A DNA stretch of 64,000 nt from Betaproteobacteria bacterium SCN1 (GTDB lineage Bacteria; Pseudomonadota; Gammaproteobacteria; Burkholderiales; Thiobacillaceae), in the NCBI GenBank assembly GCA_008923315.1, contig WBSF01000002.1, forward strand, positions 186,001 through 250,000, written 5' to 3'. Under the pieces are notes generated by a model. It was given only the letters and a program-made list of their open reading frames with translations, searched no databases and was not told the DNA's origin. Position numbers and translations under genes: made by a program. Position 1 is the first letter of the stretch; each line of letters starts with the position of its first letter. Below are positions 1-64,000 of this stretch, piece after piece.

Positions 1-2
1 TG

Positions 3-467
3 CCCGCCGCGGGCGAGGTGCGCTGGCGCGGCGCACCTATTCGTGCCGTGCGCGAGGATTACGGCCGGGCGCTGGCCTGGCTGGGCCATGCGGACGGCAT
101 CAAGGCCGATCTGACGCCGCTGGAAAACCTGCGTTTCGCCGCCGCGTTGCGCGGGCGCGCGCTCGACGACGCGGCGGCGCACCGTGCGCTCGATCGCGTT
201 GCGCTCGCGCGCTGTGCGGAACTGCCGGCGCGCGTGCTGTCCTTCGGCCAGCGCCGCCGGGTGGCGCTGGCCGCGCTCACGCTGGCCGACGCCCGGCTGT
301 GGATACTCGACGAGCCGCTCGCCGGCCTCGACGCGCAGGGCGTCGATATGGTGCAGGCCCTGCTGGATGCGCACCTGGCAGGCGGTGGCCTGGCCGTCGT
401 CACCACGCATCAGCGCCTGGCGCTGGGTGCCTGCGTACCGCGCACGCTGCGGGTCGGCGCATGCTGA
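3..467 (+). CDS. ccmA: Haem exporter ATP-binding subunit CcmA (5' end outside window)
   Basis: This is the C-terminal 154 residues of the ABC ATPase of the CcmABCD complex, which drives release of holo-CcmE during cytochrome c maturation on the cytoplasmic face of the inner membrane. The visible part has the ABC signature (LSFGQ), Walker B (LWILDEP) followed by a D-loop (AGLDAQG), and a switch histidine (VVTTHQ). The Walker A motif lies before the window, so the gene is cut by the edge and is not degraded. The stop overlaps the ccmB start (ATGCTGA), which fits an operon. The call rests on these motifs plus the ccmB-I genes directly after it. Confidence 0.93.
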   Translation, partial: PAAGEVRWRGAPIRAVREDYGRALAWLGHADGIKADLTPLENLRFAAALRGRALDDAAAHRALDRVALARCAELPARVLSFGQRRRVALAALTLADARLWILDEPLAGLDAQGVDMVQALLDAHLAGGGLAVVTTHQRLALGACVPRTLRVGAC

Positions 468-1129
468 GTTTCGTCTACACGATCGTGCGGCGCGAAATCG
501 TTCTGGCGACGCGGCGGCGCGGCGACTGGCTGACCGCACAGTTTTTCTTCGTCATCGTCGCGAGCCTGTTTCCGCTGGGCATCGGCGCCGAACCCGAGAC
601 CCTGCGCGCGATCGGGCCGGGCGTGGTGTGGGTGGCCGCGCTGCTGGCCGCGTTGCTGTCGCTCGACCGCCTGTTTGCCGACGACCATCGGGACGGCGCG
701 CTGGAACAACTGATGCTCGCGCCGTATCCGCACGCGCTGCTGGCCTTCGGCAAGGCGCTCGCGCACTGGATCGTGAGCGGGCTGCCGCTCATCGTCATCG
801 CGCCCGTGCTCGGCCTGCAGTTCGACCTGCCGCCGGCGGCGCTGCTGGCGCTGGTCGCATCGCTGGCGCTGGGCACGCCGGTGCTGTCCCTGCTCGGCAG
901 CATCGGCGCGGCGCTGACGCTGGGCCTGCGGGGGGGCGGCGTGCTGCTTGCGCTATTGATCCTGCCGTTCTACGTGCCGGTGCTGATCTTCGGAACCGGT
1001 GCGATCGGTGGCGTGCTTGCGGGAACCGGCGCCGAGGCGAACCTGTCGTTGTTGGGGGCCTTGCTCGCGCTGACGCTGCTGCTCGCGCCCTGGGCCTGCG
1101 CCCAGGCCCTGAACGTTTCCCTGGAATGA
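461..1129 (+). CDS. ccmB: Haem exporter membrane subunit CcmB
   Basis: A 222-residue inner-membrane permease of the CcmABCD complex, which works with CcmA and CcmC to load and release haem on CcmE. The ATG at 461 overlaps the end of ccmA by 7 bases and gives the usual N-terminus (MLSFVYTIVRREIVL). About six hydrophobic segments follow, and the length is normal for the family (about 220). The stop codon overlaps a short open frame (1126-1152) that runs to the start of ccmC. Position in the ccm operon makes the assignment secure. Confidence 0.95.
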   Translation: MLSFVYTIVRREIVLATRRRGDWLTAQFFFVIVASLFPLGIGAEPETLRAIGPGVVWVAALLAALLSLDRLFADDHRDGALEQLMLAPYPHALLAFGKALAHWIVSGLPLIVIAPVLGLQFDLPPAALLALVASLALGTPVLSLLGSIGAALTLGLRGGGVLLALLILPFYVPVLIFGTGAIGGVLAGTGAEANLSLLGALLALTLLLAPWACAQALNVSLE

Positions 1130-1152
1130 ATAACATGGCGAGGCTGCCTTGA
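1126..1152 (+). CDS. Possible 8-residue bridging ORF between ccmB and ccmC
   Basis: A very short frame encoding MNNMARLP. Its ATG overlaps the ccmB stop (ATGA at 1126-1129) and its TGA overlaps the ccmC start (TTGA at 1149-1152). It would let ribosomes finishing ccmB pass directly to the weak TTG start of ccmC. The arrangement is visible in the sequence; that it is translated is an inference. Confidence 0.3.
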   Translation: MNNMARLP

Positions 1153-1880
1153 ATCTGAACCGCTACGCATCCCCGTCGATCTTCTACCCGCTGGCCGGGC
1201 GGCTGGTGCCGGTGTTCGCCGCGCTGGCCGCCGCGCTGGCCGCCGCGGGGCTGTACATCGGCTTTTTTGTCGCGCCCACCGATTTCCAGCAGGGCGAGGG
1301 CTACCGCATCATCTTCATCCACGTGCCGGCGGCCTGGATGTCGATGTTCATCTATCTGGTCATGGCTTTCTGGTCGGCCATCGGGCTGGCGTGGAATACC
1401 CGGCTCTCGTTCATGATGACGCGCGCGCTCGCGCCGACCGGCGCGCTGTTCACCTTTCTCGCGCTGTGGACCGGCGCCTTCTGGGGCAAACCGATGTGGG
1501 GCGCCTGGTGGGTCTGGGATGCACGGCTCACGTCCGAGCTGATCCTGCTGTTCCTGTACATGGGCTACATGGCGCTGCAGGCGGCGATCGACGATCCGCG
1601 CCGCGCCGACCGCGCGGGCGCGCTGCTGAATCTGGTGGGCGTGGTCAATGTGCCCATCATCTATTTTTCGGTCGTCTGGTGGAACACGCTGCACCAGGGC
1701 GCGTCAGTCAGCCTGACGCGTGCGCCGAGCATGGCGCAGACGATGCTCTGGGGCATGCTCGTGATGGCGCTCGCCGCCTGGTTCTACACGCTGGCCGTGG
1801 CGTTTGCCCGGGTGCGCACGCTGATCCTGGCGCGCGAGCAGCGGGCGCAATGGGTGAGACAGATGGAGCACGAGGCATGA
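1149..1880 (+). CDS. ccmC: Haem-handling membrane protein CcmC
   Basis: A 243-residue inner-membrane protein that presents haem and transfers it to the CcmE histidine. It carries the tryptophan-rich WWD signature ([14 protein letters not shown]) between hydrophobic segments, with conserved histidines such as [11 protein letters not shown] before it. The start must be TTG at 1149: an in-frame stop lies at 1131-1133 and no ATG or GTG follows until well inside the protein. A GCGAGG stretch about 6 bases upstream may serve as ribosome binding site. The end overlaps ccmD as ATGA. Confidence 0.95.
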
Positions 1881-2053
1881 ACTGGGCAGGCTGGAGCGAT
1901 TTCTGGGCGATGGGCGGCTATGCGCTGTACGTGTGGGGATCGTACGGCGCGACCGTACTGTGCATCGCGGGCGAACTCTGGCTGTTGCGCCGCAGCCGGC
2001 GCGAGGCGCAGCGCATGCTCGAACGCATGAATCGATTCGATACGCAAGGATAG
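1877..2053 (+). CDS. ccmD: Small haem exporter protein CcmD
   Basis: A 58-residue protein with one N-terminal transmembrane segment ([20 protein letters not shown]) and a basic cytoplasmic tail ([16 protein letters not shown]), the usual form of CcmD. CcmD bridges CcmABC and CcmE and is needed to release holo-CcmE. The ATG overlaps the ccmC stop (ATGA at 1877-1880). Gene order C-D-E supports the call, since sequence conservation in this family is low. Confidence 0.9.
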
Positions 2054-2064
2054 AGGGACACGCC

Positions 2065-2511
2065 ATGCAGGCACGTCATCGCAAACTCGCCCTGATCGCA
2101 TTCGCGGTCGTCGCCGTCGGCATCGCGACGACGCTCGTGCTCAATGCCTTCAGAAGCAATCTGGTCTTCTTCTTCACACCCACGCAGGTGGCCAACGGCG
2201 AAGCGCCGACGGCGCGTACCTTCCGCATCGGCGGGCTGGTCGAGGCGGGCAGCGTGAAACGGCAGGCCGACGGCCTGACGGCGAATTTCGTGGTGACGGA
2301 TACGGCGCGCGCCATTCCCGTGACCTACACGGGCATCCTTCCCGATCTGTTCAAGGAGGGCAAGGGCGTGGTCGCCGAGGGGCGGCTGGGCGACGACGGC
2401 CATTTCACCGCCACCCAGGTGCTGGCCAAGCACGACGAGAACTACATGCCGCCCGAAGCCGCCGACGCGGTGGCCCAAGCGCAGAAAGCCCAGTCGACGG
2501 TGGCTGAATGA
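2065..2511 (+). CDS. ccmE: Periplasmic haem chaperone CcmE
   Basis: A 148-residue membrane-anchored chaperone that binds haem covalently and hands it to CcmF. It has an N-terminal signal anchor (about residues 8-28), the OB-fold core ([20 protein letters not shown]), and the haem-binding His123 in the motif [10 protein letters not shown]. The ATG at 2065 is preceded by GAGGGA at a good distance. In-frame codons upstream run into ccmD and do not resemble CcmE. Length and motifs are normal. Confidence 0.96.
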
Positions 2512-2542
2512 GAACCCGTTTCCACGCATTGCAGGAGGCCGC

Positions 2543-4495
2543 ATGATTCCGGAACTGGGCCAGTTCGCCCTGATCGTCGCGCTGCTGCTGGCGCTGGTAC
2601 AGGCCATGCTGCCGCTCGCCGGCGCCTGGCGCAACGACGCCGCGCTCATGTCCGTGGCCCGCCCTGCTGCGCTGGCGCAGTTCGGGTTCGTGCTCGTGGC
2701 CTTCGTCTGTCTGGCCATATCGTTCATGGTCAACGATTTTTCGGTGCTGAACGTCGCGCGCAATTCCTACTCGCGGCTGCCGGAGCTTTACCGCTTCACG
2801 GCCACCTGGGGGTCGCACGAAGGTTCGCTGCTGCTGTGGGTGCTGATGCTGGCCTTCTGGGGCGCGGCAGTGGCCGTGTTCTCGCGGCGCCTGCCGGATG
2901 CGATGGCGGCGCGCGTGATCGGCGTGATGGGGCTGATCTCGGTCGGTTTCATCGCCTTCATGCTCATCACCTCGAACCCCTTCGAGCGCCAGCTGCCGGC
3001 GGCGATCGAAGGCAACGACATGAATCCGCTCCTGCAGGACTGGGGCATGATCATCCATCCGCCCATGCTCTACATGGGGTATGTCGGCTTCGCCGTCGCC
3101 TTTGCCTTCGCCATCGCGGCGCTGCTGTCGGGCCGGCTCGATGCGGCCTGGGCGCGCTGGTCGCGGCCCTGGACCATCGCCGCATGGACCTTCCTCACGC
3201 TGGGCATCGTGCTCGGCAGCTGGTGGGCCTACCGCGAACTGGGCTGGGGCGGCTGGTGGTTCTGGGACCCGACGGAGAATGCGTCCTTCATGCCCTGGAT
3301 CGCGGGTACGGCGCTGATCCATTCGCTGGCCGCCACCGAGAAGCGCGGCGTGTTCAAGGCCTGGACCGTGCTGCTCGCGCTGACCACGTTCTCGCTGTCG
3401 CTGCTGGGAACTTTCCTCGTCCGCTCCGGCGTGCTGTCCTCGGTGCATGCCTTCGCCACCGACCCGGCGCGCGGCGCCTTCATCCTGGGCTTTCTCGTCG
3501 TCGTCGTGGGCGGTTCGCTCGCGCTGTACGCCTGGCGCGCGCCGCGCATCATCGCCGGCGGCGGCTACAGCGGGTTTTCGCGCGAGTCGCTGCTGCTCGC
3601 CAACAATGTGCTGCTGATCGCCGCGCTCGGCGCAGTGCTGCTGGGCACCCTGTACCCGCTCGTCGTCGACGCGCTCGGGCTGGGCAAGATCTCCGTCGGT
3701 CCGCCGTATTTCAATGCCGTGTTCGTGCCGCTCATCGCGCCGGCCCTGTTCCTCATGGGCATCGGCCCGCTGGCGCGCTGGAAGAACGGCCGGCTGGCCG
3801 ACGTGGCGGCCCGCCTGAAATGGCCGTTCGCCGCGGTGCTGGCGAGCGGTTTCGCGCTGGCCTTCGCGCTGGACGAATTCAAGCCCTGGGCGGCGCTCGG
3901 CTTCTGCCTCGCCCTATGGATCGCGTATACGGTCGGCCTGGCTTTTCGCGACCGGCTGCGCGGCGGCGGCGATCTGCCGCGTGCCTTCTGGGGCATGCAG
4001 CTCGCGCATTTCGGCATGGCCGTGGGCGTTGCGGGCATCGCGGTGGTGGCGGCGTATTCCAGCGAGCGTGACGTGCGCATGGCGCCCGGCGGCAGCGCCG
4101 AACTGGCCGGCTACACCTTTACCTTCCGCGGCGCCGGCCCGCGCGAGGGCCCGAATTTCCATGCCATGCGCGGCACCGTCGAGGTCAGCCGCAACGGTGC
4201 CCGGGTGGCGACGCTGCACCCGGAAAAGCGCGTCTACACCGCCTCGGGCATGGCGATGACCGAGGCCTCGGTGCATCCCAATTTCTTCCGCGACGTGTAC
4301 GTCGCACTGGGCGAGCCGCTCGACGATCAGGGGGCGTGGTCGGTGCGGCTGTTTCACAAACCCTTCATCAACTGGCTCTGGCTCGGTGCGCTGCTGATGG
4401 CCATCGGCGGCTTTCTGGCCGCAACCGACCGCCGCTATCGCCTCGGGCGCGCCGCGTCGCGGGCGGCGGCCAAGCTCGCCGCCCAGGGCGCCTGA
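2543..4495 (+). CDS. ccmF: Cytochrome c haem lyase subunit CcmF
   Basis: A 650-residue polytopic membrane protein that accepts haem from CcmE and, with CcmH/CcmI, attaches it to CxxCH motifs of apocytochromes in the periplasm. The WWD signature is seen as GWGGWWFWDPTENASF around residue 235, within many hydrophobic segments, and a large periplasmic domain lies near the C-terminus (about residues 510-615). The start has a strong AGGAGG ribosome binding site. The gap to ccmG is one base. Confidence 0.96.
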   Translation: MIPELGQFALIVALLLALVQAMLPLAGAWRNDAALMSVARPAALAQFGFVLVAFVCLAISFMVNDFSVLNVARNSYSRLPELYRFTATWGSHEGSLLLWVLMLAFWGAAVAVFSRRLPDAMAARVIGVMGLISVGFIAFMLITSNPFERQLPAAIEGNDMNPLLQDWGMIIHPPMLYMGYVGFAVAFAFAIAALLSGRLDAAWARWSRPWTIAAWTFLTLGIVLGSWWAYRELGWGGWWFWDPTENASFMPWIAGTALIHSLAATEKRGVFKAWTVLLALTTFSLSLLGTFLVRSGVLSSVHAFATDPARGAFILGFLVVVVGGSLALYAWRAPRIIAGGGYSGFSRESLLLANNVLLIAALGAVLLGTLYPLVVDALGLGKISVGPPYFNAVFVPLIAPALFLMGIGPLARWKNGRLADVAARLKWPFAAVLASGFALAFALDEFKPWAALGFCLALWIAYTVGLAFRDRLRGGGDLPRAFWGMQLAHFGMAVGVAGIAVVAAYSSERDVRMAPGGSAELAGYTFTFRGAGPREGPNFHAMRGTVEVSRNGARVATLHPEKRVYTASGMAMTEASVHPNFFRDVYVALGEPLDDQGAWSVRLFHKPFINWLWLGALLMAIGGFLAATDRRYRLGRAASRAAAKLAAQGA

Positions 4496-4496
4496 G

Positions 4497-5018
4497 ATGA
4501 AGCGTTGGCTGCCGCTTGCCCTGTTCGCCCTGCTGGCCGGGTTTCTCGCCAAGGGGCTGTTCCTGAATCCGGGCGAAGTGCCGTCCCCGCTCATCGACCG
4601 CACCGCGCCGGCATTTTCGCTGCCGCTGGTCGGCGAGCCGGGGCGCAGTTTCGGGCCGGAAACGATGCGCGGCCAGGCATGGCTGCTCAACGTGTGGGCA
4701 CCGTGGTGCGTGTCGTGCCGGCAGGAGCATCCCACGCTCATGCAGCTTGCCCGTGAGAACCGCGTGCCCATCGTCGGCCTGAACTGGAAGGACGACGCGC
4801 GCGAAGCGGCGGCGCTGCTCGCGCGGACCGGCTCGCCCTACGTTGCGGTGCCGGATGACCGGGACGGTCGCGTCGGCATCGACTACGGCGTCACCGGCAC
4901 GCCGGAAACCTATCTGATCGACCGCGACGGCATCATCCGCCTGAAGCATATCGGCCCGATCACGCCTGCTGTGTGGCGCGACCGTTTCGAGCCGGAACTG
5001 AAGGCGCTGGGCTTATGA
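4497..5018 (+). CDS. ccmG: Thiol:disulfide interchange protein CcmG/DsbE
   Basis: A 173-residue membrane-anchored thioredoxin-fold protein that keeps apocytochrome c cysteines reduced in the periplasm before haem attachment. It has an N-terminal anchor (residues 4-23), the active site WAPWCVSC with Cys71 and Cys74, and the cis-proline segment GVTGTPETYLID. It starts directly after ccmF and overlaps ccmH by four bases (ATGA). Family length is normal. Confidence 0.95.
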   Translation: MKRWLPLALFALLAGFLAKGLFLNPGEVPSPLIDRTAPAFSLPLVGEPGRSFGPETMRGQAWLLNVWAPWCVSCRQEHPTLMQLARENRVPIVGLNWKDDAREAAALLARTGSPYVAVPDDRDGRVGIDYGVTGTPETYLIDRDGIIRLKHIGPITPAVWRDRFEPELKALGL

Positions 5019-5461
5019 AACGGTTGTTTCTGGCGTTGTGTCTGGCGATGGCGGCCGCAACCGCGGCGGCGATGGACCCCGATGCGGACGACCCCGCCGT
5101 CGAAGCGCGGCTGGTCGAACTGGCGAAGGATCTGCGCTGCCTGGTCTGTCAGAACGAATCGCTCGCCGGTTCGCAGGCCGCGCTCGCCCGGGACCTGCGG
5201 CGCGAGATTCGCGTGCAGATCCGGGCCGGCAAAAGCGACCGCGAAGTGATCGATTATCTGACCGCGCGTTACGGCGATTTCGTGCTTTACCGGCCGCCGT
5301 TCAGGCCGCTCACCTGGCTGCTGTGGCTGGGCCCGCTGGCCTTTCTCGGCATCGCCGCCGCCGTCTGGTACCGGCTGGCCGCGCGCCGTCCGCCGGAACC
5401 GATGCCTTCCCCCGATCGGCTGGCCGATGCCGAACGACTGCTCGAGGACCGTCATCCATGA
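5015..5461 (+). CDS. ccmH: Cytochrome c maturation thiol-oxidoreductase CcmH (CcmL type)
   Basis: A 148-residue protein with a signal peptide (MKRLFLALCLAMAAATAAA), the redox motif LRCLVCQNESLAGS, and a C-terminal transmembrane helix (LLWLGPLAFLGIAAAVWY). It reduces or holds apocytochrome c thiols for CcmF. This is the short single-domain form; the TPR part is the separate gene ccmI that follows. The ATG at 5015 overlaps the ccmG stop, and the end overlaps ccmI as ATGA. Confidence 0.94.
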   Translation: MKRLFLALCLAMAAATAAAMDPDADDPAVEARLVELAKDLRCLVCQNESLAGSQAALARDLRREIRVQIRAGKSDREVIDYLTARYGDFVLYRPPFRPLTWLLWLGPLAFLGIAAAVWYRLAARRPPEPMPSPDRLADAERLLEDRHP

Positions 5462-6708
5462 ACGTACTTTCCGGTTCCATTCTGTTCTGGGCTCTGGCCG
5501 CGCTGGCCTGCACGGTCGCGCTGGCCCTGGTCCTGCCGGGGCTGATGCGCAGGCGCGCGCAGCCCGGCATGGCGCAGCGCGCGGCGAATGTGGACGTCTA
5601 TCGCGACCAGTTGCGGGAACTGGAGGCCGAGCATGCGCAGGGCCGGCTCGACGCGGACGAATTCGCCGCTGCCCGCAGGGAACTCGTCGCCCGGCTGGCC
5701 GGCGATGCGCTCGATCCGGCGGTGCCGGCCGATGCGCCACCGGCCGCTGCGAGCCGGCGCGGTCTCGGTTACGGTCTAGCGCTGGCATTTCCGCTCGCCG
5801 CGCTGGGACTGTATTTTGTGTTCGGTACGCCGGCCGCGCTGACCGCCCGGCCGGCGGCGCATCCGGCCGGCATGGCAGGGGCCGGACACGATTTCGGCGC
5901 ACTGGTCGAACGCGTCGAACGCAAGGTCGAGGCGAATCCCGACGATGCCGAGGCCTGGGTCATGCTGGCCAAGAGTTACGGCGTCATGCAGCGCTGGGGC
6001 GAGGCCGCGCGTGCCTACGAAAAGGCTGCCGTCCTGCTGCCGGGCGATGCCGCCGTATTGTCCGGCCATGCCGAAGCCCTGGCGCTGGGGAATGCGGGCC
6101 GGGTGGACGATGCGGCGATGGTCTGGGTGCGGCGCGCGCTGGCGGCCGATCCAAACGACATGAAAGGGCTGGAGCTGGCCGGTTTCCGCGCACTGGACGA
6201 CCGGGATTACGCGCGGGCGCACGACTATTTCTCTCGGCTCCATGCCCAGCTGCCGCCCGAGCTGCCCTATGCGCAGGACATCCTGGGCGTGCGCGAGGAG
6301 GCGGCCCGGCTGGCCGGGCTGGCACCGGAGACGGCCGTCATGCCGGCCCCGGCCGACCGGGAGGCTGCCGCGCAGATCGCCGGCAAGGTCGATATCGCTC
6401 CCGGCCTGCGTGCGCAGCTTCGGGCCGAGGATGTGCTGTTCGTCTTCGCGCGCGCCGCGGCGGGGGGGCCGCCGGTTGCGGCGATCCGCGCACGGGCAGG
6501 CGATCTGCCGCTGGCATTCACGCTGGACGACAGTGCCGCGATGAATCCGGGCAATGTGCTCTCCGCCCATGAGCGGGTGAATCTGGTCGCGCGTATCTCG
6601 AAATCCGGCGGACCGATAGCTGCTTCCGGCGATCTGGAAGGCGAATTGCCCGACGTGAAGATCGGTACGCGCAACGCGGTAATCCTGATCGAACGGGTCC
6701 GCCCCTAG
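5458..6708 (+). CDS. ccmI: Cytochrome c biogenesis TPR protein CcmI (CycH)
   Basis: A 416-residue membrane protein with two N-terminal hydrophobic segments (residues about 5-28 and 100-125) flanking a cytoplasmic loop (VDVYRDQLRELEAEHAQG, typical of CcmI), then TPR repeats (EAWVMLAKSYGVMQRWGEA, AVLSGHAEALAL) and a C-terminal periplasmic domain. CcmI binds the C-terminus of apocytochromes and delivers them to CcmFH. The ATG overlaps the ccmH stop. It closes the ccm operon; a plus-strand gene does not follow for over 1 kb. Confidence 0.93.
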   Translation: MNVLSGSILFWALAALACTVALALVLPGLMRRRAQPGMAQRAANVDVYRDQLRELEAEHAQGRLDADEFAAARRELVARLAGDALDPAVPADAPPAAASRRGLGYGLALAFPLAALGLYFVFGTPAALTARPAAHPAGMAGAGHDFGALVERVERKVEANPDDAEAWVMLAKSYGVMQRWGEAARAYEKAAVLLPGDAAVLSGHAEALALGNAGRVDDAAMVWVRRALAADPNDMKGLELAGFRALDDRDYARAHDYFSRLHAQLPPELPYAQDILGVREEAARLAGLAPETAVMPAPADREAAAQIAGKVDIAPGLRAQLRAEDVLFVFARAAAGGPPVAAIRARAGDLPLAFTLDDSAAMNPGNVLSAHERVNLVARISKSGGPIAASGDLEGELPDVKIGTRNAVILIERVRP

Positions 6709-6786
6709 GCGTACGCCCGCTCTGGAGAGACGGGCCCGCCCGGCCCCGGACGGGATCGCATTTCCGCCAAGGGCCGGGACCGGGAT

Positions 6787-7608
6787 TTATTTCACCGGTT
6801 GCAATTCGACTCGCCGGTTCTGGAAACGACCGGCTTCCGTGTCGTTGTCGGCGACGGGCTGCGTTTCTCCGTAGCCTTTCACGACCAGTTGCTCCGCCGG
6901 TACGCCCTTGTCGACCAGATAGCGCTTGACGGTTTCGGCGCGCTTCAGGGAGAGCTCCATGTTGTACTCTGCGCTGCCCCGGCTGTCGGTGTGTCCGCCG
7001 ATTTCAACCGTGCCATCGCCCCAGTTCCGGATTTCCCCGACGGCGCGATCGAGCTTGCCAAAGGCTTCGGTGCGCAGCGAGGCCTTGTTGTAGTCGAAAT
7101 TCACATCGTCGAGCACCAGTTTGGGAGTGGGCATGGGTGCGGGCACGACGGCCGACCGAGCGGGTTGCGGCGCGGGCTCCGCAACCGGAGCGGGCGCCGG
7201 CGCGGCGGCCGGAGGCGGCGGAGGGCAGCCGTCCGCCGTTTTGGCATACACGGTCGGACATTTGTCGTCGCCATCGACGATGCCGTCGCCATCGCTGTCG
7301 ATCTCGCAGCCGTCGGCATTCACCTTGCGGCCGGGCGGCGTACCCGGGCATTTGTCCTGGCTGTCCACGACGCCATCCCCATCGCTGTCCTTTTCAGGCG
7401 GACATTCCTTGTCCAGCAGCTGACGTCCCGGGCACCCGATGGTCCGGTAGAGTTCGTAGCCGGTCGTTTTCCCGGTCGGGCTGGCCGGGTTGCTGGGGTC
7501 GTAGAAGACGCCCTGTTTGCTGTCGCCCTGCGCGGCATGGGCGGAGACGAATCCGGCCGACATGAGGCTGGCCATCGCCATGGAGAGGAAGAAACGATTG
7601 CTTTGCAT
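6787..7608 (-). CDS. OmpA-family outer membrane protein with thrombospondin type 3-like repeats
   Basis: A 273-residue exported protein. It has a signal peptide ending near AHA (residue 25), two calcium-binding type repeats (DSDGDGVVDSQDKCPG at 74-89 and DSDGDGIVDGDDKCP at 104-118), a Pro/Ala-rich linker (129-162), and a C-terminal OmpA peptidoglycan-binding domain (FDYNKASL, IGGHTDSRGSAEYN, LSLKRAETVKRYLV). There is no N-terminal eight-strand barrel. The chosen ATG has AAAAGGA nine bases upstream; a further ATG nine codons earlier lacks such a site. It likely ties the outer membrane to peptidoglycan. Confidence 0.9.
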   Translation of the reverse strand: MQSNRFFLSMAMASLMSAGFVSAHAAQGDSKQGVFYDPSNPASPTGKTTGYELYRTIGCPGRQLLDKECPPEKDSDGDGVVDSQDKCPGTPPGRKVNADGCEIDSDGDGIVDGDDKCPTVYAKTADGCPPPPPAAAPAPAPVAEPAPQPARSAVVPAPMPTPKLVLDDVNFDYNKASLRTEAFGKLDRAVGEIRNWGDGTVEIGGHTDSRGSAEYNMELSLKRAETVKRYLVDKGVPAEQLVVKGYGETQPVADNDTEAGRFQNRRVELQPVK

Positions 7609-10441
<2,833 letters not shown>

Positions 10442-10494
10442 ACGGAGGAGCGGGCGGGCCGCGTGTCCGCCATCTCTTGACCCAAGCAACGTAA

Positions 10495-15427
<4,933 letters not shown>

Positions 15428-15449
15428 TCGGACATTTCAGGGAAGAGAC

Positions 15450-15500
15450 ATGCAGAGATTCGATTCAGTCATCAACACGTTCGCGGGAGCATCGCGATGA
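15450..15500 (+). CDS. Possible 16-residue leader peptide upstream of galU
   Basis: An open frame encoding [16 protein letters not shown], preceded by GGGAAGAG at a good distance. Its TGA overlaps the galU ATG (ATGA at 15497-15500). It fills the ligA-galU gap and could couple or tune galU translation. No attenuator hairpin was evident. Translation is an inference from the ribosome binding site and the overlap. Confidence 0.35.
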
Positions 15501-16366
15501 TCAAGGTCACCAAGGCCGTATTTCCCGTCGCCGGCCTCGGCACCCGCTTCCTGCCCGCCACCAAGGCCAGCCCCAAGGAAATGCTCCCCATCGTCGACAA
15601 GCCGCTGATCCAGTATGCAGTCGAAGAGGCGATGGCCGCAGGCATCACCGACATCATCTTCATCTCCAGCCGCACCAAGCGCACCGTCGAGGACCACTTC
15701 GACAAGGCCTACGAGCTGGAAACCGAGCTGGAAGCGCGCGGCAAGAAACGCGTGCTGGAGCTGGTGCAGTCGATCCGCCCCAGCGGCGTCAACTTCATCT
15801 ACATCCGCCAGGCCGAAGCCCTGGGGCTCGGGCACGCCGTGCTGTGCGCCCAGCCTGTGGTGGGCAACGAGCCCTTTGCCGTGCTGCTCGCCGACGACCT
15901 GCTCGACGGCGTGCCGCCGGTGATGAAGCAGATGGTCGACCAGTACGACTACTACCAGTGCTCCGTACTGGGCGTGCAGCAGGTGCCGCGCGAAGACACC
16001 GGCGCCTACGGCATCGTCGACGCCACCCCGATGGCCGAACGCGTCTCGCGGGTGAACGCCATCGTCGAGAAACCCAAGCCCGACGAAGCGCCTTCGACTC
16101 TGGGCGTGGTGGGGCGCTACATCCTTACGCCGCGCATTTTCCATCACATCCAGAATCTGAAACCCGGCGCCGGCGGCGAGCTCCAGCTCACCGACGCGAT
16201 CGCCGCGCTGCTCAAGGAGCAGCAGGTGCTGGCCTATGCCTACGACGGCGTGCGCTACGACTGCGGCAGCAAGCTCGGCTACCTGCAGGCCACGGTGGAG
16301 TATGCGCTCCGCCACAGCGAGGTCAGCGAGGATTTCGCCGCTTACCTGAAAGCGCGCGTAGGCTGA
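15497..16366 (+). CDS. galU: UTP-glucose-1-phosphate uridylyltransferase
   Basis: A 289-residue nucleotidyltransferase making UDP-glucose for cell-surface polysaccharides and trehalose. It begins with the activated-sugar binding signature [19 protein letters not shown]. It also has the acidic metal site [21 protein letters not shown], and [18 protein letters not shown] near the end. Length is typical. The ATG has GGGAG upstream and also overlaps the short leader frame. It ends the plus-strand housekeeping block. Confidence 0.97.
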
Positions 16367-16376
16367 TGCGCATGCA

Positions 16377-16405
16377 GCCCGGCCTGTCGTCCGGGCAGGC
16401 CGGGC
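16377..16405. terminator. Strong hairpin between convergent galU and the split-barrel gene
   Basis: GCCCGGCCTG at 16377-16386 and CAGGCCGGGC at 16396-16405 form a perfect 10-bp stem with a 9-base loop, 10 bases after the galU stop. There is no T-tract on either side, so it may stabilise 3' ends or assist termination and is not a classical intrinsic terminator. Confidence 0.45.
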
Positions 16406-16433
16406 GCGCCGGGCCGGGATGCGACGGTTCCGT

Positions 16434-17024
16434 TCAGTCGTCGTGCCAGGCGTCCGGTACGGGCGCCGGAATCAGGCGCGGAATCCGTGCCTTGCAATTG
16501 GGGTAGGCCTGCTCGACCGTCACGCACACATAGCGCAATGCGGTCGGCCAGATGTCGGCATAAGCCCCCGCCTCCTCGACGATGCGCGCGCGGCCGTTGA
16601 CCCGCAGGCGCATCCGCTGCTGGAAATCGACGAACAGCAGGCCGACATGCGGGTTGGTCAGGATGTTGCCAAGCGAGTTGTAGAGCCGGTTGCCGCTGAA
16701 ATCGGGGAATACCAGCGTGCGTTCGTCGAGCACGCGCAGCAGGGGGCAAGGTTCGCCCGAGGCGCGTGTTTCGCGCCCCCGGAAGCTGCAGTCGCATGTG
16801 CCCTGTGCGCTGGCCGTGGCCAGAAAGAAAAACGGCTGTTCTTCCAGAAAGCGTATCCAGGCGGCAGGCAGGCGATCGCGCAGCATCGCTGCCAGTTGCG
16901 TCTCTTCCCAGACCGGGCCGCCATGAAACCGGCGCTGGGCTTCGATTTCGCCTTCATGTTCGCCTTCATGCAGCCCTGCCGGACTGTTTGCGTCGTGCAT
17001 GGCGCGCGTTTCCGGCTGTCTCAC
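16434..17024 (-). CDS. Pyridoxamine 5'-phosphate oxidase-like flavin split-barrel protein
   Basis: A 196-residue protein of the FMN-binding split-barrel superfamily. Typical features are [48 protein letters not shown] and [10 protein letters not shown]. Members bind flavin or F420 and reduce small molecules; the substrate here is unknown. The GTG at 17024 overlaps the stop of the upstream DUF1348 gene, so the two form an operon. An ATG eight codons later is an alternative start. It is probably under control of the TetR protein encoded divergently. Confidence 0.82.
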
Positions 17025-17488
17025 AGACCGAGATCGCTCAACCCCGGATGATCGTCCGGACGGCGGCCCAGAGGCCAGAAGAACTTGCGGTCGGTTTCCG
17101 CAATCGGCAGGTCGTTAATGCTGGCGAAGCGGCGCATCATGAAGCCCTGTTCGTTGAATTCCCAGTTCTCGTTGCCGTAGGCGCGGTACCACTGTCCCGA
17201 GTCGTCGCGCCATTCGTAGGCGAAACGCACGGCGATGCGGCTGCCGGTGAAGGCCCACAGTTCCTTGATCAGGCGGTAGTCGAGTTCGCGCGCCCATTTG
17301 CGTTCGAGAAAACGCTGCACTTCGGCGCGTCCGACCGGAAACTCGGCGCGGTTGCGCCAGCGCGTGTCTTCCGTGTAGACGAGCACGACGCGCGACGGAT
17401 CGCGCGTGTTCCAGGCGTCTTCGGCCATGCGGACTTTCTGGCGGGCGCTTTCCTCGGTGAAAGGGGGCAGGGGCGGCTTGGTTTCCAT
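17021..17488 (-). CDS. DUF1348 (NTF2/SnoaL-like fold) protein
   Basis: A 155-residue protein with the pattern of the DUF1348 family: [64 protein letters not shown] and [10 protein letters not shown]. These proteins have a cone-shaped NTF2-like fold; their function is not established. The ATG at 17488 has GGAG upstream (GAGGAGACC). It is the first gene of the operon that reads away from the tetR-type gene, with two palindromes in between. Confidence 0.85.
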
Positions 17489-17516
17489 CGTGGTCTCCTC
17501 GTACGGTTCGGTAACA

Positions 17517-17536
17517 GGTAGACAAACCTGTCTACC
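17517..17536. promoter_or_regulatory. TetR-type operator 1
   Basis: GGTAGACA (17517-17524) and TGTCTACC (17529-17536) form an inverted repeat with 8-base arms around the four bases AACC. The GTAGACA half-sites are the same as in operator 2, 20 bases to the right. The site lies between the predicted minus-strand start of transcription and the DUF1348 gene. Confidence 0.75.
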
Positions 17537-17544
17537 TGCGCCGC

Positions 17545-17573
17545 AGTCTAGCCGGTGTAGACAGATCTGTCTA
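17545..17573 (-). promoter_or_regulatory. Predicted promoter for the DUF1348/split-barrel operon
   Basis: On the minus strand, TAGACA (17573-17568) and TAGACT (17550-17545) are 17 bases apart. The -35 element lies inside operator 2 and the start point would fall next to operator 1, so bound repressor would block the promoter. The -10 box is weak. Inference from sequence. Confidence 0.4.
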
Positions 17574-17575
17574 CA
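17556..17575. promoter_or_regulatory. TetR-type operator 2, perfect 20-bp palindrome
   Basis: TGTAGACAGATCTGTCTACA is a perfect palindrome ending 8 bases before the ATG of the TetR-family gene. Both arms share GTAGACA with operator 1. It overlaps the predicted minus-strand promoter and a TACAAT box (17572-17577) that could be the -10 of the regulator gene, so autoregulation is likely. Confidence 0.8.
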
Positions 17576-17583
17576 ATGCCGGC

Positions 17584-18162
17584 ATGACTTCCGGAAACGA
17601 TTCCGCCGCACCGCCCGCCGCCCGCGACCGCATCCTGCGCACCGCACACGATCTTTTCTACCGTGACGGTGTGCGCGCCACCGGCATCGATCGCGTGATT
17701 GCCGAATCCGGTGTGGCCAAGCTCACTTTCTATCGTCATTTTCCAAGCAAGAACGATCTGATCCGCGCCTATCTCGACTACCGCCACGCGCGCTGGATAG
17801 GCTGGTTCGCGGATGCGCTGGCACGTCACGGCGGCGGACCGGATGCCATCGTGCCGGCGGTGGGCGAGTGGCTGTGCGATCCGGCCTACCGTGGCTGCGC
17901 TTTCATCAACAGCGTCGGCGAGCTCGCCGGCACGCTGCCCGAGGTGGTCGACATCGCACGCGCGCACAAGGCCGACATGACTGCCGCCATTGCCACGGTG
18001 CTGCCGGCATCGCGCCGGCGCGGAAAACTGGCGCAGGCCGTGGCGCTGGCCATCGACGGCGCCATCGTGCGTGCGCAGTTCGACGCCACGCCCGACGCGG
18101 CGCTGGAAGCCCTCAAGCGCATCGTCAGGGCACTGCTGCAGGATCAGGGCGGGCGGGGCTGA
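17584..18162 (+). CDS. TetR-family transcriptional regulator
   Basis: A 192-residue repressor. The N-terminal helix-turn-helix reads [26 protein letters not shown] and then [20 protein letters not shown]; the C-terminal part is a ligand-binding and dimerisation domain. It is divergent from the DUF1348/split-barrel pair, with two matching palindromes between them, so it most likely represses that pair and itself. The ATG lies about 7 bases after a TACAAT box with no visible ribosome binding site, which suggests a leaderless mRNA. The effector is unknown. Confidence 0.92.
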
Positions 18163-19559
18163 TCGCCCTCGCTGCCGTGCCGCCATACGGCCGCTTCGAG
18201 CGCGTCGACCGGCGTCATGCCCTGCGCGAGCAGCGCGGCGGCCAGGCCGGTGAGGCGGTCGCCCGAGCCGGCCTGCGCAAGGTGCGGGCCGCCGGTCGTG
18301 TTGATCGCATAGCGGCCGTGCGGGTGCACGATCACAGTACCCGCACCCTTCAGGGCCACATGCGCGCTGAAGCGCGCTGCCAGCGTGCCTGCGGCGGCGA
18401 TGCGGTCCGCCTGCACGGTGGCCGTGTCGCAATCCAGCAAACGTGCCGCTTCGCCGGGATGCGGGGTCAGCAGGGTCGGCGCTGCGCGCCGCGCGGCCGC
18501 TTCGGCCAGCGCCGCGTCGCCGGCCAGCAGATTCAGTGCATCGGCATCCAGTACCAGCGGACAGGGCGCGGCGAGCGCAGCCTGCAGCAGGATGCGGGCG
18601 GGCGGGGTTTGCCCGAGTCCGGGGCCGATGGCAAGCACGGTCAGCCGTTCCTGAACCAGTTTCTCGGGAGATGCGAACATCAGGCGCGGTTCGCTGTAAT
18701 CCACGGCCACGCGCGTATCCAGCACCCCCAGCGTGACGAGGCCCGCGCCGTGGGCCAGTGCCGCGCGGCCGGCGATGAGCGTAGCGCCGACCCGGCCGGG
18801 CGCGCCGCCGACGATGCCCACGTGACCGAACAGGCCCTTGTGGCTGTTGCGCGGGCGCGGAGGCAGGTGATGGCGCGGCTCGGGCCGGGTGAGCGCGTAG
18901 CCGGCGGCAGCGGCCGCCGTCACGCCCAGCGTATCCACGAGAATCTCGCCCGCATGATCCGGGCCGTCGGCGGTGAGCAGGCCGGGTTTCGCGCCGATGA
19001 AGCTCAGCGTGGCGTCTGCGCGCAGTGCGATGCCGCACACGCGGCCCGTGTCCGCATCCAGCCCGCTCGGTACGTCCAGCGCCAGTCTCGGGCAGGCGAG
19101 CGCATCGGCTTTTTCGATCCAGTGCGCTTCAATGCCGGTGACGTCGCGCGCGAGGCCCACGCCGAACAGGCCGTCGACGATCAGGCTGAAGGGCTGTCCG
19201 GGCGGGATGTCCGCCAGACAGGCGCCGCCTGCCGCGCGCCAGGCTGCATGCGCATGCGCTGCGTCGGGTGGCAGACGCGCGGGGTCGGCGCGGCTCACCA
19301 GGCATATCCGGAATCCGCGCATCGCCAACTGCCGCGCCGCGACGAAGGCGTCGCCGCCGTTGTTGCCCGGCCCGGCGAGCACCAGGATCGGCGCGCCGGT
19401 ATCCAGGGCCCGCGCGGCCGCGAAATCCGCCGCGGCCGCCCCCGCCTTTTCCATCAGCGTGTCGTCGGGGTGCGCGATGTGCCAGGCCTGCTCGGCGGCG
19501 CGGATCGCGGCGGCGGGGTACAGCGGGGGCGATATCAGGGACGCAAGCGGCGTGGCCAT
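18144..19559 (-). CDS. nnr: Bifunctional NAD(P)HX epimerase / ADP-dependent NAD(P)HX dehydratase
   Basis: A 471-residue repair enzyme for hydrated NADH/NADPH. The N-terminal YjeF_N epimerase domain (about 1-200) shows MEKAGAAAADFA, ILVLAGPGNNGGDAFVAARQL and DGLFGVGLARDV. The C-terminal ribokinase-like dehydratase domain shows HKGLFGHVGIVGG, TPHPGEAARLL, LKGAGTVIVHPHG and GSGDRLTGLAAALLAQG. ATG at 19559 was chosen because the domain starts soon after it. An ATG at 19595 is possible; neither has a strong ribosome binding site. It converges with tetR, overlapping by 19 bases. Confidence 0.93.
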   Translation of the reverse strand: MATPLASLISPPLYPAAAIRAAEQAWHIAHPDDTLMEKAGAAAADFAAARALDTGAPILVLAGPGNNGGDAFVAARQLAMRGFRICLVSRADPARLPPDAAHAHAAWRAAGGACLADIPPGQPFSLIVDGLFGVGLARDVTGIEAHWIEKADALACPRLALDVPSGLDADTGRVCGIALRADATLSFIGAKPGLLTADGPDHAGEILVDTLGVTAAAAAGYALTRPEPRHHLPPRPRNSHKGLFGHVGIVGGAPGRVGATLIAGRAALAHGAGLVTLGVLDTRVAVDYSEPRLMFASPEKLVQERLTVLAIGPGLGQTPPARILLQAALAAPCPLVLDADALNLLAGDAALAEAAARRAAPTLLTPHPGEAARLLDCDTATVQADRIAAAGTLAARFSAHVALKGAGTVIVHPHGRYAINTTGGPHLAQAGSGDRLTGLAAALLAQGMTPVDALEAAVWRHGSEGDQPRPP

Positions 19560-19658
19560 GGCGTGGTTTGGCGAAGCGGTATCGACAGGACGCATATATA
19601 CACCCACCGGCCGCCATCGTGGGCCGGGTACGCCCGATGCGGCACCGCATCGGCGAAA

Positions 19659-20270
19659 ATGCCCGACATGAACCGCGACGCCTACAACATCATCGCGCAG
19701 GACTGGGACGCCGCCCGCCAGGGTTTCGTCGGTCGCGAGCGGGTTTATCTCGATGCGGTGCTGGTGGCGGTTCCGGAGGGGGCTGTCGTGCTGGATCTGG
19801 GCTGCGGCAGCGGGCGGCCGATGGCCGAGTATGTCGCCGCCCGGGGACGGCGCGTGCTGGGGGTGGACCAGTCGGAGGCGCTGCTCGATATCGCGCGTGC
19901 GCGCCTGCCGCAGGCGCAGTGGGTGCTGTCCGCCATGGAGGTCTATGCGCCGCCGGCCGGTATCCGGGGCGCGATACTCTGGGATGCGCTCTTCCATGTG
20001 GCGCGCGCAGATCATGCGCGCATCCTGCACGGGCTTGTGCGGCGCCTGCCGTCCGGGGGCCGGCTCATGCTTACGGTCGGCGGCTCCGACCAGCCCGCGT
20101 TCACGGACACGATGTTCGGGCAGACGTTCTTCTACGATTCGCACACACCCGCAACCGTGGACCGGATGCTCCTCGATCTGGGCTGCCGTTCCGTGATCGC
20201 GGAATTCATGGACAGACCGGATGGCGGCAGAAACCGGGGCCGCTACGCCATCGTCGCGGAAAAGGCCTGA
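19659..20270 (+). CDS. SAM-dependent methyltransferase (class I)
   Basis: A 203-residue protein with the SAM-binding motif I VVLDLGCGSGRPM, followed by an acidic loop (LGVDQSEALLDIARARLP) and motif IV region (GAILWDALFHV), then a glycine-rich post-motif (PSGGRLMLTVGG). These are standard for class I methyltransferases. No substrate can be inferred. Two starts are possible, ATG at 19659 or 19668. It is transcribed divergently from the NAD(P)HX repair gene. Confidence 0.85.
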   Translation: MPDMNRDAYNIIAQDWDAARQGFVGRERVYLDAVLVAVPEGAVVLDLGCGSGRPMAEYVAARGRRVLGVDQSEALLDIARARLPQAQWVLSAMEVYAPPAGIRGAILWDALFHVARADHARILHGLVRRLPSGGRLMLTVGGSDQPAFTDTMFGQTFFYDSHTPATVDRMLLDLGCRSVIAEFMDRPDGGRNRGRYAIVAEKA

Positions 20271-20316
20271 CGGGCCCGAAGAACGGGCAGGGCGGCGCGC
20301 ATAGGGAAAACGCGGA

Positions 20317-20336
20317 TTGCCCGCACGCGCGGGCAA
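20317..20336. repeat. Inverted repeat between methyltransferase and sulfatase genes
   Basis: TTGCCCGC and GCGGGCAA form an 8-bp perfect stem with a 4-base loop in the 119-base gap. No T-tract follows, so a terminator role is uncertain. Confidence 0.35.
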
Positions 20337-20389
20337 CACGACAATCGGGGGGGTCGGGCGGAGATGCCGCCCCGTCTCCGGGAACCGGA

Positions 20390-21742
20390 ATGCCCCGCTG
20401 CCTGTTCGTGTTCGTACTGCTGCTTCTGTCCGCGCCGGCCTGGGCGCGGCCGCAGGCCGCCGATGCATCGAGACCCAACGTGGTGCTGATCATGACGGAC
20501 GACCTGGGCTGGGCCGATCTCGGCAGCTATGGTGCGCAGGACATCTCGACGCCCAATCTCGACCGGCTGGCACGCGAGGGCGTCCGTTTTACCGATTTCT
20601 ATGCCAACGGCCCGCTCTGCACGCCAACCCGTGCAGCGCTGATGACGGGCCGCTACCAGCAGCGTTACGGGCTCGATCTTGCCATTCCCGGCCCCGGCAG
20701 CCCGGGCGCGGAACTGGGGCTGCCGGCCGACGGGCGAAGTTTGCCGAAACGGCTCGGGGACGCCGGTTACGCGACGGCGCTGGTGGGCAAATGGCATCTC
20801 GGCTACAAGCCCGAGTTCAGCCCGAACGCCCATGGTTTCGATTATTTCTTCGGGCTCAAGGGCGGCTTTCACGACTATTACCATCACTACGACGCCTATC
20901 AGCGGCCCGATCTGTGGGAGAACGATCGGCCCGTGCGGCAGGAGGGCTACAGCACCGACCTGATCACGGCGCGCGCCGTGGGCTTCATCGAAAAGCACGC
21001 CGGCCGGCCGTTTTTCATCGACGTGGCCTACAACGCGCCGCACTGGCCTTTCCAGCGGCCGGACGCGCCCGAAGCGGCGGCCGACAATGCGTATCCGCAG
21101 CGTGCGGACGGCTCGCTGGCCGGCACGCGCGCGGATTATGCAGCAATGGTCGAGCGCATGGACCGGGGCGTGGGCGAACTGCTGCATGCGCTGGACCGGC
21201 TCGGTATCGCCGGCAACACTCTGGTGATCTTCACCAACGACAATGGTGGCGAGTGGCTTTCCAGCAGTGCGCCGCTGTTCCATCGCAAATGGACCCTGTG
21301 GGAGGGTGGCATCCGCGTGCCGACGATCCTGCGCTGGCCGGGGCGGATCGCGCCGGGACAGGTCTCGGCACAGGTCGGAATCACCATGGATCTGACGGCC
21401 ACGATCCTGGCGGCGGCCGGTGCGCCTGCTCCGGCCGATCCGCATCTCGATGGCATCGACTGGATTCCGGTCCTGGCCGGCCGCGAGCCGCCGGTCGAAC
21501 GCCTGCTGTTCTGGCGTACGCATACGCGCAACCGTCCGCAGACGGCCGTGCGCGACGGCGACTGGAAGCTGCTCGTCGACGGCCATCAGGCCTTCCTCTT
21601 CAATGTCCGGGCCGATCCCGGCGAACGGAATGATCTGGCCTACCGGTATCCGGCTATCATGGAACGGTTGCGGCGCGCCCATGCCGAATGGGTGAAAGCG
21701 GTCGACAGCGAAGCGGCCCGGAATGGCGCGCTCCGTCCCTGA
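20390..21742 (+). CDS. Exported type I sulfatase (arylsulfatase-like)
   Basis: A 450-residue protein with a signal peptide (CLFVFVLLLLSAPAWA) and a sulfatase domain. Metal-binding Asp pair: VVLIMTDDLGWADLGSYG. Sulfatase signature: LCTPTRAALMTGRYQQRYG, where Cys77 in C-T-P-T-R is the residue turned into formylglycine. Further family features are GKWHLGY, FFIDVAYNAPHWPF, IFTNDNGGEW and a C-terminal DGDWKLLVDG. It should hydrolyse sulfate esters in the periplasm or outside. No maturation enzyme is in the window, and the substrate is unknown. Confidence 0.92.
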   Translation: MPRCLFVFVLLLLSAPAWARPQAADASRPNVVLIMTDDLGWADLGSYGAQDISTPNLDRLAREGVRFTDFYANGPLCTPTRAALMTGRYQQRYGLDLAIPGPGSPGAELGLPADGRSLPKRLGDAGYATALVGKWHLGYKPEFSPNAHGFDYFFGLKGGFHDYYHHYDAYQRPDLWENDRPVRQEGYSTDLITARAVGFIEKHAGRPFFIDVAYNAPHWPFQRPDAPEAAADNAYPQRADGSLAGTRADYAAMVERMDRGVGELLHALDRLGIAGNTLVIFTNDNGGEWLSSSAPLFHRKWTLWEGGIRVPTILRWPGRIAPGQVSAQVGITMDLTATILAAAGAPAPADPHLDGIDWIPVLAGREPPVERLLFWRTHTRNRPQTAVRDGDWKLLVDGHQAFLFNVRADPGERNDLAYRYPAIMERLRRAHAEWVKAVDSEAARNGALRP

Positions 21743-21790
21743 CGCCGCAGAATTCCGCACGCCCGATTATCCCTTCCAGGACACGCAACG

Positions 21791-22585
21791 ATGACAAATT
21801 CCGTCCAGGCGCTTTTCCTGTCGCACGGCGGCGGCCCGCTGCCGCTGCTGGGCGATCCCGGGCATGCGGAAATGGTCGCGTGCCTGCAAGGCATTGCCGC
21901 GCGCATGCCCCGCCCGCGCGCCATCGTCGTGGCGAGCGCGCACTGGGAGGCGTCGCAGCCGACGCTCACGGTAGGCGCGCAGCCGCCGCTGATCTACGAC
22001 TACTACGGCTTCCCCGAGGCCGCCTATTCGATCCGTTATCCCTGTCCCGGCGACCCCGTGCTGGCGCAAACGATCCGCGATCTGCTGGACGAAGCCGGGA
22101 TGCATCCGGTATCGGATGCGGCGCGCGGCTTCGACCACGGTGTATTCGTGCCGCTGAAAATCATGTATCCCGAGGCCGGCATCCCCTGCGTGCAGGTGTC
22201 GCTCCTTGCCTCGCTCGACCCCGCCGAGCATCTCCGGATGGGACAGGCGCTGGGGCGTCTGGGCGAAGACATCCTGCTCGTCGGCTCGGGGTTTTCCTTC
22301 CACAACCTGCGCGCCTTCTTCGCGGCGGAAACCCCCGAATCACGGGAGCGGAACCGGGCATTCGAAGTCTGGCTGCACGAGACCTGTACCCGCGCGGATT
22401 ATTCGGAAGCGGAACGTGAACGGCGGCTGGTGCATTGGGCCGCGGCGCCGGGCGCGCGTTTCTGCCATCCGCGCGAAGAGCATCTGCTGCCGCTGCACGT
22501 CTGCTACGGCGCCGCCCGCACCGCATGCCGCGAAAGCTTCGAGTTGCGTATCATGAACCGCCAGGCCAGCATGTATCTGTGGTGA
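21791..22585 (+). CDS. Class III extradiol dioxygenase-like protein (DOPA 4,5-dioxygenase/YgiD type)
   Basis: A 264-residue protein of the LigB superfamily. Metal-binding histidines and a glutamate are seen in LFLSHGGGPLPLL, VVASAHWEASQPTL, FDHGVFVPLKIMYP and REEHLLPLHVCYGAA. The context PPLIYDYYGFPEAAYSIRYP is typical of the YgiD/DODA subgroup, which opens aromatic rings of catechols such as DOPA. The physiological substrate is unclear. It stands alone after the sulfatase gene with a 48-base gap. Confidence 0.9.
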   Translation: MTNSVQALFLSHGGGPLPLLGDPGHAEMVACLQGIAARMPRPRAIVVASAHWEASQPTLTVGAQPPLIYDYYGFPEAAYSIRYPCPGDPVLAQTIRDLLDEAGMHPVSDAARGFDHGVFVPLKIMYPEAGIPCVQVSLLASLDPAEHLRMGQALGRLGEDILLVGSGFSFHNLRAFFAAETPESRERNRAFEVWLHETCTRADYSEAERERRLVHWAAAPGARFCHPREEHLLPLHVCYGAARTACRESFELRIMNRQASMYLW

Positions 22586-22653
22586 TGCGGCCGCAGCCGC
22601 GTTTTGCGGGGCGGCCGGTTTGTGGTCAACCTACTGATGAAAGGCGGCGTGCC

Positions 22654-23001
22654 ATGACCTATACAGGAAGCTGTCACTGCGGGCGGGTGTCGTTCGAGAT
22701 CGAAGGCGAGATGGGCGACGCTCTGGCCTGCAATTGCTCCATCTGCCAGCGCAAGGGGGCGCTGCTCTGGTTCGTGCCGCGCAGTGCCCTGAAATTGCGC
22801 TCGCCGGAAGACGCGGCGTCGACCTATACCTTCGGCAAGGGCGACGTGAAACACCGTTTCTGTCCGACCTGCGGCATCCACCCCTATGGCGAGGGGGTCG
22901 GCCCGGATGGCACGGCCATGGCCGCGGTCAATATCCGCTGCCTCGACGGGATCGACCCCGACACCGTTCCGGTGCGCCATTTCGACGGCCGTTCGCTTTA
23001 A
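22654..23001 (+). CDS. GFA/CENP-V domain zinc protein
   Basis: A 115-residue protein with the zinc-binding cysteine pattern of the glutathione-dependent formaldehyde-activating (GFA) family: Cys7-x-Cys9 (GSCHCG), Cys26-x-Cys28-x2-Cys31 (ACNCSICQ) and Cys70-x2-Cys73 (FCPTCG). The family includes formaldehyde-glutathione adduct enzymes, but many members have no proven activity. The ATG at 22654 follows AAAGGCGG. It appears to be a single gene. Confidence 0.88.
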   Translation: MTYTGSCHCGRVSFEIEGEMGDALACNCSICQRKGALLWFVPRSALKLRSPEDAASTYTFGKGDVKHRFCPTCGIHPYGEGVGPDGTAMAAVNIRCLDGIDPDTVPVRHFDGRSL

Positions 23002-23190
23002 AGCGGGCCGGGCGCCGCGGTAGCGGCGCAGCCTCGCCTGCGCAGGCCGCCGGGATGCGAATTTCACGCGCTTTCAGTACCATGCCATCGGCGTCGACCG
23101 GGCCGGTTGCCCGGGGTTTCGCTCCGCACCCGACAGACTTCAGGCAGGCGGCCGAGGCGACGCGCGAATGTTCCGGCTGAAGGATGCCGG

Positions 23191-23240
23191 GCGGCCGGGA
23201 CGACCCGGCCGCAAGCATGCACACGCGGGGACGGCCCTGC
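23191..23240 (+). ncRNA. Guanidine-II riboswitch (mini-ykkC)
   Basis: Two hairpins with ACGR tetraloops, the hallmark of this riboswitch class. Hairpin 1 (23191-23212) has a perfect 9-bp GC-rich stem around the loop ACGA. Hairpin 2 (23225-23240) has a 6-bp stem (one G-T pair) around the loop ACGG. The 12-base linker is within the usual range. The aptamer ends 19 bases before the ATG of an SMR transporter gene, the classic target. Known members bind guanidinium and open the ribosome binding site. Confidence 0.9.
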
Positions 23241-23259
23241 AGCTTATGGGAACCGACTC

Positions 23260-23580
23260 ATGAACTGGCTGGTGCTGTTTCTCGCGGGGATGTTCGAAAT
23301 CGTCTGGGCCATCGGCCTGAAATACAGCGAGGGGTTCACGCGGCCGTGGCCGTCGCTGATTACGCTGGCTGCGATGGCAGCGAGTTTCTACCTGCTGGCG
23401 GTGGCCTTGCGGACGCTGCCGCTGGGCACGGCATACGCGGTATGGGTCGGCATCGGGGCGGTGGGTACCGCGATCGCCGGCATCATCCTTTTTCACGAGG
23501 CGGCGACGCCGCTGAAACTCGTCAGCCTGATTCTGGTGGTCGCGGGTATTGCCGGGCTCAAGCTGGCAAGCCCGGGCTGA
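23260..23580 (+). CDS. gdx: Guanidinium exporter Gdx (SugE-type SMR transporter)
   Basis: A 106-residue small multidrug resistance protein with four transmembrane helices. The conserved membrane glutamate lies in [15 protein letters not shown], as in SugE/Gdx, and the [15 protein letters not shown] and AGIAGLKL segments are also typical. Gdx proteins are guanidinium/proton antiporters that form dual-topology dimers. The guanidine-II riboswitch directly upstream strongly supports guanidinium export over the broader drug-exporter role. The ATG at 23260 has GGGA upstream. Confidence 0.93.
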
Positions 23581-23818
23581 CAGCGGCCATGTCCTCCCTT
23601 CGTCGTTGCGGCCTCAGGGTTTATCCCAGCTTGTTGCAGCGGCGCCTGATCGCTAATCTCAATTCGATTCCTGAAATCGATTGATGCCTTGACGTAATTT
23701 TCACGCAGAACGCGCCTGCCGGCAGGCAATGGCGGGCCTGCGTGCGCCGACGATGGGGTACGTCGGTGCGTTCGACGTCCGCCCCGCAAACCGACAAGGA
23801 AGGAATAAAGGAGCCGCC

Positions 23819-24040
23819 ATGCCGCTAATCCAGGTCAAAATCATCGAAGGTGTGTTCTCGTCCGAGCAGAAGCAGCAAATCATCCGCAAACTGACCGACG
23901 CCATGGTCTCGATCGAAGGCGAGAACATGCGCCAGGTGACATGGTGTGTGGTGGAAGAAGTGAAAAGCGGGGATTGGGGCATCGCGGGCAATCCGCTGAC
24001 CACGGCGGATGTGAAGGCACTCGCGGCCGGCAAGTCCTAG
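23819..24040 (+). CDS. 4-oxalocrotonate tautomerase family protein
   Basis: A 73-residue protein starting MPLIQVKIIEG. Removal of Met would expose the catalytic Pro1 of this family. It continues with FSSEQKQQIIRKLTDAMVSIEGENMRQVTWCVVEEVKSGDWGIAG, which fits the usual beta-alpha-beta unit. Such enzymes tautomerise enol and keto acids from aromatic degradation, though many small paralogues have unknown substrates. The ribosome binding site AAAGGAG is good. No aromatic pathway operon is next to it. Confidence 0.88.
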   Translation: MPLIQVKIIEGVFSSEQKQQIIRKLTDAMVSIEGENMRQVTWCVVEEVKSGDWGIAGNPLTTADVKALAAGKS

Positions 24041-24076
24041 CGCGCGCGCCGCGACCGCCGGGCGTGATTTATCCCG

Positions 24077-24118
24077 CGCCACCCGTCGCCACTGTGTAGA
24101 CTCCCCCTTCGGGTGGCG
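24077..24118. repeat. Inverted repeat in the leader of the TMEM175-type gene
   Basis: CGCCACCCG (24077-24085) and CGGGTGGCG (24110-24118) are perfect 9-base arms separated by 24 bases, ending 31 bases before the next ATG. It could form an RNA stem in the 5' leader. No known element was recognised. Confidence 0.35.
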
Positions 24119-24149
24119 GAGGACCGCTTCAGTGTCGACGGGAGGCGTC

Positions 24150-24731
24150 ATGGGCAAGGGCAGACTCGAAGCGTTCAGCGATGGCGTGCTGGCCATCATC
24201 ATCACGATCATGGTGTTGGAAATGAAGGTTCCGCACAGTCCGACCTTCGACGCGCTCGGGCCGGTGGTGCCGGTCTTCCTGAGTTATGTGCTGAGTTTCG
24301 TCTACGTGGGCATCTACTGGAACAATCACCACCACATGCTTCATGCGAGCACGAAAGTGTCCGGGCGCATCCTGTGGGCCAACCTGCACCTGCTGTTCTG
24401 GCTGTCCCTGCTGCCTTTTGCCACAGGCTGGATGGGAGAAAACCATTTCGCCGCGTTGCCGACGGGGTTCTACGGCATCGTGCTGCTGGGGGCGGCGCTT
24501 GCCTACGGGATACTGCAGCGGGCGATCATCGCCGCACAGGGACCGGATTCGATTCTGAAACGGGCCATCGGCAGCGACTGGAAAGGCAGGATTTCGCCTG
24601 TCCTTTACCTGTGCGGCATTGCGCTTACGGCCTGCGACCAGCGCTGGGGCCAGGCTGTTTATGTGCTGGTGGCGCTGATGTGGCTGGTGCCCGACCGGCG
24701 GATCGAGCGCACGATGGCGCATGGCGGCTGA
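24150..24731 (+). CDS. TMEM175-family (DUF1211) potassium channel-like protein
   Basis: A 193-residue integral membrane protein with about six hydrophobic helices. The N-terminal helix carries the family signature RLEAFSDGVLAIIITIMVLEM with the FSDG motif. YWNNHHHMLH follows in helix 3 and LWANLHLLFWLSLLPFATGWMG after it. Bacterial members are potassium-permeable channels built from single six-helix subunits. The ATG at 24150 has GGAGG six bases upstream; a GTG at 24132 is less likely. Transport function is inferred from the family. Confidence 0.87.
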   Translation: MGKGRLEAFSDGVLAIIITIMVLEMKVPHSPTFDALGPVVPVFLSYVLSFVYVGIYWNNHHHMLHASTKVSGRILWANLHLLFWLSLLPFATGWMGENHFAALPTGFYGIVLLGAALAYGILQRAIIAAQGPDSILKRAIGSDWKGRISPVLYLCGIALTACDQRWGQAVYVLVALMWLVPDRRIERTMAHGG

Positions 24732-24879
24732 TGCGGCATGCGCCGATCACCCACCCGTCCGGAAGGCGCGGCCGGGATCGGCAGGCTTTCCGCCGTGTCC
24801 CGGGATGCGGTGCGACGGCGCTTTCCATTTCCGCCCGGGCGACTAGAGTGAAAGCCTGTTCCCGCAACAGGAGCCGCGT

Positions 24880-25104
24880 ATGGACAAACCTGCCCGCATG
24901 CCGGAGAGGGGTCCCGCGAACCCTTCGCCCGGCGCCGCACCCCGAGCTGCGATCCGCTGCGCGATCTGCCTGAAGGAAGTGCCGGCCGATGCCGTGAACG
25001 TCGCCGACGCGCAGGATTACGTGCACCATTTCTGCGGTCTGGATTGCCTTGATCTCTGGCGCAAACAGGCCCGGACGGGGCGGCCCGAAACGGCAAAACC
25101 CTAG
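24880..25104 (+). CDS. Small DUF3330 protein, likely zinc-binding
   Basis: A 74-residue protein with a disordered Pro-rich N-terminus and a compact cysteine/histidine core: IRCAICLKEVPADAVNVADA, then HHFCGLDCLDLW. The C-x2-C...H-x2-C-x3-C arrangement suggests a zinc site like treble-clef or TRASH-type domains. The function of DUF3330 is not known. The ATG follows AGGAGCCG. It stands alone before purL. Confidence 0.8.
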   Translation: MDKPARMPERGPANPSPGAAPRAAIRCAICLKEVPADAVNVADAQDYVHHFCGLDCLDLWRKQARTGRPETAKP

Positions 25105-25160
25105 ACCGGTCGTCTTGCGGATGGCCCTTTCCGCCTGAGCCCGGAAGGCCGGCGGCTGGA

Positions 25161-25188
25161 TTCGTTCTGGCGCGGTAAACGGTAAAAT
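25161..25188 (+). promoter_or_regulatory. Possible promoter of purL
   Basis: TTCGTT (25161-25166) and TAAAAT (25183-25188) with a 16-base spacer, about 30 bases before the purL ATG. The -10 is good and the -35 weak. No PurR-like box was recognised. Confidence 0.4.
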
Positions 25189-25218
25189 AGCGTCTTTGCC
25201 CCGCCCGCCCAGACCCTC

Positions 25219-28200
25219 ATGTCACGCATCGTTTCGTGCCCCGGCAGCGCCGCGCTGTCGCCCTTCCGTATTGCCAAAATTCGCGAACAGGCCGCCGCAT
25301 GCGGTGTGACGCTGGAAAGCGTCGAGGCGCGTTTCTGGCATTTTCTCGAAGTCGACGGCGATCTCGACGCCGCTGCCGAACGCCAGATCGACACGACTCT
25401 GGCCTACGGCGCGCTAGCCGATGCGCCGACGGCCGAGACGGTGCAGATTCTGGTGACGCCGCGGCCGGGCACGATCTCGCCGTGGTCGTCGAAGGCGACC
25501 GACATTCTCAGGAACAGCGGCCTTGCCCAGTTGAAGCGCATCGAGCGCGGCGTGGCTTTCCGACTGCTGGATGCCGCCGGTGCGCCGCTGGCGGATGCGG
25601 CGCTCAAGACCGTGCTGCCGCTCCTGCACGACCGCATGATCGAGACCGTGCTGCCGACGCTGGCGGCCGCCGACGTGCTGTTTCGCCACGTGCCGCCGCG
25701 CGAGATGACCTCGGTGGACGTGCTGGCCGGCGGCCGCGCCGCGCTGGCCGAGGCCAACCGCGCGCTGGGCCTGGCGCTGTCGGACGACGAAGTCGACTAT
25801 CTGGTGGAGAACTTCACCCGCATGGGACGCAACCCCAGCGATGTCGAACTGATGATGTTCGCGCAGGCCAACTCGGAGCACTGCCGCCACAAGATTTTCA
25901 ACGCCGACTGGGTGATCGACGGCAAGCATGAGTCGAAGTCGCTGTTCGGCATGATCCGCGATACCCACGCGGCGCACCCCGAGGGCACGGTGGTGGCGTA
26001 TTCCGACAACTCGTCGGTGATCGAGGGGGCGGCGATCGACCGCTTCTACCCGCGTGCAGACGGTGGCTACGCCTACAGCGAAGAGCTGACCCACGTGCTG
26101 ATGAAGGTGGAGACGCACAACCACCCGACGGCGATCTCGCCGTTTCCCGGTGCGGCGACCGGCAGCGGCGGCGAAATCCGCGACGAAGGGGCGACCGGCA
26201 CCGGGTCCAAACCCAAGGCGGGCCTGTGCGGTTTCTCGGTCTCGAACCTGAATCTGCCCGGCTGCACGCAGCCCTGGGAGACCGACCCCTACGGCAAGCC
26301 CGACCGTATCGTCTCGCCGCTGGCGATCATGCTCGAAGGCCCCATCGGCGCGGCGGCATTCAACAACGAATTCGGCCGGCCGAATCTGGCGGGCTATTTC
26401 CGCACCTTCGAGGAAACCGTGGCCGGCGAGCGGCGCGGCTACCACAAGCCCATCATGCTGGCGGGCGGCGTGGGCATGATCCGCGACGACCACGTGCACA
26501 AGAAAATGTTGCCCGCCGGCACGCTGCTGATCCAGCTGGGCGGCCCCGGCATGCTGATCGGCCTGGGCGGCGGCGCGGCCTCGTCGATGGACACGGGTGC
26601 CAATGCGGCCGACCTCGACTTCGACTCGGTGCAGCGCGGCAATCCCGAAATGGAACGGCGCGCACAGGAAGTCATCGACCGCTGCTGGCAGCTGGGCGAA
26701 GCCAATCCCATCCTGTCGATTCACGACGTCGGTGCGGGCGGCCTGTCGAACGCGCTGCCCGAACTGGTGCATGGCGGCGGCAAGGGCGGACGCTTCGAAC
26801 TGCGCGCCGCGCCGTCGGAAGAATCCGGCATGTCGCCGCGCGAGATCTGGTGCAACGAGGCACAGGAACGCTACGTGCTGGCGATTCCGCCTTCGCGCCT
26901 CGACGAATTCCGCGCGATCTGCGAACGCGAGCGCTGCCCCTTCGCGGTGCTGGGCGAAGCGACGGAGGCCAACCATCTGCTGGTGACGGACAGCCATTTC
27001 CGCAATGCCCCGGTGGACGTGGGCCTCGACGTGATTCTCGGCAAGCCGCCGAAGATGACGCGCGACGTGGCGCACCGGCAGAATCCGCCGGCGCCGCTGG
27101 CGCTCGACGGCATCGCGCTGGACGATGCGGTGCACCGCGTGCTGGCGATGCCGGGCGTGGCGTCCAAGATGTTCCTCATCGCCATCGGCGACCGCAGCGT
27201 GGGCGGGCTGACCGCGCGCGACCAGTGCGTGGGGCCGTGGCAAGTGCCGGTGGCCGATTGCGCGATCACGCTCGCGGGCTACCGGACCCTGCGCGGCGAG
27301 GTTTTCTCCATCGGCGAGAAAGCCCCGCTGGCGCTGATCGACGCGCCGGCCTCGGGCCGCATGGCGATCGCCGAGGCGATCACCAACCTCGCCGCCGCGC
27401 GCGTCGAAAAACTGTCCGACGTGAAGCTTTCGGCCAACTGGATGGCGCCGGCCGGCCACCCCGGCGAGGACGCGGCGCTGTTCGACACCGTCGCCGCCGT
27501 GTCGCAGTACTGCCAGGCGCTGGGGATTGCCATCCCGGTGGGCAAGGATTCCATGAGCATGAAATCCGTGTGGCAGGACGGCGGCGGGAAGAAGCAGGTG
27601 ACCGCGCCGATCTCGCTGGTGGTATCGGCCTTCGCCGTCACGCCCGACGCGACGCGGCAGCTCACCCCGCAACTGCGCACCGATTGCGGTGAGACCGACC
27701 TGATCCTGATCGACCTGGGCCTGGGCAAGAACCGTCTCGGCGGATCGAGCTTCGCCCAGGCCTTCAAGCAGGTGGGCGACCAGTGTCCGGACGCGCCGGA
27801 ACCCGCCGCCCTGAAAGCGTTTTTCGACACGATCCAGACACTCAATGCCGCAGGCAAACTGCTGGCCTATCACGACCGTTCCGACGGCGGCCTGTTCGTT
27901 GCGCTGGCCGAAATGGCGTTTGCCGGACACTGCGGGCTGGAGATCGACATCGACGAGCTGTGCTCGGAAAAGATTCGCCACGACGCGGACGAAGAGGGAG
28001 TGCCCGAGCCCGACATGGACGACCCGCGCGGCTATACCGAGCGCCTTTTCAATGTGCTGTTCAGCGAAGAAGCGGGCGCCGTGCTGCAGGTGCGCCGCAG
28101 CGATACGCAGGCCGTGATGGCTGCCTTCTTTGCCGCCGATCTGCGCGGCGAGTTCTACATCATCGGCGAGCCCGGCAATGCCGACCGGATCCGTCTGGCG

Positions 28201-29175
28201 CGGCGGGAGCATGTCGTTTTCGATGCGGCGCGCGCCGATCTGCAGCGCATCTGGGGGCGCACCAGCTATGAACTGGCGAAGCTGCGCGACAACCCGGTCT
28301 GCGCCGAGCAGGAATACGCGACCCACGCCGACGCGACCGATCCCGGCCTGCGCTGCGCACCGTGCTTCGACCCTGCCGAAAATGTCGCTGCGCCCTACGT
28401 CGCCGCCGGACAGCGGCCGCGCGTGGCCATTCTGCGCGAGCAGGGCGTGAACGGGCACGTCGAAATGGCTGCGGTTTTCGACGCCGCCGGTTTTTCCGCT
28501 TTCGATGTTCACATGAGCGACATCCTGGCGGGCCGTGCGGATCTGGCCGATTTCGCCGGCTTCGTCGCGTGTGGCGGTTTTAGCTACGGCGACGTGCTGG
28601 GCGCGGGCGGTGGCTGGGCCAAATCCATCCTGTTCAATCCCCGCGCGCGCGACCAGTTCGCCGCCTTCTTCGGTCGCGCCGACACCTTCGCGCTGGGCGT
28701 GTGCAACGGCTGCCAGATGATGAGCCAGCTGCACGACCTGATTCCCGGCGCGGCGGCGTGGCCGCGTTTCGAGCGCAACCTGTCGGAGCAGTTCGAGGCG
28801 CGCTTCAGCCTCGTCGAGGTGCTCGACTCGCCTTCGCTCTTTTTCACAGGCATGGCGGGGTCGGTCATGCCCATCGTCGTGTCGCACGGCGAGGGCCGGG
28901 TGGAATTCAGGGATCCGGCGCATGCGGCGCAGGCGCGCGCGACGCTGCGCTATGTCGATCATCGCGGCATACCGGCGGAAACCTATCCGATGAATCCCAA
29001 CGGTTCGGCCGGCGGCCTGACCGGCTTCACGAGCGGCGACGGCCGCTTCAGTATCCTGATGCCGCATCCCGAACGGGTGGCGCGGGCGGTACAGATGTCG
29101 TGGAAGCCCGATACGCTGACCGGCGACAGCCCGTGGATGCGCATGTTCCGCAACGCCCGGCGCGCGGTTGGGTGA
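25219..29175 (+). CDS. purL: Phosphoribosylformylglycinamidine synthase (large PurL)
   Basis: A 1318-residue single-chain FGAM synthase for step four of purine synthesis, turning FGAR, glutamine and ATP into FGAM. The N-terminal domain is followed by two AIR-synthase-like halves ([43 protein letters not shown]) and a C-terminal class I glutaminase (about 1050-1318) with nucleophile [12 protein letters not shown] and MPHPERV. Length matches the large proteobacterial form, so no separate PurQ or PurS is needed. The gene is intact and stands alone. Confidence 0.97.
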
Positions 29176-29239
29176 TGGGCGGGCCTGTGAGAAAATACGC
29201 CGCTTCCCGATTCAACGGGCGCTGAAGCCAGCTGCCGCC

Positions 29240-32059
29240 ATGAACGCACCGGATTACCTGCTTACCGACGATCACCTGCGCGCGCAGGTCAAGCTCCTGG
29301 GCACGCTGCTGGGCCAGGTGCTGCTGCAGTTCGCCGGCGAAGACGTGTTCGAGACCGTCGAGACCCTGCGGCGCGGTTTCGCCGAACTCCACCAGCAGGA
29401 AGACCAGCAGCGCCGTACCGATCTGATGGCGACGATCGACGCCATGTCCGCCGAAAAGGTCGAACTGGTGGTACGTGCGTTTTCCAGCTATTTCAAACTG
29501 GTCAACGTGGCCGAAGAGGCCTTTGCCCACCGCAACCGCCGCCGCATGCTGTCGCACGGCATGCCCCTGTGGGAAGGCTCGTTCGATCGCACCGTCGGCG
29601 ATCTCAAGGCGCAGGGCATGACCGCCGCCGCTTTCCAGGCGATGCTGAACCGCCTGTATTACGCGCCGGTGTTCACCGCGCATCCCACCGAAGCCCGTCG
29701 CCGCGCGGTGATGGAAGGGATGCGCCGCGTCTTTCTGATCTGCGATCAGCTCTACAGTCCGACGCTGGGCGTGAACGATCAACGCGAGTTCGAAGCGCAG
29801 CTGGCCGCCGAGATTCAGGTGATGTGGCGGACCGACGAACTGCGCTCTGCCAAACTGGAAGTCCGCGACGAGGTGCGCAACGGCCTGTACTACGTGCGCG
29901 AGGCCCTGTTCGAGGCGGTCCCCAAGGCCTACCATTTCTTCGAGAAGGCGCTGCGCAAACACTTCGGCGTCAACGCCGACAGCGGGGCGCCGGTGACAGT
30001 GCCGAGCTTCATCCGCTTCGGTTCATGGATTGGCGGCGACCGCGACGGCAATCCCTTCGTCACCGCCGACGTTACCGAGTGGACGGTCTATACGCAGATG
30101 CAGGCCGCGCTCGACGAGTACCGTGCGCGACTGCTCGATCTGCGGCAGACGCTCACGCACAGTAGAGACTGGTGCACGCCTTCGGCGGCGTTCCAGGAAC
30201 GCCTGGCCGAGTATGAATCCGAGTTCGGCGATCAGGTCTTCCGCGGCACCGCCGTGCAGATCTACAGCCGCGAACCCTACCGTCGCATGACGGCGATCAT
30301 GCTGGCGCGGCTGGACGCCAACCGTTCCTATGTGCACCAGAGTCTGGCCGACGTGCCGAGCTTCAAGCCGCATCTGGCCTACGAGAAGGCCGGCGATTTC
30401 GTCGACGATCTCTACCTGCTGCGCGACTCGCTGATCAGCCATGGCGACCGCCTGGTGGCCATGCAGGATCTGCAGGCGCTGATCCGGCTGGCGGAGAGCT
30501 TCGGCTTCCACTTGCTGCAGATCGACATTCGCCAGGAGTCCACGGTGCATACGCGCACCGTCACCGCGGTATTGCAGCAGATCGATCCCGGCTTCGACTA
30601 TCCATCCGCGAGCGAGGCGGACCGCGTGACGCGGCTGGCGGCCTGGATCGGCCATATCGACCCGATCCAGATCAACGACGCCGTGCTCGACGAGGAGGCG
30701 CGCGAGGCGCTGGCGGTGTTCCGCCGCATGGCCAAGCTGCAGGCCGAAGTGGGCGACGAACTGTTCGGCGCCTACGTGATCTCGATGACGCACCACGCCA
30801 GCCATGTGATGGAAGTCATGCTGCTTGCGCGGCTGGTCGGTCTGGCAGGCCACACCGGCAGCGAGTGGTTCTGCCGCATCCTGGTGGCGCCGCTGTTCGA
30901 GACGGTGGACGATCTGCAGCACAGCGAGGACATTCTCGATGCGCTGCTGTCGAACAAGGTTTACCGCGCATTGATCTCGGCCAACGGCAACCGTCAGGAA
31001 GTCATGCTCGGCTATTCGGATTCGTGCAAGGACGGCGGCATCCTGGCGTCGAACTGGAATCTCTATCAGGCCCAGCTGTCGATCATCGCGCTGACCCAGC
31101 ACTACGGCGTCGAATGCCGGCTGTTCCACGGTCGCGGCGGCACCGTCGGACGCGGCGGCGGTCCGACCTATGACGCGATCCTGTCGCAGCCACCGGGTAC
31201 CGTGAACGGCGAGATCAAGTTCACCGAGCAGGGCGAGATGCTGTACTACAAGTACGGCAATCCCGAAACCGCGAACTACGAGATCGGCATGGGCGTGACC
31301 GGTCTGCTGAAAGCCAGCGCGACCGCGCTGGCCCACAGCGACGTGCGTTACCCGCAGGCCTATCTCGATCGCATGCGCGACATCGCCGCAGCGGGCGAGG
31401 TGAGCTATCGTGCGCTCCTCGGCATGGAAGGATTCATCGACTATTTCTACGAAAGCACGCCGGTTACCGAGATCGGTACGCTGAACATCGGCAGCCGGCC
31501 GTCGCATCGCAAAAAAGCCGATCGTTCGCTCGGTTCGATCCGCGCGATTCCGTGGGTCTTCGGCTGGGCGCAGTCGCGTCACACGCTGCCGGCGTGGTAT
31601 GGCATCGGCAGCGCGCTCAAGACCTTCATCGATGCCGATGCGGACGGTCTGGCGCAGCTGCGCGAAATGCACCGCGAATGGCCGTTTTTCCGCAGCCTGC
31701 TGTCCAACGTGCAGATGTCGCTCACCAAGGCCGACATCGAGATCGCCGAGGAATACGCGCGCCTGTGCGACCACACAAACGCGATGGCGATCTATCGTAC
31801 CATTGCCGACGAATTCGCCCTGACGGTCGATTGCGTCAAGACTGTGGCCGGCGTCGGCAACCTGCTTGAGGACAACCCGCAACTGGCGCTGTCGCTGTCG
31901 CGCCGCCGGGCCTATATCGACCCGATCAACCACATCCAGGTCCGCATGCTGAAACGCTACCGCACCGGCAGCGTGTGGGAGGCCGAGCAGGACACCTGGC
32001 TCACGCCGCTGAAACGATCGATCAACGCGATCGCTGCGGGTATGCGCAACACGGGATGA
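29240..32059 (+). CDS. ppc: Phosphoenolpyruvate carboxylase
   Basis: A 939-residue enzyme making oxaloacetate from phosphoenolpyruvate and bicarbonate, refilling the TCA cycle. Catalytic signatures are seen as VFTAHPTEARRRAV near residue 150 and FHGRGGTVGRGGGPTYDAI near 630, plus LGYSDSCKDGGI and the C-terminal IAAGMRNTG. The ATG at 29240 gives a usual N-terminus; an in-frame start at 29168 would lie within 10 bases of the purL stop and add atypical residues. The stop overlaps the next gene (ATGA). Confidence 0.97.
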   Translation: MNAPDYLLTDDHLRAQVKLLGTLLGQVLLQFAGEDVFETVETLRRGFAELHQQEDQQRRTDLMATIDAMSAEKVELVVRAFSSYFKLVNVAEEAFAHRNRRRMLSHGMPLWEGSFDRTVGDLKAQGMTAAAFQAMLNRLYYAPVFTAHPTEARRRAVMEGMRRVFLICDQLYSPTLGVNDQREFEAQLAAEIQVMWRTDELRSAKLEVRDEVRNGLYYVREALFEAVPKAYHFFEKALRKHFGVNADSGAPVTVPSFIRFGSWIGGDRDGNPFVTADVTEWTVYTQMQAALDEYRARLLDLRQTLTHSRDWCTPSAAFQERLAEYESEFGDQVFRGTAVQIYSREPYRRMTAIMLARLDANRSYVHQSLADVPSFKPHLAYEKAGDFVDDLYLLRDSLISHGDRLVAMQDLQALIRLAESFGFHLLQIDIRQESTVHTRTVTAVLQQIDPGFDYPSASEADRVTRLAAWIGHIDPIQINDAVLDEEAREALAVFRRMAKLQAEVGDELFGAYVISMTHHASHVMEVMLLARLVGLAGHTGSEWFCRILVAPLFETVDDLQHSEDILDALLSNKVYRALISANGNRQEVMLGYSDSCKDGGILASNWNLYQAQLSIIALTQHYGVECRLFHGRGGTVGRGGGPTYDAILSQPPGTVNGEIKFTEQGEMLYYKYGNPETANYEIGMGVTGLLKASATALAHSDVRYPQAYLDRMRDIAAAGEVSYRALLGMEGFIDYFYESTPVTEIGTLNIGSRPSHRKKADRSLGSIRAIPWVFGWAQSRHTLPAWYGIGSALKTFIDADADGLAQLREMHREWPFFRSLLSNVQMSLTKADIEIAEEYARLCDHTNAMAIYRTIADEFALTVDCVKTVAGVGNLLEDNPQLALSLSRRRAYIDPINHIQVRMLKRYRTGSVWEAEQDTWLTPLKRSINAIAAGMRNTG

Positions 32060-32619
32060 GCGAAGGCGTGGCTGTAGCTGCGCCACGGCGGCGCGGCCTG
32101 TTCGCCGCCCTGCTGGCGGCGGCGGTGCTGTTCATGATGGTCTGCGGCCTTGCGCTGTATGCCTTCATGCTCAATGTCGATCTGGGCGAGGCCAAGCGCC
32201 GCCTGTCTAAGGAAATCGAAACGCGGCAGCAGACCGAACGCTATCTCACCGAGACGCGCAACCAGTTGCTCGCCCGGCAGCGCGAAGTCGAACAGTTGCG
32301 CCAGCAGCTGAGCTACCGGGAGTCGGACTACCAGTCGGCAGTCGCGGCCAAGCCCGCGTTGCCGGTGGTCGTGAGTTTTCGTTCGTCCCTGCTGGGCAAG
32401 GGGCTGGTCGCGGTGATCCAGAATACCGGCGACCGCTACCTGACGGTGGCGCTGTCGGTGCGCAATCCCACGCTGGCCACGTCCAAGCGTTTCACGCTCG
32501 AACTGGAGCCCCGGTCCAGCGCCGATTTCGGCCATCTGGAAGGCTGGCAGTTTGCCTCGGGCGACGAATTCGCCCTGTACAGCGACGAATTCGCCGCACT
32601 CAGGCTGAACGTGCCTTGA
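32056..32619 (+). CDS. Membrane-anchored coiled-coil protein of unknown function
   Basis: A 187-residue protein. A short basic N-terminus is followed by one transmembrane helix (about 16-40), a coiled coil (about 45-92, rich in Glu/Arg/Gln: KRRLSKEIETRQQTERYL), then a beta-rich C-terminal domain (VVVSFRSSLLGKGLVAVIQN, YLTVALSVRNPT). I do not recognise a family. The ATG overlaps the ppc stop, so it is translationally coupled to ppc. Its end overlaps the convergent RND gene by 20 bases. Probably anchored in the inner membrane facing the periplasm. Confidence 0.75.
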   Translation: MSEGVAVAAPRRRGLFAALLAAAVLFMMVCGLALYAFMLNVDLGEAKRRLSKEIETRQQTERYLTETRNQLLARQREVEQLRQQLSYRESDYQSAVAAKPALPVVVSFRSSLLGKGLVAVIQNTGDRYLTVALSVRNPTLATSKRFTLELEPRSSADFGHLEGWQFASGDEFALYSDEFAALRLNVP

Positions 32620-34894
32620 GCGTCGTGTCCTGCCTGGGCAGGCGCAGGCCCAGCAGCGCCGGCATCAGCAGCAGCTCGAACACCTGACCTGCGAACAGGC
32701 CGACCGCGCACAGGGCGCCGAAGTGCGCGGTCGGCCTGAAATCAGACAGGCCCAGCAGACTGAATTGCGCGATCAGAACGACCGAGATCGCGATCACCGC
32801 GCGCCCCGAGCTTTCCACGCTGCGTATGATCGCGAACACCGGACTGACACCATGCCGGATACGGTGGAGATAGCCGTGATAGAGATGGATGGTGTCGTCC
32901 ACGGTGATGCCGAGAATGACCCCTGCGATCAGTACGGTGGCGACGTCGAGCGCGACGCCGGTGACGCCCATCACCACGAAGATGAAAAACAGGGGCGCGA
33001 GATTCGGGATCAGGCAGATCAGCGCGCCGCGGAACGAACGGAACAGCAGCGCCATCAGCAGCAGGATCTGGATGAAGGCCGAGGAGAAACTCTTGAGCTG
33101 GCCGTTGACGATGCGATCGGTCTGGTCGGCAAACAGCTGGCCGTAGCCCGACATGCGAATCTGCACGCCTTCGACCGGATGGGCGGCGAGATGCGCCTTG
33201 ATGCGGTCGATGACCGCGCTGATCTCGTTCACACCGTGGACGTTCAGGCTCATGGCGATGCGGCCGCGCTGGAATTCACGGTTCACCAGTTCGAACATGT
33301 CGCTGCCGTCGTAGATCAGCATCAGCTGTTCGACCAGCTTGCGGCTGGTCGGCAATGCATCGACACCGGCGGGTTCGCCGCTCAGTGCGCGGTTCATTTC
33401 CTCGATCATGTCCGCGACCGAAAGGCTGCGGTCGACTTCGGGCTGCTGCTCCAGCCATTGCTGCAGTGCCTTGATTTCGGCCAGCCGTCTGGGGTCCTTG
33501 AGTGCGTCGCGGCCTGCGCCGGTCAGCACGATTTCCAGTCCGGTGACGCCGGCTAGCCGGCTTTCGATCCGTTCGGTGCCGAGGCTGATGCTGTGTTTGG
33601 GCGAAAAGAACTCGATCAGATTGGACTCGACCTTTACCTGCATCGCCAGCGGAATCGTGACCGCGATGAGCAGTGCGGTGCCCCCCAGTACCCAGCGGGC
33701 ATTGCGGAGGCTGAATACCGAAACGGCCGCCGCGATGCGACGTGCCTTGGCGAGCCCGGAACGGCGGCGCGGCCAGCGTGGCACGTCCCATTTGAGCAGG
33801 ATGGGCGGCATCAGCACGAACACGACCAGGAATACCATCAGCGTGCCGATGGAACCGGACAGGCCGAAGGCCTGGACCGGCGGGATATCCACCCACAACA
33901 GGCTCAGCATGCCGGCACCGGTGGTGAGCACGTTGAACAGTCCCGGCACGAGGGTTTCCTTGAGTGCGCGGGCGATGCGTTGCGGACGCGGCAGCAGTGC
34001 GATGCGCGCGCGCTGGATGGCGGCATACAGGTGCAGCAGCGTGGCGGTGGTGTACGCCGCGATCAGCGTCGGAATCATCGCGGTCACCGGCGTATAGGGC
34101 TGGCCGGTGGCGACCAGCCCGCCGACGCTGGCGGCGACCGTTACGCTCATCGCCAGCCCGCCGATCAGAACCGGCCGGACGCGGCCGACCACCCACCACA
34201 ACAGGCCCATGCCGATCAGGAAAGTGGTGGGAATGAAAATGGCACTGTCGCGCCACAGCGAGCGCAGCTCCTCGACGGTCTGCGCCACCGTGCCGGCGGT
34301 GGCGGTACGGTGGGTCTCCAGTTTCTCGGCGACGACGGTCTCGTCGAGCGCGATCAGCACGTCGCGCCGTGCCAGGCTCTCTTTCAGGAATTTTGGCCGC
34401 ACGACCAGCGCGACGGCGCGCCCGTCGCGCGAGGCGAGCAGGCCCGGCGCAAAGGGGTCGCCGAGTACGCGGGCCTTCCATTGCGCGGGACTGCGCGAGG
34501 CGAGTTTGCGGGCGTCGACCAGCGGCGCGACGGCGAAGCCGTCGTCGGTGGCTTCGATGTGCTCGACCGTGGTGAGCGTGAGCACGCGGTCGACCGAAGG
34601 GTGGCGTTCCATGGTCCGGGCGACGCGGTCGAGTGCGGACAGGAAGCCCGGCGTGTAGAGGTCGTCGCCCTCGAACAGCACGACGATCGTTTCGTCGTTG
34701 GGGAATTCCTTGAACAGCGACGCACGCAGCTGGATCGTGGGCGAATCGGACGGCGAATAGATGTCCGGCGCGTTGTTGAAATGCAGCTTCAGGACATAGG
34801 GAATGGAGACCGCGAGGACGACGAGCGCGATACCCATCGCCACCCAGGGCGGCAGCATGCGCCGCCCGTCGAGCCAGGCTTTCAGTGTCTCCAT
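32600..34894 (-). CDS. RND superfamily (MMPL-type) exporter
   Basis: A 764-residue membrane protein with two similar halves, each with one helix, a large periplasmic loop and five more helices. The first half has LPPWVAMGIALVVLAVSIPYV and a sterol-sensing-like helix set (GLLWWVVGRVRPVLIGGLAM). The second has LVLIA-type repeats ending GVILGITVDDTIHLYHGYLHR. Such MMPL proteins use the proton gradient to export lipids or hydrophobic molecules. It is the last gene of a three-gene minus-strand operon with a barrel-like protein and a LolA-like protein. Confidence 0.88.
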   Translation of the reverse strand: METLKAWLDGRRMLPPWVAMGIALVVLAVSIPYVLKLHFNNAPDIYSPSDSPTIQLRASLFKEFPNDETIVVLFEGDDLYTPGFLSALDRVARTMERHPSVDRVLTLTTVEHIEATDDGFAVAPLVDARKLASRSPAQWKARVLGDPFAPGLLASRDGRAVALVVRPKFLKESLARRDVLIALDETVVAEKLETHRTATAGTVAQTVEELRSLWRDSAIFIPTTFLIGMGLLWWVVGRVRPVLIGGLAMSVTVAASVGGLVATGQPYTPVTAMIPTLIAAYTTATLLHLYAAIQRARIALLPRPQRIARALKETLVPGLFNVLTTGAGMLSLLWVDIPPVQAFGLSGSIGTLMVFLVVFVLMPPILLKWDVPRWPRRRSGLAKARRIAAAVSVFSLRNARWVLGGTALLIAVTIPLAMQVKVESNLIEFFSPKHSISLGTERIESRLAGVTGLEIVLTGAGRDALKDPRRLAEIKALQQWLEQQPEVDRSLSVADMIEEMNRALSGEPAGVDALPTSRKLVEQLMLIYDGSDMFELVNREFQRGRIAMSLNVHGVNEISAVIDRIKAHLAAHPVEGVQIRMSGYGQLFADQTDRIVNGQLKSFSSAFIQILLLMALLFRSFRGALICLIPNLAPLFFIFVVMGVTGVALDVATVLIAGVILGITVDDTIHLYHGYLHRIRHGVSPVFAIIRSVESSGRAVIAISVVLIAQFSLLGLSDFRPTAHFGALCAVGLFAGQVFELLLMPALLGLRLPRQDTTLKARSA

Positions 34895-34907
34895 GGCACG
34901 GGTGCGG

Positions 34908-36335
34908 TCAGAACCGGGTGCGCAGGCCCAGGGTGATCAGCGAGTGGTCCTGGTGGAAGCCGCCGAGCGTGCGGTTCTCGCCGTCGAAGTAATGGCCGGC
35001 CAGATAGATTTCGTGCGGTTCCCAACCCACGTAGCTGATCTTGGGACCGAGATAGACGTCGCGCACGTTGAAGCCGGTGGCGAAGCGCATGGCGGCCTTC
35101 CAGCGGCCGTTGGCGAAGGGGATCTCGACTTCGCCGTTGGCGCCGTAGTACTCCTTCAGTTCGAGCGAGGCGCGGTCGGTCTGCAGCGCATGCGCGACCA
35201 GTTGCAGGTTGACCCGGGTATCGCCGCCGCCCGGGAAGAATTCCAGTGCGCCGATCCAGTCGAGCGCGTGGGTCGTGTCCATGACGGTCGTCGGCTGCGT
35301 GTAGGGCACATTGTCGGTGTAGCCGACTTCCATACGCCAGGTCAGGCCGCCGCTGACCATTTCCATGTCCGCGCCGACGAAATTGTTGAAGGGGTGGACC
35401 GCGGTGAGCGTGAGCGTCGGCACGTCGATCCGGTAGTAGGGCAGCGACTGGCGCGTGCGTGCCAGCGTGACGCCGAAATCGAAGGGTTCGCCGGTCCGGG
35501 TCAGGCGGATTGCGCCGCCGCCGCTGCCGTGTTCATCGTCCTCGATGCGCGCGGCGCCGAGCCAGCCGGTGGTGAGGCTGGGGTCGATGCCGATGATCTG
35601 GCGCGTGGTGCGGTTGACCGGGCTCCAGACGCTGTCGGGATCGGGCAGCTGCGCGCCGCGAAACACGGGCAGCCAGACCGCATCGAGCTTGTATTCGCCC
35701 ATGGTCTGTTCCCAGCGTGCCGCAAGCTGGGCGCGACGGCGGTCGGCCAGATCGTCCAGCGCGAAGCGGGTGAGATCGGCGCGGCTGACGCGGTCGGCGA
35801 GCGGGATTTCGTCCACCCGGCCCCAGATGATGGTCTGGGCGCCGAAGGTCAGGCGGGTATCGCCGCTGCGGTAGCGCACGTAGGTGTCGCTGTAGTCGGC
35901 CAGCAGTTCGTCGTGGCCGGTCCGCCCGCCGGCCTGGGACATGCCGTCGAGCCGCGCGCTGGCGCGGAATTCCCAGTCGCGGCTGGGCTGCCACTGTACA
36001 TAGGGGCTGACGCGCAGCGTGGAATAGGTGTCGGCTTCGGCAGCGTCGGGCAGCACGCCAGTTTCCGCCAGCAGATCGTCGATGCCGAATTTGAGCGTCG
36101 GCTGCGCGCTGCGTGCGCGGCTGCGCGCCGTGCGCCTGGGGGGCGGCAGTTCGTCTGCGGCGGCGGCCGGCGGAGCGGCTTCAGCGGCAGCCGGTGCCCG
36201 CGTGCTGGTGCGTCGGGGGGGTGGCAGATCGTCCGCCGCTTCCTGGACGGCGGCGCGGGGCGGCGGCAGATCGTCCGCGGCGTGGGCGGCCAGGGCGACG
36301 AACGGCAGGCTCAGGGTCAAAAGCAGTCTGTTCAT
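34908..36335 (-). CDS. Outer-membrane beta-barrel-like protein with DLPPPR repeats (DUF1302-like)
   Basis: A 475-residue exported protein with a signal peptide (residues 1-19) and a low-complexity N-terminus containing three copies of D-D/E-L-P-P-P-R (21-27, 35-41, 61-67). A long region of alternating amphipathic strands follows, ending in the classic outer-membrane terminus LGLRTRF. Strand patterns (YVRYRSGDTRLTFGAQTIIWG) resemble DUF1302-type porins that neighbour RND transporters. The ATG overlaps the stop of the LolA-like gene. Likely the outer-membrane part of the route encoded here. Confidence 0.75.
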   Translation of the reverse strand: MNRLLLTLSLPFVALAAHAADDLPPPRAAVQEAADDLPPPRRTSTRAPAAAEAAPPAAAADELPPPRRTARSRARSAQPTLKFGIDDLLAETGVLPDAAEADTYSTLRVSPYVQWQPSRDWEFRASARLDGMSQAGGRTGHDELLADYSDTYVRYRSGDTRLTFGAQTIIWGRVDEIPLADRVSRADLTRFALDDLADRRRAQLAARWEQTMGEYKLDAVWLPVFRGAQLPDPDSVWSPVNRTTRQIIGIDPSLTTGWLGAARIEDDEHGSGGGAIRLTRTGEPFDFGVTLARTRQSLPYYRIDVPTLTLTAVHPFNNFVGADMEMVSGGLTWRMEVGYTDNVPYTQPTTVMDTTHALDWIGALEFFPGGGDTRVNLQLVAHALQTDRASLELKEYYGANGEVEIPFANGRWKAAMRFATGFNVRDVYLGPKISYVGWEPHEIYLAGHYFDGENRTLGGFHQDHSLITLGLRTRF

Positions 36336-37144
36336 GGGCGGTAGTCCGATTCCAGGCGCTCGTCGGCGAGCGTTTGCGAGGTAAAGAGTTTGGCGGGCAG
36401 TTTCTGGTCGTACAGCGCGGTGTCGATGACCAGACGGGTTTCGTGTCCGCTTTCCAGATCGACCATGCGGCTGTCGGTCAGCGTCCAGTAGCCCTGCATG
36501 CGTTTCTTGGCGCGCAGCAGCCATCGCTTGCTGGGTGTGCCGGCGTCGCGTTCGAAATAATCGACCCGTTGCGGAATGGCAGTCGCCGGGTCGATCCAGC
36601 TGATACGTTTGAGGTAGATCGATTCGCCCGTCTCGACGGGGATACTTTCCAGCACGTCGCAAAGAATGCCGTTCTCGGTCTGCCTGCCCAGGAGCCGGTG
36701 ACGGTCCTTCGATGGTTTGCGTTCCTGAAGATCTTCGAAATAGAGGTCGGAACCGACAAAGCGGCCGCCTTTGCGGTCGCTGGAAATCCGGCGCACGCGG
36801 TCGAGCGCAGGCAGATACAGCCACTGGTCGGTACTGCCGTCCGCCTTGTCGAGGCTCAGCAAACCGGTACCGGCGATGTCTTCGGGATCGAGGAAACGGA
36901 TCAGGTTCGCGGTTTCGCCGCCGGATTTGTCGATCCGGTAAGTAACGAGTTCGCGGATGCGCGGTGCGCGGCCGCGTTCGGTCAGCACCATGCGCCCGAG
37001 TGTGGTGAGGTCGCGGCCGTTGGGGCGGTCGTAGACGCGTTGCGCAAGATCGCCCGCCGGGTCGGCGCGGACCGGCGCGGCGCAGACCAGACAGAGCAGC
37101 AGCGAGGCGATCAGATAGCGCGGCGAAACGGAGCGGCTATGCAT
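36332..37144 (-). CDS. LolA-like periplasmic protein (outer-membrane lipoprotein-sorting family)
   Basis: A 270-residue exported protein with a signal peptide (LIASLLLCLVCAAPVRA). Its body is the LolA/LppX-like fold found beside MMPL transporters: DQWLYLPALDRVRRISSDRKGGRFVGSDLYFEDL, KRISWIDPATAIPQRVDYF and LTDSRMVDLESGHETRLVID. Such proteins probably shuttle a hydrophobic cargo through the periplasm. First gene of the operon, with a four-base overlap to the barrel-like gene. It is not the housekeeping LolA, which is shorter and differs in sequence. Confidence 0.82.
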   Translation of the reverse strand: MHSRSVSPRYLIASLLLCLVCAAPVRADPAGDLAQRVYDRPNGRDLTTLGRMVLTERGRAPRIRELVTYRIDKSGGETANLIRFLDPEDIAGTGLLSLDKADGSTDQWLYLPALDRVRRISSDRKGGRFVGSDLYFEDLQERKPSKDRHRLLGRQTENGILCDVLESIPVETGESIYLKRISWIDPATAIPQRVDYFERDAGTPSKRWLLRAKKRMQGYWTLTDSRMVDLESGHETRLVIDTALYDQKLPAKLFTSQTLADERLESDYRP

Positions 37145-37301
37145 GAGAACGGTCGGGTGCGGTGCGGGGTTCGATATTCAACGGGTGGCCAAGGCCGAAC
37201 TTTACCGCAATTCACGCAAACCGCCTCGGGCGGGCTGGATTTCCGGGGCTGGATATGATAAAAAGACAAAAATATCCTCAACTTGACCGGATGAATTTCG
37301 G

Positions 37302-38672
37302 ATGCCTACGACGCTCGATCTGCTGCGCAAATACAGCGTGCCGGGGCCGCGCTACACTTCGTACCCTACCGCGCCGTACTTCCACACCGGTTTCGGCGAA
37401 GCCGACTGGGCCGAGGCGCTGGCCGCACCGGCCGCCGGGCGCGGCCTGTCGCTGTACGCGCACATCCCCTTCTGCGACTCGCTCTGCTACTACTGCGGCT
37501 GCAACATGGTCGCCACCCGCGATTACGGCAAGACCGTGCCCTATCTCGCCGCAATCGAGCGCGAGATGGCCGAGACCGCGGCGCGGATCGATGCGTCGCG
37601 CGTGGCGCACCAGCTCCACTGGGGCGGCGGTACGCCCACCTATCTGAGCCCGGACGACATCCGCAGGCTGATGGCGATCATGAAACAGCATTTCCGCATC
37701 GCGCCGGATGCGGAAATCAGCTGCGAGGTGGATCCGCGCGAGTTGACCCGCGCGCACCTCGAAGCCCTGCGCGAGTCCGGTTTCAACCGGGTGTCGTTCG
37801 GCGTGCAGGACATGGACCCGGCGGTCCAGCAGGCCGTCAACCGCATCCAGTCCGCCGAACTCATCCGGCAGGTGATGGACTGGTCGCGCGAACTCGGATT
37901 TTCCAGCATCAACCTCGACCTCATCGTCGGCCTGCCGAAGCAGACGGTCGAAAGCTTTCGCCGCACCCTGGCCCAGGTCGTCGAATGGGCGCCCGACCGT
38001 CTGGCGGTGTTCGCGTATGCCCACGTGCCCTGGATGAAGAAGCACCAGCAGCTCATCCAGGAGGCCGACCTGCCCGATGCGGCGGTGCGCCTGGGCCTGC
38101 AGCAGGCGGTGAACGAGAGGCTGGGCGAGGCCGGCTACGTGAACATCGGCCTCGACCATTTCGCCCGCCCCGAGGACGAACTGGTGCGCGCCCAGCAGAA
38201 CAAGACGCTGTGGCGCAATTTCCAGGGCTACACCACGCACAAGGACAGCGACATCCTCGCCTTCGGCGTCTCCAGCATCAGCCAGACCGCCGACGTCTAC
38301 ATGCAGAACGAGAAGAACCTCAAGCGCTATCAGACGCGCGTGGGCTATACCGGCTTCGCCGTCGAGCGCGGTATCCGGCTCAGCCGCGACGACCGGATCC
38401 GCCGCGACGCGATCACCCGCGTGATGTGCGATCTGGAACTCGACTTTGCGGCCTTCGGCCGCGAATGGGACATCGGCTTCGCCGACTACTTTGCCGAGGC
38501 GCTGGCCGATCTGCAGCCGCTGGCCGACGACGGGCTGGTCGAGCTGGGAACGGAACGCGTTGCGGTCACCGAACGCGGGCGCCTTTTCCTGCGCAACATC
38601 GGCATGTGCTTCGACCGCTACCTGAAGGAAGCCGCCACCGGCGACCGGCTGCGTTATTCGCGCACGGCCTGA
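37302..38672 (+). CDS. hemN: Oxygen-independent coproporphyrinogen III oxidase
   Basis: A 456-residue radical SAM enzyme for anaerobic or microaerobic haem synthesis, converting coproporphyrinogen III to protoporphyrinogen IX. It has PGPRYTSYPTAPYF near the N-terminus and the cluster motif Cys58-x3-Cys62-x2-Cys65 followed by Cys67 (HIPFCDSLCYYCGCN). GGGTPTYL, the SAM-binding region and a C-terminal HemN domain (IMCDLELDF-like VMCDLELDFAAF) are also present. It fits functionally with the cbb3 oxidase and ccm genes in this window. No clear FNR site was found upstream. Confidence 0.96.
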   Translation: MPTTLDLLRKYSVPGPRYTSYPTAPYFHTGFGEADWAEALAAPAAGRGLSLYAHIPFCDSLCYYCGCNMVATRDYGKTVPYLAAIEREMAETAARIDASRVAHQLHWGGGTPTYLSPDDIRRLMAIMKQHFRIAPDAEISCEVDPRELTRAHLEALRESGFNRVSFGVQDMDPAVQQAVNRIQSAELIRQVMDWSRELGFSSINLDLIVGLPKQTVESFRRTLAQVVEWAPDRLAVFAYAHVPWMKKHQQLIQEADLPDAAVRLGLQQAVNERLGEAGYVNIGLDHFARPEDELVRAQQNKTLWRNFQGYTTHKDSDILAFGVSSISQTADVYMQNEKNLKRYQTRVGYTGFAVERGIRLSRDDRIRRDAITRVMCDLELDFAAFGREWDIGFADYFAEALADLQPLADDGLVELGTERVAVTERGRLFLRNIGMCFDRYLKEAATGDRLRYSRTA

Positions 38673-38765
38673 GTATGCCCCGCCGGCCTGCCGGCTCTCT
38701 CGCCATGCCTGCCGACCGGCTGTCGCAGATTTGCGCGCGGCTTGCGGTAAAGTGCGCATGCAACC

Positions 38766-40310
38766 ATGACAACGCGGCGATTTTTCTATCCCCTGCTGGC
38801 AGGCGCGCTCTATTTTGCGGGCGCGCGCCTTGGCGTGGCGGCTTCCGCGATGTCCGAAGGCATTGCCATTTTCTGGTTGCCGAACGGCATATTGCTGGCT
38901 GCCCTGCTGGTCGCGCGTGCGCGCGACTGGCCGCTTTATCTGGGTGCTGCCGTGCTCGCCGAAGTGTTTGCCGATTTGCCTGCCTTCACGCTCTGGCAGG
39001 CACTGGGATTCGCGGCGGTCAATCTGTTCGAATGCCTGCTGGCCGCGCTCGTGTTGCGCCGGCTGGCCCAGCCTTTCACTTTCGACCGCTTGCGGCACGT
39101 CATCTGGTTCGGCGGGGTCGCGCTGCTGCTGGCGCCGGGCCTCGCCGCCTTGCCGGGGGCCGCGATCTACGCGATGGACGGGGATGCGCAGACCTCGTTC
39201 TGGTCGTACTGGCGGATATGGTGGGTCGGAGACAGTCTCGGCGTCCTGATGGTCGTGCCGCTCGCGCTGGGCTGGCTCTCCGGACGGTCGGCACTGCGGC
39301 CGCTGCGGATACTGGAAACCGCAGCGATCCTCGTGGTCACCAGCGTGCTGGCCTGGCGGATATTCGTGCTGGGCGGCGGCGAGACGGGGCGGTTGCTCGA
39401 CAGTCCTTTCCTGATGCTGCCGCTGCTGCTCTGGCCGGCGATTCGTCTGGGGGTATGGGAAACCGCCGCGTTCGGCCTGCTGATTGCCGTCGCCGCCATT
39501 CTCGCCAATCTGGCGGGCCTGGGGCCGTTCCATTCGGAGCTGCCGCAAGCCACGGTTCTGCGCGTCCAGGAGTATCTGGCGACGCTGCTGTTCGTGTCGC
39601 TGGCCCTGGCCGCGCTGTTGCAGGAGCTGCGCGACCGCAACGAAAGTCTGCAGACGCACGAGCGCGAATTGCGCGAATCGCGGGAAGCGATCTGGCAGCT
39701 CAACCTCGAACTCGAGTCACGGGTACGTGCGCGGACCGAGGAACTGCAGATCGCCAACCGGCTGCTCGAAGAGCTGGCTTCGGTCGACTCCCTGACGGGG
39801 GCAAGCAATCGGCGGCATTTCCTGGAGATGGCGCGCATCGAAGTGGGCCGCGCCCTGCGTCTCGACATGCCGGTTTCAGCCGTCATGCTCGATCTGGACC
39901 ATTTCAAGCGCGTCAACGACGTGCACGGGCACGAGGCCGGCGACCGGGTCCTGCAGACCTTTGCCAATGCCATCCGCACCACGCTGCGGTCGAGCGATAT
40001 CTTCGCCCGTCTCGGCGGTGAGGAATTCATGCTGTTGCTGCCCGGGCAGAACCGGGACAATGCCTGCGCGCTGGCCGAGCGCCTGCGCATGCTCACCGCA
40101 TCGCTCGAATGCCGGGAATGCCCCGAAGGCGTGACGGTGAGCATCGGCGTCGCGGGGCTGGGCATGCACGGCGCGCACGACCTCGACAGCCTGATGCGGC
40201 AGGCCGATCGTGCGCTCTACGTGTCCAAGCATGCAGGGCGCAACCGGGTGTCGGTGATCGACGATGAAGCGCCCGACCTCGGCTTGGCCGAATCCGGTAC
40301 CGGCCCGTAA
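38766..40310 (+). CDS. Membrane diguanylate cyclase (MASE1-GGEEF)
   Basis: A 514-residue protein. A MASE1 sensor (residues about 5-290) of eight or so helices starts FYPLLAGALYFAGARLGVA and includes FWLPNGILLAALL. A coiled coil (about 298-345) and a GGDEF domain follow. The active site reads GGEEF at 417-421, a functional variant, and an inhibitory RxxD site (RSSD, 408-411) lies five residues before it. DLDHFKRVNDVHGHEAGD is intact. It should make cyclic di-GMP subject to product inhibition. The MASE1 signal is unknown. Confidence 0.94.
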   Translation: MTTRRFFYPLLAGALYFAGARLGVAASAMSEGIAIFWLPNGILLAALLVARARDWPLYLGAAVLAEVFADLPAFTLWQALGFAAVNLFECLLAALVLRRLAQPFTFDRLRHVIWFGGVALLLAPGLAALPGAAIYAMDGDAQTSFWSYWRIWWVGDSLGVLMVVPLALGWLSGRSALRPLRILETAAILVVTSVLAWRIFVLGGGETGRLLDSPFLMLPLLLWPAIRLGVWETAAFGLLIAVAAILANLAGLGPFHSELPQATVLRVQEYLATLLFVSLALAALLQELRDRNESLQTHERELRESREAIWQLNLELESRVRARTEELQIANRLLEELASVDSLTGASNRRHFLEMARIEVGRALRLDMPVSAVMLDLDHFKRVNDVHGHEAGDRVLQTFANAIRTTLRSSDIFARLGGEEFMLLLPGQNRDNACALAERLRMLTASLECRECPEGVTVSIGVAGLGMHGAHDLDSLMRQADRALYVSKHAGRNRVSVIDDEAPDLGLAESGTGP

Positions 40311-40314
40311 GGCG

Positions 40315-40614
40315 TCAGCAGCAGTCTCCGCCGCCTTCGCGTTTGGGGCAGCCCTCGGGACGCCGGGTGGCAGGCAGCGGGCAGCGGTTGATCTCGTTCG
40401 CGCCGCGCTGGAAATAGCAGGTCAGCATGCTGGACGCGATGCCCAGCAGCCAGAAGATGAAGAAGCCGAGGGTATAGGCGGCGATGCGCTGTTCGATCAG
40501 CGGCTCGCCCCGGTACATGATCTCCAGCGGGTCGAACAGGCTGGTGAAAACGATGTCGGCCACCCCGGCTACGAGGAAGGATGGCCACAGGATGTGGATC
40601 AGGCGTTGCATCAT
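40315..40614 (-). CDS. Small membrane protein at the end of the cbb3 operon, unknown function
   Basis: A 99-residue protein with two hydrophobic helices (about 8-28 and 45-68) and a cysteine-containing, charged C-terminus (CPLPATRRPEGCPKREGGGDCC). The first helices and the motif VFTSLFDPLEI resemble small proteins found behind cbb3 oxidase genes in related bacteria, but I cannot name a family with certainty. It lies 25 bases after the DUF3149 gene on the same strand and converges with the cyclase gene. Confidence 0.7.
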   Translation of the reverse strand: MMQRLIHILWPSFLVAGVADIVFTSLFDPLEIMYRGEPLIEQRIAAYTLGFFIFWLLGIASSMLTCYFQRGANEINRCPLPATRRPEGCPKREGGGDCC

Positions 40615-40639
40615 CGCGCGCTCCTCGTCGGATGGACGG

Positions 40640-40777
40640 TCATTCCTGTTTCGGTTCGTTCATCTTGCGCTTGAGCCAGAACGACAGGAAGAATCCCATC
40701 CCGATGATGAACACGATCGTGAACAGGCTCAAGAGGCCGATGCCGCTGGTGAAGAGCAGATCGAGTACGACATCCAT
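40640..40777 (-). CDS. Small DUF3149 membrane protein
   Basis: A 45-residue protein, MDVVLDLLFTSGIGLLSLFT then one transmembrane helix (IVFIIGMGFFLSFWL) and a basic tail (KRKMNEPKQE). This is the pattern of DUF3149 proteins, which commonly accompany cbb3 oxidase genes. Function unknown; it may assist oxidase assembly. It starts 1 base downstream of the fixH stop and has AGGGAGAC before its ATG. Confidence 0.8.
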   Translation of the reverse strand: MDVVLDLLFTSGIGLLSLFTIVFIIGMGFFLSFWLKRKMNEPKQE

Positions 40778-40778
40778 T

Positions 40779-41306
40779 TCAGTCTCCCTGTGATTGATGA
40801 ACGGTGGCGGCGGTCAGCACGACAGCCTGATCGAACGGCGCGTACACGACGCCCGACAGGCGCCAGGTCGAGCCTGGGTCGCCGATCTGGGCGTGCCATT
40901 TGCCCGGGTGCAATGCCGGCAGGGCGGCACGATAGTGCCCATCGCCGGCGTGTTGCAGCGTCAGCGCCTGATCCTGGCCCTGGCGTGTCGGATGCGCCAG
41001 CGTCAGGGCCAGCCGGTCAGGCCAGTGATCCATGCGGCCGCTCAGCGCGATGTCGAGCGCACCGTTCCGGCTCTGGATCGTGGCCTGCAGGTGGCGTGCC
41101 CCGGCGGCGGCGTCGCGCGCCAGGGTCTGGTTGATCGCGAGACCGGCCTTGTAATAGTCGCCGACGACCAGGCCGTCGTAGTGCGTCACGGCGATCCAGA
41201 CGGTGCTGAGGCCCGCGATCACGGCGGTGGCCGGCAGGCTCATCAGGAACCAGGGCCAGGGTTCGCGGTACCATGGCTTGTGCGTCGATGCGGTCGATGG
41301 GGTCAT
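40779..41306 (-). CDS. fixH: FixH/CcoH-family protein
   Basis: A 175-residue protein with an N-terminal cytoplasmic stretch, one helix (about 20-42: PWPWFLMSLPATAVIAGL) and a periplasmic domain. The FixH hallmark is VVGDYYKAGLAINQTLARD, followed by HPTRQGQDQALTL and GDGHYRAALPAL. CcoH is a small assembly or stability factor of cbb3 oxidase. It lies directly downstream of ccoG, as in fixGH clusters. Confidence 0.9.
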   Translation of the reverse strand: MTPSTASTHKPWYREPWPWFLMSLPATAVIAGLSTVWIAVTHYDGLVVGDYYKAGLAINQTLARDAAAGARHLQATIQSRNGALDIALSGRMDHWPDRLALTLAHPTRQGQDQALTLQHAGDGHYRAALPALHPGKWHAQIGDPGSTWRLSGVVYAPFDQAVVLTAATVHQSQGD

Positions 41307-41324
41307 GGAGCGCTCCCGTACGGT

Positions 41325-42743
41325 TCAGCGGTTGAAGAACTTGGTCGACACGTCGTCGCGGATGCGCGCGTCGTCGGCCGCCTGGATGTGGACGGTGACT
41401 TCGATCGAACGGCCTTTCAGGTCCGTGGGATCGGCAACGAGGCTCACGGGCACGTCGATGGTTTCCAGCGGTGCGGCGGCGATCTCGCGGCCGGCACTGA
41501 CGACCTTGAGGCCGGGGATGCCGCTTGCCCCGATCGTGTAGCGATGCGGGGCGTTGTCCTTGTTGATGATCTGCAGGCGGTAGACGTTTTCAATCAGGCC
41601 GTCGTCGGTTTCCTTGGACAGGGCGACGCGGTCGCGCACCACATCGACGCGCAGCGGCACGCGGGTTGCCAGGCTGTAGAGGAAGGCGGCGGCGATGGTG
41701 CCCAGCAGAACGGTGTAGATGAGCGTGCGCGGCCGCAGGATGTGGCGAATGATGCTCTGGTCGGGGTATTTGCCTTTCACCGCGTTTTCCGTGGTGTAGC
41801 GGATGAGCCCGCGTGGATAGCCCATCTTGTCCATGATCTGGTCGCAACCGTCGATGCAGGCGGCGCAGCCGATGCATTCGTACTGCAGGCCGTTGCGGAT
41901 GTCGATGCCGGTGGGGCACACCTGCACGCAGACGCCGCAATCCACGCAGGCGCCGAGGCCGGCGGCCTTGTAGTCGGTCTTCTTGCTGCGTGCGCCGCGC
42001 GGCTCGCCCCGGCCGGGATCGTAGGAGATGACCAGCGTGTCGGAGTCGAACATCACGCTCTGGAAGCGCGCGTAGGGGCACATGTACTTGCACACCTGTT
42101 CGCGCATGAAGCCGGCGTTGCCCCAGGTGGCGAAGGCGTAGAACAGGATCCAGAAGGTTTCCCACGGACCCAGGCCCATCGACGCCACTTCGGCCGCCAG
42201 CGTCTTGACCGGCGTGAAATAGCCGACGAAGGTAAAGCCCGTCCACAGCGCGATGACGAACCACACCAGATGCTTGAGGCCGCGCTTCTTCAGCTTGGCG
42301 GCGTTCCATGGCGAGGCATCGAGCTTGCGGCGCGCGATATGATCGCCCTCGAACCAGTTTTCCACCCACATGAAAATCTCGGTGTAGACCGTCTGCGGGC
42401 AGGCATAGCCGCACCACAGCCGGCCGGCGACGGCGGTGAACAGGAACAGGGACAGGGCCGACAGGATCAGCAGGCCGGTGAGGTAGACGAAATCCTGCGG
42501 CCAGAACACCAAGCCGAAAATATAGAACTTGCGGGCCGCCAGATCGAACAGTACCGCCTGGCGGTTGTCCCACGAAATCCAGGGCAGCCCGTAGTAGAGC
42601 GCCTGGGTCAACAGCACCAGCGCAATGCGCCAGTTGGCGAACACGCCGTGTACCGCGCGCGCCTGGATCGTCTGCCGGATCGCGTAGAGCTGCTGCTCGA
42701 TCGGCGCCTCGTTCGAGGCCTGTTTGTCGTCTGTCGCTGCCAT
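41325..42743 (-). CDS. ccoG: Cbb3 oxidase accessory protein CcoG (FixG)
   Basis: A 472-residue membrane ferredoxin with about five helices and two 4Fe-4S sites (CVDCGVCVQVCPTGIDI and YECIGCAACIDGCDQIM). It also has the CGYACPQTVYTEIFMWVE and CKYMCPYARFQSVMFD cysteine motifs and a C-terminal immunoglobulin-like domain. CcoG takes part in copper handling for cbb3 oxidase assembly. The ATG at 42743 opens a normal N-terminus (MAATDDKQ). It follows ccoP with a gap of about 105 bases. Confidence 0.95.
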   Translation of the reverse strand: MAATDDKQASNEAPIEQQLYAIRQTIQARAVHGVFANWRIALVLLTQALYYGLPWISWDNRQAVLFDLAARKFYIFGLVFWPQDFVYLTGLLILSALSLFLFTAVAGRLWCGYACPQTVYTEIFMWVENWFEGDHIARRKLDASPWNAAKLKKRGLKHLVWFVIALWTGFTFVGYFTPVKTLAAEVASMGLGPWETFWILFYAFATWGNAGFMREQVCKYMCPYARFQSVMFDSDTLVISYDPGRGEPRGARSKKTDYKAAGLGACVDCGVCVQVCPTGIDIRNGLQYECIGCAACIDGCDQIMDKMGYPRGLIRYTTENAVKGKYPDQSIIRHILRPRTLIYTVLLGTIAAAFLYSLATRVPLRVDVVRDRVALSKETDDGLIENVYRLQIINKDNAPHRYTIGASGIPGLKVVSAGREIAAAPLETIDVPVSLVADPTDLKGRSIEVTVHIQAADDARIRDDVSTKFFNR

Positions 42744-42849
42744 GCTTCGTGGCTTCGTCTCGTGGTGGGCCGCTGGAGCGCACTGCCCGCAATGCGCTCT
42801 AGCGGCCCGCCGGGGCTGGCCCCGGCGGATGTCGCTTATCGATTGCCGC

Positions 42850-43770
42850 TCACTGTTTCTGCGACAGGCCGTAGACGTAGGCTGCCAGGAGGTGCAGCTT
42901 GGCGTCGCGGTTCGACGTGGTGCCCAGTGTCTGCGCCGCGGCCGGCATGACGCCGTTGCGTCCCTTGGCGATGGTCTCGATGATCGCAGCTTCGCTGCCG
43001 CCGTAGAGCCATACCTTGTCGGTGAGGTTGGGGGCGCCCAGCGCCGCCATGCCGGTGCCGTCGGGCATATGGCAGGCGGCGCAGTTGTCGGCGAACTTCT
43101 GTTTGCCGGCTTCGGCGAGTGCAAGATCGTGCGGGCGGCCGGACAGCGACAGCACATAGTTCGCAACCTGTTTCGTGCCGTCGGAGCCGAGCGCCTCGCC
43201 CATCGCCGGCATCACGCCGTTGCGGCCATCGGTGATGGTCGCCTTGATAGTGTCGGGGTCGCCGCCGTACAGCCAGTCGTGATCGGTCAGGTTGGGGAAG
43301 CCGGCGGCGCCGGCTGCGTCCGAGCCGTGGCACTGCGAACAGTAGGTCAGGAACAGATTCCGGCCGATGGCGTGCGCCTCCGGGTTGGCGGCCAGGCTGG
43401 CGATGTCCTGCTTCATGAAGCCGGCGTAGACCGGCTGAAACTTCGCTTCGGCGGCCTTCACCTCGGCCTCGTACTCACCCTTCGAGGTCCAGCCGAGCAG
43501 ACCGGCGTAGTTGCCCAGGCCCGGCCACAGCGCCAGATAGACGAGCGCGAAGACCAGCGTGCTGTAGAACAGGCCGAGCCACCAGCGCGGCAACGGATTG
43601 TTCAGGTCCTGCAGATCCTCGTCCCAGGTGTGCTCGATCAGCTCCGGCTTTTCGCCGGGGGCGAGTTTGCGTGTCGTCTGCATCTTCAGGAAGATCCAGG
43701 TGCCGACGATGCTCACCAGGGTGATGAGGCTGATGTAGATGGGCCAGAAGCCGCTCGTGAAATCGCTCAT
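42850..43770 (-). CDS. ccoP: Cbb3-type cytochrome c oxidase dihaem subunit CcoP
   Basis: A 306-residue subunit with N-terminal helices (about 8-28 and 63-82) and two c-type haem motifs, CSQCH (144-148) and CAACH (230-234), with distal methionines in NGVMPAM and NGVMPAA. It passes electrons to CcoN. The haems need the Ccm system encoded at the left end of the window. The ATG at 43770 overlaps the ccoQ stop (ATGA). Confidence 0.96.
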   Translation of the reverse strand: MSDFTSGFWPIYISLITLVSIVGTWIFLKMQTTRKLAPGEKPELIEHTWDEDLQDLNNPLPRWWLGLFYSTLVFALVYLALWPGLGNYAGLLGWTSKGEYEAEVKAAEAKFQPVYAGFMKQDIASLAANPEAHAIGRNLFLTYCSQCHGSDAAGAAGFPNLTDHDWLYGGDPDTIKATITDGRNGVMPAMGEALGSDGTKQVANYVLSLSGRPHDLALAEAGKQKFADNCAACHMPDGTGMAALGAPNLTDKVWLYGGSEAAIIETIAKGRNGVMPAAAQTLGTTSNRDAKLHLLAAYVYGLSQKQ

Positions 43771-43934
43771 TTCTTGTCTCCTTGTTGGGCGGGGGGCTCG
43801 TCCTCGGCGAAGGGCAGGCGTCCGGCGTCCTCGAAGCGTTCCTTGTTGGCGCGGCTGTAGGCCCACCATACGATGCCGATGAACACCACGATGAAAACGA
43901 TGGTGACGATGCCGCTCAGCGTTCCGCTGTCCAT
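43767..43934 (-). CDS. ccoQ: Cbb3 oxidase small subunit CcoQ
   Basis: A 55-residue protein with one helix (IVTIVFIVVFIGIVWWAYS) and a charged tail (RANKERFEDAGRLPF), the usual CcoQ/FixQ form. CcoQ stabilises the CcoP-CcoNO complex. The start ATG at 43934 lies 10 bases after the ccoO stop, and the end overlaps ccoP. Confidence 0.92.
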   Translation of the reverse strand: MDSGTLSGIVTIVFIVVFIGIVWWAYSRANKERFEDAGRLPFAEDEPPAQQGDKK

Positions 43935-43944
43935 GATCGCCGCC

Positions 43945-44550
43945 TCAGTTTTTGGGGGCGTGGGTGCCCAGCACCTGCAGATAGGCGACCAGCGCATCCA
44001 GTTCGGTCTTGCCTTCCAGTTCGGCGGGTGCGTCGGCGATCTGCTGCTCGGTGTAGCCGGTGCCGACCCAGTTCAGCGTGCGCATCTTCTGCTGGATATG
44101 CGCGTCCTTGAGCGGGCGGTCGAGCCAGGGGTAGGCCGGCATGTTCGATTCCGGCACGACATCGCGCGGGTTCATCAGGTGCGCGTAATGCCAGGCGTCG
44201 GAATAACGGCCGCCCACGCGCTGCAGATCGGGACCGGTGCGCTTGGAGCCCCACAGGAAAGGCCGGTCGTAGACATATTCCCCGGCGACGGAGTAGTGGC
44301 CGTAGCGCTCGGTTTCCGCGCGGAACGGACGCACCATCTGCGAATGGCAGCCGACGCAGCCTTCGCGGATGTAGATGTCGCGTCCTGCGAGCTGTAGCGG
44401 CGTGTAGGGCGTGAGACCCGCCACCGGCTGGGTCATGGAGGTCTGGAAGAACAGCGGCACGATCTGGACCAGCCCGCCGATGCTGACCACGAGGATGGTC
44501 AGCACGATCAGGAGGCCGATGTTCTTTTCGATGGTTTCGTGCTTGAGCAT
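43945..44550 (-). CDS. ccoO: Cbb3-type cytochrome c oxidase monohaem subunit CcoO
   Basis: A 201-residue membrane-anchored cytochrome c. It has one N-terminal helix (about 11-32), the haem motif CVGCH (65-69) in [19 protein letters not shown], the family segments [26 protein letters not shown] and [10 protein letters not shown], and a distal methionine region ([11 protein letters not shown]). It lies 12 bases after ccoN. Full length for the family. Confidence 0.96.
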
Positions 44551-44562
44551 GGTCGGGCCTCC

Positions 44563-45984
44563 TTAGGCGTGAACGGCTTGGGGAATGGGCGCATCGTTGA
44601 CGACGCGGCCCTGCGCCACGGTCTTGAAGACGTTCCAGGCCATCATCAGCATGCCGCCGAAGAACAGCGCGCCACCGAGCAGACGGATGCCGTAGAACGG
44701 ATACATCGTGTTCAGCACCTGGGCGAAGCTGTAGGTCAGCGTGCCGTCGGCATTCGCCGCGCGCCACATCAGGCCCTGCGCCACGCCGGCGATCCACATC
44801 GAGGCGATGTAGAGCACGACACCGATGGTGGACAGCCAGAAATGCCATTCGATCAGTTTGGTGCTGTACATCGATTCGCGGCCGAACAGGCGCGGAATCA
44901 GGTAGTACATGGAGCCGATGGTGATCATCGCCACCCAGCCCAGCGCGCCGGAATGTACGTGGCCGATGGTCCATTCGGTGTAGTGGGAGAGCGCGTTCAC
45001 CGTCTTGATCGACATCATCGGGCCCTCGAAGGTCGACATGCCGTAGAACGACAGTGCGGTGACGAGGAACTTCAGGATCGGGTCGGTGCGCAGTTTGTAC
45101 CAGGCACCCGACAGCGTCATGATGCCGTTCATCATGCCGCCCCAGCTCGGCGCCAGCAGCATCAGCGAGAACACCATGCCGAGCGACTGTGCCCAGTCGG
45201 GCAGCGCGGTGTACTGCAGGTGGTGCGGGCCGGCCCACATGTAGATGAAGTTGAGCGACCAGAAGTGGACGATCGAGAGGCGGTAGGAATAGATCGGGCG
45301 GCCGGCCTGCTTGGGAATGAAGTAGTACATCATCCCGAGGAAGGCGGTGGTGAGAAAGAAGCCCACCGCGTTATGGCCATACCACCACTGCACCATTGCG
45401 TCCTGTACGCCGGCATAGGCCGAGTAGGACTTGGTCAGGGAGACCGGCAGTTCGGCGCTGTTGACCAGATGCAGCAGCGCGATGGTGAGGATATAGGCGC
45501 CGAAGAACCAGTTGGAGACGTAGATGTGCTTGGTCTTGCGCTTGACGATGGTGCCGAAGAACACCAGTGCGTAGGCCACCCACACGAGCGTGATCAGGAT
45601 GTCGATCGGCCATTCCAGCTCGGCGTATTCCTTGCTGCTGGTGTAGCCCATCGGCAGGGTGATCGCCGCGAGTACGATCACCGCGGTCCAGCCCCAGAAC
45701 GTGAAGGCGGCCAGTGGCTCGGCCCACAGCCGGGTCTGGCAGGTGCGCTGCACGATGTAATACGACACGGCGAACAGGCCCGAGCCGCCGAAGGCGAAGA
45801 TCACCGCGTTGGTGTGCAGGGGCCGCAGGCGGCCATACGAAAGCCATTCGATGCCGAAGGTCAGATCCGGCCAGATCAGTTGCGCGGCCAGGATCAGACC
45901 GACCAGCATGCCGACGATGCCCCATACCACCGTCATGATGGCGAACTGCCGGACGACCTTGTAATTATAGGTAGTCGCTTCCAT
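44563..45984 (-). CDS. ccoN: Cbb3-type cytochrome c oxidase catalytic subunit CcoN
   Basis: A 473-residue, twelve-helix subunit reducing oxygen at a haem b3-CuB centre with high affinity. Haem and copper ligands are visible in [42 protein letters not shown] and [12 protein letters not shown]. The start at 45984 has GGGAGA upstream and gives [14 protein letters not shown]. An upstream ATG at 46020 lacks support. The promoter should lie in the AT-rich, palindrome-bearing region to the right. Confidence 0.97.
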
Positions 45985-46193
45985 ACACGTCTCCCGTGAG
46001 TGATGACAGGTTGAATCCATGCAAATCCGTCAGGATTCACATATATGGATAAATATATCTTCTTATATCAAGTTGTGTCAACTTGCCGCACCGGGCGACG
46101 GGCATCAGCAGGGGCGGGTGTTGCGCGCCCGCAAAACTGACAGCCTTATCTTTTTGTGTCAGATTCGGTATAGCTCAGTTTTGTGGAATTGAT
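45985..46193. promoter_or_regulatory. AT-rich divergent control region between ccoN and the phosphatase genes
   Basis: A 209-base gap, strikingly AT-rich around 46021-46090 in an otherwise GC-rich genome. It contains the palindrome CAAGTTG-TGT-CAACTTG (46069-46085) and an inverted repeat CAAAACTGA (46132-46140)/TCAGTTTTG (46175-46183). Inside that, CTGACA (46137-46142) pairs with TGTCAG (46157-46162). On the ccoN strand a TTGAT half-site (46071-46067) could belong to an FNR/Anr-type box, but its partner half is poor. Oxygen control of ccoN is expected from the family. Confidence 0.55.
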
Positions 46194-46844
46194 ATGGGGG
46201 ATGTCCCGGCCGGCACGCTTCGGCTCTGCCTGATCCGCCACGGCGAAACCGACTGGAATGCGGAGAAGCGCATCCAGGGGCATACCGACGTGCCGCTCAA
46301 TGCCACCGGGCGGGCGCAGGCGCTGGCGATGGCCTTCAACGCCGCGCACCAGCGATTCGCCGCGATCTACAGCAGCGACCTCGCGCGGGCGCGCGAGACG
46401 GCGCAGGCGCTCGCCGCGCGCGAGGACGAACCGGTGTTGCCCGTACCGGCGCTGCGCGAACGCCACTACGGTTTGTTCCAGGGCCTGACTGCGGCCGAGG
46501 CGGCCGTGCGCCATCCGGAAGCCTATGCGCACTACCTTGCGCGCGATCCCGATTACGCTTTCGACACCGGCGAATCGCTGCGCGTCTTTGCGGCACGGGT
46601 GACCGCCTGCATCGACGGTCTGGCACGCCGCCATGCCGGCCAGACCGTCGCCGCCGTCAGTCACAGCGGCGTGCTCGATATCCTTTACCGCCGTGCCACC
46701 GGGCGACCGCTTTCGACGCCGCGCGATTTCGAGATTCCCAACTGCGCGCTCAACTGGTTTCGCATCGGCGCGCAGGGCTGGCGCCTCGAAGCCTGGGCCG
46801 ACCGGCATCACCTGAGCACGGTGCTGACCGGCGCACCCGAATGA
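46194..46844 (+). CDS. Histidine phosphatase-superfamily protein (phosphoglycerate mutase-like)
   Basis: A 216-residue enzyme with the RHG motif at 15-17 (LCLIRHGETDWN), then GHTDVPLNATGRAQA, AIYSSDLARARETA, RERHYGLFQGLT and the second catalytic His in VAAVSHSGVLDIL. This is the GpmB/CobC-like branch, whose members act as phosphatases on varied phosphoesters; the substrate cannot be read from sequence. It overlaps gpmA by four bases, so they are cotranscribed. No strong ribosome binding site is seen before the ATG at 46194. Confidence 0.88.
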   Translation: MGDVPAGTLRLCLIRHGETDWNAEKRIQGHTDVPLNATGRAQALAMAFNAAHQRFAAIYSSDLARARETAQALAAREDEPVLPVPALRERHYGLFQGLTAAEAAVRHPEAYAHYLARDPDYAFDTGESLRVFAARVTACIDGLARRHAGQTVAAVSHSGVLDILYRRATGRPLSTPRDFEIPNCALNWFRIGAQGWRLEAWADRHHLSTVLTGAPE

Positions 46845-47554
46845 AACTGGTGCTGCTGCGTCACGGCCACAGCGAATGGAATCTGGCCGACCGCTTCACG
46901 GGCTGGACCGACATTCCGCTCACCGGCATCGGGCTGGACGAAGCGCGGTGGGCCGGCAGGGCGCTTGCGCGCGCCGGTTTCGGTTTCGACGCTGCGCATG
47001 TCTCCGTCCTGCAGCGTACCCGTCAGACGGCCGAGGCCGTCCTGGCGGCGATGGACGCGCCGGACGTGCCCGTGCGGGCAACCTGGCGGCTCAACGAGCG
47101 CCATTATGGCGCCTTGCAGGGGCTGGCCAAACAGGCGATTTTCGCCACCTGGGGCGAAGCGGCCTCGCGGCGCTGGTGGCGGGGCTATGCCGAAGCGCCG
47201 CCGCCGCTGGCATCGGACGATCCGCGCCATCCGCGTTTCGATCCGCGCTATGCGGGCATGAACCCCGCCGATCTGCCGGCCAGCGAGAGTCTGCGCGACT
47301 GTCAGCGGCGCACGCTGCCGTACTGGGAAAACGTGCTGCTGCCCGCGCTGCGGGCCGGCCAGCGTCTGCTGGTCGTGAGCCACGGCAATACCTTGCGCGG
47401 CCTGATCATGCATCTCGACGGCCTGTCGGCCGAGGCGATGGAGGCGGTGGAAATTCCGTCGGGTGTGCCCTGTGTCTACGATTTCGACGACGCGGGCCGC
47501 GTGCGGACGCGCGTCTGGCTCGATGTCGCGGAGACGGGATCAGCGGCCGGCTAG
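46841..47554 (+). CDS. gpmA: 2,3-bisphosphoglycerate-dependent phosphoglycerate mutase
   Basis: A 237-residue glycolytic enzyme interconverting 3- and 2-phosphoglycerate. It starts MKLVLLRHGHSEWNLADRF with catalytic His8. Also present are GWTDIPLTGIG, LQRTRQTAEAVL, LNERHYGALQGLAK, RRWWRGYAEAPPPL and the second His in LLVVSHGNTLRGLI. The insert and length match the dPGM family, unlike the shorter relative upstream. It converges with ald, overlapping by 15 bases. Confidence 0.95.
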   Translation: MKLVLLRHGHSEWNLADRFTGWTDIPLTGIGLDEARWAGRALARAGFGFDAAHVSVLQRTRQTAEAVLAAMDAPDVPVRATWRLNERHYGALQGLAKQAIFATWGEAASRRWWRGYAEAPPPLASDDPRHPRFDPRYAGMNPADLPASESLRDCQRRTLPYWENVLLPALRAGQRLLVVSHGNTLRGLIMHLDGLSAEAMEAVEIPSGVPCVYDFDDAGRVRTRVWLDVAETGSAAG

Positions 47555-48619
47555 ATCCTGGGCCAGCCCCGCGTGCGCGATGCGTCCGGCGTGCACATGC
47601 AGGCCGGCGCGCAGGCCCGCATCGTCGTCGAGCGCGGCGCGCCCGCGCTCGGCCAGGGCCAGCACGTAGGGCAGCGTGGCATGGGTGAGCGCTTCGGTGG
47701 CGGTGCGCGCCACCGCGCCGGGCATGTTGGTCACGCAGTAATGCACCACGCCCTCGGCGACGTAGAAGGGCTGGCTGTGCGTGGTCGGACGCGAGGTTTC
47801 CGCAACGCCGCCCTGATCGATGGCCACGTCCACCAGCACCGATCCCTGCGGCATGCAGTGCAGCAGATCGAGCGGGATCAGGCGGGGGGCGTGGCGACCG
47901 GGAATCTGCGCCGCTCCGATGACGATGTCCGCTTCTGCCAGGCAGCCCATGATCGCTTCAGGCGAGGAAAAGTGCGTCGCCACCCTTGCGCCGAACAGGG
48001 CTTCGGCGTGCGCAAGCTTGTCGGCCTGGCGGTCGAGCAGGGTTACGCGCGCACCGAGTCCGGCCGCGACGCGCGCGGCGCCCAGCCCCACCATGCCGGC
48101 GCCGATCACCACCACGTGCGCCGGCGCCACGCCCGCCAGGCCGCCGATCAGCTTGCCGTTGCCGCCATGCGTCTTGTGCAGGCCGAGCGCGCCCATTTGC
48201 GGCGCCAGCCGGCCGGCGATGTCGGACATGGGGGCGAGCAGCGGCAGCCGTCCCGCCGCATCGCTCACGGTTTCGTAGGCAAGCGCCGTTACGCCGCGCG
48301 CCATCAGGTCGCGGGCCAGGTGCGGCGCGGCGGCCAGATGCAGATAGCAGAACAGCAGCTGGCCGTCGCGCAGGTGCAGGCATTCGTCCGGCTGCGGTTC
48401 TTTCACCTTGACGACGAGATCGGACGACCAGGCGCCGGCGGCATCGGTCAGCATCGCGCCGGCTGCCTCGTAGGCCGGGTCCGGATAGCCGACCGCAGCG
48501 CCCGCACCGGTCTCGACCATGACCGCGTGACCGGCTTCGACCAGCCGGTGCGTGCCCTCGGGCGTCAGTGCCACGCGGTACTCGTTGTCCTTGCTTTCCC
48601 TGGGAATGCCGATACGCAT
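47540..48619 (-). CDS. ald: Alanine dehydrogenase
   Basis: A 359-residue NAD-dependent enzyme interconverting L-alanine and pyruvate plus ammonia. It begins MRIGIPRESKDNEYRVALTP. The substrate-site lysine is in VVKVKEPQPDE and the histidine in LLFCYLHLA. The Rossmann motif is VVVIGAGMVGLGAARVA, and DVAIDQGGVAETSRPTTH is diagnostic for this family. The protein is full length. It is the last gene of a minus-strand group; the gap to the TIGR03790 gene is 22 bases. Confidence 0.96.
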   Translation of the reverse strand: MRIGIPRESKDNEYRVALTPEGTHRLVEAGHAVMVETGAGAAVGYPDPAYEAAGAMLTDAAGAWSSDLVVKVKEPQPDECLHLRDGQLLFCYLHLAAAPHLARDLMARGVTALAYETVSDAAGRLPLLAPMSDIAGRLAPQMGALGLHKTHGGNGKLIGGLAGVAPAHVVVIGAGMVGLGAARVAAGLGARVTLLDRQADKLAHAEALFGARVATHFSSPEAIMGCLAEADIVIGAAQIPGRHAPRLIPLDLLHCMPQGSVLVDVAIDQGGVAETSRPTTHSQPFYVAEGVVHYCVTNMPGAVARTATEALTHATLPYVLALAERGRAALDDDAGLRAGLHVHAGRIAHAGLAQDLAGR

Positions 48620-48641
48620 GGCTGTCTCTGTCTGAACGGAA

Positions 48642-49919
48642 TTATCGGGATGGACGCACTGCCGGCCGGTCCGGTTCGATGCGCTGGAAACGGTAGTAGG
48701 CGGGGGGCGCCTGATCGAGGCGGATCGTGCGCGTGCCGGCGGTGACGGCCGCACGCCCGACAGGCCGGTACGGCCCAATCGGCAACGGCGCGGCGCGCAG
48801 CTCGTACGCGCCGGGCGGGAACAGGCGTGCTTCGAGGGCGAGCCCCGGCAGGTCGGTGCGCTGGCGCACGCCGGCAAACGGCCGGGCCAGCGGCTCGCCG
48901 ATGAAAAGTCCCTGGCCCGGCATGGCGACGCTCTTCCAGTAGGCTTCGATCAGCGTCTCGCCCTGCAGGTAGTGCGCCATGACGACGCCCGGTACGGGAA
49001 ACTTGGCGGGGAAATTGCAGGGCTCGACGACTGCGCCGTAGCTGCCGGTGGCGCCGGCCTCCAGCCATTTCAGGCTCGACATCTGGCTGCCGCCGAACAA
49101 TGCGCCGCCGGCCGAGGTGAGGTGGTCGCCGATCGCGCCGGGCAGGAAGGCGTTGCTGTCGAGGTGTGCCACATGCGTGGCACCGGTGAAATAGAACATC
49201 ACGTCCGGCCGGTTTTCGAGCGCATCGGTTTCGACGGTTTCGACCGGCAGCGTGCGGCCCAGCGCCTGCGTCACCGCCGGGTATTCCGTGGCCCGCACGT
49301 TGCGCGCCTTGTCGGTCGTGCTGACCAGATACGCAGTCCCGCCGGGATTCGTGCCGTCGGCGGCGACGCCGCGGTCGATCAGCTTTTTCGCTTCATCCAC
49401 GTTCTCGGCGGCGAGGCTCATGGCCGGCCGCACCCGATAGGCATCCCAGGGGCGTGCGCTGCCGCTGTTGAAATAGGGGCTGGGCTTCGTCGGTTTGCAG
49501 CCGTCCGCGCAGTAGGCGGGGTCGAAGCCGAACGCGAAAGCACTGGTGATGGACATGCAGTCGACCCGCCAGGGCTGTGCCCAGGTCAGCGCGTAGGCCT
49601 GTACCGCCCTTGGGGTCCGGGCGTCGACCTCGCGCTTGAGCGTCGCGAATTCCGCGTGCCCGAGCACGCTGCGGCCAGGCCTGAAACGCACGTGGATCAG
49701 GTTGCCCGGCGGAATGCCGCGCTTTTTCATGTAATAGGCCGCAATTGCCACGCTGTCCGGGTCGTCGTCGTTGACGATCACGCCCAGTTGCGCGGCCGCG
49801 AGCGCAGGCTGATCGAAGCCGGCGAGCGTGGGCCGCTCGGGAGCGGCCTGCGCGGCGCCTGCGGCGAGCGCGAGACCGGCAAGCAATGCGGTCAGGAACG
49901 GGCGAGCCGCGCGACGCAT
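48642..49919 (-). CDS. TIGR03790-family exported protein of unknown function
   Basis: A 425-residue protein with a signal peptide ([18 protein letters not shown]). Family features are [84 protein letters not shown] and YFTGATHV...[14 protein letters not shown]. This matches proteins named TIGR03790, whose function is unknown; some have extra domains not present here. The ATG at 49919 overlaps the end of pyrD by 28 bases. Probably periplasmic or secreted. Confidence 0.82.
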
Positions 49920-50908
49920 TCGCGTACCAGTCCGGGTCCGCGGTAGATCAGACCGGAATACAGCTGCACCAGACTCGCGCCCGCATCGATTTTCGCCTGC
50001 GCATCTTCGCCCGAGAGAATGCCGCCGACGCCGATGATCGGCACTTCGTTCTTCAGGTGATGCGCAAGCGCCCGGATCACGCGGGTCGAGGCCTCGCGCA
50101 CCGGCGCGCCGGACAGGCCGCCGGCCTCGCCGGCACAGGGCAGGCCGGCCACCGCGTCGCGCGCCAGCGTGGTATTGGTCGCGATCACCGCATCGATGCG
50201 GTGCATCATCAGCAGCGCGGCGATGGCGGCGATCTGCGTGTCGTCGAGATCGGGGGCGATCTTCAGTGCGATCGGCACGTACCTGCCGTGCTGCTGTGCG
50301 AGTTCGGACTGCCTGAGTTTGATCGCCGAAAGCAGCGCGTCGAGCGCCTCGTCTTTCTGCAGTTCGCGCAGGTTCTGCGTATTGGGCGAGGAGATGTTCA
50401 CCGTCACGTAGTGGGCATGCGCGTATACCGTGTCCAGGCACGCGAGGTAGTCGTCGACCGCGCGTTCGTTCGGCGTGTCCTTGTTCTTGCCGATGTTGAT
50501 GCCCAGCACGCCCGTATGGCCGCTGGTTTCGACGTTGCGGACCAGATTGTCCACGCCGCGGTTGTTGAAACCCATGCGGTTGATGATCGCCTCCGCTTCG
50601 GGCAGGCGGAACAGGCGTGGCCGGGGGTTGCCGGGCTGCGGGCGCGGCGTCACCGTGCCGATCTCGACGAAACCGAATCCCAGTGCGGCCAGCGCGCCGA
50701 TATGCGCGCCGTCCTTGTCGAGTCCGGCGGCCAGGCCGACGGCATTCGGAAAATCGATGCCCATCACCCGCACCGGCCGGCCTTCGGCGCGCGGCAGCCA
50801 TTTCAGCGTGCCGAGTGCCTGCGCGACATCGAGTGCGGCGAGGGTGAGGCCGTGCGCGTCTTCGGGTTCGAGCGAGAACAGGGCGGGGCGAAGCAGGGAA
50901 TAGACCAT
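49892..50908 (-). CDS. pyrD: Dihydroorotate dehydrogenase (quinone), class 2
   Basis: A 338-residue FMN enzyme of pyrimidine synthesis that oxidises dihydroorotate and reduces membrane quinone. It has the class 2 N-terminal helix ([19 protein letters not shown]), [12 protein letters not shown], the catalytic serine segment [21 protein letters not shown] and a C-terminal [11 protein letters not shown] with the FMN phosphate site. Full length. It lies 2 bases after the symporter gene, so the two are likely cotranscribed. Confidence 0.96.
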
Positions 50909-50910
50909 GA

Positions 50911-52209
50911 TCAGGAAGCGGCCGGCATCCGGCGCGTGGCTGCGTCGACCGAGCCTGCGTGCGGATCGTTGTAGACGGTTTCGTCGAGCGCACCCTCCTG
51001 CCGGGCGACGATGGTGCTGACTGCGCAGTCGCCGGCGACGTTGACGGTGGTACGCAGCATGTCGAGCAGACGGTCGACGCCGATGATGAGGGCGATGCCT
51101 TCGACCGGCAGGCCGACCTGGCCAAGCACCATGGTCAGCGTAACCAGCCCGACGCTGGGAATGGCGGCGGTGCCGATCGAGGCGAGTGTGGCGGTCAGCA
51201 CCACCATCAGGAAATCGGTCAGCGAAAGATCGATGCCGTAGACATTGGCGATGAACACCGTTGCCACGCCCTGCATCATCGCCGTGCCATCCATGTTGAT
51301 CGTGGCGCCCAGCGGCACGGTGAACGACGCAACGCTGTTGTTCACGCCCATTTTCTTTTCTACCGTGCGCAGCGTGATCGGGATCGTGGCGCCCGAACTG
51401 GCGGTGGAGAACGCGAAGGTCGCAGGGTCGCGCAGCTTGGCCAGGAACCGGCGCGGATCGAGCCGCGTCAGCGTCCGCACCAGCAGGGGATAGGTCACGA
51501 ACAGCTGTATCGCGAGCGCGGCGACCAGGGTCAGGAAATAGGCAGCCAGCGGCAGCAGCAGATCGAGCCCCTGCGAGGCGAAGGTCGGCGTGATGAGGGC
51601 GAATACGCCCCAGGGCGCGAGCCGCATGATCCATTCGACCATGTGCATGATGACCGCGTCGAGATCGTTGAACAGATTGAGTACGTGGGTGCCGCGCACA
51701 CCCGCCATCGTGACCGCCACGCCGAACAGCAGCGCAAAAACGATGATCTGCAGCATGTTGCCTTCCGCCATCGCGGCCACCGGATTGGTCGGCACCATGT
51801 CGGTGAGCACCTGCGTGATCGGCGGCGCGGACTTGCCGCTGAACTGCGCCTCGGTTTGCCCGGCGTCGAAACCGTGGCCCGGCCCGATGACGACGGCCAG
51901 CGTGAGCGCAATGCTGATGGCCAACGCCGTAGTGACGAGATACAGCCCCAGCGTCCGGGCGCCGATGCGGCCCAGCGCGGACAGATCGCCCAGCGCGGTG
52001 ACGCCGACCACCAGCGACACGAACACCAGCGGAACGACCATCATCTTCAGCGCCGAGACGAAGAGCGTGCCGATCACGCCGAGCGCGCCGTCCAGAACGA
52101 AACTCTGTACCCAGGCCGGCGGCCCGATCTGGTTCAGCGCGACGCCGAGCGCGATGCCGGCCAGCATCGCGATCACGATGTGCCGGGTGAGCGTGTGCAG
52201 AGAGTTCAT
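50911..52209 (-). CDS. Dicarboxylate/amino acid:cation symporter (DAACS family)
   Basis: A 432-residue inner-membrane transporter of the GltP/DctA family with eight helices and two re-entrant loops. Signatures are [21 protein letters not shown], the serine-rich hairpin [16 protein letters not shown], the substrate and sodium site [14 protein letters not shown], and [15 protein letters not shown]. Likely substrates are C4-dicarboxylates or glutamate/aspartate with sodium or protons. The ATG at 52209 gives the usual N-terminus. First gene of the minus-strand group with pyrD. Confidence 0.94.
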
Positions 52210-52389
52210 TGAATCGAAGCGTCCGAGGGTCCCGGCATTGTAGCCGTGCCGGAACGGCCTCCGGCTGCGCGTATGGAGTGAGTCATTGCACAAATAATGT
52301 TTGTTAAAAACTAGTTTGGCAAATAACATATAACCCCTGTTTTGAATCGGAAGGCGGTGCCGACGCCGCCGGTCGCAAGTAGACCCCCC
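52210..52389. other. AT-rich divergent promoter region
   Basis: The 180 bases between the symporter gene and the KamA-like gene contain an AT-rich core (about 52285-52335) with several -10-like boxes, including TATAAC at 52329-52334. I could not pair one with a convincing -35. Promoters for both directions probably lie here. No RNA gene recognised. Confidence 0.4.
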
Positions 52390-53754
52390 ATGTCCGTTAT
52401 CCAGACCCCCCTCAAGCTGGCGGCGGCGCTGCCCGCTGTCGACCGCCCCTTTGTTGTCCACACCGCGCGCGATCTGCCACGCATTCCGCAGTTGCAGGCC
52501 CTGCCGTCCGATCTGCGCTTCGAGATGCAGGTCGTCGCCAGCGTGCTTCCCTTCCGCGTCAACCAGTACGTGCTCGACGAGCTGATCGACTGGCGGCATG
52601 TGCCCGACGATCCGGTCTTCCAGCTCGTTTTCCCGCAGCGCGGCATGCTGGAGGCCGCGCATTTCGACGAGATTGCCGGCCTTCTGAAACGCGATGTGCC
52701 GAAAAACGAACTCGACGCCGCCGTCGCCCGCATCCGCGACGCGCTGAATCCGCATCCGGCCGGACAGATCGCGCTCAACGTGCCGCGCGACGGCGAACGG
52801 ATCGACGGCCTGCAGCACAAGTACCGCGAAACCGTGCTGTTCTTTCCCAGCCAGGGGCAGACCTGCCACAGCTACTGCAGCTTCTGCTTCCGCTGGGCAC
52901 AGTTTGTCGGCGACAAGTCGCTGCGCATCGCCAGCAGCGAAGCCGAGCTGCTGCGCCGCTATCTGGCGGCCCACCCCGCGGTCAGCGATCTGCTGCTGAC
53001 CGGCGGCGATCCGATGGTGATGAAGACCGCGCATCTGGCGCGCTACATCGAGCCGCTGCTGGAACCCGCGCTGGCGCATGTGCAGACGCTGCGGATCGGT
53101 ACCAAATCGCTGACCTTCTGGCCGCAGCGTTTTCTCGGCGAGGAAGGCGACGCCCTGCTGCGCCTGTTCGAGCGGCTGGTCCGCGCGGGCAAGCACGTGG
53201 CCCTGATGGCGCACTACAACCACTGGCGCGAGCTCGAACCCGAGGTCGCGCGCGCGGCAATCCGCCGCATCCGCGACACCGGCGCGACGATCCGCGCCCA
53301 GGGCCCGCTGCTCGCCCACATCAACGACGATGCCGACGTCTGGGCGCAACTCTGGCGCACCCAGACCCGACTGGGCATCGTGCCTTACTACCTGTTCGTC
53401 GAACGCGACACCGGCGCACGGCGCTATTTCGAAGTGCCGCTCGAACGCGTCTGGCGGATTTACCGCGAGGCGATGCAGCGCGTATCCGGCCTCGCGCGCA
53501 CCGCGCGCGGCCCCAGCATGAGCGCCGCCCCCGGCAAGGTCGAGATCCAGGGTGTGACCGAAGTCGCCGGCGAAAAGGTCTTCGCCCTGCGCTTCATCCA
53601 GGGGCGCAATCCGGACTGGGTGCAGCGTCCGTTCTTTGCGCGCTACGACCCCGGGGCCACCTGGCTCGATCAGCTGCGGCCCGCCTTCGGCGAGGACAAG
53701 TGGTTCTGGCAGGATGAATACCGGGCGCGCTGGGGAGCCTCGGGCGGCGCCTGA
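52390..53754 (+). CDS. KamA-family radical SAM protein (lysine 2,3-aminomutase-like)
   Basis: A 454-residue enzyme with the radical SAM cluster motif Cys159-x3-Cys163-x2-Cys166 (GQTCHSYCSFCFRW) and the GE-like segment LLLTGGDPMVM. KYRETVLFFPSQ and IRAQGPLLAHIND follow the KamA pattern, and a possible PLP lysine lies in SAAPGKVEI. Relatives move an amino group from C2 to C3 of an amino acid. No partner genes for lysine fermentation are near, so lysine as substrate is not established. ATG at 52390 is preferred to an upstream TTG at 52342. Confidence 0.85.
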   Translation: MSVIQTPLKLAAALPAVDRPFVVHTARDLPRIPQLQALPSDLRFEMQVVASVLPFRVNQYVLDELIDWRHVPDDPVFQLVFPQRGMLEAAHFDEIAGLLKRDVPKNELDAAVARIRDALNPHPAGQIALNVPRDGERIDGLQHKYRETVLFFPSQGQTCHSYCSFCFRWAQFVGDKSLRIASSEAELLRRYLAAHPAVSDLLLTGGDPMVMKTAHLARYIEPLLEPALAHVQTLRIGTKSLTFWPQRFLGEEGDALLRLFERLVRAGKHVALMAHYNHWRELEPEVARAAIRRIRDTGATIRAQGPLLAHINDDADVWAQLWRTQTRLGIVPYYLFVERDTGARRYFEVPLERVWRIYREAMQRVSGLARTARGPSMSAAPGKVEIQGVTEVAGEKVFALRFIQGRNPDWVQRPFFARYDPGATWLDQLRPAFGEDKWFWQDEYRARWGASGGA

Positions 53755-53891
53755 GCGCGCATGCCGCCAGTGCCCGGAACCCGGCCCTACCTGCAGCACC
53801 ATCAGTCCGGATGCGGCCCGCGGCCGAACACCTGGCCGAGGCGGCGCGGCCGGCGCCATGGAAAGACGTTGAACAGACTCTTGGAGGTAAC

Positions 53892-55094
53892 ATGCGGCCT
53901 TCGCCGTTTTTCACCCGCGCTACTCGACTCATGCACCCGACCGCCCTGTCCGCCGTCCGCCGTCTCGCCTTCCTTGCCCTGATCGGTTTCGCTCCCGCCG
54001 CATGGGCGCAAGTGCCGCCCGCCCCGCCGCTCGCCGCCAAATCCTGGGTGCTCATGGACGCCGCCAGCGGCCAGGTGCTGGTCAACCACGAAGGCAGCCA
54101 GCGCCTGCCGCCTGCCAGCCTGACCAAGCTCATGACCGCCCACGTCGCCGCGCGCGAAATGCAGCGCGGCCGCCTGAAAGAAAGCGATCTCGTCACCATC
54201 AGCGAAAAAGCCTGGCGCATGGGCGGATCGAAGATGTTCGTCATGGTCGGCAACCAGGTTTCGGTGCACGACCTCATGCGCGGCATCATCGTGCAGTCCG
54301 GCAACGACGCCAGCGTGGCGCTCGCCGAACACATCGCCGGCGGCGAAGACACCTTCGCCGCGCTGATGAACCAGGAGGCCAAACGGCTCGGTCTCGCCGA
54401 TACCCACTTCGCGAACGCCACGGGCTGGCCCGCCCCCGATCACTACTCCAGCGCACTGGACATGGCGAAAATCGCCCGCGCAATCATCCTCGAAGACCCG
54501 ACGCACTACGCGCTCTACGCCGAAAAGGAATTCGTCTGGAACGATATCCGGCAGCCGAACCGCAACCTCCTGCTGTGGCGCGACCCCAGCGTCGACGGCC
54601 TGAAAACCGGCCATACCGAAGAAGCAGGCTACTGCCTCGTCGCCTCGTCCAGGCGCGACGGCCAGCGCCTGATCGCCGCCGTGTTCGGCACGAACAGCGA
54701 AGCCGCCCGCGCCAGCGAGACGGCCAAACTGCTCGGCTACGGATTCAGCTTCTACACCAGCAAGACCTTCTACAAACACGGCGAAACCGTGCAGGACGTG
54801 CCGGTCTGGAAGGGCGCGGCGCGCGGCGTCAAGGCCGGTGTCGCATCCGACTTTGCCGTTGCCTTGCCCAAGCGCGGCGGCGAAGGCTACCAGACGCGCA
54901 TCGCGCTCAAGCCGGGCGATCTGATCGCCCCCGTGGCTGCCGGCGCCCAGCTCGGCACCGTCGAGCTGACCGACGCACAAGGCAAGGTCATGGCCCAGGC
55001 GCCGCTGGTCGCCCTGGAGGCCGTCGAGGAAGGCGGCTTCTTCCGCCGCATGTGGGACGGCATCCGCCTGTTTTTCAGGGGGCTGCTGGACTGA
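53892..55094 (+). CDS. D-alanyl-D-alanine carboxypeptidase (penicillin-binding protein 5/6 family)
   Basis: A 400-residue exported serine peptidase that removes the terminal D-Ala from peptidoglycan pentapeptides. It has a signal peptide (about 15-40), the catalytic SLTK at 76-79, SGN at 136-138, KTG at 238-240, a C-terminal PBP5 beta domain and an amphipathic tail (FFRRMWDGIRLFFRGLLD) that anchors it to the inner membrane. The ATG at 53892 is chosen for the strong GGAGG; earlier in-frame codons are GC-rich filler. Confidence 0.95.
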   Translation: MRPSPFFTRATRLMHPTALSAVRRLAFLALIGFAPAAWAQVPPAPPLAAKSWVLMDAASGQVLVNHEGSQRLPPASLTKLMTAHVAAREMQRGRLKESDLVTISEKAWRMGGSKMFVMVGNQVSVHDLMRGIIVQSGNDASVALAEHIAGGEDTFAALMNQEAKRLGLADTHFANATGWPAPDHYSSALDMAKIARAIILEDPTHYALYAEKEFVWNDIRQPNRNLLLWRDPSVDGLKTGHTEEAGYCLVASSRRDGQRLIAAVFGTNSEAARASETAKLLGYGFSFYTSKTFYKHGETVQDVPVWKGAARGVKAGVASDFAVALPKRGGEGYQTRIALKPGDLIAPVAAGAQLGTVELTDAQGKVMAQAPLVALEAVEEGGFFRRMWDGIRLFFRGLLD

Positions 55095-55195
55095 GCCCGG
55101 CGCGGTCCGCGCACGCCGCATTGAGGCATAATCCGTCCAGGCGTCGCCGCCTGGTCGAGGCGGGCGGTGCAATACCCATAAAAGGAGGACATAAC

Positions 55196-55915
55196 GTGAC
55201 TGTTTCAAGCAAGATCCGCATCCTGTCCCTGATCGGCGCTTGCGCCCTGATCGCTTCCGGCGCCGCGCTGGCCACACTGAGCACCGATCAGCTGACCCGC
55301 CTGAAGACCTCGGGGTTGGGCGAAGACGTCATCCGCTTCATGGTGGAGCACGATTACGGGAACGTCGACAGGGTGTTGAAACTCAAGGAAGCGGGTTTCA
55401 GCGACGAGACGATCGCGTCGGTCATCCGCAAGGACATCCGGACCGCTTCGGAATCGCGCCCCGCACCGCGTGCAGCGGCGGAGGCTCCGGTACAGGCCGC
55501 CGCCCAGCCGCCGGCCGTCGAGGAAAAGGCGCTCATGCAGACTTCGGCCGCTGTTCGTATCGAGGAATACTTCGTGCGCGGCGAGCCCATCATCAAGAAC
55601 AGTCTCGGCCTTGCGCAGACAAAAGTATCCCTGCTCGAGGGCAATCGCCTGAAGATCGAATGGCAGGGCGATGTCGCCACTTCGACCATGGATACCTTCC
55701 TGCGGCGCAAGACCTTTGCCAGCCCGTTCTACTGGGATCTGGACAAGGGCGACAGCCTGCACGTCGTCAACCCGAAAGAGAACGCGTTCGTGCTGCGCAC
55801 GGGCCGCACGCATCCGGGCGACCCGGCCATCGACGGCGCGCGCTACTGGATCGTCTACCTGACCGCCGATACGCCCGAACTGGAAAAGCGCGTGCGTGCC
55901 GCCATGGGGCAGTGA
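55196..55915 (+). CDS. Exported protein of unknown function
   Basis: A 239-residue protein with a signal peptide (IRILSLIGACALIASGAALA). An N-terminal helical segment (TDQLTRLKTSGLGEDVIRFMVEHDYGNVDRVLKLKEAGFSDETI) resembles short repeats that sense or pack. A Pro/Ala linker (about 85-112) and a C-terminal beta-rich domain (IEEYFVRGEPIIKNSLGLAQ, YWIVYLTADTPELE) follow. I do not recognise the family. The start is GTG at 55196 behind a perfect AAAGGAGG. A clear terminator follows, so it ends its transcript. Confidence 0.75.
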   Translation: MTVSSKIRILSLIGACALIASGAALATLSTDQLTRLKTSGLGEDVIRFMVEHDYGNVDRVLKLKEAGFSDETIASVIRKDIRTASESRPAPRAAAEAPVQAAAQPPAVEEKALMQTSAAVRIEEYFVRGEPIIKNSLGLAQTKVSLLEGNRLKIEWQGDVATSTMDTFLRRKTFASPFYWDLDKGDSLHVVNPKENAFVLRTGRTHPGDPAIDGARYWIVYLTADTPELEKRVRAAMGQ

Positions 55916-55931
55916 CGCGATGAGCGCCGGC

Positions 55932-55958
55932 AAAAAGGGCTGCGGTGCAGCCCTTTTT
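55932..55958 (+). terminator. Rho-independent terminator
   Basis: AAAAAGGGCTGC (55932-55943) and GCAGCCCTTTTT (55947-55958) form a perfect 12-bp stem with a GGT loop, followed by GTTT. It lies 16 bases after the stop of the exported protein gene. This is the clearest intrinsic terminator in the window; the A-rich 5' arm could let it work in both directions. Confidence 0.92.
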
Positions 55959-56060
55959 GTTTGCGTATCCCTGTCCGGGAAATTTCACGCAGCCTGCTTG
56001 GCTTTTGTGGCAATCGTCTTCAAGCTGTTGCCATCCTGATCCTTGCCGCTTCGTCCTCTC

Positions 56061-57467
56061 ATGCCTGTTTCGCGCTCCCGCTTTCTGGCTGTCATATCTG
56101 GCGCATTGATCCTGGCGACGCTCGCGTTCGTATTGCTCGTGGATCTGAATGCCTACAAGCTGCGTATCGAAGCGGCGGCGTCGCAGGCAAGCGGCATGGA
56201 GGTGCGCATCGGCGGCGACATCGGGCTGGGCTTCTACCCCGGCCTGCGGGTGCGCATCGACGACCTGCGCGTGCATAATCGCGGCACCGCACTGCTGGCC
56301 GTGAAAGGGGTGCGTGCCGGCGTGAGCTGGCGGGCGCTTCTGGCCGGCCGTATCGAACTCGATTCGCTGACGCTGCACGCGCCCGTGCTCAACATCGAGC
56401 GCGATGCCGACAGCCGCTACAACTTCGAGGGGGCCGAACCCGGCGACAAGCCCGCGCGCGCCTTCCGGCTCGGCCAGCTGTCGGCAAACGATGTGATGGT
56501 GCGCTATGTCGACCGGCAGAGCGGACGCACCGTCGATGCCGGCACCTGTCGTCTCGACCTGCGTGATATCGCCTTTGCCGGTGGCCCTGCTGCCGATGCC
56601 CGGCGCAGGTTTGCCCTGCATGGCGACCTCGCCTGCGCCACGCTGAAAACGGCGGGGCAGACCGTACCCGACCTGCACGCTTCGCTCGTTGCCGATGGGG
56701 GTGTCTACACCCTGGACCCGCTGCGCCTGCGCCTGTTCGGCGCGCAAGGCAATGGCAGCGTACGTGCCGATTTCACTGCCGATCTGCCCGCCATCCGGAT
56801 GGCGGTCGCACTGCCGCAGTTCAACCTGGCCGACGCGCTGTTACTCAAACCCGGCCAGCAGCCGCCCGAAGGCCGGGCGGATTTTGCCGCGGCGCTGACC
56901 ATGCAGGGCCGCGATGCGATTGCGCTCAAGCGCAGCCTGCAGGGCAAGGTGTCGCTGCGCGGCAGCGGGATCGTGCTGCACGGCGTCGACCTCGACGAAA
57001 CCTTCGACCGTTTCGAGGACAGCCAGAACTTCAACCTGGTCGATGTGGGTGCCGTGCTGCTCGCCGGGCCCATTGGACTTGCCGTTACCAAAGGACACGA
57101 TTTCGCCAGCATCCTGGGCGGGCTCAAGGGGCGCAGCGACATCCGCACCCTGGTGTCCGACTGGTCCATATCGCATGGCGTGCTGAAAGCGGACGACGTG
57201 GCCATCGCCACCCTGCGGCATCGCGTTGCCATGCAGGGGCGACTGAACCTCGTCGACGAACGCTTCGACGGCGTGACCGTCGCTCTGCTGGACAACGCGG
57301 GCTGCGCCACCGTGCGCCAGGCCATTCGCGGCCACTTCTCCAGGCCCGTGATCGAACGCCCCAGTACCCTGCGTGCCCTGGCGGGGCCGGTGGTAAGCCT
57401 GCTGAAGAAGGTGGTGCCGGGCAAGTGCGAACCGTATTACGTGGGGTCGGTGAGCGTGGCGGGGTAG
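56061..57467 (+). CDS. AsmA-family protein
   Basis: A 468-residue protein with an N-terminal membrane helix (about 6-27, FLAVISGALILATLAFVLLV) and an AsmA-type periplasmic body (GFYPGLRVRIDDLRVHN, LLAGRIELDSLTLHAPVLNI). Later segments (LQGKVSLRGSGIVLHGVDLD, LIDWSISHGVLKADD-like VSDWSISHGVLKADDVA) match the AsmA C-terminal domain. AsmA-like proteins are thought to bridge membranes and move phospholipids to the outer membrane. ATG at 56061 is preferred to TTG at 56043. No partner gene next to it. Confidence 0.88.
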   Translation: MPVSRSRFLAVISGALILATLAFVLLVDLNAYKLRIEAAASQASGMEVRIGGDIGLGFYPGLRVRIDDLRVHNRGTALLAVKGVRAGVSWRALLAGRIELDSLTLHAPVLNIERDADSRYNFEGAEPGDKPARAFRLGQLSANDVMVRYVDRQSGRTVDAGTCRLDLRDIAFAGGPAADARRRFALHGDLACATLKTAGQTVPDLHASLVADGGVYTLDPLRLRLFGAQGNGSVRADFTADLPAIRMAVALPQFNLADALLLKPGQQPPEGRADFAAALTMQGRDAIALKRSLQGKVSLRGSGIVLHGVDLDETFDRFEDSQNFNLVDVGAVLLAGPIGLAVTKGHDFASILGGLKGRSDIRTLVSDWSISHGVLKADDVAIATLRHRVAMQGRLNLVDERFDGVTVALLDNAGCATVRQAIRGHFSRPVIERPSTLRALAGPVVSLLKKVVPGKCEPYYVGSVSVAG

Positions 57468-57797
57468 AGGTTTGCCAACGACGGTTTTTCGGCCGAACCG
57501 GACGTACAACCCGCACCGCACGAATGTCAGGTATCTGGCAGTTAACAGACTGTGGCACAAGCAAACTGTCGAATACGAACCACCTCAATAGTCGAACGCG
57601 GCCCCCCATTGCTGCCGCTAGATATGCCTGCGGCTCACTGGCGTCAATCTGAATACATCGGTTAGCTGCCTGATTGAGCGAGAAATGGCGGCATAATCAT
57701 CCCATTTGGCTCAAAGACGAAAACGCGTAACTTGGCCAGTGAATACAAAAATACTAAGGCGTGCTTTGTATAACCAAAACAAAACTCGGGAGGATTG
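57468..57797. other. Left junction of the lower-GC island
   Basis: A 330-base non-coding stretch in which base composition shifts from GC-rich to more balanced, with A/T runs increasing toward 57790. I see no tRNA, integrase, direct repeat or insertion-sequence end. Promoter for the next gene is expected here but no clear -35/-10 pair was found. The ribosome binding site GGGAGG (57788-57793) precedes the downstream start. Confidence 0.5.
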
Positions 57798-60700
57798 ATG
57801 GCGTTCTCATTGCCGTTCTCAAAGTTCGCTGATTGGAAGCGCACGCTGCTCGCCAGTCGCGATCTCGAACGACCTGATCGTCGAGCGCTCTATCAATATC
57901 GGGTCACGGAAGCGGAATTCATCGAGCTCGAAAGCCTGCTACGCGAATGGCTCGGCAAACTGCTGACACGATTCGATCTCGGCAAAATCACCCAATTGAC
58001 AGGATTCTCGGCACTCTTCGTGCTCTACGCCGCCGAATGGTGGCGTCGCCGCTTCGACGGCGCGCACTGGTCTTGGGACCCCATCCTGCACGATCTCAAC
58101 GCCGACTCCGACGATTGGAATCAATTCCAGCGTAGTGTATGTATCGAACTCGGACTCCGTGACTGGGGGCTAGAGGTTAAAAGAACCGGGGGATTGCGTT
58201 TTCTTGGGAGTGTCGCTGTCCAAGGTGGGCTACCGCTAAAGCTGCTGGCAGAGGCCCGGGGCAAAATCGGCATGTTGCTCAGCCAGGTTCTCAAGCAAGC
58301 CGGGGGCACCAGCATCACCCAAAACGACCTGCTGACCTGGGTCGAAAGCCTGCAAGGCACATTGCCCAAAAGCTACCGGCAGGCGGTCATCTTCGCTTTG
58401 CTTGCTGACGTTGCCTGGACCGTCATTCGCCTGAAAGAGCAAGCCGGTCTCACCGCCACCACGGATGCGATCGCGCGTCTGGACAAGCAAGTCAGCAACT
58501 GGCGCGAGCAATTTCCGCTACCCGTCGACGATGACCACGCTCGCGGTTTGATTGAGCAGCTCGTCCGGGACGCTGCCAAGGTCAAAGCCGAACGGCAGGC
58601 GGCCACGCTACCCGCCGAACGCCAGCTGGAACTCGAAGAAGCTGGTTCATGGTCTCTGCGTTCCAGCCTGACGCTGCCAGACAGCATTTCGACCAGCAAG
58701 CTGGCCAAACTCTTCAGCATGAACCCCGACGAAATGCCGAGGGCAGGAGAGTTGTCCCTCAACGCCGGCAGCCAGCGTCTCACCACTACCATCCGCCGCA
58801 TGGCCGGCCAGGATGGCTACCGAATTGAGCGCAAGCCTTGGGGTTTCTCAGGCCAAACAGCAGCGGAAGAACACCTGCTCCAGCTTTTCACGCCTGACGG
58901 TCGCGTCTGGTCAGTTCCAGCACCCCGAGGCGAATCGCTGGACGACGGCTTACCCTGGATATTTTCAGCGGAAGATTCCTCCAACCGACTATTGCACCAA
59001 GGGGGCGGCAATGTCGCCCCTCTCGAAGCCTTCATTGCTCTGCCGGAGGGGTGGTCATTCACAGCCAGCAGCGACGCAGAAACCAGCATGCAGGGTACGC
59101 TGCCCCAATTTGCTCGCAGCATTTATCGACTGCGCGGCTCGGTTCAGGCCAACGAGGGCAACAGCCTGACTTGCCGCATTCGCACCGGCCAAGCAGGTGC
59201 GCTCGAAGAAAGCTACGAATGGCACGGTCAGCGATTCTGGCTGGATTTCAAAAAGCCCGGCATTGCATTTAAGGGGCTTCCTCAGCTCTATCGCGTTAGC
59301 GATTCAACCAGTCAAAAAGTCGAAGGCAATCCAGGTTGGAGCGTCATCGGTGCGACGACTCATGCGACCGCGCCACTCGTCGGTCCGCTGCAAGCACGCT
59401 ACCCCGCCACAGGTGAGGTCAAGCAGCGCAGCCGCCTGGTCATTCTGCCCCCCAATGCCGCTTTGTCGATCCAAGCACAAGATGCGAAGTCGGGTGTCAT
59501 CAAGCTGGAAAACTGGGGAGCGACTAGCGCCAGAACGCAGACCGAAGGCGTGAGGCTAGACACCAAGCCTCACGGTGCCGATCTGCATCTGGCACTCTCA
59601 GTCGCCTCCGCCGAGCGCACCCCAGAAACGATCGATGCCGAAATCTTCTGGCCGCACAGTACAACTCCGGTCAGGCTGAGCCTTCCCTTTCCCGCAAATG
59701 GTGTCCGGGCTTTCGATGCCAACGAAAAAGAAATTCTCAGCGGCAGCCTGCTTGCCGCACAGCAATTACTCGGCATCAGGCTGCTGATCCTCAGCGGTGG
59801 CCAAAACAGCCGCATGTCGATCGAAATGCGGGTAAATGGTAGTCGCGCCGCGCGCACTCACCAACTCCGCATGCTGCCAGACACGCTCACCTCGGAAGTC
59901 CGTCTCCAGGACTACGCCACCGACATCCAGCATCTGTTTTCCACCGACGACAACCCCGACGCGCGGGTGCATGTTTTGTTGCGCATTGGCGGCAGCGAGC
60001 ACTTCCGCCTCGACATCGCACGCTACGCCGCGAAGCTGGAAAGGCGCAGTAACACCATCAGCCTCGACACCGACGGCAACAAAGCACTCACTCCAGACGA
60101 CATCGCCAATCTGACCGCGCTTGCCCTCCGCCTCGAACACCCCGGCGACGAAGCGATCCAGCTTCAATCCTGCGATTCAGAGGGCGTGCCGACAGGGTCC
60201 TGGCAATTCGATCCCCAGGCGCGCGAACCAGGATGCTGGCTGATCTATCCGAGCCCAGACGCGGTCATGCCGTTTCGCCCAACCCTCTGGCCGGTGCAAG
60301 GAGACCATTCGCTTGCAAGCGGGCTGGCGAACGCCATCAACATCGTCAATCAGGCAGAACGAGAAGCGGCCATCGACGCGGAAATCGAATCCATGTCCTG
60401 GAATTTCATGGATGACGGCTGGACAGAAATAGAGCAGCTGGCCGGACAAGTCGGCCATCTGCCTCTCGCCACGCTCGACATCTGGCGTCGCTTCGCGCAC
60501 TCACCCCATGGAATGGCTTCATTAGCTCTGCGCTTCGGCAATCTGCCGAGCGGATTCCTCGCTCGCTTTGACCAGGAGCTCCCTTTCCTCTGGGAGGCCA
60601 TTACCTTTTCTGCCTGGAAACAAGCGGTGACCTGCTTGCTTGATCAGTGCCAGGAAAGTTACGGATCAGATGCGGGGCGGATCGTCTTCCAAAACCATCT

Positions 60701-61181
60701 CGATTCACGCATCAAGGATATTTCAGCGTTACATGGGGCCTTGCAGTTTTTACTCGGTATCGCCACCGCCGAGCATTCTTCTACCGAGGCCAGGCAGCAG
60801 CTCAACATGCTCAGGCACGTCGGCACATTCGCCCATCAGCAGCTCTTTCAGGGAGAGGACAGCCAGCTCATGCGGCTGCGGCGCTTGCATATCGAAGATC
60901 AGTGGCCATCCGGTTCGAATCAGATTCTCGCTAACGCCCGCAAGCAGACCGACGTTGCAGAGTATCTCTGCCCGGACAAGCTCGACTTCGCCGACGGCGT
61001 CATCAACTTGCCGCTGCTGCTCGCTGCACAGGTTGCCACCAACCAAACCCAAGAATGGTTTGCCGACCCCCAAGCAGTCAATCTCTTGAGATCGCACTTG
61101 GCATTCGATCCCGAATGGTTCGAAGAGGCCTTCAACCAGACCATCGCCCGCTGCCTCTCAGCCGGGCTTCTCTACAACTAA
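57798..61181 (+). CDS. druH: Druantia type III protein DruH (YjiT/STY4851-like)
   Basis: A 1127-residue cytoplasmic protein without signal peptide or visible NTPase motif. The N-terminal region (about 30-90) has LYQYRVTEAEFIELESLL and LFVLYAAEWWRRRFDGAHWSWDPIL, which I recall as the conserved start of the E. coli YjiT / Salmonella STY4851 family. The rest is mostly beta-rich with a helical C-terminus. It lies 9 bases before a DUF1998-type helicase gene, the two-gene layout of type III Druantia anti-phage defence. Codon use is visibly less GC-rich than the neighbours, so it was probably acquired. Family naming is from memory. Confidence 0.75.
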   Translation: MAFSLPFSKFADWKRTLLASRDLERPDRRALYQYRVTEAEFIELESLLREWLGKLLTRFDLGKITQLTGFSALFVLYAAEWWRRRFDGAHWSWDPILHDLNADSDDWNQFQRSVCIELGLRDWGLEVKRTGGLRFLGSVAVQGGLPLKLLAEARGKIGMLLSQVLKQAGGTSITQNDLLTWVESLQGTLPKSYRQAVIFALLADVAWTVIRLKEQAGLTATTDAIARLDKQVSNWREQFPLPVDDDHARGLIEQLVRDAAKVKAERQAATLPAERQLELEEAGSWSLRSSLTLPDSISTSKLAKLFSMNPDEMPRAGELSLNAGSQRLTTTIRRMAGQDGYRIERKPWGFSGQTAAEEHLLQLFTPDGRVWSVPAPRGESLDDGLPWIFSAEDSSNRLLHQGGGNVAPLEAFIALPEGWSFTASSDAETSMQGTLPQFARSIYRLRGSVQANEGNSLTCRIRTGQAGALEESYEWHGQRFWLDFKKPGIAFKGLPQLYRVSDSTSQKVEGNPGWSVIGATTHATAPLVGPLQARYPATGEVKQRSRLVILPPNAALSIQAQDAKSGVIKLENWGATSARTQTEGVRLDTKPHGADLHLALSVASAERTPETIDAEIFWPHSTTPVRLSLPFPANGVRAFDANEKEILSGSLLAAQQLLGIRLLILSGGQNSRMSIEMRVNGSRAARTHQLRMLPDTLTSEVRLQDYATDIQHLFSTDDNPDARVHVLLRIGGSEHFRLDIARYAAKLERRSNTISLDTDGNKALTPDDIANLTALALRLEHPGDEAIQLQSCDSEGVPTGSWQFDPQAREPGCWLIYPSPDAVMPFRPTLWPVQGDHSLASGLANAINIVNQAEREAAIDAEIESMSWNFMDDGWTEIEQLAGQVGHLPLATLDIWRRFAHSPHGMASLALRFGNLPSGFLARFDQELPFLWEAITFSAWKQAVTCLLDQCQESYGSDAGRIVFQNHLDSRIKDISALHGALQFLLGIATAEHSSTEARQQLNMLRHVGTFAHQQLFQGEDSQLMRLRRLHIEDQWPSGSNQILANARKQTDVAEYLCPDKLDFADGVINLPLLLAAQVATNQTQEWFADPQAVNLLRSHLAFDPEWFEEAFNQTIARCLSAGLLYN

Positions 61182-61190
61182 GGAGCACGG

Positions 61191-64000
61191 ATGAGCCAGA
61201 CGTTTTTTGCCGAGCTATTGCCAGCGCTGGCGAGTCGTGCGAAACATGCCGCCATCAGCCGTCTGGGCTTTGCCAACGTGCCGCTGCGCCGCTACCTGGC
61301 CGAAATGTTTGATCTCCCCTATGGCGAACCGGGAGCATTCCTCGCCGATCCGACTTTTGAAGCCACCTTCGGCTGGATGAAAGCAGATCAGCGCATGGCT
61401 GATCTCGCAGGCACCTTGCTTTCCCCGTCCCTCGTCCAGGCAATGGACAATCCTCCAGCGGAGTTGGTGAGAGACTACCGTTTCCCGCAGGATCAATACC
61501 CGTATCTTCACCAACTTGAAGCCTGGCGCATTCTCTCGCGCTCCACGCCGCAATCCATCGTCGTTGCGAGCGGCACCGGTTCCGGTAAGACGGAATGCTT
61601 CATGGTTCCAATCCTCGATCGCCTGGCAAGGCTGCGTGAAGAAAAAAAAGGCCAGTTGGTCGGTGTCAGGGCACTGTTTCTTTACCCCTTGAACGCGCTG
61701 ATCAACAGCCAACGCGAGCGCTTGCGCGCATGGACGCACGCTTTCGACGGAGACGTTCACTTTTGTCTCTACAACGGCAACACTCCAGAACGCCCCGACC
61801 CGACCTGGCTTCAACGGGAGAATCCCTGCGAAATTGGCGACCGGGAAAGACTCAGGGCAACGCCGCCACCCATCCTGGTGACCAATGCCACGATGCTCGA
61901 ATACATGCTGGTGCGCACAGCGGACGCGCCGATCCTGGCGCAATCGCAAGGCAAACTCGAATGGGTTGTCCTCGACGAAGCGCATACCTACGTCGGATCG
62001 CAAGCCGCTGAAGCAGCCTTGCTCATTCGCCGCGTGTTGTTTGCTTTCGGCGTTTCGTCGGACCAAGTTCGCTTCGTCGCCACATCAGCCACCATCGGCG
62101 ATCCGGAAGGAGAAGCCGGCAAGAAGCTCAAACGCTTCCTGGCAGAAGTCGCTGGCGTTTCCCCGGATCAAGTTCATCTGGTTGCCGGGCAGCGCCGCAT
62201 CCCCACTCTGGGCGGCAAGAAGCCCAAGACCCATACGCCACAGGACACGCTCGCCAGTATCGACGCGGGTAGTGAAACTTCGCCGTCGCGCTACGACGCG
62301 CTCGCCAACGACATCACCGCCCACAGATTGCGAGATTTATTTGTCGGCGATCCAAGCAAGCCGCCCGTAGCAAGACTGTCGGAAATTTGCCAAACCATCG
62401 GTCTCGACAGACTAACGTTGCGTGAGCAGCAGCTTAATGCTTTGCGCTGGATGGACTTGCTCAGCGGCACTCGCGACAACACGGGTGCTGGAACTGACGA
62501 CGGAGAGTCATTCTTGCCAGTCCGCGCCCACTTCTTTCATCAAACGATGTCTGGTTTGTGGGCTTGCGCGGATGCGAAATGCCGGAATAAATCCGGATCA
62601 GCTTTGGATGACAATGAATGGCCCTTCGGTCAGGTCTATTTCGAACCGAGAAAGCATTGCGACTGCGGCTGCCCGGCCTATGAAGTCGTGACATGCAGCG
62701 GATGTGGAACGGCCCATCTTCAAGCCGGGGAATTCAAAAACCGGCTCGCGCATCTACAAACGTTCGCAGCGCTGGATGAGTTCGAACTAGAGGCGGAGCC
62801 TGGCGAAATCGCCGACGAAGAGGATCAAGCAGAGGACACCGAAGATGCCGCAGCGGGCCGCCATAAGAAAGTGCTCATCGTCAATCGTCATTTGCCCAAT
62901 GTCGGCCCATTGGACGTTGAGCGAACCTCGCGCCTGATCACAGAGGCATCAGAAATGACCTTGCGTTTGCTCGCGCAGGAGGAAGGCGAGGATGGCTTGT
63001 CTTGCCCCGTTTGTGGCAGCCATTCGACTCAGGATGAAAGACTCTTCCAGGCAAGCAGACTAGGCGCCCCATTCCTGCTGGGGAACATTCTCCCCACACT
63101 TCTCGAATACGCACCGGACGGCGAGAAACCTGCTGACCACCCCTGTCGCGGGCGGCGCTTGCTGACCTTCAACGACAGTCGCCAAGGCACGGCGCGCATG
63201 GCGGCAAAGCTTCAACAAGATGCAGAACGCAATCGTGTGCGCGGACTGGTTTACCACCTCACCTTACAACACGGTCGTGGTGCGGCAGGCGCGCAAGCGG
63301 TTGCAATCGATAATGAAATCAGAACGCTCGAACAGATACCTGAAATAGCCCGCAATGCAGCGCTCAACGAACTCATCGACAACAAGCGCAAGGAGTTTTT
63401 GAAACTAACTCGCCCAAGTCCGATCGCCTTCAATGACCTGGCGCAATATCTCGCCAATCAGGGCAAGGACTTCGAATACATGCTCGCGCATTACCGTCGC
63501 ATCGCACCAGGATCATTCAGCGATAGCAGCGGCCCTGTCGAGTTGGCGAAGATGTTTCTGGTTCGAGAATTCGGCAGACGCCCCAAGCGCTTGAACAACC
63601 TTGAAAGCATGGGTTTGGTCGCTATTCGCTATCCAGCGATTGACAGCATCCTCCAGGTTCCTGCTCCCATCGCACAAACCACAGACTTCGATTTGTCAGC
63701 TTGGCAGGAATTCCTCAAGCTCTGCCTAGACTTCTTCGTCAGAGCCGGAGGCTCGCTGGCCATCTCATCGAACTGGCGCAATTGGCTTGGCATGCCATTT
63801 CCACAAACCCAGCTGGTAACTCGGGATGAAGCGAATACGAGCCGCACACAGCGCCGCTGGCCTCGCGCCAGGCGAGGTGGGCTGCGAAGCACGCTCGTGC
63901 GCCTGCTCTCCTACGCATTGAAAGCGGACATACAAACTTCGTACGGCGAAGACCGCGTAGACACTGTTCTCCTTGCTGCCTGGGATGCCCTGAACTCTGC
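61191..64000 (+). CDS. druE: Druantia DEAH-box helicase DruE (3' end outside window)
   Basis: The first 936 residues of a large superfamily 2 helicase; the frame is open to the window edge. Motifs: Walker A GTGSGKT (128-134), FLYPLNALINSQRERL (motif Ia), TNATMLEYML, DEAH (262-265), SAT (299-301). Cysteine clusters suggest zinc sites at about 455-510 (CADAKCRN, CDCGCPAYEVVTCSGCG) and 605 (CPVCGS). TFNDSRQGTARMAAKLQQD, near 660, is typical of DUF1998 helicases. The ATG has AAGGAG upstream. DISARM DrmA or Dpd helicases are relatives, but the adjacent DruH-like gene favours Druantia III. Confidence 0.82.
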   Translation, partial: MSQTFFAELLPALASRAKHAAISRLGFANVPLRRYLAEMFDLPYGEPGAFLADPTFEATFGWMKADQRMADLAGTLLSPSLVQAMDNPPAELVRDYRFPQDQYPYLHQLEAWRILSRSTPQSIVVASGTGSGKTECFMVPILDRLARLREEKKGQLVGVRALFLYPLNALINSQRERLRAWTHAFDGDVHFCLYNGNTPERPDPTWLQRENPCEIGDRERLRATPPPILVTNATMLEYMLVRTADAPILAQSQGKLEWVVLDEAHTYVGSQAAEAALLIRRVLFAFGVSSDQVRFVATSATIGDPEGEAGKKLKRFLAEVAGVSPDQVHLVAGQRRIPTLGGKKPKTHTPQDTLASIDAGSETSPSRYDALANDITAHRLRDLFVGDPSKPPVARLSEICQTIGLDRLTLREQQLNALRWMDLLSGTRDNTGAGTDDGESFLPVRAHFFHQTMSGLWACADAKCRNKSGSALDDNEWPFGQVYFEPRKHCDCGCPAYEVVTCSGCGTAHLQAGEFKNRLAHLQTFAALDEFELEAEPGEIADEEDQAEDTEDAAAGRHKKVLIVNRHLPNVGPLDVERTSRLITEASEMTLRLLAQEEGEDGLSCPVCGSHSTQDERLFQASRLGAPFLLGNILPTLLEYAPDGEKPADHPCRGRRLLTFNDSRQGTARMAAKLQQDAERNRVRGLVYHLTLQHGRGAAGAQAVAIDNEIRTLEQIPEIARNAALNELIDNKRKEFLKLTRPSPIAFNDLAQYLANQGKDFEYMLAHYRRIAPGSFSDSSGPVELAKMFLVREFGRRPKRLNNLESMGLVAIRYPAIDSILQVPAPIAQTTDFDLSAWQEFLKLCLDFFVRAGGSLAISSNWRNWLGMPFPQTQLVTRDEANTSRTQRRWPRARRGGLRSTLVRLLSYALKADIQTSYGEDRVDTVLLAAWDALNS

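Follow-up and report, generated by a model that had tools for sequence, protein, structure and literature searches.

A probable complete Druantia type III operon from a betaproteobacterial sub-clade

Two adjacent genes, druH and druE, were found near the right end of the window, which is the whole 64,000-nucleotide stretch analysed here (bases 186001–250000 of contig C9, 253,513 bases, in genome G000 of 9 contigs and 3.09 Mb). Judged from sequence homology, they very probably make up a Druantia type III operon that is complete and probably functional and belongs to a betaproteobacterial sub-clade. Druantia type III itself has already been described, and the locus adds a complete further copy. 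All features given below lie on the + strand.

The druH gene (57798–61181) encodes a protein of 1127 residues of the DruH/YjiT (STY4851/ECs_5259) family, the proposed phage sensor. Its ATG is at 57798, with an alternative TTG start at 57795, and a putative ribosome-binding site (CGGGAGGA; Shine-Dalgarno-like GGGAGGA) was read just upstream of the ATG at 57787–57794. A spacer of 9 bases (61182–61190) contains GGAG and, together with the end of druH, carries the presumed ribosome-binding site of druE (AAGGAG). The N-terminal 936 codons of druE are in the window (61191–64000), where the frame is open to the end. When the contig was read to its end, druE was found to be intact and to encode 2084 residues, with the stop at L002:9945, equivalent to window position 67445. 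The open reading frame coordinates agree exactly with the original prediction of a 1127-residue YjiT/STY4851-like protein, followed after 9 bases by a large DEAH helicase gene that runs past the window edge. It had also been predicted that the block is less GC-rich than the remaining window, and values of 0.57–0.60 were observed for the block versus about 0.62–0.73 elsewhere.

Profile and structure searches identified both proteins over nearly their full lengths, as expected of the DruH and DruE pair that had been predicted. DruH matched the PADLOC profile DruH3 (PDLC00048) with E=1.1e-129 over nearly the whole protein, the NCBIfam model NF038336 (YjiT/STY4851 family) with 719.8 bits at a cut-off of 150, and the solved E. 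coli DruH (PDB 9TUD) with E=6.7e-39. DruE matched the PADLOC profile DruE3 (PDLC00037) with 2340.6 bits over residues 2–2082 of 2084, and the solved E. coli DruE (PDB 9TU7) with E=0; the PADLOC profiles DruE1, DruE2 and DruE4 gave at most 571 bits. With these profile scores, chance is excluded for both proteins. The features of Druantia type III found here are thus a DruH-family protein, a full-length type III DruE with helicase and DUF1998/MrfA regions in one protein, and a directly adjacent druH–druE pair, these two being the only genes common to related loci.

The YprA family of defence helicases has a common ancestor (PMC12458937), and the DrmA and DpdJ profiles of PADLOC match the helicase core as well, with 51 and 91 bits, respectively. 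It could be supposed from this that the helicase is part of a different defence system of this family (DISARM DrmA, Dpd DpdJ, ARMADA or BRIGADE) and that the first gene is an unrelated neighbour. Against these values, however, stand the 2341 bits of DruE3, a DruH partner, a DUF1998 region fused within the helicase, unlike that of DISARM, and a DruE C-terminus homologous to the PLD region of the solved DruE, not to the Vsr nuclease of ARMADA. The profile scores, together with the partner gene, refute assignment to such another system, which we regard as extremely improbable. DISARM (DrmA/DrmB) was rejected on the fused rather than separate DUF1998, the DruH partner and the low DrmA score; Dpd was rejected on its DpdJ scores, the in-window part of DruE reaching 71 bits against an NCBIfam cut-off of 800; and ARMADA and BRIGADE were ruled out by the profile scores, by the gene that accompanies the helicase and by the domains fused in it. 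To the left of druHE, no partner genes of DISARM or Dpd were found. The two outcomes that had been named as counting against the original prediction, a first protein without a DruH profile match and a helicase grouping with DrmA or Dpd, were therefore both contradicted.

The domains of DruE were located by Pfam models, with PF00270 (DEAD), PF00271 (Helicase_C) and PF09369 (MZB) all above cut-off. The RecA1 DEAD/DEAH domain covers residues 107–303 (61509–62099; PF00270 E=6.7e-20), and contains Walker A (SGTGSGKT with K133, 61569–61592), DEAH at residue 262 (61974–61985) and SAT at residue 299 (62085–62093). The cysteine pairs C459/C464, C490/C492, C502/C505 and C605/C608 (62565–63014) probably form a zinc-binding module inside the helicase region, as in the family description in PMC12458937. 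The MZB domain (MrfA zinc-binding, DUF1998-type) was found at residues 1588–1667 (E=7e-10). The Walker A, DEAH, SAT and cysteine clusters that had been read in the helicase were all recovered. The DUF1998-type segment that had been claimed with them is present and lies in the C-terminal part of DruE, where the proposed check had looked for it, but it is outside the window, and the cysteines seen within the window are those of the helicase region upstream of it.

Residue conservation was inspected in alignments of 13 DruE and 12 DruH sequences, including the copy described here. The copy on a Klebsiella plasmid (L046) carries the residue named in PMC13192584 at 43 of 46 DruE and 26 of 26 DruH positions with zero offset; because its residues agree with the published numbering, it was used as the reference for E. 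coli numbering. In this numbering, the DruE ATPase residues K121, R165, D251, E252 and R1135 are identical in all 13 sequences, and so are the residues of the single-stranded DNA (ssDNA) path (N156, R207, N221, Y227, R231, R647, R652 and R1372). The eight helicase-region cysteines and the DUF1998 cysteines 1655/1659/1663/1666 are also invariant among the 13. Residues 68–144 of DruH (57999–58229) correspond in the 12-sequence alignment to E. coli residues 63–137, the N-terminal surface published as controlling activation, for which mutant data were given in PMC13192584. This surface is mostly conserved: E75, R79, W88, W115, L129, G136 and G137 are invariant, F69 is kept in 10/12 and R78 in 11/12. 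The sequence establishes for this copy the order of the genes, homology over the full length, intact residues of the ATPase, the ssDNA path and the zinc sites, and a PLD region homologous to that of the solved DruE.

Conservation was different at several other published positions. DruE residues H1415, K1546, H1572, H1574 and R2075, reportedly needed for higher-order assembly in E. coli, lie in weakly aligned stretches and are not conserved in this copy or across the family. The same was observed for R1258 of the E. coli PLD pocket, which falls in a weakly aligned stretch, and for the DruH ATP-dimer residues N672, Y733 and D735, where alignment is also weak. The lack of conservation at the published interface residues of the C-terminal domain (CTD), at R1258 and at the ATP-dimer residues suggests only tentatively that the corresponding steps may differ from those in E. 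coli. Among the invariant positions in the C-terminal 400 residues of DruE are Y1920, D1922, R1923, Y1924 and W1978 (own numbering), together with H2011-x-R2013, D2030, G2032, Y2035 and W2036, which form an H-x-R...D-x-G-x-x-Y-W signature. Type III DruE is expected to carry two C-terminal PLD-type domains, the last of which is predicted to be active; here, the C-terminal 404 residues alone matched the PLD region of 9TU7 with E=1.7e-34. We propose that the invariant positions from Y1920 to W2036 represent the PLD active-site signature. H2037, the E. coli counterpart of H2011, goes unmentioned in PMC13192584.

Druantia type III of E. coli is sensitive to loss of RecD. A recD profile search of the G000 genome gave no match, while the E. 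coli control was positive; an AddAB-like helicase-nuclease pair was found at G000:C4:361437-365445, with open frames of about 1183 and 954 residues. If druHE works in its host, the profile searches suggest that it would do so without RecD. Together with the non-conserved CTD-interface residues and R1258 in this clade, these results could indicate a Druantia III lineage whose effector step is unlike that of E. coli, in which DruE would act through another oligomer interface and PLD pocket, the H-x-R...D-x-G-x-x-Y-W signature and not R1258 would be the true nuclease site, and the partner would be of the AddAB type rather than RecBCD. Interface residues drift easily, however, and the alignment is weak in these stretches. 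In the trees, a long branch leads to the Klebsiella/E. coli type, so it may be E. coli that is unusual in these details. A separate effector step is therefore considered possible but somewhat doubtful.

The pair is a full-length homologue of the E. coli ECOR19/Klebsiella type (cluster 11; 9TU7 and 9TUD), with identical ATPase and ssDNA-path residues, although identity to the Klebsiella copy is only about 35% for DruE and about 20% for DruH, and the CTD-interface, R1258 and DruH ATP-dimer residues differ. The nearest copies were found in a groundwater betaproteobacterial MAG (JACPUX010000072, L043; DruH 86% and DruE 90% identical) and in Tepidiphilus olei J18 (L044; 75% and 80%, respectively), both as a like two-gene unit with an equally short spacer. 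Their flanks are unrelated to those of the present locus. L043 has formate dehydrogenase genes and a Fic protein there; next to the L044 pair lie a type I methyltransferase fragment, a transposase-like open reading frame and a Kef-type antiporter. At the three loci, the DNA is similar only from the druH start to the druE stop. Since this similarity is bounded by the gene ends and the flanks are unrelated, it is the two genes alone that move or are kept as a unit. Conserved mobile-element ends around the pair were considered and rejected, as no similarity between the loci extends beyond the two genes. In trees of DruE and of DruH, the same groupings were seen, with DruH more divergent, as has been reported for the family in PMC13192584.

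DruH was absent from 40 other sampled genomes, 24 of them of the same genus. The druHE pair is apparently a recent acquisition, without counterpart in the other sampled members of the genus. In a class-wide sample, the YjiT-family model matched 12 of 369 genomes, 10 of them above cut-off. An intact DruE directly follows DruH in eight of the nine other above-cut-off genomes (in one of the eight, druH is cut by a contig end), and the ninth locus has a rearranged druE. Broken Druantia III loci were observed on Marinobacter nauticus pMAQU02 (L047, 13427-21094), where druE is annotated in two parts around the IS1380-family element ISMaq4, and in G287 (L075, 4093-13823), where a druE fragment is inverted and rearranged. 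On the Klebsiella pneumoniae plasmid (L046, 9986-22352), the gene directly after Druantia III encodes a further large DEAD/DEAH helicase and may belong to ARMADA II, as in published E. coli arrays. Zorya II and ARMADA II, which frequently accompany cluster 11 (PMC13192584), were not seen in the readable flank of the present locus.

That flank, on the left, consists of housekeeping genes (dihydroorotate (DHO) dehydrogenase, dicarboxylate symporter, radical SAM, D-Ala-D-Ala carboxypeptidase and AsmA), by which a larger defence island on this side was ruled out. When an empty site was looked for, synteny with two genomes of the same genus was found to reach the carboxypeptidase or AsmA gene, and the gene after AsmA in one genome (G002) had no match in the G000 genome. 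On the right, C9 ends 68 bases past the druE stop, and an IS-like repeat begins 3–4 bases past druE. This repeat is multi-copy with near-terminal inverted ends (GCTGTAGAAAAA-CCCC) and was seen at the ends of C9 (L002:9949-10013), C6 and C7, the C9 copy abutting druE. The opposite end of apparently the same element was found at the C1 start, C2 end and C5 end. As the C9 end sequence is common to the C6 and C7 ends and the opposite end lies on three others, the assembly was interrupted by an insertion sequence present in several copies, and the right neighbour of druE is probably the C1 start, C2 end or C5 end. No second phage-defence system was recognised in 12 kb at these three places, apart from a type II methyltransferase on C2, next to an integron-type integrase. 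The C2 end (L035:5803-12000) bears an integron-like array with a tyrosine integrase and an attC-like palindrome at the contig end; one of its cassette-sized genes encodes this type II DNA methyltransferase, and another matches HEPN weakly.

The adjoining repeat and the broken loci L047 and L075 raise the question of whether the pair, although a true Druantia III by descent, has decayed or lost its activity in this strain, for instance because the insertion sequence silences it or cuts it off. But both frames are intact and of full length with all catalytic helicase residues, the insertion is outside the gene, and the relatives with 86–90% identity are likewise intact. Decay is thus judged unlikely, and a complete, probably functional operon remains the preferred reading.

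The mechanism of Druantia III had been called poorly understood in the original prediction; this no longer holds, as it is by now largely described in two papers of 2026 (PMC13192584 and PMC13316683). According to PMC13192584, DruE is a dimeric helicase that loads on 3'-ssDNA, has two C-terminal PLD domains and cuts long DNA, and DruH, which has dimer-dependent nuclease activity, probably senses a baseplate protein, activation being controlled by its N-terminal surface. In Mycolicibacterium smegmatis, a minor tail protein activates DruH–DruE, and phage DNA circularisation and replication are blocked with an abortive outcome (PMC13316683). The two papers disagree on whether DruH and DruE form a stable complex and on which protein cuts DNA. 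The M. smegmatis pair is likewise a two-gene anti-phage system with a DUF1998 helicase, but its DruE has 1667 residues and was described without a canonical nuclease domain, whereas the DruE found here has 2084 residues and a C-terminal PLD region.

If the pair works like the homologous systems of E. coli ECOR19 and M. smegmatis, DruH would sense a late-made structural protein of the phage, from the tail or baseplate, and its N-terminal surface would switch the pathway on. Dimeric DruE, an SF2 helicase of the YprA/MrfA family, would then load onto 3' single-stranded ends of replicating phage DNA and track on ssDNA beneath its OB-DUF1998 canopy, and its C-terminal PLD-type nuclease domain would cut DNA, halting phage replication. 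By the same analogy, expression, phage sensing, cleavage and protection may be expected in the present host.

The copy leaves the picture of Druantia III unchanged. It is intact and distant, and comes from a host without detectable RecD. With such a distant copy, the conserved core of Druantia III, namely the ssDNA-loading helicase, the N-terminal switch of DruH and the proposed PLD H-x-R signature, can be told apart from traits found only in the E. coli representative.
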